24,352 nt of DNA, taken from the IMG/VR virus record IMGVR_UViG_3300030430_003217, positions 1-24,352 of that record; one strand, given 5' to 3'. Positions within the stretch are counted from its first letter, which is position 1. The number at the start of each line of letters is the position of its first letter. Shown piece after piece: positions 1 through 24,352 of the stretch. The stretch is from a virus. Below the pieces are notes generated by a model. The model saw nothing but the letters and a program-made list of their open reading frames with translations. It ran no database searches and was not told where the DNA came from. Position numbers and translations under genes: made by a program.

Positions 1-256
1 TGCCGTTTGTTTCAGCAAATACAGGAATTGAACCAACTCTTCTGAAACCATAAACAATTGGTATGCCGTTGTTGGTTCCTGGTTTTGTAACTTTTACTCC
101 AGATGCTAACGCTTCAGGATTTAGGTCGGGAGTATCTATAGCGCCAAATGGCGATACAACAAAACTAAAGATATCACCCACAAATGAAGTGACACTTTTA
201 ATGGCTTTCTTGATGCCTTTAAAAAATTTTTTTATCTTTTTAAACGGATTACTCAT
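1..256 (-). CDS. Tail tip (J-like host specificity) protein, N-terminal part only
   Basis: This reading frame begins at ATG 256-254 and runs off the left edge, so only 85 residues are visible. The start overlaps the stop of the acetyltransferase gene (ATGAGTAA). The first 20 residues are very lysine-rich (MSNPFKKIKKFFKG), followed by a hydrophobic stretch (SFVGDIFSFVVSPFG). Then comes the motif NGIPIVYGFRRVGSIPVF, which matches the N-terminal pattern of lambda gpJ-type tail tip proteins (a PI-YG-RRVG signature). Such proteins form the central tail fibre or tip and contact the receptor. Its place at the end of the tail module, after the tape measure and two minor tail proteins, agrees. The receptor-binding C-terminus lies outside the window. 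Confidence 0.75.
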   Translation of the reverse strand, partial: MSNPFKKIKKFFKGIKKAIKSVTSFVGDIFSFVVSPFGAIDTPDLNPEALASGVKVTKPGTNNGIPIVYGFRRVGSIPVFAETNG

Positions 257-728
257 CTATTCCTTTCACAAAAAAGTTGCCACACGCATTCATACCTTTT
301 GATTTGAAATACACACTTGCTCTATCGATGTGCTCTTGGTCTGCTTCGCAATTTTCATCAAATAAGAAAACACTTGCCATAACATATTTGCATTTATTTT
401 GTTCAAACCAATCTACAATAGCATTCCAAAGTTGGTCAGCATTGCGTTTATTTCTGTGTTCTGGATGCACAAAAAACATTCCTATATCACCAAATCTATT
501 TTGATTCCAAGGTATTTCGTTTAATGTGCCAATTGTATAACCTATCATTTTGTTGCCGTCTAACAATACAAATATGTTATTTGTATCTGTGATAAGTGTT
601 TCTCTAATTTTTTGTAGATACACAGACCAATCACCTATGTTGTTTTGTGGTAATTTTGCTTCTTCATGTTGTGCTACACACAATTTTTTGAATTCAGTAA
701 AATCGTCTGCTGTCAGTTGTCTTATCAT
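249..728 (-). CDS. GNAT-family N-acetyltransferase embedded in the tail-tip module
   Basis: The protein has 159 residues from the ATG at 728, which forms a TAATG overlap with the upstream stop and is preceded by GGGGA. A second in-frame ATG at 743 exists but lacks a good ribosome binding site. The fold pattern is GNAT-like: N-terminal IRQLTADDFTEFKKL, a central strand pair ending in FFVHPEHRNKR, then helix NADQLWNAIVDWFEQ, and a late VYFKSKGMNACGNFFVKG segment typical of the last GNAT helix and strands. The usual acetyl-CoA loop Q/RxxGxG/A is present as RNKRNA, with arginine in place of the glycine. In lambdoid tail operons this slot, between the L-like and J-like genes, holds a gpK-type peptidase. 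The substrate is unknown; a protein N-terminus or amine sugar are both possible. Confidence 0.75.
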   Translation of the reverse strand: MIRQLTADDFTEFKKLCVAQHEEAKLPQNNIGDWSVYLQKIRETLITDTNNIFVLLDGNKMIGYTIGTLNEIPWNQNRFGDIGMFFVHPEHRNKRNADQLWNAIVDWFEQNKCKYVMASVFLFDENCEADQEHIDRASVYFKSKGMNACGNFFVKGIDE

Positions 729-1318
729 TATTTTATTCCCCATTTTAATTCTGCTAATGTTTCGTGTGAATATTCCATACCAAAGTCGCTTGGATGTTCT
801 CTTTGAAAATTTTGTAGATTGCTTCTGCGTCCATTTTTTTTGTTAAAATTAACAAACTGTGAACTAACTTGGTATTGTATGTCTGCTGTGGTTTGATTGT
901 TGGTCACAGAATATCCTGCCACTTTTCCTTTGAACAATAACACTATTGCATCATCTCCACTGTCTCCTAACAAAAATCTTGTGTTGGGATCTAAAAATGC
1001 TCTGAATATTCTAACGCCTGCGTTAATTTGACTGCTTACAGCATAAGTTCTAACCAATGAAACATCTAATGCTGATATGGCAATGTTTACATTTGATATA
1101 TTCAAATCACCTGATTCTTGCGATTCTGTAAAACTTAAAAAGTCACCTTGGGCAACATAGGTATTGCCATTAAAAAATATATCAAATGCATTGTCTGTGA
1201 AATAATTTGTGCTCACTGTGCCTGCACTATCTATCACATCAATCTCTAGTAATATTGCTGTTAATAAACTGTCACCTGCGAGATAGGTGTTGAGTGTGTC
1301 TGTAAACTGTCGTGTCAT
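728..1318 (-). CDS. Minor tail protein, DUF2163/lambda gpL-like tail hub component
   Basis: A 196-residue protein that starts with a TAATG overlap at 1318 and ends in another at 728. The N-terminus (RQFTDTLNTYLAG, then LLEIDVID, NYFTDNAFDIFFNGNTYVAQGDFLSF) has the arrangement of DUF2163-type tail proteins, which read as a beta-rich domain: acquired field, then a NIxISALD-like strand. The family lies between the distal tail protein and the tip protein in gene transfer agents and many siphophages, and is analogous in position to lambda gpL. It contains no cysteine, so an iron-sulfur site like that of lambda gpL is not expected. The C-terminus (HPSDFGMEYSHETLAELKWG) resembles endings common in marine phage homologues. 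Family assignment rests on pattern and position. Confidence 0.6.
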   Translation of the reverse strand: MTRQFTDTLNTYLAGDSLLTAILLEIDVIDSAGTVSTNYFTDNAFDIFFNGNTYVAQGDFLSFTESQESGDLNISNVNIAISALDVSLVRTYAVSSQINAGVRIFRAFLDPNTRFLLGDSGDDAIVLLFKGKVAGYSVTNNQTTADIQYQVSSQFVNFNKKNGRRSNLQNFQREHPSDFGMEYSHETLAELKWGIK

Positions 1319-1956
1319 TAGATGGCCTCCTGCACATCCATTCGATAATTTACTGTGCCATCTGTGTTATATTGATATTCAACAGCATCCGTTGCCATTA
1401 TCATTTTAAAAGGCACATTATCAAATGTCACTGTGTCTGATACTGCTACTGCTTTTATCAGTGATGGTTGAAAATTTATTTGAACATCGCCTGCTGAATC
1501 TGGTGTTACATCTCCTGTGACCATATACACTTTGCTGTGGTTAGAAAATTTTATTACATCACCTGCTTTAAGAATAGTGCCAGATGTCCAACCAGTAAGT
1601 GCTACATCAACAGCAGTTGATCCTACATCACTGGCATCTTTTGCTGTCATTGTGCTAACTGCCGCGGTTGCTTTTTTACTGCTTATGCCGGGTAATTCAA
1701 TTGTAAAGTCATTCAATCTGCCTCTTGCTTGTGATTGAAATGCTTGTATTTCTCTAAATTGATCCTGTGTGTAGAACGGAAATTCTAGTGTTGCTCTCCA
1801 CAGCATTGTTGCTGTGCCTTTCCTTATGGTTCTACCTGAATTAGATTGTGTGAATGCTATGTTGTTCAAACCTTGAAAATTCATTGATTTGAATCCTATT
1901 AGATTAGGATTGACTAACGTAGATCCTGATCCATTAAATGCTCCGATGCTTGCCAT
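1318..1956 (-). CDS. Minor tail protein following the tape measure (distal tail / gpM position)
   Basis: A 212-residue beta-rich protein with no recognisable catalytic motif. The segment TMLWRATLEFPFYTQDQFREIQAFQSQ (about residues 49-75) looks like a structured N-terminal domain, and the middle (about 95-175) is rich in short alternating strands such as ILKAGDVIKFSNHSKVYMVTGDV, which resembles an OB-like or barrel insertion. It sits immediately downstream of the tape measure (TAATG at 1956) and upstream of the DUF2163-like gene, the place of lambda gpM or of a distal tail protein. The role is inferred from order: building the tail tip ring on which the J-like protein assembles. Confidence 0.5.
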   Translation of the reverse strand: MASIGAFNGSGSTLVNPNLIGFKSMNFQGLNNIAFTQSNSGRTIRKGTATMLWRATLEFPFYTQDQFREIQAFQSQARGRLNDFTIELPGISSKKATAAVSTMTAKDASDVGSTAVDVALTGWTSGTILKAGDVIKFSNHSKVYMVTGDVTPDSAGDVQINFQPSLIKAVAVSDTVTFDNVPFKMIMATDAVEYQYNTDGTVNYRMDVQEAI

Positions 1957-4130
1957 TATGTTGTAACTCCTTGTCTTCCTTGTCTGTTAAATGCTTGGTT
2001 AATGATGCCAACTATTGTGCTTCTTCTTTCAACCAACAATTCATCAAATCCTGTGGCATCCACAGTTTCAATGTTAAAGTTCACAGTCATTGCATTGCCC
2101 ATTTGGTTGTTTGGTATAATTGTGCCTGCTGTGCCGGGCCTAAAAATTTCGGGGCCCGATTCTCCAACCAGGTAACTTTGGTCTCTACGCACATCACCAC
2201 CTTTTTGTCTTGGGCCTGTGTAAGATGTTGATCTAATTTGTTGAACTTGAGCATAACCTTTTGCCGCCACCAATGCCGCCGCCGCAAGGTTTAACGGGAA
2301 TGGTAACACTTTAAGTGCGTTGGCAATACCTTGTGCTGTTGACACAATCGCTTCAGCAATCGCCGCCGCTTTGGCAATCTTAAATGCTTTTTCACTTGTC
2401 TGTCCTAACACATTGATTACTTCTAGTCCAATGGATTTTGCAAGGTCTACTCTTTGTTTGCCTGACAGTGCTTCTATGTCATTGGTTTTCGCTTGACCTG
2501 ATTTTATCAAATCAATAACTTCTTTTACTTCTCTTTTTCTTGCCGCTATGGCATCTCTTGCTCTGTTGTCTTGAATCTTTCTAACAGCAATGCTGTATTC
2601 TCTTTCGCTTAGAATACCTTCATCTCTTAATCTTTTTAATTGTTTTAATTTTTCTTGTTCTGCTTCGACTTCTGGAAATCTTTCTGCCAACACACCCCCA
2701 ACATCTTTTGCTATGCCTGGCAATGCTTTCTTAGCCGCCGCTAATTGTTTTTCTGATTCTATTTCTTGTAATTTAAGTAAAATTCTTTCTCTTGTTTCCG
2801 CATTCATGCCTTTTAGAACAGTGTGTTCCATTTCATACAATCTACGCAATGCTTCAGTAGGTTGTTTTGCCGCTTCTAATTTTACAATTTCTTTATCTAG
2901 GCCATCAACAATTTTTGTAATTTGTGCTTTTCTTTCTTCTTGTAATGCTATTAAAGCCTTTTGTGCTTTGCTTAATCTTTTTGTTGAATCAGTTGTTGCC
3001 TCCATACCATCGTGTAGACCATTGTAAGATGTTGTAGATTTTTCAGTGGCATCAGTCATGTCCGTAAAGCCATCTACCAATTTCATTATTTCTTTTCTAT
3101 ATGCTACTGCGGCACCTAAAGCAATACCTACCCCTATTGCTGTGATAGGATTTGCCAACATTGCCAATGTGGTTCTTATTACTGCCGCTCTCAACACTAA
3201 GAATGTTGCACTCAATGCCTTTATACCTACTGCAAGTCTGCCTACTCCAACAATCGCACCACCTATAACTTTGGCACCTATGAATACACCAAATGCTATT
3301 TTGATTGTGTCAAGATTGTCTTTAAGGAATAATAATGTTGCACCTACATTTTTACCTAATGCGTTGGCAAAATTTTCACTGCCTTCACTGGCATCAATAA
3401 TTGATCTGGTAATATCTGTCAATGCCGCAGTAAGTCCGCCTTCACCTACTTCATCAGCAAATATGGCAATTTCATCTTGTAAATTAGAAAACGCACCTGT
3501 TAATGTTTGTGCTTGTCTATCAATACCACCTGCAAAATCTGTTTTACCAATGTTTTCAATAACATCTATAATTTCTAAACCATTGTTTTTAATTTCTGTG
3601 GTTGTGCCTTTAAAAATAACTTTTAACTTGTCGCCTTCAGTTTTTACCTTGATACCAAGTTGTTTAAGCATTTCAAATTCACCAGTTGTGGCATTGAACA
3701 CTGCTCTCGCAACTTCATCTATTCTTCTTCCCATACCAGCGGCTATGTTACCCACGCTGGTCATAAAGTCAACAGTCGGATCTAGACCTGCGTTTCTAAA
3801 TGTTATGAACGCACTGGTTACATCCTGAAGTTGAAATGGTGTTTGTTGTGTAAAATCTTTGATTAAACGAAAGGATTTAGCCGCGGCTTGTGTTGATCCT
3901 TCTACTGTGACAAGTGTTGCTCGTAGATCTTCAAACTGTCTTATGGTATTGATTAATCCACGAACAAGTATGCCGGTTCCTATTGCCGCTAAGGCACCTG
4001 CCACTTTTTTGGCAATACCATTAGTTTTACTAAGACTTTTGTTCAGACCATTAATCTGACCTTTTGCCTTGCTTATTGCGGCACCCGTCTTATCTACTAC
4101 GACGAATTCTAGGCGCACCTGATCGGCCAT
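1956..4130 (-). CDS. Tail tape measure protein
   Basis: The protein has 724 residues and sits inside the extended tail tube, setting its length. Sequence features: an N-terminal helical region (KAKGQINGLNKSL, AAAKSFRLIKDFTQQTPFQLQDV) typical of tape measure proteins, strongly hydrophobic segments at about 276-345 suited to membrane passage, a charged coiled-coil region at about 385-540, a further apolar helix at about 583-630, and a C-terminal GESGPEIFRPGTAGTIIPN motif (about 657-675) shared with lambdoid tape measures. At roughly 1.5 angstrom per residue the tail would be near 110 nm (inference). The start overlaps the frameshifted end of the tail chaperone, as in lambda. No lytic transglycosylase or peptidase motif was seen. 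Confidence 0.92.
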   Translation of the reverse strand: MADQVRLEFVVVDKTGAAISKAKGQINGLNKSLSKTNGIAKKVAGALAAIGTGILVRGLINTIRQFEDLRATLVTVEGSTQAAAKSFRLIKDFTQQTPFQLQDVTSAFITFRNAGLDPTVDFMTSVGNIAAGMGRRIDEVARAVFNATTGEFEMLKQLGIKVKTEGDKLKVIFKGTTTEIKNNGLEIIDVIENIGKTDFAGGIDRQAQTLTGAFSNLQDEIAIFADEVGEGGLTAALTDITRSIIDASEGSENFANALGKNVGATLLFLKDNLDTIKIAFGVFIGAKVIGGAIVGVGRLAVGIKALSATFLVLRAAVIRTTLAMLANPITAIGVGIALGAAVAYRKEIMKLVDGFTDMTDATEKSTTSYNGLHDGMEATTDSTKRLSKAQKALIALQEERKAQITKIVDGLDKEIVKLEAAKQPTEALRRLYEMEHTVLKGMNAETRERILLKLQEIESEKQLAAAKKALPGIAKDVGGVLAERFPEVEAEQEKLKQLKRLRDEGILSEREYSIAVRKIQDNRARDAIAARKREVKEVIDLIKSGQAKTNDIEALSGKQRVDLAKSIGLEVINVLGQTSEKAFKIAKAAAIAEAIVSTAQGIANALKVLPFPLNLAAAALVAAKGYAQVQQIRSTSYTGPRQKGGDVRRDQSYLVGESGPEIFRPGTAGTIIPNNQMGNAMTVNFNIETVDATGFDELLVERRSTIVGIINQAFNRQGRQGVTT

Positions 4131-4284
4131 CGTTCAAAACCTTTCGTTCTTCGTCATGCTTCATTTTAAAATATGCTGACCACATGGTCAATTCTAGGAC
4201 ACTAAACTGCATGACTTCTTCTATTGATTTGCCCAGCGTTTCCGCTACTTTGACAACCAATAGAAGTTCAGCGTCCTCTCTTAG
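4090..4284 (-). CDS. Frameshift extension of the tail chaperone (gpT-like), expressed as a gpG-T fusion
   Basis: Reading in the -1 frame after the slippery site continues for 64 codons from CTA (4284-4282) to TAA at 4092-4090. It has no good start codon of its own near the beginning, so it is best read as the tail of a 179-residue fusion beginning at 4628. The segment contains LLLVVKVAETLGKSIEEVMQ and SVLELTMWSAYFKMKHDEER, a pattern (short helix, then EL-W-AY-) characteristic of gpT-type extensions, which bind the tape measure or tail tube. It fills the otherwise empty 151 bases before the tape measure and overlaps the tape measure start by 41 bases. Experimental frameshift efficiency is unknown. 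Confidence 0.8.
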   Translation of the reverse strand, partial: LREDAELLLVVKVAETLGKSIEEVMQFSVLELTMWSAYFKMKHDEERKVLNDGRSGAPRIRRSR

Positions 4285-4628
4285 TTTTTTTCTACTTCCT
4301 CAACTTTGTATTCAGAAGTAGCATTATTTAAAACAGTTGCAATCTTAATTAAAACTGCTGGATCTGTTTCGTGCATCAACGCTGTCTGGTCAAATCTGTT
4401 AAACATAGGTTTGCCATCCTGTGTCAATGCTTTCATAATGATTGATTCAACTAATGCTTCCACAGTGTCACCTTTGGATTGCAGTTGAATAATTTTGCTT
4501 TCAGTTGCAAAAGAATACGCATTTTTGTAATAAATGTCGCATTCCCACTCAGGCACATTCAACTTGTTCAGTTCACTGCCTAATTTGTTTTTGAAATGCT
4601 TTTTAGCATTTTCTAGTATCTTACTCAT
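4281..4628 (-). CDS. Tail assembly chaperone, gpG-like short form
   Basis: This 115-residue protein starts by an ATGA overlap with the upstream gene. It has the expected size and position for the gpG member of a gpG/gpGT pair: just before the tape measure and after the tail tube gene. The centre contains GDTVEALVESIIMKALTQDGKPMF and DPAVLIKIATVLNNA, a helical pattern found in tail chaperones that keep the tape measure soluble before tube assembly. The last codons are GAA AAA AAC before TAA, which forms a textbook slippery heptamer; a fraction of ribosomes should bypass the stop and continue into the downstream frame. Confidence 0.75.
   Translation of the reverse strand: MSKILENAKKHFKNKLGSELNKLNVPEWECDIYYKNAYSFATESKIIQLQSKGDTVEALVESIIMKALTQDGKPMFNRFDQTALMHETDPAVLIKIATVLNNATSEYKVEEVEKN
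4284..4290 (-). promoter_or_regulatory. Programmed -1 ribosomal frameshift slippery site A AAA AAC
   Basis: On the minus strand the heptamer A AAA AAC is in the correct phase (codons GAA AAA AAC, followed at once by the stop TAA). It is among the most efficient known bacterial -1 slippery sequences. The -1 frame opens directly into a conserved-looking gpT-like segment. I see no strong hairpin 5-9 bases downstream; a small AGCG-GAAA-CGCT tetraloop stem lies farther away at 4235-4246. Confidence 0.8.
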
Positions 4629-4951
4629 TTAATATACTTTCTCCTTCTCAATGCCGCTCTAGCAGGCCCTATCATGCCTCGCGGTGCTTGTTTTGATCGC
4701 CCTCGTTCTAAAAGACCAATGTAGGGTGTTCTATTGGAAACTGTTGTGGTTTTTCCCACATTGTTAGAAACAACAGAAGGATTCGAATCTCTTCTCATTT
4801 TCCAATTTCTTTTGGCCCTTCCTGTCTTAACAGGAGTTACTTTTTTTAACTCCTTTAAGGCATTGTGTGCGATACGGGTGCCCAAACGCGATAATTCTCT
4901 TTCTATCGCGTTGAACACCTGATCTACTTTTAGCAGTCTGCCACTAATCAT
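4625..4951 (-). CDS. HK97 gp10-like head-tail joining / neck protein
   Basis: A 108-residue basic protein (many Arg and Lys). The signature is KKVTPVKTGRAKRNWK (about residues 38-53): the TPV-TG-L/A--W motif is characteristic of HK97 gp10-like proteins. It is followed by NRTPYIGLLERGRSKQAPRGMIGPARAALRRR, where the Y---LE-G-S--AP-GM--PA- pattern is also typical of this family. These proteins work at the head-tail junction or tail completion. It lies between the tail tube and tail chaperone genes, later than the usual position before the tail terminator. No clear Shine-Dalgarno precedes the start, but the gap to the tail tube stop is only one base, so coupling is likely. Confidence 0.75.
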   Translation of the reverse strand: MISGRLLKVDQVFNAIERELSRLGTRIAHNALKELKKVTPVKTGRAKRNWKMRRDSNPSVVSNNVGKTTTVSNRTPYIGLLERGRSKQAPRGMIGPARAALRRRKYIK

Positions 4952-4952
4952 A

Positions 4953-5351
4953 TTAGATAGTTGCTTCTACTAATGGTCCCGTTCCTTGAAATGAAACCGT
5001 TGCTTGGTTTAAGTCATCGAATGATACTGTTCTTGAAACAGAAGTTACGATAACATCGCCTTCGTATTTTATTCCACTGTTTGATGTGTGAAATTCAACA
5101 TGAAGTGTAGCGTCTGCTGAAGGATCAAATATTCCTAATCCTTCGTGAGTTGATTCAAACAGCACATCCATAGTGCCTGTGAATTGGTGTAGTGAAGAAA
5201 TATAAGTTCTTGCACTTGACCCCATTGCTGATGTATCTAGAGCGTCCTTTGTATGTTCAACACTCCAAGATCTCACAGATGCTACCGCAGTTGCCGCCGC
5301 ACCAGAATCAGCACTAAACTTCACTGTTCCATTTTCGCCGCTTATAGCCAT
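4953..5351 (-). CDS. Major tail tube protein
   Basis: The protein has 132 residues, begins after a strong AAGGAG, and is beta-rich throughout. The pattern GENGTVKFSAD, VRSWSVEHTKDALDTSAMG, SLHQFTGTMDVLFES, and VSFDDLNQATVSFQGTGPL matches small siphovirus tail tube proteins, in which a beta-barrel monomer assembles as stacked hexameric rings around the tape measure. The W-V--TKD-LDTS-MG segment is especially typical. The short size suggests a minimal tube without an added Ig-like domain. Its place between neck genes and the tail chaperone agrees. Confidence 0.8.
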   Translation of the reverse strand: MAISGENGTVKFSADSGAAATAVASVRSWSVEHTKDALDTSAMGSSARTYISSLHQFTGTMDVLFESTHEGLGIFDPSADATLHVEFHTSNSGIKYEGDVIVTSVSRTVSFDDLNQATVSFQGTGPLVEATI

Positions 5352-5362
5352 AGTTGTTCTCC

Positions 5363-5665
5363 TTAGTTGGTGTCGTGGTCATCTTCATCCACTTTGTCAA
5401 AAGACTCTGTAGATACACTTCCATCGACCGTTGTTGATGTTTCAATATCCTCCACATCTTTCAATGTTTCGTCTATTGATGGTTTAATTTCAGCAGTCAC
5501 TTTTATTGCTTGGCGACTACTTTTTTTCTTACTTCTAGTTGGTTTAGGTTTTTCAGTTTTTTCTGAATCTGCCAAACGCCAACCTTCGTCAAGAAATCTT
5601 GAAATTTTGTCTTGTTCAATCAATTGCGATTGATTTTCTTTTCTAACACGATAATATTTTACCAT
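5363..5665 (-). CDS. Uncharacterised charged protein of the neck-tail region
   Basis: A 100-residue protein of unknown function. The N-terminal 33 residues (YYRVRKENQSQLIEQDKIS, then FLDEGWRLAD) look folded; the middle is a lysine and arginine-rich linker (about 37-55: PKPTRSKKKSSRQ) and the C-terminus is acidic and serine/threonine-rich, likely disordered. It starts by TAATG overlap with the tail terminator gene and is followed 11 bases later by the tail tube gene with its own Shine-Dalgarno. Similar short proteins occur between neck and tube genes in siphophages; a role in tail assembly is inferred only from place. Confidence 0.55.
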   Translation of the reverse strand: MVKYYRVRKENQSQLIEQDKISRFLDEGWRLADSEKTEKPKPTRSKKKSSRQAIKVTAEIKPSIDETLKDVEDIETSTTVDGSVSTESFDKVDEDDHDTN

Positions 5666-6111
5666 TACACTGCTCCTTTAGTGAATGAGTAAAGAACTTC
5701 TACAATCATTAAGAATTCTCCCAATGGAGCAACTCTGTCTATAACTTCAATGGTTCTTACTCTTGTTGTTACTGCTTTGCCCGTAACTTCTCTTGTTCTA
5801 TCATTGTTTAATGTTTCTTCCAATCTTTCGATCAATTCGTTACGTTTTTCGTCCACAGTCTGCACATAACTGGTTCTGCCATCTGATCTAACAAAACCTC
5901 TTACATTTACTTCAATTGTGCCTCTGCGTATGCCACCCATAGCATTGTCTTCTCTAGTTTCATTACCAGTTGTAATTAATATGGCAGGAAATTGTGTAAT
6001 TGCTAATTTTTCAACATCAAATGTTTCGCGAGTGATGAAAGCAGGTCTAGGAGAATGCATATCTCCCACAACATCTACAATGTTTTTTGTGATTGTTTCT
6101 CTGTTGGACAT
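5665..6111 (-). CDS. Tail terminator / tail completion protein (gpU-like)
   Basis: A 148-residue protein with the alpha-beta pattern of tail terminators: an opening helix (RETITKNIVDVVGDM), strand FPAILITTGNETRED, strand TIEVNVRGFVR, long helix VDEKRNELIERLEETLNNDRT, and final strands ending in FLMIVEVLYSFTKG. In this family the protein forms a ring that caps the tail tube and joins it to the head. The start ATG follows the connector stop by three bases, with AGG inside the preceding stop region. The family call is from the order of secondary structure and the PAI-I--G and V-YS-- motifs; position between connector and tail tube supports it. Confidence 0.65.
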   Translation of the reverse strand: MSNRETITKNIVDVVGDMHSPRPAFITRETFDVEKLAITQFPAILITTGNETREDNAMGGIRRGTIEVNVRGFVRSDGRTSYVQTVDEKRNELIERLEETLNNDRTREVTGKAVTTRVRTIEVIDRVAPLGEFLMIVEVLYSFTKGAV

Positions 6112-6114
6112 CCG

Positions 6115-6567
6115 CTACCTTTTTAGTCGGAGGTAGTATTGCGGTTCCTTTTCAGCGTCTGTGACTGTGCCTGAAGAATCAAAATCGTATTCTATTCCAT
6201 CCTGCATAACAGCATCTAGTTCTCTAGTTGCTTCTTTTCTGTAGAAATCCATTTTTCTTTCGAACATATCCATCTCCTCAGAAAATTTTGCAAGTTTTGG
6301 CATGATGTGAAATCCTAAAGTCCAATACACAGCGGCTCGAGTCAATTGACTTGCGTTATACAAATCTTCATTAGGTTCGTTGGCACCTATATTCATTCTC
6401 TTGTAATCGTATTTAGAATATGCCTGTAAAGGCCACCAATTTGCCCTTAACCATCTGAATACATCTGCTTGACCGTCTGCAATTTCTTGTGACAGATCGC
6501 TGATGCCAAATTCGTCTATGTTGGGTTCTATCTTTTTGATATCACTTATTGTTAATAGTGTCGCCAT
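6115..6567 (-). CDS. Head-tail connector (gp6-like adaptor) with an EF-hand-like loop
   Basis: A 150-residue mostly helical protein, first gene after the capsid terminator, preceded by GGAGGGGAG. Helices include SDLSQEIADGQADVFRWLRA, ASQLTRAAVYWTLGFHIMPKL and MDMFERKMDFYRKEATRELDAV, the pattern of gp6/gp15-type adaptors that bind under the portal. Near the C-terminus, residues 128-139 (DFDSSGTVTDAE) match the EF-hand calcium loop at positions 1, 3, 5, 6, 8 and 12. Connector function is inferred from helical pattern and position; calcium binding is inferred from the loop alone. Confidence 0.65.
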   Translation of the reverse strand: MATLLTISDIKKIEPNIDEFGISDLSQEIADGQADVFRWLRANWWPLQAYSKYDYKRMNIGANEPNEDLYNASQLTRAAVYWTLGFHIMPKLAKFSEEMDMFERKMDFYRKEATRELDAVMQDGIEYDFDSSGTVTDAEKEPQYYLRLKR

Positions 6568-6642
6568 AAAAGGGTGCTCCCCTCCTTTATTGTTGTTAAT
6601 TGAAAGAACAAATCCTTTTTGTTCACAGTTATTTATTCTTAA

Positions 6643-6677
6643 TCAAAAAAAAAGGGCGATATTTCTACCGCCCTTTT
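6643..6677 (-). terminator. Intrinsic terminator downstream of the major capsid gene
   Basis: On the minus strand AAAAGGGCG (6677-6669) pairs perfectly with CGCCCTTTT (6658-6650) around a 10-base loop, and is followed by an unbroken run of T residues (down to about 6645). This is a classic rho-independent terminator, placed about 35 bases after the capsid stop codon. It should separate abundant capsid transcripts from the connector and tail genes. Confidence 0.85.
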
Positions 6678-6710
6678 CCAATGTCAACGAAGTAACAAAT
6701 CTATTTATTA

Positions 6711-7577
6711 TTATAGATTCGCGTCTCCTAATAATTGAACACCGTATGTGTCTCTTAGTTCTTTTACCGCGTATGCAGATGTTCCTACAAACTCTGTAAG
6801 TCTTCTAGATTCATCTCTTTGAACGGCTACTGCCATAGGTCTTTTTAAGACGTATGCCAATGCTTCTGAACTCATTACACAACCAGCAAATGCACCTGCA
6901 GAATCACCAGTGATCACCGATGTTTCGTATAGGTCAATTCCTGCTACACGGCCGATTGCACCACTTACCAATGCAGTATTACCTACATTAGATGGGTTAG
7001 TCATGTTCGTGTTGCCAGCGCCAGTTAATTGTTTCTTGATTTGAAACGCTTGTTTAGGGTGTAACAATCCTACATAAGGTCCTGGGACGATTTCTGTTCC
7101 ATCACCTGATCTTAGAATTGCCGCGGCTTTGAATATATCCTCAACAGTTAATTCAGTGTTACCTGATCCAACAGTGTTTGAAAAACCGCTGAATAAAGCC
7201 GCTAAATCTGTGTCGATTTTCTTAGCCATAGCATCTCCAATCTGACGGCCGATAGCCGCACCTACATCACCTGTAGCCGCGTCTCTTGCCAAGTCAGTTA
7301 AAGAAACTAATACACCTTTCTCTGCACAAGTAACTTCAACTGATGTTGTGTTAAATGCGACATCGTTAGTGCCCACAACTAAATCTGTTCCTTCTGTTAA
7401 GTCAGAAGCAGAAATTGCCGGGTATATTGGGATTTGAGCAGTTAATCCTGGAGTTCCAGATAAGTCAAAATTCTTAACTAGGGGTCGGATTACAGTTTGC
7501 TCTGATATTTGGTATAACGCAGTCTGAACCACATTTGCGTATAGTTCCGATGTTATAGCCGATGTTGTAATTGCCAT
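6711..7577 (-). CDS. Major capsid protein (HK97-like fold)
   Basis: The protein has 288 residues with a strong AAGGAG seven bases before ATG. It opens with AITTSAITSELYANVVQTAL and continues through IPIYPAISASDLTEGTDL, FNTTSVEVTCAEKGVLVSLTD, RQIGDAMAKKIDTDLAALFSG (the long spine-like helix), and GLLHPKQAFQIKKQL, then a C-terminal KRPMAVAVQRDESRRLTEFVGT and YAVKELRDTYGVQLLGDANL. This succession is that of short HK97-fold coat proteins of marine siphophages. It directly follows the scaffold gene and is followed by a terminator. No cleaved prodomain or protease gene is visible, so a separate scaffold rather than a delta domain probably guides assembly. Confidence 0.88.
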   Translation of the reverse strand: MAITTSAITSELYANVVQTALYQISEQTVIRPLVKNFDLSGTPGLTAQIPIYPAISASDLTEGTDLVVGTNDVAFNTTSVEVTCAEKGVLVSLTDLARDAATGDVGAAIGRQIGDAMAKKIDTDLAALFSGFSNTVGSGNTELTVEDIFKAAAILRSGDGTEIVPGPYVGLLHPKQAFQIKKQLTGAGNTNMTNPSNVGNTALVSGAIGRVAGIDLYETSVITGDSAGAFAGCVMSSEALAYVLKRPMAVAVQRDESRRLTEFVGTSAYAVKELRDTYGVQLLGDANL

Positions 7578-7598
7578 AATAGTTCTCCTTTATATGGT

Positions 7599-8300
7599 TT
7601 AGATATTAACACCCTTGTTGTTCATAATCTGTTTGAACAGTTTACGATGTTCCGGGTTGTTCATATCCAGTTTGCTTGTGTCTGTATCCACCGCAACTTG
7701 ATCACCTTCGCCTTTGCCAACTCCAGATCCTTTTGGACCTGCTGACAAGAACCACGGTGATTGGTTAAGAAAACTTTTAACCAAGTCTTTGACTTGTAAT
7801 GGGTTGCCGTTATCATCATAACGCACTTGCCCTGTGCTTGGATCAATTACATCCACTTTGCCTTCAGCATTAAGTTTCAATTGACCTTTCAACAGTTGTG
7901 CTACTTGCGTAGGATTTACTGCTTTAAGATCAGATGCTTCGTTTACCAAAGCACCATCAACTTTGATTGATTGTAATTCTGCTTCGTATTGTTGTATTTT
8001 AGAATTAAATTTGTCTGCTTGGTTTTTCAACAAAGTTTCAAATTCTCCTCTTTTTTCCAACTCATCAGATTTGCGTTTCTCTTCCGCTTCAATCAATTTG
8101 TTGTATTGGTCCAAGTCTATGCCTTTATACTTTTTTTCGTATTTGGCACGCTCCCTCGCTATTCTTTCTCCAACAATGCGTTCTACATCTTGTTGATCGA
8201 ATTTTTGAGTATTAGTTTCTTCACCTTGTGGTGTGTCTGCCTGCGTTTCTTTTACAGGTGCAGTTTCCTGTGTTTTTACCGCTTCTGTTTCTGCGTTCAT
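7599..8300 (-). CDS. Capsid scaffolding protein
   Basis: A 233-residue highly charged protein. The N-terminus (about 1-35) is acidic and disordered; residues about 36-115 form a long helix or coiled coil (VERIVGERIARERAKYEKKY, AEEKRKSDELEKRGEFETLL). A small C-terminal region (DMNNPEHRKLFKQIMN, about 213-228) is basic, which in scaffolds contacts the coat protein. The gene ends 21 bases before the major capsid start. All this fits DUF4355-like phage scaffolds that fill the procapsid and are then lost. The start is supported by AAGAGGAAATATA before ATG. Confidence 0.8.
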   Translation of the reverse strand: MNAETEAVKTQETAPVKETQADTPQGEETNTQKFDQQDVERIVGERIARERAKYEKKYKGIDLDQYNKLIEAEEKRKSDELEKRGEFETLLKNQADKFNSKIQQYEAELQSIKVDGALVNEASDLKAVNPTQVAQLLKGQLKLNAEGKVDVIDPSTGQVRYDDNGNPLQVKDLVKSFLNQSPWFLSAGPKGSGVGKGEGDQVAVDTDTSKLDMNNPEHRKLFKQIMNNKGVNI

Positions 8301-8359
8301 TATATTTCCTCTTGTTTATGAGTTGAGTTCTACTCCCCTACTGTGTAGTATGTTGTTAT

Positions 8360-8506
8360 TTATGATTTTCTTTTCTTTTTGCCTCTTGTAGACGATTTTC
8401 TACCTTTAGACATTGGTTTTCTTTTACCTCTAGTCATTGTGCGTCCTCCTTTCATAATTCTTTTACCAATCAAACCTGCTATTCCGGCTGTTGTTGTTAC
8501 TGGCAT
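8360..8506 (-). CDS. Very basic mini-protein with two in-frame starts, next to the scaffold gene
   Basis: This 48-codon reading frame starts at ATG 8506-8504, seven bases after GGAGG, and overlaps the glycosyltransferase stop by 10 bases. The first part (MPVTTTAGIAGLIGKRIMKG) is a short apolar helix. A second in-frame ATG at 8437 also lies exactly seven bases after GGAGG and would give a 25-residue peptide with 13 Lys or Arg, including KGRKSSTRGKKKRKS. Both starts look functional. Its composition resembles protamine-like or nucleic-acid-binding peptides. The location between the glycan genes and the scaffold suggests a late role, perhaps in packaged DNA or RNA binding, but function is unknown. 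Confidence 0.7.
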   Translation of the reverse strand: MPVTTTAGIAGLIGKRIMKGGRTMTRGKRKPMSKGRKSSTRGKKKRKS

Positions 8507-9246
8507 AATATTTCCTCCAATTTAACTATGATTTCATCTGCTGTAATATGTTTCATTGCTTGAACACACTGTTCACAATATTCATGTTCTGTGTAATGTC
8601 CAAATCCATCTGGATTACAATCAGTGAATCTTACTATTTCTTTGCTTGTTTCATAACCTGTGCAGAAAGGCGTTGTAGCACTGCCATATATTGTTATACT
8701 GGGCACTGATTGATGACCAGCGGCATGATGTAAACCTCCTTCAGTGGTTATTAGACACGCACTATATTTAATCACCAACATTGATTGTCTAAATGTTGTG
8801 TTAATGTTGTGTAGTCCATCAACAGGTTGACTGTTAGGTGGTTGACATCTTAACAATGTATAGTTGGATAATTTTTGTATCAGTTCATCCCAACCATACC
8901 AACATTTCAAAGGATAACGCATACTGTCTGTTTTATAATCAGGATTGATTACAATGTATGGTTTGTGATGTGCCACATTCTCTTGAAACCATTGCATTTC
9001 TTCTTGTGTATATTCAAATGGTGCAGTTTTTGGTGTGTAGGGTCTGTGTTGGTAATACCATCTTTTACCATTGATAGGATGTGTTTCGAAAGGCACTCCT
9101 AATGGATGTATCCAAGGTGTGTGTTGCCACACTGGTTTATTACAAGATTGTTTCCTGCCCTGTCTAAACGGTGCTACTGGTTTGTTTATTGATTTTGAAT
9201 AATGGTATGCTTCCGCACGCCACATCAGATCATCACCTATTCCCAT
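8497..9246 (-). CDS. Glycosyltransferase family 9 (heptosyltransferase)-like protein
   Basis: The protein has 249 residues and GT9 landmarks in order: N-terminal GIGDDLM (2-8), matching the G-GD loop of the first Rossmann domain; PYIVINPDYKTDS (about 96-108) at the start of the second domain; and CLITTEGGLHHAAGHQSVPS (164-183) followed by TIYGSATTPFCTGY, the nucleotide-sugar site motif of the ADP-heptose:LPS heptosyltransferase family (normally S-DTGP-H-A----P---L-G). A cysteine cluster near the C-terminus (C210, C224, C227) also recalls the family. At 249 residues it is short for GT9 (usually 320-350), mainly in the first domain. The start overlaps the FkbM gene by 10 bases. It likely modifies a surface glycan of host or virion. 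Confidence 0.75.
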   Translation of the reverse strand: MGIGDDLMWRAEAYHYSKSINKPVAPFRQGRKQSCNKPVWQHTPWIHPLGVPFETHPINGKRWYYQHRPYTPKTAPFEYTQEEMQWFQENVAHHKPYIVINPDYKTDSMRYPLKCWYGWDELIQKLSNYTLLRCQPPNSQPVDGLHNINTTFRQSMLVIKYSACLITTEGGLHHAAGHQSVPSITIYGSATTPFCTGYETSKEIVRFTDCNPDGFGHYTEHEYCEQCVQAMKHITADEIIVKLEEILCQ

Positions 9247-9926
9247 CGTGTTGTATTTTTTGTGAATATTGTTTCTTTGCCAAACCTTCCTCTTTCAAGG
9301 TAATGCACAGTGCCTAAAAATTCTACTATCTTTCTTTTGACACCTATTTCAATGCCATTCCTTGTTGGCAATTCTAAACACAAAACTAATGTGTTATTCT
9401 TTAACGTTTGCTTTGCGCCTTTCAATACTTTAAGTTCATTGCCTTGCACATCAATCTTCATAAAATCTATTGTTTTTAATTTAAGGTCATCAAGTTTTTT
9501 TGTTTTTATATCAATGCTGTATATGTCTTTGTGAACTGGTTTATCTTTGGTTGGTCCTTGTATAACACCTTCTTCAGATAATCCTACATTGCCACAACTG
9601 CGTGAATCAATATACAATTTACCTGTGCCTGTTTCATCACTCAATGCGTAATCATGTAACACATAATTTTTTACATTTTCTAAATTTTTATGAAAACATT
9701 CTACATTGTCTGGCACTGGTTCAAACACTGTGACCTTCTTAAATTTGTTACACAAATCTCTCGCCCATGTGCCTACATTACCGCCAACATCAACTGCGTG
9801 ATTAAATTGTTTAACAAAAGTTAAAGCGCCTGTGCGTTGTGCCAATTGATACTCATCATATTTTTTGAAATAATCTTCAAAATGTGTGTCCCAATTTGGA
9901 AAATAGTAATTTTTGATTTTTTTCAT
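9237..9926 (-). CDS. FkbM-family SAM-dependent methyltransferase
   Basis: A 229-residue protein with motif I AVDVGGNVGTWARDL (44-58), an acidic residue after the second strand (VTVFEPVPDN, E69) that binds the SAM ribose, and the FkbM signature DFMKIDVQGNELKVLKGA (154-171), followed by CLELP (183-187). These enzymes O-methylate sugars or polyketides; next to a GT9-type transferase, sugar methylation is the likely role. The gene starts by TAATG overlap with the 80-residue gene and overlaps the glycosyltransferase, so the three are co-translated within the structural operon between portal and scaffold. Confidence 0.88.
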   Translation of the reverse strand: MKKIKNYYFPNWDTHFEDYFKKYDEYQLAQRTGALTFVKQFNHAVDVGGNVGTWARDLCNKFKKVTVFEPVPDNVECFHKNLENVKNYVLHDYALSDETGTGKLYIDSRSCGNVGLSEEGVIQGPTKDKPVHKDIYSIDIKTKKLDDLKLKTIDFMKIDVQGNELKVLKGAKQTLKNNTLVLCLELPTRNGIEIGVKRKIVEFLGTVHYLERGRFGKETIFTKNTTRWE

Positions 9927-10168
9927 TAATGAAAATATCCGTCTTCATGCCTGTGATGTTTTATTTTTCGTTCTCTATCAATGATTTCTTTTATTCGCTT
10001 TGGCAATAAGTTTTTTAGTTTACGCAACAATTTTCTTGCTTCTTGTCCGTTCCTTTTGACATTCTTTTGTTCAAACATATGGATTTCAAAATTGTATTTG
10101 TCAATGATGTCGCGTAATTCTTTTTCTAATCCTGTTATGAATTCTCTTTCTGGCACATATTTTCCCAT
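9926..10168 (-). CDS. Small charged helical phage protein, function unknown
   Basis: An 80-residue protein joined to its neighbours by TAATG overlaps on both sides. It is almost wholly helical and highly charged (GLEKELRDIIDKYNFEIHMF, then NVKRNGQEARKLLRKLKNLL and KRIKEIIDRERKIKHH). The KNVKRNGQEARKLL-LK-L pattern is one I associate with a widespread small phage protein family of unknown role. The end is rich in histidine (HHRHEDGYFH). Its place just after the portal and a small basic peptide suggests a packaging or head-related role, which is not shown by sequence. Confidence 0.6.
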   Translation of the reverse strand: MGKYVPEREFITGLEKELRDIIDKYNFEIHMFEQKNVKRNGQEARKLLRKLKNLLPKRIKEIIDRERKIKHHRHEDGYFH

Positions 10169-10293
10169 TATCGTCCTTGTCCTATATACTTCTTATAGTT
10201 ACGCTTTTCGCTCTTGTTCAACCTCTTCTTGTGGCGTCCAAGTTTTTTTGGTTTCTCCCTTACTTCAAATTCTTTGAATTTGATACGGGCCAT
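10168..10293 (-). CDS. 41-residue basic peptide after the portal gene
   Basis: Between portal and the 80-residue gene lies a complete 41-codon frame, starting with TAATG at the portal stop and ending with TAATG at the next start; both overlaps argue that it is real. The peptide is rich in Lys and Arg: MARIKFKEFEVREKPKK, then LGRHKKRLNKSEKRN and the ending YKKYIGQGR. Short peptides with a GRHKK-LNK-EKR--KKY-GQGR pattern occur in marine phage genomes as I recall, with no known function. Nucleic acid binding is plausible from charge. Confidence 0.75.
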   Translation of the reverse strand: MARIKFKEFEVREKPKKLGRHKKRLNKSEKRNYKKYIGQGR

Positions 10294-11813
10294 TATTCTT
10301 CTGTGTTGTTATTGAATAATTGTGCCAGTTCAGGGTGCAGTTGTAATATCTGCTCTGTGGTGTAGTTTTGATTAATCATCTCTCTCATGTGATCAACCAA
10401 TTGTGTTTGATTTGTCACAGGAGGGTGTTGTAAAGTGTCTGTTGGTGTGTCGCTTGTGTCCTCGGATTTTGTCATCAATTCGTCTGTGATTGTTTCATAT
10501 ATTTTTTCATCAATCATTTTTCTTATTTGTGGATTTTCAATCTTGGCATCTTTAGCCATTTTTAACATTGAAATATCATTTGCTTTGTCTTGAATTGAAA
10601 AGTTTCTTGTGTATTCTATGTCACCATTGAATTGTATGCCTTGAAAATCTGCATACAATTTCCATATCTGTTCTTCAGCGTGTTCCATCTGTGACGCAAT
10701 GTCTGACAGTTTTGCTGATAGTAGATTGAATTCAACCTGTAGTGCCATGGCGGAGAGGCGTCGAGCCTCTATACTTCTAATCCCCCCAAGACAAGCCATC
10801 CTGTCAATTGCTTCCACTTTCTTTTCGATTGAATCCAGTATTGCTTGTATGTTGCCACCGTTAGGTTGTAACAAGTAGGGGCGTAAATTAGGATCTTGGT
10901 TGCTTGGTAATTTTACAATTGATCCAGCACCCGCTGATGCTTCAACACCTTCTTGTAGCACAAGACTAGGATGATTTGAAATTCTAATCAATTGAATACA
11001 TTCATTGTATTCTTCGAAAATTTGTTTCTGTAAATCCGCAATGTCCGAAATCAAACTGTGGCCCACGCCTCTTGTGTTTGATCTTGAAGCATACACGCAC
11101 ACAGCAGGTATCTTACCTAGTGTGTTAACATATTCTTTGTGTAATTGTGCTGTTTTTTCTTTGGCATCTATTCTGTATACACTGATAGTATCTTTTGTGT
11201 ATTCTCTAATGTATTGTGTTTTGTTTACAACTTCTTCTTTAATTTTTAAAAATGTAAGTTCATACAAACCATTTGGCTGTCTTTCGTATTCCCAGTCTAA
11301 AACATTTTCAGGTGTAAACATACTTGCGTATGGTCTTATGCCTAAATTTAATTCATCTGCTCTTGTTGTAACATCCACATCGCTTTTGTCTAACAATACC
11401 CAAACATTCCCATATACCATTGCTTTCGTAGAGACCTGTTTAATAAAGGCATCAAAACTTTGGCCATCTAAATCCGCATCTCTTAAAAAAGCATCAAAGC
11501 CTGCATCTGATTCTATTTCGCCCAGTTCTCTGTGTATAGGTCGTCTGTATAAAAAACTGTTGTATATGCCAACCACTGTTCTTACATGATTGTCTAGACC
11601 TGTCATACGTAAACGCATTTCATAGTCTTCTCTAGATTCTTTGTAGTATGGTTCTAAATTTTTACCAGCATACCAATCTAATCCACCAGTGTAGGCGTCA
11701 TTTAAAAATAACCAACGGTTTAGGTAATATTGATATACTGAATGTGATTCCAAAACATAATCTAAAATGTTTGTTTCATCACCTTTGATAATTCTGTCTC
11801 TAATAGCGGGCAT
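10293..11813 (-). CDS. Portal protein
   Basis: A 506-residue protein directly following the large terminase, which it overlaps by 14 bases. Typical features of DUF4055-like portals: N-terminal YYLNRWLFLNDAYTGG and PYYKESREDYEMRLRM, then a wing region, a helical segment GVGHSLISDIADLQKQIFEE (about residues 250-269) and the long stem and crown helices IRSIEARRLSAMALQVEFNL with LSDIASQMEHAEEQIWKLYAD. The dodecameric portal forms the DNA channel and docks the terminase. The last 60 residues are polar (SEDTSDTPTDTL, HPPVTNQTQ, LFNNNTEE). Length is normal for the family. Confidence 0.88.
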   Translation of the reverse strand: MPAIRDRIIKGDETNILDYVLESHSVYQYYLNRWLFLNDAYTGGLDWYAGKNLEPYYKESREDYEMRLRMTGLDNHVRTVVGIYNSFLYRRPIHRELGEIESDAGFDAFLRDADLDGQSFDAFIKQVSTKAMVYGNVWVLLDKSDVDVTTRADELNLGIRPYASMFTPENVLDWEYERQPNGLYELTFLKIKEEVVNKTQYIREYTKDTISVYRIDAKEKTAQLHKEYVNTLGKIPAVCVYASRSNTRGVGHSLISDIADLQKQIFEEYNECIQLIRISNHPSLVLQEGVEASAGAGSIVKLPSNQDPNLRPYLLQPNGGNIQAILDSIEKKVEAIDRMACLGGIRSIEARRLSAMALQVEFNLLSAKLSDIASQMEHAEEQIWKLYADFQGIQFNGDIEYTRNFSIQDKANDISMLKMAKDAKIENPQIRKMIDEKIYETITDELMTKSEDTSDTPTDTLQHPPVTNQTQLVDHMREMINQNYTTEQILQLHPELAQLFNNNTEE

Positions 11814-13050
11814 ACATTGATCCTGGTTGTGCTCTAAAACCCCATCTGTCTACAGATTTAGTTTTAAACTTGGTTGTTATTGGATACAGGTAATCGCATA
11901 TGTAACGCACAGCGTCAGCAAAATGGTCAAATCCCATGTCCTTGTCAATCACAGATGTTTCTGGTTTGTATATCAATCCTTCAAGACTTTTTATAACATT
12001 CTTGCATTTTGGATCAATAAACATTGTAGAAACTCCTTGACTGTTCTTCAACTTACTATTTACCGAATTCACTCCGTCTCTTATAGGGGAATGTGAAGGT
12101 TTGGCATAAACTTTGAATCCTGCGTTTTGTAAAATAGAAATATCTGTTCTACCTGCGGCACTTGTTTTTCGATTTTTGCCAGAAGGATCAGGAAAAATAT
12201 TGATGTAAGACTGGGGGTAGCGTTTCTTTAATTCGGCTACTACATCGTCAGTGCTAGAACCTCTCATTAATATTTCATCAACACAATACATTACACCTTT
12301 TTCGATAACGAATATGGCTGTTGCCATGTTGTCAACATTGAAATCTTGTCCACAGTATATTTCTGTTGTATTCATATTGGCACAAGGCTTTACATTGACT
12401 TTTCTGTCAAACGCATGAAAAACAACACCTGAATATGTGTTCCATGTTGCTTCATATTCTTGCTTGTAAGTTTTTTCATCAAGATCCCTTTTTGCTTGTT
12501 CTATTTCTTCATCATCTACCCAACCACCTTGTGCTGTGGTGTATGTGTGTGCTGACCAGTCGTCTGTGGTTTCTGCCATTGTATACATTTGCCAACTCCA
12601 ACTGCCTACTCCCTTAGGAGTGCCTGTAAACAATGCTCTTCCTTTGGTGTCTGATAAACAAGGTCTCAATACGTCCCACACACCAGGATCCATGTCTTGA
12701 AATTCATCTAAGATAATAAATGAATACTTTCCCCCACGGAGTGCCTCTTTAGCCTCGGCGCCCTTTAAAAATATTTTGGATTTATTTTTTAATCTTAATG
12801 TTAATTCTGCTTCGTTACTTTGTTCAACCCATCTTAATTCTTTCATCTTAATCTTCAAAGGCTCCCAGGCCAAAAATTTTGCCATCCTGTAGGAAGGAGC
12901 AAGATAAAGAACATTGCTGTTGGGTATGGTGGCGTGTTTTGCCAACTCTCTTAAACACAGGTGGGTCTTGCCCCATCTCCGGCCACTTACAAGAATCCGA
13001 AATCTTGAAAAATCGTCTGCCACTGTTTTTTGGGGTATGCTTAACGGCAT
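11800..13050 (-). CDS. terL: Terminase large subunit
   Basis: The protein has 416 residues and carries every expected motif. ATPase domain: Walker A GRRWGKT (23-29), Walker B IILDE with catalytic E117 (113-117), coupling motif GTPKG (143-147). RNase H-like nuclease domain: D236 in YCGQDFNVD, D288 in FPDPSG, and D375/D379 in GFDHFADAVRY, giving a full metal-binding triad. It drives DNA packaging through the portal and cuts the concatemer. It is preceded by the small subunit gene 11 bases upstream and overlaps the portal. Nothing is missing, so packaging should be functional; the headful versus cos question cannot be decided from the motifs alone. Confidence 0.95.
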   Translation of the reverse strand: MPLSIPQKTVADDFSRFRILVSGRRWGKTHLCLRELAKHATIPNSNVLYLAPSYRMAKFLAWEPLKIKMKELRWVEQSNEAELTLRLKNKSKIFLKGAEAKEALRGGKYSFIILDEFQDMDPGVWDVLRPCLSDTKGRALFTGTPKGVGSWSWQMYTMAETTDDWSAHTYTTAQGGWVDDEEIEQAKRDLDEKTYKQEYEATWNTYSGVVFHAFDRKVNVKPCANMNTTEIYCGQDFNVDNMATAIFVIEKGVMYCVDEILMRGSSTDDVVAELKKRYPQSYINIFPDPSGKNRKTSAAGRTDISILQNAGFKVYAKPSHSPIRDGVNSVNSKLKNSQGVSTMFIDPKCKNVIKSLEGLIYKPETSVIDKDMGFDHFADAVRYICDYLYPITTKFKTKSVDRWGFRAQPGSMYARY

Positions 13051-13061
13051 ATTCTATTTTA

Positions 13062-13367
13062 TTAGTCTTCCCAAGGCAAAGGTGTGTTGTTGGATGTGTC
13101 CTCTGGATTGTCTTTGAATCCTAGTGTCTGTTTAGACAAGAAAATTTGTGCTCTTGTGTCACCTTGTAGTGCTTTGTCCCACATCGCTCTACGCAGTGAT
13201 TTCTTTCCATTCTCTCTGCCTTTTTTCATTAAATTTTTATATTTTTTGTTAAGATGATTAACTGAACATCCAACCACTTCTGCTATTTCATCCACAGTGC
13301 ATTGAATACACGCCATCTTATAGATAACATCTTTGTCAATTAATTTTCTTGGTTTTGTGTTGTCCAT
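13062..13367 (-). CDS. Probable terminase small subunit
   Basis: A 101-residue protein immediately upstream of the large terminase. A helix-turn-helix is visible at about residues 13-50 (VIYKMACIQCTVDEIAEVVG, then NHLNKKYKNLMKKGR), followed by SLRRAMWDKALQGDTRAQIF, a segment typical of small terminase and other phage DNA-recognition proteins (A--GD---Q-F--K--LGF). The small subunit recognises the packaging site and regulates the large subunit. It starts by TAATG overlap with the Ig-like gene. A generic HTH regulator is an alternative, but adjacency and the LGFKD segment favour terminase. Confidence 0.75.
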   Translation of the reverse strand: MDNTKPRKLIDKDVIYKMACIQCTVDEIAEVVGCSVNHLNKKYKNLMKKGRENGKKSLRRAMWDKALQGDTRAQIFLSKQTLGFKDNPEDTSNNTPLPWED

Positions 13368-13696
13368 TATATCTGTCTCTCCTGCACAAATATTCTAAAA
13401 TTTCTACTGTCAGTTTTTGAATCTGAAGTTGTTATTGTGTATTCAACATTGTATTTGTTGCCTGCTGTGCCGCCTGATATAATTGCTGTTGCTGTGGTTG
13501 TTGTAATACTGGAAGAATCTAAAGTTAAAGGTGACGCATCACCTGAAATTGTCTCTATTGTCACTGTGCAAGTGGATAGAGTATCACCAGATGGAAGATA
13601 TTCAGACCAGTCTAATGTGTAATCCAACACACCAGCAGGGTCTTTGAATATGTATGTTCCTACATTGTCTTTTTTGTATCCTGTTAAATTTGGCAT
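13367..13696 (-). CDS. Small Ig-like beta-sandwich phage structural protein
   Basis: A 109-residue protein with TAATG overlaps at both ends. The pattern DYTLDWSEYLPSGDTLSTCT (about 24-43), then TATAIISGGTAGNKYNVEYT (about 68-87) and TTSDSKTDSRNFRIFV, is that of a common phage family with an Ig-like or fibronectin-like beta-sandwich: D---DW---L--GD-I, L-GG-AG--Y-V, T--G---R---I-V. Such proteins usually decorate neck or fibres. It lies between the large fibre gene and the small terminase, so it may belong to either group. Function is not established. Confidence 0.6.
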   Translation of the reverse strand: MPNLTGYKKDNVGTYIFKDPAGVLDYTLDWSEYLPSGDTLSTCTVTIETISGDASPLTLDSSSITTTTATAIISGGTAGNKYNVEYTITTSDSKTDSRNFRIFVQERQI

Positions 13697-16380
13697 TATA
13701 TCCTCTCCGCTATGACTTTACCTGTTCTGCTTCTTATCGTGCTATCTGGCAAAACTTTAAGATTTCTTGTTTCACTAGGCACTTTGAACAGTTTGCTTTC
13801 TTGTTGAATACTATTTACTCTTGTTTCAACAGAAACTTGCTTGATTCTTGTTTCTTGCATCACAATATTAATTCTAGTTTCTGAAGGAACTTCTATGGCT
13901 CTGTAAGGGTCTGCCGCTTCAATTCTTCTACCTACAATGGTGATTTGTGTGTCACTGGTGTTATCAAATTGTGTGAAAAGTATTCTGCCTGTGGTGATAT
14001 CAATCTGATGTTGTGATTGCATAAACGCCTGAGCGGCTTCTCTAAGCAGAGTTGGAACTATACTGGCTTGATGATCTGCCGCAATTGATGACGCGAATTG
14101 TTGTAAGAAACCAGTTACAACATTGATTTGATGCTGTGATGTAAATGTCTGTGTGCCAGGTTTGATCAACAATCCAACCAAACCATTGAAAATATGTCTG
14201 CTGTCAAAAGATGCTTGTCCATCAAACAATAATCCTGCTATGGTTCCTGTGGTTTGATCCAATGTGATTTGTGCATCAGCGTTGTATGTGACACTGCCTG
14301 ATGATAATAAAAATCCTGGCGTAGCATCTATTTGAGCATCTGCTGAAATATTTGCATCTGGAATAATTTCATTTGTGGCATCAACAAATATGCTGTTTTG
14401 TGACAGACTGTTCAATACACCAAACAGTGCCAAACCACCTAGGTTGCTGGTTTGTGTATCTGTGTTCAATGTAAGATCAGCATCAACTGTGACACCACCT
14501 ACAAAATCAATCTGTTGATCTGATGACAGTGTTTCATTTATAGCAAATATTCTGCCACCCGACAGTGTGGTTTGTTGATCTGAACTGACATCAAAATTGC
14601 CTGCCGCTTTGAATCCAACCAATGGTGTCATCGTATTTCTAGAATTAAATTGTTGTGTCATTGTGACTTGCAGACCAGCATCTACATATGAATCTGCCAC
14701 ATATGATGAATCTACATAATCACCAAAGTCTGGAAATCCAACTGAGTTGTTGGCTGTAACAGACTGTTGATGTTGACTTGTGAATGGTGCTATGCCGTCG
14801 AATTGAACATTGCCCAATGGCGTGGTTTGATTCTGTGATGTGTGATCGGTTTGACCAAAGTGAGCAAAACCCACAAGGTTTGTGTTGCTGTTTTGTGATG
14901 TAAAATTTTCATTCTCCAACTGAATATATCTGTTAATGGTATAATCGTTAATTGTTGAATCTGTCGAAAAACTGCCCAATCCATTGTTGTTGAATGTTAC
15001 TGAAGTAGCAGTTAAGGTGCCACTGTCAGTGCTTAATGTATAATTTGAAGTAGGACTGTATTTAGACGTGGTGCTTCCTGCTGTGTAACTGGTGCTACCA
15101 TATGATGAATATGTGCCAGTTAGTGGTGTATTCCAAGTGTCTGTGCCATCCGCATTTCTACGCATTAGCACAACTATATCATTGTCTGGACTTACAGGAG
15201 CAAAAATATTTTGTAGTAAAAAACCACCTGAGTTGGTGTCTGCTAATAATTTTGTTCGTAGTATATTATCTGTTATATTTGCGGCATCACCATTCCAGTA
15301 TGCAGTGCTATTGGATGCTTCTAAATCAAATTTGAAAGTTTGGTCACCATCTGTGTCGATGCCTATCACCGATTGCAATTCAAATCCATCCACATTTGAA
15401 GTGTCTGGAGCATCCACTTGTTGACCATACACTACTATGGTGTCTGCGCCATCACTGTCATTGCTACGCAGTATACACATATCAGTGAACAACATGGGTG
15501 ATGTGTATTGATATGAAAATTGTAAAGTGCCTGATGAATTAACTTTGATTAAACCACTACCATTAAAAATGGATTCAGATGAATCGGCAGGCCCACCAAA
15601 ATCTCTTTGTGTTTCCAATTGTGTGGTCACATAAAGGTTCCCATCAGAATCCAATCTAGGATGTTTTAATTTTGCTGAAGAACCTGTTGGACCTGTTGAC
15701 AGTTCTCTGCTCCATACCTTTGAACCATCTGATGTGTTAAATTTAACAATTTTGCTATCAGTAATATTGCCAGAACCACCTGTGACATATTGATAACCTG
15801 TGAAATACCCAACAGAATTTGCAGAGTCAATAACCAAGCCTTGTGGTTGAAAATAATAAGATGAAAAATATCTGTGCCAATTGAGTGCACCATTTGATTT
15901 GGCAACTGAAGCAATATTAGTTGGAGCAATGGCAGGTGATTGATTCATCTGAAAAGAGATGTAGATGCTATCAGAGTCATGATCAATAGCATTGGCAGTT
16001 GCGGCAGTGCCATTAAAAGATTTCTGCCATTGTATTGCACCATCACCATTTATTTTGACCACATTAGTTTGGTTATCTTGGTCGTATAAAAAATAAAGAT
16101 AGGTGGTTTCAGCACTGTCACCTGGATCACATACAATCATGTTACCAGAATGATAGTCGTTTAGAGGAGTCTTGTTGTCAGGATCTTGTGCCCTTACAGC
16201 AATATCTATGTTGCCAGTGTCATAGAATCTTCTTACAAGATTAAGATAGTATTGTGTGGTGCCACCAGTATCCTGTGACCACTGCAATTCGTATGTGTGG
16301 TTGTTGGCAGGATCGATAGCGACACCCATAGGGTTTCTATCGTCGCCTACAGTGAATGAACCTTTTACCCAGGTGCTCAT
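13696..16380 (-). CDS. Large fibre-like protein: beta-propeller head, 20-residue repeat shaft, nonapeptide tail
   Basis: An 894-residue protein. Residues about 25-430 show PQQ-propeller-like blades (GDGAIQWQKSFNG, KSNGALNWHRYF, NTSDGSKVWSRELS, NSSGTLQFSYQY), a common carbohydrate- or protein-binding scaffold. Residues about 492-822 consist of some fifteen repeats of about 20-21 residues with an S-hQI---xG core (FTSQHQINVVTGFL, SSDQQIDFVGG, NADAQITL). Residues 834-887 are six nine-residue repeats beginning ETR or a variant. Asn, Ser, Thr and Asp content is high and cysteine is rare, as in extracellular phage fibres. Its Shine-Dalgarno lies inside a palindrome. Exact role (side fibre, tail spike or decoration) is unknown. 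Confidence 0.7.
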   Translation of the reverse strand: MSTWVKGSFTVGDDRNPMGVAIDPANNHTYELQWSQDTGGTTQYYLNLVRRFYDTGNIDIAVRAQDPDNKTPLNDYHSGNMIVCDPGDSAETTYLYFLYDQDNQTNVVKINGDGAIQWQKSFNGTAATANAIDHDSDSIYISFQMNQSPAIAPTNIASVAKSNGALNWHRYFSSYYFQPQGLVIDSANSVGYFTGYQYVTGGSGNITDSKIVKFNTSDGSKVWSRELSTGPTGSSAKLKHPRLDSDGNLYVTTQLETQRDFGGPADSSESIFNGSGLIKVNSSGTLQFSYQYTSPMLFTDMCILRSNDSDGADTIVVYGQQVDAPDTSNVDGFELQSVIGIDTDGDQTFKFDLEASNSTAYWNGDAANITDNILRTKLLADTNSGGFLLQNIFAPVSPDNDIVVLMRRNADGTDTWNTPLTGTYSSYGSTSYTAGSTTSKYSPTSNYTLSTDSGTLTATSVTFNNNGLGSFSTDSTINDYTINRYIQLENENFTSQNSNTNLVGFAHFGQTDHTSQNQTTPLGNVQFDGIAPFTSQHQQSVTANNSVGFPDFGDYVDSSYVADSYVDAGLQVTMTQQFNSRNTMTPLVGFKAAGNFDVSSDQQTTLSGGRIFAINETLSSDQQIDFVGGVTVDADLTLNTDTQTSNLGGLALFGVLNSLSQNSIFVDATNEIIPDANISADAQIDATPGFLLSSGSVTYNADAQITLDQTTGTIAGLLFDGQASFDSRHIFNGLVGLLIKPGTQTFTSQHQINVVTGFLQQFASSIAADHQASIVPTLLREAAQAFMQSQHQIDITTGRILFTQFDNTSDTQITIVGRRIEAADPYRAIEVPSETRINIVMQETRIKQVSVETRVNSIQQESKLFKVPSETRNLKVLPDSTIRSRTGKVIAERI
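13720..13881 (-). repeat. Nonapeptide (27-bp) tandem repeat, six units, in the fibre C-terminus
   Basis: Units in register: ETRINIVMQ, ETRIKQVSV, ETRVNSIQQ, ESKLFKVPS, ETRNLKVLP and a degenerate DSTIRSRTG. The period is exactly nine residues, with alternating polar and apolar positions compatible with a beta-solenoid turn or extended shaft end. Confidence 0.8.
13915..14907 (-). repeat. Degenerate ~20-21-residue (about 60-bp) protein repeat in the fibre shaft
   Basis: About fifteen units can be aligned by eye around the core S/D-x-Q-I/T with a following Gly and apolar pair, for example FTSQNSNTNLVGF, HTSQNQTTPLGNV, LSSDQQIDFVGG, ISADAQIDATPGF, FTSQHQINVVTGF, IAADHQASIVPTL and FMQSQHQIDITTG. 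Unit length varies a little and two units carry insertions. Confidence 0.7.
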
Positions 16381-16397
16381 AGAGAGGTTACCTCTCT
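16381..16397. promoter_or_regulatory. Perfect palindrome covering the ribosome binding site of the large fibre gene
   Basis: The sequence agagaggttacctctct is an 8-bp inverted repeat around a single central base. It fills almost the whole 18-base spacer between the 143-residue gene (stop at 16399) and the fibre ATG (16380-16378). The only Shine-Dalgarno-like sequence for the fibre gene (AGAGAGG/ACCTCTCT strand) is within it, so an RNA hairpin with a minimal loop would hide the site. It is too short and lacks a T run for a terminator. Confidence 0.6.
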
Positions 16398-16398
16398 A

Positions 16399-16830
16399 TT
16401 ATGTCATAGAGACTTGAATATTTCCTATTGCACACTGGAAGGTGTCTCCAGTTGTAACCGTTTTTGCTACCGAAATTTCGCCAAAGTATAGCACGTTAGC
16501 ACTGTTGTCTAAAATGGCTAAACAGGTAACTGTCCCGTCGTAGTTTGCTGTTGCTGTAGGAAAAGTTACTGTGATATCATTTGATATTGATCCGCCTGAT
16601 GCTGATCCAAATGTCACAGTCTGTCTTGCATAACTTCCAAGTGTGATTTCGTCTGTTAGTGTGCCTTGCTCCAAGTTGTCTAAAACTGTGCCTGCTGATC
16701 CCACAGCACCTGCTGTGCCGTGAAAGAGTGCAACCTGTAAACTTGTTGGAGTGGTTGTAGATAAAGAATTACCATTTAGAAAAAAATCTAAAGTTCGGTT
16801 CTCTACATAATTTGATGCCGCATTTGACAT
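16399..16830 (-). CDS. Phage structural protein of the fibre region, family of unknown role
   Basis: A 143-residue beta-rich protein with a strong AAAAGGAG before ATG. It starts SNAASNYVENRTLDFFLNG and carries SLQVALFHGTA, LGSYARQTVTFGSASGG, ITVTFPTATANYDGTVTCLA, ILDNSANVLYFGEISVAKTV and FQCAIGNIQVSM. The V-LF-, Y-RQ-VTF, FP-AT, GTVT--AI-D, LY-G-L--AKTV order defines a family found next to tail fibre genes in many phages. It probably contributes to fibre attachment or decoration. It follows the LamG gene by 69 bases that contain a possible promoter. Confidence 0.6.
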   Translation of the reverse strand: MSNAASNYVENRTLDFFLNGNSLSTTTPTSLQVALFHGTAGAVGSAGTVLDNLEQGTLTDEITLGSYARQTVTFGSASGGSISNDITVTFPTATANYDGTVTCLAILDNSANVLYFGEISVAKTVTTGDTFQCAIGNIQVSMT

Positions 16831-16876
16831 AGTTTTTCTCCTTTTAATTAAAAGTTAATTGTTGTTATAACACGAG

Positions 16877-16884
16877 TATTTATA
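16877..16884 (-). promoter_or_regulatory. TATAAATA octamer in the spacer before the 143-residue structural gene
   Basis: The minus strand reads TATAAATA, identical to the T4 late-promoter core, in the 69-base spacer and 47 bases upstream of the next start. In DNA this AT-rich the octamer also arises by chance, so the call is weak. Confidence 0.25.
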
Positions 16885-16899
16885 ACCATTTGGTTAATC

Positions 16900-18957
16900 T
16901 TAACTGTTGTCATCTGTTTGTGTAGTCGACTCACAATGGAATAATGCCACCGTATTGCTGTCATTTGTGAATGCAGAAGTTGGCACTGTGATATTGCTTG
17001 TGCTGTGTGCGTATCTTGTGGTGTTTGACACTCTTATTTCATCTATGGTATTGATAGTTCCTGTGTTGTTTCCTTCACCTGCTCTATAATTTCCAAAATA
17101 AAGTTCTGTGGCTGTGGTGATGCTGTGTGTTGCACTGACTTTGTGTGTGCCGTCCAACCATAGATGGAATGATCCTGTGCCGTCGTATTGCATTGCAATA
17201 TGATGGAAACTGGTGCCTGGATTGCCAAGATTTGTTTCACTGCCGTCATGTGTGAAATAAAGATTTCCGTTTGAATACGTGTGCAGTGTGAGATGGTTTG
17301 AACTGGTTGGGAAATTGTCGTTGCTGATGCCTGTTGTTGAAAATACTTTTGTGGTTTTGTTAGATGTGCCACCAGCACTTAATTTAAATCTAAATTCAAC
17401 TGTGCAGGCCACATTGTCATCGAATTCAAAACTGGATGGGAATGCAATATAACCGTTTGAACCGTTAGCACTCAATTGTAGTGCATTGTTGAACACACCA
17501 TTGGATGTGCTTGTGAAACTACCGTTGTTCCATGTTGATAACTGTCTTGGTGTTTCGCCCTCGACGGTTGTGGTATCACCGTTTGTTCCGTCAAAATGTA
17601 GCAACACCTGTGTGTTACTATCGTCTGCGAATGCTGAAGAAGTAGGTGTAAAGTTTGAAGTGTATCTTGCTGTTTTACTCATTCTGTATTCATCTATATA
17701 ACCACCAAAGTTATCTGTTGTGCCTCCCACTGTGCCTACCCATGTTGTTTGCCATTGATCAAAAGCAGGTTTGTTTGAATCAGATACAGAAGCACCTGCA
17801 GTGCCGTCTAAAAATGTTCTGTAGGTGCTACCATCCCATGTTATTGCAACATGGTGCCATGTGTTTGCTGATGCAGTTCCTATTGTTGCATTGTTTAAAG
17901 AATAAGCACCCGCGGTAGTAAAAAAATAAGTTTTTACATTTGAACCGGACAAACCAACAATCCAGTTGAATCCACCGTGTCCTGATCCACCCCATACACC
18001 TGCCATCCATTGTGTGCCACCTATACTGTCTGCTCTAAAGAAAAATTCTATTGTAAATTGATCACCCCATTCTGGTTGTGCAAATTCGGCGTGACCATCA
18101 TTATCGTTCAGTCTTAAACTTGTGGTTCCAAATTTTGCTTGTGCTGATGACAGTGTAGGTGCTGTGCTACCTGTTGTGTTTGTTTGTATGTGTATGTCCA
18201 ATGGTCTCAAATCACCAATGTCGTCCACAATGTGGAAGTTACCGTTTGATCCGTAAGGACCGTCTCCATGTAATAATAATCTTGTGTTAACGTCTTGTGT
18301 AAATGCTGATGTTGGCACAGTGATTGATGCACCTGAGTATCTTGCTGTGTCTGAAATTCTAAATTCATCTATGTTGCCTGGTGGTGTGTAATTTTCTGCT
18401 CCAATTGAATTGTGCCATATTCTTAATTCTTCGTGTGAGTAATTGTTTGAGTCCGAGTATGTTCCACCACTCTGTGTGCCGTCAACATAAAGACTTGTGG
18501 TTCCTGATTCTCGCACCAATGCAATATGTTGCCATTGATTGGCACTTAAAACATTCATAGCAGATATTCGGTTTGCTGAATTTACCCATAGATATAAATC
18601 ATCTGCTGATCCGTCTGAGGGATATGAATACAATAATATTTTTGCACCGTTGGAACCATTACGAAAATCAATTGCAAATCTATCTAAAGATGTTAGATAT
18701 TGGAACCATTCAATTGTGAAATCTCCTGTGCCAAAGTCTAGATTGTTATCGCTGTTATCATCCATTTGCAGATAATCACCTGTGCCATCAAATAGGATAC
18801 TGCCTCCCCGTGTTCCAGTATTAAATTTATATCTTGCATTTGAAAGTTGTGCATCACCATTTGCAATAACATTCAAAAATCCTGTGGTTCTTGGATCTGC
18901 TGACGCCGTTGTTAATACTTTGGATAATGAATTAATTCTAAATGCACCTAATGGCAT
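16900..18957 (-). CDS. Triple LamG/concanavalin A-like domain virion protein
   Basis: A 685-residue protein with three laminin-G-like lectin domains, at about residues 50-230, 265-455 and 485-675. Each has the same landmarks: an opening strand (SILFDGTGDYLQ, TSLRLNDNDGHAEF, ALQLSANGSNGYIAF), FTIE-F or CTVEFRF, a W-H-A or F-HIA segment before the ligand edge (WQHIALVRESG, WHHVAITWDGS, FHHIAMQYDGT), DGT, and IDE-R-S-T-RY (IDEFRISDTARY, IDEYRMSKTARY, IDEIRVSNTTRY), followed by a PTSAF--D-NT-LL-H linker. LamG domains bind sugars, often with calcium. The protein probably binds host surface polysaccharide. It starts after AGGAGACACA, 8 bases past the upstream fibre gene. Confidence 0.85.
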   Translation of the reverse strand: MPLGAFRINSLSKVLTTASADPRTTGFLNVIANGDAQLSNARYKFNTGTRGGSILFDGTGDYLQMDDNSDNNLDFGTGDFTIEWFQYLTSLDRFAIDFRNGSNGAKILLYSYPSDGSADDLYLWVNSANRISAMNVLSANQWQHIALVRESGTTSLYVDGTQSGGTYSDSNNYSHEELRIWHNSIGAENYTPPGNIDEFRISDTARYSGASITVPTSAFTQDVNTRLLLHGDGPYGSNGNFHIVDDIGDLRPLDIHIQTNTTGSTAPTLSSAQAKFGTTSLRLNDNDGHAEFAQPEWGDQFTIEFFFRADSIGGTQWMAGVWGGSGHGGFNWIVGLSGSNVKTYFFTTAGAYSLNNATIGTASANTWHHVAITWDGSTYRTFLDGTAGASVSDSNKPAFDQWQTTWVGTVGGTTDNFGGYIDEYRMSKTARYTSNFTPTSSAFADDSNTQVLLHFDGTNGDTTTVEGETPRQLSTWNNGSFTSTSNGVFNNALQLSANGSNGYIAFPSSFEFDDNVACTVEFRFKLSAGGTSNKTTKVFSTTGISNDNFPTSSNHLTLHTYSNGNLYFTHDGSETNLGNPGTSFHHIAMQYDGTGSFHLWLDGTHKVSATHSITTATELYFGNYRAGEGNNTGTINTIDEIRVSNTTRYAHSTSNITVPTSAFTNDSNTVALFHCESTTQTDDNS

Positions 18958-18965
18958 TGTGTCTC

Positions 18966-20948
18966 CTATGCTTGGAAGTCAGTAGATACACTGGCAAAAT
19001 ACGTTGTGCCATCATAAAAAATACTAACTATCGAATCATTTGTTAATGTTTTGTTACCACCTGCAAATTTGTAAGAACCCGTGCCTGATGCCGTGCCTGA
19101 TCCTGACACAATCAAAGTCACTGATTGTCCTGTGGATGGATTTGAAAATGCTGGTAAATTTAATGCTGATGTAATTGTAACCGATTGAACATTGCCGTTT
19201 GCAACATCAATTGAAGGATTATCTGTTGAACCTAATGAATGAATAGTCTCTTTGTAATCTTTGAAATCTGCCGATTGAACAATGTTGTCTTGACAATCTA
19301 ATGTGCCACCTAGTTGTGGTGTAGAATCTTCTGAAACATTTGATAAAAAACTAAGAGTGACTGCTTGCCATTGTGAAGCACCATTGTTGTATTGTATGAC
19401 TTGACCATCTGTTGGCCCTGATGCATTTACATCACTCAAATCATTTAGATTATCAACCAATGTCACAGTTTCATTTACGAAAGCACTGCTTCCGTTGTCG
19501 TATCTTAAAAATTGATTATCTGCTACACTAGAAATTGTAACATCAGATAGATTTGTTAAAGAACTTGCACCGCTTGAGACTGTGGTAAAAGATAAATTAC
19601 CTGCACCGTCTGTAGTCATCACCTGTCCATTGCTACCGTCTGCTGTTGGATAATTTAATCCATCTATCACAACTTTGCCAGCACCGTCTGGTGTGATGTT
19701 GATGTCTCCCGCAGAAGTCGACACAATGCTTTGCCCATTTACATCTAGATTGCCACCCAATTGTGGTGTTGTGTCTTCTGATATGTTGGATATACCACCA
19801 CCACCGCTACTCACTGTGGTGAAACTTAATGTGCCTGCACCGTCTGTGGTCAGCACTTGCCCATTTGAACCATCTGAATTTGGTAATGTGTATGTGTTGT
19901 TGATTTGAACTTTTCCGGACCCATCTGGATTTAGATTGATATTTTGATTGGACGTCGACACAATGGCATTGCCATTCACATCTAACGATCCACCTAGTTG
20001 TGGTGAAGTGTCTGACACAACATCTGAAATACCACTGGTTACTGTTGAAGCAATCGTAATCGTGTTAGCATCTGTTCTTGTGACAGTGATGTTTGTGCCT
20101 TCTGCTATTTTTACATCATCTGTGCCTGCTGATGAATCTGTTAATCTTAAATTTGCGCCGCCTGATGTAGTTTCTGCAGATATTGAATATGTTGTGTTGC
20201 CTGAAATATCACTTGTTAATGCAAATGTGCCAGTGCCTCCAGGTATGGTATGACCATTAATTGTTCCAACACTTGTAAAATTATTTGATTGAGCATCTAA
20301 ACTGCCGCCCAATTGTGGAGTTGTATCTTCAACTATGTTCTGCAAAGTGCCTGTAGGTATATCAACAAAACTTAAATCACCGTTGGCATCTGTTTGGAAT
20401 ATTTTGTTGGCCCCTGGTGCCGTGCTTGGAAATGTAATTGTGTAGGATTGTCCTGCTGAATGTGGTGGTGATGCTAATTTTATGCCATGTGAATTCTGTG
20501 AACAGTTTAATTGTATTGTGCCGTCTGCTGATGAACCATCACCTTGTATTTCCACAACCCCAGTTCCGTTTGGAGCCAAAATAAGATTGAGATTGGAAAG
20601 AGTAACTAATTTGTTTCCGTTTGTATCTAGGTTGCCACCCAGTTGTGGTGTTGTGTCTTCTACTACGTTTGAAATACCAACTGAATCTGTCGCGTCAATA
20701 GTGATAGTGGCATTGCCACCTGAATCCTCTGTTACAGAAGTGGTTACATTTGTGCCACCCACAAGTGTAAGAACACCATTTGATAGTGCTTCACCAACTG
20801 TGACTGACCCGGTGTCAGCATCTACCTGTAATTGTTGAATCTTGTTTGCTAAAAGATCCTTAAAATTGTCATCAAGTTCTTTATAATTTAAACTTGAATT
20901 TTTGGTTGTTGCTCCTGTGGCTGATTCTTGTCTAAGTGTAATAGTCAT
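18966..20948 (-). CDS. Tail fibre protein with PQLGG repeats
   Basis: A 660-residue protein. The N-terminus (SSLNYKELDDNFKDLLANKI, about 18-37) is the helical ELDDNF motif that begins many phage tail fibres. The body has five copies of a V-EDTTPQLGG-LD-NG motif (PQLGG at residues 101, 211, 316, 395 and 545) each followed in some copies by I-LNPDGTGKV-I. Two further LSDV----DGQ-L-Y-NG repeats lie at about 466-490 and 502-528. The last 90 residues (SALNLPAFSNPSTGQSVTLI, then GSYKFAGGNKTL) resemble the fibre tip domain. The repeats indicate a trimeric beta-rich shaft. A clear TTGGAG precedes ATG. No chaperone or peptidase domain is seen. Confidence 0.85.
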   Translation of the reverse strand: MTITLRQESATGATTKNSSLNYKELDDNFKDLLANKIQQLQVDADTGSVTVGEALSNGVLTLVGGTNVTTSVTEDSGGNATITIDATDSVGISNVVEDTTPQLGGNLDTNGNKLVTLSNLNLILAPNGTGVVEIQGDGSSADGTIQLNCSQNSHGIKLASPPHSAGQSYTITFPSTAPGANKIFQTDANGDLSFVDIPTGTLQNIVEDTTPQLGGSLDAQSNNFTSVGTINGHTIPGGTGTFALTSDISGNTTYSISAETTSGGANLRLTDSSAGTDDVKIAEGTNITVTRTDANTITIASTVTSGISDVVSDTSPQLGGSLDVNGNAIVSTSNQNINLNPDGSGKVQINNTYTLPNSDGSNGQVLTTDGAGTLSFTTVSSGGGGISNISEDTTPQLGGNLDVNGQSIVSTSAGDINITPDGAGKVVIDGLNYPTADGSNGQVMTTDGAGNLSFTTVSSGASSLTNLSDVTISSVADNQFLRYDNGSSAFVNETVTLVDNLNDLSDVNASGPTDGQVIQYNNGASQWQAVTLSFLSNVSEDSTPQLGGTLDCQDNIVQSADFKDYKETIHSLGSTDNPSIDVANGNVQSVTITSALNLPAFSNPSTGQSVTLIVSGSGTASGTGSYKFAGGNKTLTNDSIVSIFYDGTTYFASVSTDFQA

Positions 20949-20963
20949 TGAAAATCTCCAATA

Positions 20964-21416
20964 TTATTTATAGTATTTGTAATATTTTGTTTTTTTTAAT
21001 TTGTGTCTGCTGTCTTCTAATCTTTTCTTTTGTTGTATAATCAACAAAGGAGCATGAAAATTGTATTCAAGTGGCAAAACACTTTCTTCTCCGTCTGGAT
21101 GCATCATTAAAGCAATCAAATCACTGTCTTTAAACACTCTGTTTATTTGTTTTGTAATTTTATCTAATCTATCGTATGAATAAGCGAATCCAAACAACAC
21201 CACAGCATAGTATCTAAAAATATGTTGCAGGTCTTTGTAGTGTTTAGCAAATTTTAATGGATCTTTGTTTTGTAATATTGATATGTTGTGTCTATGTTGA
21301 TGAATAAAAGGACAGACTGGCATACCTCCCAATTCTTTTCTTGGTTTGGTTAATGTTTTGAACACATAATTTGACACTTGTCTCTTACTGACTGTGTATT
21401 CTCGTGTTTGGCCCAT
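20964..21416 (-). CDS. Uncharacterised protein with PVCPFIHQHRH motif
   Basis: A 150-residue protein. I chose ATG 21416, which has CAGGAG eight to ten bases upstream, over a longer frame from 21509 that has no ribosome binding site. It overlaps the preceding gene by 32 bases. Visible features: RKELGGMPVCPFIHQHRHNI (about residues 26-45), with a Cys and three His close together that could bind metal, then DLIALMMHPDGEESVLPLEY and a lysine-rich C-terminus (RLEDSRHKLKKTKYYKYYK). The LGGMPVCPF segment recalls similar stretches in other phage and bacterial proteins of unknown function. No function is proposed. Confidence 0.6.
   Translation of the reverse strand: MGQTREYTVSKRQVSNYVFKTLTKPRKELGGMPVCPFIHQHRHNISILQNKDPLKFAKHYKDLQHIFRYYAVVLFGFAYSYDRLDKITKQINRVFKDSDLIALMMHPDGEESVLPLEYNFHAPLLIIQQKKRLEDSRHKLKKTKYYKYYK
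20965..20972 (-). promoter_or_regulatory. TATAAATA octamer just before the PQLGG fibre gene
   Basis: A second exact TATAAATA on the minus strand lies 17 bases before the fibre start and overlaps the last codons (TAT AAA TAA) of the preceding gene. A transcript starting here would have a very short leader, which weakens a promoter reading. Confidence 0.2.
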
Positions 21417-21921
21417 AATCAACTTGCTCCTGAATATTGGTTGCGTGTATAACATAATTTCGGTGACTGTATTTACGAAAAATATTCTGCCAATGTTTTC
21501 TCCAATCATCTTTCAGGCTGTGTGCTCTTGTTTTTCTTTCAACCATGGTGTCCATTTGACTGGTCACGTCAGAACTGAACATGGAATCAATGCCCCATAG
21601 ATGTATTTCTTCGTAACGGTGGCTAACCAATTGAACTGCTTGGTGAGCACTGCTCATACGATGTTGTTGGATGTATTTGAGTTGATAATCGCCTTTAATT
21701 TTGTGTTGTCTTACAAAATTTAACACTTGTTCGGTGCAGTAGACGGGTCTTGTAATTTCTATCTTGTTTTTGTGTATGTAATCAATCATTTTTAGGTCTA
21801 TCATGCTGATAGCATCATAACCATAAGGGTGTGTGGGCAAATTACACGCCACCACAAAACCATAATCTGATTGAAACAGTTCATTGCTGGCTCCGTTGCC
21901 AATTATGTGTGCTTTGGACAT
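21385..21921 (-). CDS. Rossmann-like GNGxS protein, possibly sialyltransferase/DUF115-like
   Basis: A 178-residue protein from the ATG at 21921; a TTG one codon upstream is the less likely start. It opens SKAHIIGNGASNELFQ, where the GNG-S loop is the nucleotide-binding signature of CST-type (GT42) sialyltransferases and DUF115 proteins. This is followed by FVVACNLPTH and SMIDLKMIDYIHK (second nucleotide-binding strand), and EEIHLWGIDSMFSSDVTSQM, the -L-GID motif of the same fold. It is shorter than known GT42 enzymes (about 250-300 residues), so it may be reduced. It is the first gene of the minus-strand block, opposite the glycosyltransferase-like gene. Donor and acceptor are unknown. Confidence 0.5.
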   Translation of the reverse strand: MSKAHIIGNGASNELFQSDYGFVVACNLPTHPYGYDAISMIDLKMIDYIHKNKIEITRPVYCTEQVLNFVRQHKIKGDYQLKYIQQHRMSSAHQAVQLVSHRYEEIHLWGIDSMFSSDVTSQMDTMVERKTRAHSLKDDWRKHWQNIFRKYSHRNYVIHATNIQEQVDYGPNTRIHSQ

Positions 21922-21940
21922 CAATTTTTTTGCTTTTTAC

Positions 21941-21969
21941 TTGACTATTTAACGGTTTTTTTGTATACT
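21941..21969 (+). promoter_or_regulatory. Sigma70-type promoter for the rightward operon
   Basis: TTGACT (21941-21946) and TATACT (21964-21969) are separated by exactly 17 bases, with TG directly before the -10. The predicted start is near 21976, giving a leader of about 22 bases to ATG 21999. It sits in the only divergent spacer of the window. An opposing promoter for the minus-strand block is expected here, but I see no equally good match. Confidence 0.7.
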
Positions 21970-21998
21970 AATAAATAAAGTGATAAAAAAGATACCAT

Positions 21999-22925
21999 AT
22001 GAAACAATTATATGCCAGTCACAACTATGCTCAAAAACATTATCATGGTTTACACTTTGGCATCAGTGTGTTTGGCAAAGATTGGCGCCTAAGACATCGC
22101 ATGATTGGTGGCAGAATGCATAGATTGAAAGACCAAGACATCAACAACATCTTCAAAGACGAAACAGTTTTGATATTCGGCAACATATATGGTCATCGTG
22201 ACCCTGAACAACAAAAAAAATTCAATCATCCTTCTGCTTTGCGGCAAAAAAACATAGATTTCTATTATTGGGATAACCCACACATACCACATTTGTTGTA
22301 TCACAATCCTGCCAATCCAATGGGACACAAAAATTGGTGTAGAATGGTTTTCAACCACACACACAGACAGTGTGATGCTGTGCGTAGACCCAATCAATCC
22401 ATACAACGTATCAATGAACAATTACATCATCTTTCTGCACACACACTGAAGACTTGGCGGGATCTTGTGCCTGTGTGGCGTGATTGTAAAAGAAGAAGCA
22501 TGACAGCATTGCTCTGTCCCAGTGGTGACAAAACATTCACACATCACTACAACATCACAAGATCAGAATGGACTAATAGTTGGCGAACCATACTGGAACG
22601 CTTGGGTTATCGTGTGTTTGTGCGACCAAAACCTGGCAGAGAACTGCGTCAAGCACCGCACAGACTGTGTGATCAATTGGTCAGAAACAATGTGGGCATC
22701 ACAGTGAGCAATCATTCCATTGTGGCTGTGGAAAGTATGTTGGCAGGAGTGCCTGCTGTGGTATCAGGTAGCAATGCGACAGGAGAATTGGGCACACCAG
22801 CAGAAGAATTTGAACAAACAGGCATCTTGCGACCAGTGGACATGGATCAATTGATTGATTGGTGCGAACAGTTGTTGCTGGATGACTATCACAAATCGGA
22901 GGTATACAATGGCACGTGGCATTAA
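21999..22925 (+). CDS. Glycosyltransferase-like (GT-B type) protein
   Basis: A 308-residue protein with unusual richness in His, Arg and Trp. The C-terminal half has the pattern of a GT-B nucleotide-sugar domain: MTALLCPSGDKTF (168-180), SWRTILERLGYRVFVRPKPGR (194-214, as in helix then strand), then the signature NNVGITVSNHSIVAVESMLA (230-249) with GVPAVVSG, where S-x-H-S--A-E---AG-P-V is the typical donor-site motif of glycosyl and related capsule transferases. The N-terminal half holds VLIFGNIYGHRDPEQQ and DFYYWDNPH, less familiar. It is the first gene of the rightward operon. Its ribosome binding site is weak. The DNA is more GC-rich than in the structural genes. Confidence 0.55.
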   Translation: MKQLYASHNYAQKHYHGLHFGISVFGKDWRLRHRMIGGRMHRLKDQDINNIFKDETVLIFGNIYGHRDPEQQKKFNHPSALRQKNIDFYYWDNPHIPHLLYHNPANPMGHKNWCRMVFNHTHRQCDAVRRPNQSIQRINEQLHHLSAHTLKTWRDLVPVWRDCKRRSMTALLCPSGDKTFTHHYNITRSEWTNSWRTILERLGYRVFVRPKPGRELRQAPHRLCDQLVRNNVGITVSNHSIVAVESMLAGVPAVVSGSNATGELGTPAEEFEQTGILRPVDMDQLIDWCEQLLLDDYHKSEVYNGTWH

Positions 22926-23337
22926 CATCAAACCTATATGGAACAAGATAACCAAACCATTACGCATCACTAGACGAGGCACACCACAATACAGCAAAAG
23001 GGTCAGCACACTGCCTGATGTGTGGAACAGGCGTTATTCAGTGAGACGCTGTCAGGCAAAGTTTCGCAGAGAAGAGTGGGCATTCACTCCAGAAACATAC
23101 ATGAAGGTGTGGCTGGATAGTGGTCGTGACAAGCAGTGCGGCAGAGGTCCAGAAGACTACTGCATGGTGAGAATAGATGCCACAGAAGCATGGGGACCAC
23201 ACAACACCATGATTGTGCAGAGAAAGAAACAGTTGACCAAGTTGATATTTGACAACACACATCACCGTCGCACTGGTCAAGCACCACAGGATTGGTCAAA
23301 GGAGGAAGCAGAATGTTGGACTGGCGACCAAGAATAG
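22909..23337 (+). CDS. Uncharacterised phage protein with RID motif, possible HNH-like relative
   Basis: The ATG at 22909 is chosen because it follows GGAGG by five bases; it overlaps the preceding gene by 17 bases and gives 142 residues. The protein is basic and has a conserved-looking core: FRREEWAFTPETYMKVW (about 54-70), then GPEDYCMVRIDATEAWGPHN (83-102) and IVQRKKQLTKL. The Y--xRID----W-P-N motif recalls the region after the HNH core in small phage endonucleases (SLDRID-DG-Y-P-NCRW), but no HNH histidine pair is visible, so catalytic activity is doubtful. I recognise similar sequences in T4-like marine phages only as hypothetical proteins. Confidence 0.6.
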   Translation: MARGINIKPIWNKITKPLRITRRGTPQYSKRVSTLPDVWNRRYSVRRCQAKFRREEWAFTPETYMKVWLDSGRDKQCGRGPEDYCMVRIDATEAWGPHNTMIVQRKKQLTKLIFDNTHHRRTGQAPQDWSKEEAECWTGDQE

Positions 23338-23519
23338 AATTATACACATTTCAAGAATATCAATCAGCACTGGATCATGCCTTGGCACAATTGATTAGAA
23401 CCATGCCCAATCCAGATGATGCATACAGAGAATGGCAACAGGTGAGAGCACATCTTAGAATGTTGTATCCAGATTATCATCGCGAAGAGATCAGACGAAA
23501 GGCACGGGATGACACCTAA
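23313..23519 (+). CDS. Small helical protein of the rightward operon, function unknown
   Basis: A 68-residue protein. The start at 23313 is fixed by AAAGGAGG eight bases before; it overlaps the previous gene by 25 bases. The whole protein looks helical (YQSALDHALAQLIRTM, then DDAYREWQQVRAHLRMLYPD and HREEIRRKARDD). No family was recognised. The tight packing and strong Shine-Dalgarno argue for a real gene. Confidence 0.65.
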   Translation: MLDWRPRIELYTFQEYQSALDHALAQLIRTMPNPDDAYREWQQVRAHLRMLYPDYHREEIRRKARDDT

Positions 23520-23850
23520 GGAAGCAGTCAAAAGATATCTGGATAAAAAGATGCTGTTGGACATAAAACACGGTGGTGAGCAGGCCCAGGATGTGTCACC
23601 CGGCGGATGGTTTGATGAATGGAATGAGATATTGGACGAGATGACTGATGTGTTGGATCAACAGAATTACACAAAAGAAGACAAAGCAAGATTGGCTGAA
23701 GCATTGGAGATAGAGAATTGGTGGGGACCATATCAAACGGATCCCACAGAGAGTCCCGACTATGATCCCATGGATGAGGACCCAGAGTTTTACCAAACGC
23801 GACAGCGTTGCGACAGCAACAACGGTCAAGCAAATTTGAAAGGAGACTGA
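23509..23850 (+). CDS. Acidic protein of the rightward operon, function unknown
   Basis: A 113-residue protein overlapping the previous gene by 11 bases, with AAAGGCACGGG before ATG as a moderate ribosome binding site. The N-terminal half is helical (TPKEAVKRYLDKKMLLDIKH, WFDEWNEILDEMTDVLDQQN); the second half is acidic and rich in Pro, Tyr and Asp (IENWWGPYQTDPTESPDYDP), suggesting a flexible interaction segment. No known domain was recognised. It is followed one base later by the next gene. Confidence 0.6.
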   Translation: MTPKEAVKRYLDKKMLLDIKHGGEQAQDVSPGGWFDEWNEILDEMTDVLDQQNYTKEDKARLAEALEIENWWGPYQTDPTESPDYDPMDEDPEFYQTRQRCDSNNGQANLKGD

Positions 23851-23851
23851 G

Positions 23852-24139
23852 ATGAGAGGAACAATGAAACGCCTGCAACAGTGTTCAAGCAAACACGGTG
23901 GCATCGCATACAGAGCACAGGTTGTGTGTGAGGACAATCAGGAAAGAGTGTTGTGGATATATCCCACAATGAGGAACTGGGAGTTGTGGCAGGATGTGGT
24001 GAGTGTGATGCAACATGACAAAATGCGACACCGTGCATTGGTGCTGGATGGTTTGAGAGTGCTTCCAAAGGATCACACAAAATTGAATGCTGATCACCGT
24101 CCGGAGTTTGTGAAGGACATACCCATCAGCGAGGTTTGA
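23852..24139 (+). CDS. Small protein ending the rightward operon, function unknown
   Basis: A 95-residue protein whose ATG follows AAAGGAG by six bases. An alternative ATG lies three codons in. The sequence reads as a compact alpha-beta domain: HGGIAYRAQVVCEDNQERVL (about 15-34), WIYPTMRNWELWQDVVSVMQ (35-54), then RALVLDGLRVLP. No family was recognised. The stop at 24137-24139 lies eight bases from the stop of the converging minus-strand peptide, and no rho-independent terminator is visible between them. Confidence 0.6.
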   Translation: MRGTMKRLQQCSSKHGGIAYRAQVVCEDNQERVLWIYPTMRNWELWQDVVSVMQHDKMRHRALVLDGLRVLPKDHTKLNADHRPEFVKDIPISEV

Positions 24140-24147
24140 ACTGGCGG

Positions 24148-24231
24148 TTATTTCAGCAACTGCTTTTTGAGATAATCCGCATAGGCTAATCCTACCAGGA
24201 TACCCAATAAAAATAGTGTGGTGGAAATCAT
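24148..24231 (-). CDS. 27-residue single-helix membrane peptide
   Basis: On the minus strand an ATG at 24231-24229 opens a 27-residue frame: MISTTLFLLGILVGLAYADY followed by LKKQLLK. It is one apolar helix with a basic C-terminal end, the usual form of a small phage membrane protein. AGG lies 11 bases upstream, inside the end of the preceding frame. The frame remains open upstream of this ATG, so a longer protein running off the right edge is possible. No function can be assigned. Confidence 0.5.
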   Translation of the reverse strand: MISTTLFLLGILVGLAYADYLKKQLLK

Positions 24232-24239
24232 ATGATTAC

Positions 24240-24352
24240 TTACCTGGTTTTGATGCGAAGGTTTACAACGCCCAAGCGCCACAACCGCTGGTCCACCGCG
24301 TAGGACGGTCTCTTCACCCTGAAAAACGGTAAACCAACCCCATTGACAAATC
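24240..24352 (-). CDS. C-terminal end of a possible gene at the right edge
   Basis: A minus-strand frame enters from the right edge and stops at 24242-24240, eight bases before the membrane peptide start. It gives 36 residues, including GVGLPFFRVKRPSYAVDQRL and a basic ending NLRIKTR. Operon-like spacing with the next ORF supports it. Other frames here are also open: one on the minus strand continuous with the peptide, and a plus-strand frame from GTG 24216 to 24332. No family was recognised, and the choice of frame is uncertain. Confidence 0.3.
   Translation of the reverse strand, partial: FVNGVGLPFFRVKRPSYAVDQRLWRLGVVNLRIKTR

Follow-up and report, generated by a model that had tools for sequence, protein, structure and literature searches.

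The tail assembly chaperone gene of an uncultured aquatic phage, carried on the 24,352-base virus record analysed here (the window), appears to be translated with a programmed -1 frameshift of the gpG/gpGT kind, as in a siphophage-type virus. We put the probability of this reading at roughly 0.9, with the slip probably set by a composite signal in the mRNA. The evidence consists of the sequence itself, its conservation, covariation and selection among relatives, and a fold match. A first-pass annotation of the window had proposed a gpG-gpT-like fusion made by -1 slippage ahead of the tape measure gene, and the slippery heptamer and the open frame on which it relied were kept in dozens of relatives.

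The minus strand of the window, on which all of the features described here are encoded, carries a head-tail module in the order terminase, portal, scaffold, major capsid, tail terminator, major tail protein, chaperone, and tape measure; the portal and scaffold were assigned by gene order, by comparison with phage HTVC111P. The major tail protein gene (4953-5351; phrog_1407, E 1e-13) encodes the expected partner of the T domain. Between it and the chaperone gene is a small tail-completion-like gene (4625-4951). The gpG-like chaperone gene (4281-4628) has a zero-frame product of 115 amino acids, and the tape measure gene (1956-4130) a product of 724 amino acids, which matched phrog_1716 (E 6e-41), phrog_1538, and PF20155 (TMP_3). 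The small chaperone gene sits between the tail tube and tape measure genes, and the order of tail tube, G, T in the -1 frame, and tape measure is that of lambda, in which the T-like frame likewise overlaps the start of the tape measure gene and a tandem-slippage heptamer is found near the end of G.

The 3' end of the chaperone gene (4628-4281) reads GTA GAA AAA AAC TAA. In it the heptamer A_AAA_AAC (4290-4284) is in the right phase for tandem slippage and is directly adjoined by the zero-frame stop TAA (4283-4281). The -1 frame is open beyond this stop: from base 4284 it runs for 64 codons (LREDAELLL...RIRRSR; 4284-4093) to a stop at 4092-4090, which lies within the tape measure ORF (724 codons, ATG at 4130), 41 nt from its start, and gives a fusion of 179 amino acids. 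The in-phase heptamer, the 64-codon frame, the length of the fusion, and its end inside the tape measure start can all be read directly, as the first-pass annotation had reported. It had also equated the extension with the gap that separates the chaperone stop from the tape measure ATG; this gap is 150 bases long rather than 151.

Family and fold comparisons placed the G part with the tail assembly chaperones. The zero-frame product matched two families of these proteins, phrog_344 (E 2.7e-5) and phrog_16513 (E 1.4e-3), and the fusion matched the latter over residues 3-156 with an E value of 1.9e-8, outscoring each part alone. Pfam contained no match for the G or the T part of the window, and a PDB sequence search with G returned no credible relative. 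An AlphaFold model of the 115-residue gpG-like part (pLDDT 81.7) matched the HK97 tail assembly chaperone (2OB9) with a Z score of 10.8 and an rmsd of 2.8 over 102 residues, the next entries being far lower; the two proteins are alike in fold but only 14% identical in sequence. The extension is predicted to form two long helices with a short helix between them. It had weak matches to phrog_26456 and to the tail protein family phrog_337, which was also matched by 13 of 26 aligned extensions. Comparison of the T profile with the PDB returned mainly designed repeat proteins, and these matches were judged compositional.

Protein searches identified relatives in three overlapping sets: the G part gave 21 loci, the T part 35, and a T profile 80. 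Isolate and named phages were added, and 62 distinct sequences were compared. The -1 frame was open and homologous in all 62, including those that had no heptamer. In close pairs, from which alone dN/dS was estimated, the ratio was approximately 0-0.3 in the -1 extension and comparable in the zero-frame part; pN/pS calculated pairwise for every diverged pair was not informative, owing to saturation of the synonymous sites. The alignment and selection analysis that the first-pass annotation had suggested as a check revealed a conserved T-like domain under selection. That the junction is a sequencing or assembly error, or belongs to a decaying gene, is suggested by the frame change itself and nothing more. 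This explanation was tested and rejected, and is extraordinarily unlikely, given that isolate genomes and dozens of independent contigs share the junction and that the sequence on either side of it is under purifying selection.

A conserved block, LxEDxEL, opens with the first codon of the -1 frame, so translation must cross the junction; this favours a fusion over a separate start. If the gpT-like frame were instead a separate small gene, its translation would begin at an internal codon (the TTG at position 4260, for instance) or follow reinitiation downstream of the TAA. A TTG-started ORF of 56 amino acids is indeed present at 4260-4090, and GAGG sequences occur near the stop. An independent start for T was tested and rejected, however, and is very improbable: the conserved block lies upstream of the TTG, the TTG is not conserved (codon 9 was TTG in 5 sequences, CTT in 5, and CTA, CTG, and TTA in 3 each), and a separate gene leaves the near-invariant heptamer without a reason. 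Synonymous diversity, relative to codon usage, was 0.18 of expectation in an interval centred on the slip site and was low throughout from codon -5 to codon +6, the downstream dip being due to base pairing.

The slip site was AAAAAAC in 54 of the 62 distinct loci, GGGAAAC in three, and AAAAAAG in one, and four had no heptamer. The zero-frame stop was directly 3' of the heptamer in 56 of 58 loci and one codon later in the other two. The first-pass annotation had held that relatives lacking the heptamer, or with stops in the -1 frame, would speak against a frameshift. The four loci without a heptamer (L019, L021, L141, and L142) read CAAAGGAA or GAAAGGAA, offering the tetramer A_AAG, which of all tetramers is the most prone to shift in E. 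coli (PMC4066793). In three of them there was a clear long downstream stem in the homologous place with a different sequence: TCCAACGTTG/CAACGTTGGA in L021, TCCAATGTTGA/TCAACATTGGA in L141, and CCAACACAGA/TCTGTGTTGG in L019. L142 had a weaker, interrupted version. Since these loci keep the homologous -1 frame and A_AAG, and three of them the stem, they extend the frameshift claim rather than refute it.

The same variants bear on whether the -1 product could come from transcriptional slippage on the A run and not from the ribosome. The run in the window is seven A long, and in HTVC026P and HTVC202P it reaches nine, which would suit such slippage. However, many relatives have just six A (TCAAAAAAC, GGAAAAAAC), three have GGGAAAC, and four read CAAAGGAA or GAAAGGAA. 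All of these are too short for polymerase slippage, yet the stem and the -1 frame persist, so that transcriptional slippage was rejected after testing and we regard it as a highly unlikely source of the product.

A canonical downstream hairpin had seemed absent in the first-pass annotation, and this did not hold. A covarying stem of 11-13 bp begins 6 nt 3' of the heptamer, where AGGACACTGAA is complementary to TTCAGTGTCCT in extension codons 27-30. In the window 13 bp are formed, 4277-4265 pairing with 4208-4196, with an 11-bp core (4277-4267 and 4206-4196). The arms are approximately 70 nt apart, which is why the stem looks absent by eye. The AGCG-GAAA-CGCT tetraloop hairpin that had been noted is present (4246-4235), 37 nt after the heptamer, but it is not isolated: in the fold of 4283-4184 (MFE -35.8 kcal/mol, z -5.55 against dinucleotide shuffles) it is the predicted tip of the long stem, at the apex of a larger structure.

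RNAalifold recovered the stem unaided from 28 sequences, in which 94.5% of cells were paired and four pairs were changed on both sides. The covariation score was equalled in none of 500 shuffles, and controls with slid arms were 26-38% paired. Because the region is coding, synonymous codons were resampled with all proteins kept (5000 resamplings); 10.35 of 11 pairs were formed in the natural sequences, compared to 8.08 ± 0.24 after resampling (maximum 9.0). The folding energy in the window had a z score of -5.3 against synonymous recodings. On a tree of the zero-frame protein the fifth stem pair had the U-A form in three separately placed lineages and was C-G elsewhere, and the most variable pairs had undergone at least 5 to 13 state changes, counts that are only indicative because the tree is largely weakly resolved. 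Just one other site on the minus strand of the window scored as high as the stem. A few loci break several of its pairs. The pelagiphages HTVC026P and HTVC202P had no comparable stem, though they kept the heptamer and stop, and HTVC111P had a local 7-bp hairpin instead. No Rfam family matched window positions 4000-4700 up to E = 1. The start of the stem, 6 nt downstream, falls within the 5-9 nt where a conserved RNA structure is expected at such sites and agrees with the spacing of known stimulators (PMC4066793, PMC5009743).

A second group, made up of the roseophages CRP-823 and CRP-406 and their relatives, had the same layout as the first, with a different stem sequence and loop length. In 52 of 52 distinct sequences AAAAAAC was followed at once by TAA or TGA, and a GAGG was in the same place as in the first group. 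The stem here is 12 bp, extending from 6 nt to approximately 108 nt downstream. In 34 sequences it was 96.8% paired, with three doubly changed pairs, and its covariation was equalled in none of 500 shuffles; RNAalifold also found it.

It could be that the frameshift is real and the stem serves something else, such as control of tape measure translation, mRNA stability, or a function at the DNA level, and its 3' arm does end 66 nt 5' of the tape measure ATG. Against this, in two groups that differ in stem sequence and loop length the stem starts at a fixed distance of 6 nt from the heptamer, the stem of the heptamer-less relatives is close downstream of their tetramer, and the ribosome-binding region of the tape measure gene lies outside both arms. 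We consider such a role unlikely, and stimulation of the frameshift the better reading.

Upstream of the heptamer, the Shine-Dalgarno-like GAGG (4301-4298), at -11 to -8, is a probable second stimulator. The glutamate codon at this site was GAG in 37 of 41 distinct sequences, compared to 15% elsewhere in the gene, and Shine-Dalgarno-like 4-mers were found solely at -13 to -10. The p-value of the GAG preference is inflated by shared ancestry; the position is fixed and is also seen in the second group. Measured by the criterion of PMC4066793, it stops 8 nt short of the second heptamer base. Its spacing from the heptamer, 7 nt, is within the 6-17 nt interval of Sharma et al. (PMC4066793) and shorter than the 9-14 nt cited by Atkins et al. 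(PMC5009743).

From these features we infer that slippage occurs, that the stem and the GAGG stimulate it, and what its level and its role in assembly may be. The majority of ribosomes would reach the TAA and produce the 115-residue chaperone, and a minority would slip -1 on A_AAA_AAC and produce the 179-residue fusion. By analogy with lambda, abundant short copies may coat the tape measure protein, with the rarer long ones bringing in the tail tube protein. The proposed composite signal comprises the GAGG 7 nt upstream, the weak heptamer, the adjoining stop, and the stem of 11-13 bp 6 nt downstream. When the P and A sites are occupied by the heptamer, a stem at 6 nt should sit at the mRNA entrance of the ribosome, which is where stimulators act (PMC5009743). 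The GAGG could pair with the anti-Shine-Dalgarno sequence and cause a pause or a push, and with the stop adjoining, terminating zero-frame ribosomes would open just the base of the stem. The stem probably sets the slip frequency.

Slippage on the last sense codon had been called an efficient arrangement, which was not borne out. In E. coli, A_AAA_AAC shifts with low efficiency (PMC4066793), and lambda needs a gpG:gpGT ratio of only about 30:1 (PMC5009743). The weakness of the heptamer in E. coli would fit a low ratio like that of lambda. The slip site and the zero-frame stop are on average 26 and 36 nt apart in two published sets (PMC10885494), so the zero distance found here is unusual.

Comparison with known systems showed which elements are shared. 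In lambda the heptamer is G_GGA_AAG and the zero-frame stop comes 15 nt later, whereas here A_AAA_AAC adjoins the stop. At the lambda site an 8-bp closing stem is visible 7 nt after GGGAAAG, with a z score of only -1.45 against synonymous recodings in single-sequence folding. Lambda and its relatives (36 distinct sequences) have a closing stem of 8-10 bp 5-7 nt after the slip site, in which 7.8 of 8 pairs were formed, compared to 5.1 by codon resampling, with one clear double-changed pair. Because the sequences are closely related and the clear double change is in one pair only, this is a lead, suggestive of the same kind of stem. The Rhodobacter phages RcCronus and RcRhea (Cronusvirus) have a homologous fusion, annotated in the distant relative RcCronus as a joined frameshift product, and a stop directly 3' of the slip site; their heptamer is G_GGA_AAC, and they have a GC-rich local hairpin and no long-range stem. 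The closest named phage, DSL-LC06 of the proposed 'Nanhuiviridae' (PMC10611076), is 56% identical in the fusion and 56% in the terminase and has the same heptamer, adjoining stop, and stem. Unlike the present record, it is a freshwater genome with the frameshift unannotated, and its paper makes no mention of a frameshift. The bacterial dnaX and IS911 signals resemble the present one in having a Shine-Dalgarno-like sequence 5', an A-rich heptamer, and a stem 3', the IS911 structure being a three-way junction (PMC5009743); they differ in their heptamer, A_AAA_AAG, and are in different genes with no homology.

The locus has all of the features of the gpG/gpGT class that could be tested. That class is very common, so the finding in itself is one more member. 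What is new is the putative composite signal, which is conserved in both of the phage groups and has no Rfam entry. Tentatively, and at somewhat less than even odds, closing stems 5-8 nt after the slip site could be a general and overlooked gpG/gpGT stimulator, present in at least three groups and setting the gpG:gpGT ratio. The groups meant are those of the present phage, the CRP-823 roseophages, and the lambda-like phages; their stem sequences are unrelated.

For annotation, too, the finding is of use: in the nearest named relatives (DSL-LC06, CRP-823, and the HTVC phages) the extension is present and unannotated. The stem is also a warning that inspection by eye, or a folding window of 50 nt, can miss a stimulator whose arms are 60-80 nt apart. 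Tail chaperone frameshifting is among the commonest recoding events, and a balanced ratio of its two products is required to build tails. The available sections of two reviews (PMC5009743, PMC7618472) name neither a stimulator for lambda nor a determinant of the ratio at lambda-type sites. The combination of GAGG, weak heptamer, adjoining stop, and covarying stem in two aquatic groups provides a concrete hypothesis for that ratio, and if closing stems do act generally, the determinant of the gpG:gpGT ratio, including that of lambda, would be directly testable by compensatory mutation.

A closing stem, likewise present at the G-T slip sites of lambda and lambda-like phages, was 8-10 bp long and began 5-7 nt downstream of the slip site. 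In lambda this region corresponds to positions 417-494 of locus L225 (about 10116-10193 of NC_001416), and at the lambda and lambda-like sites (L225, L226-L312) the closing stem enclosed a stable inner hairpin. One double change, from G-C to A-U, was found in the closing stem across these loci.

The roseophage CRP-823 group (L025, L143-L224) had an order of Shine-Dalgarno-like sequence, heptamer, stop codon and stem identical to that in the window, although its 12-bp stem was unlike the window's in sequence and its loop was longer. In the Pelagibacter phage HTVC111P (L030, 18113-18228), AAAAAAG lies immediately 5' of TAA, and the slip site has a compact local 7-bp hairpin rather than the long-range stem of the window.

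A scan of the window's minus strand for stems of 60-110 nt range found only one other place with a comparably strong stem, at 1193-1199.

Several other genes were also on the minus strand of the window. Those at 8497-9926, within the head gene module, resemble genes for glycosyltransferase family 9 and FkbM methyltransferase and are possibly cargo genes. A GNAT acetyltransferase-like gene (249-743) lies amid the tail genes; the Dishui Lake paper (PMC10611076) mentions an N-acetyltransferase in DSL-LC06, the closest named phage. The protein encoded at 16900-18957 is 685 aa long, contains three Laminin G/concanavalin-like domains and is likely a tail fibre or adhesin.

The four relatives without the heptamer (L019, L021, L141 and L142) contained an A_AAG tetramer, as CAAAGGAA TAA or GAAAGGAA, and three of the four had a clear long-range stem. 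Together, these sequence features suggest that the slip motif was switched in these relatives while the putative stimulator was retained.
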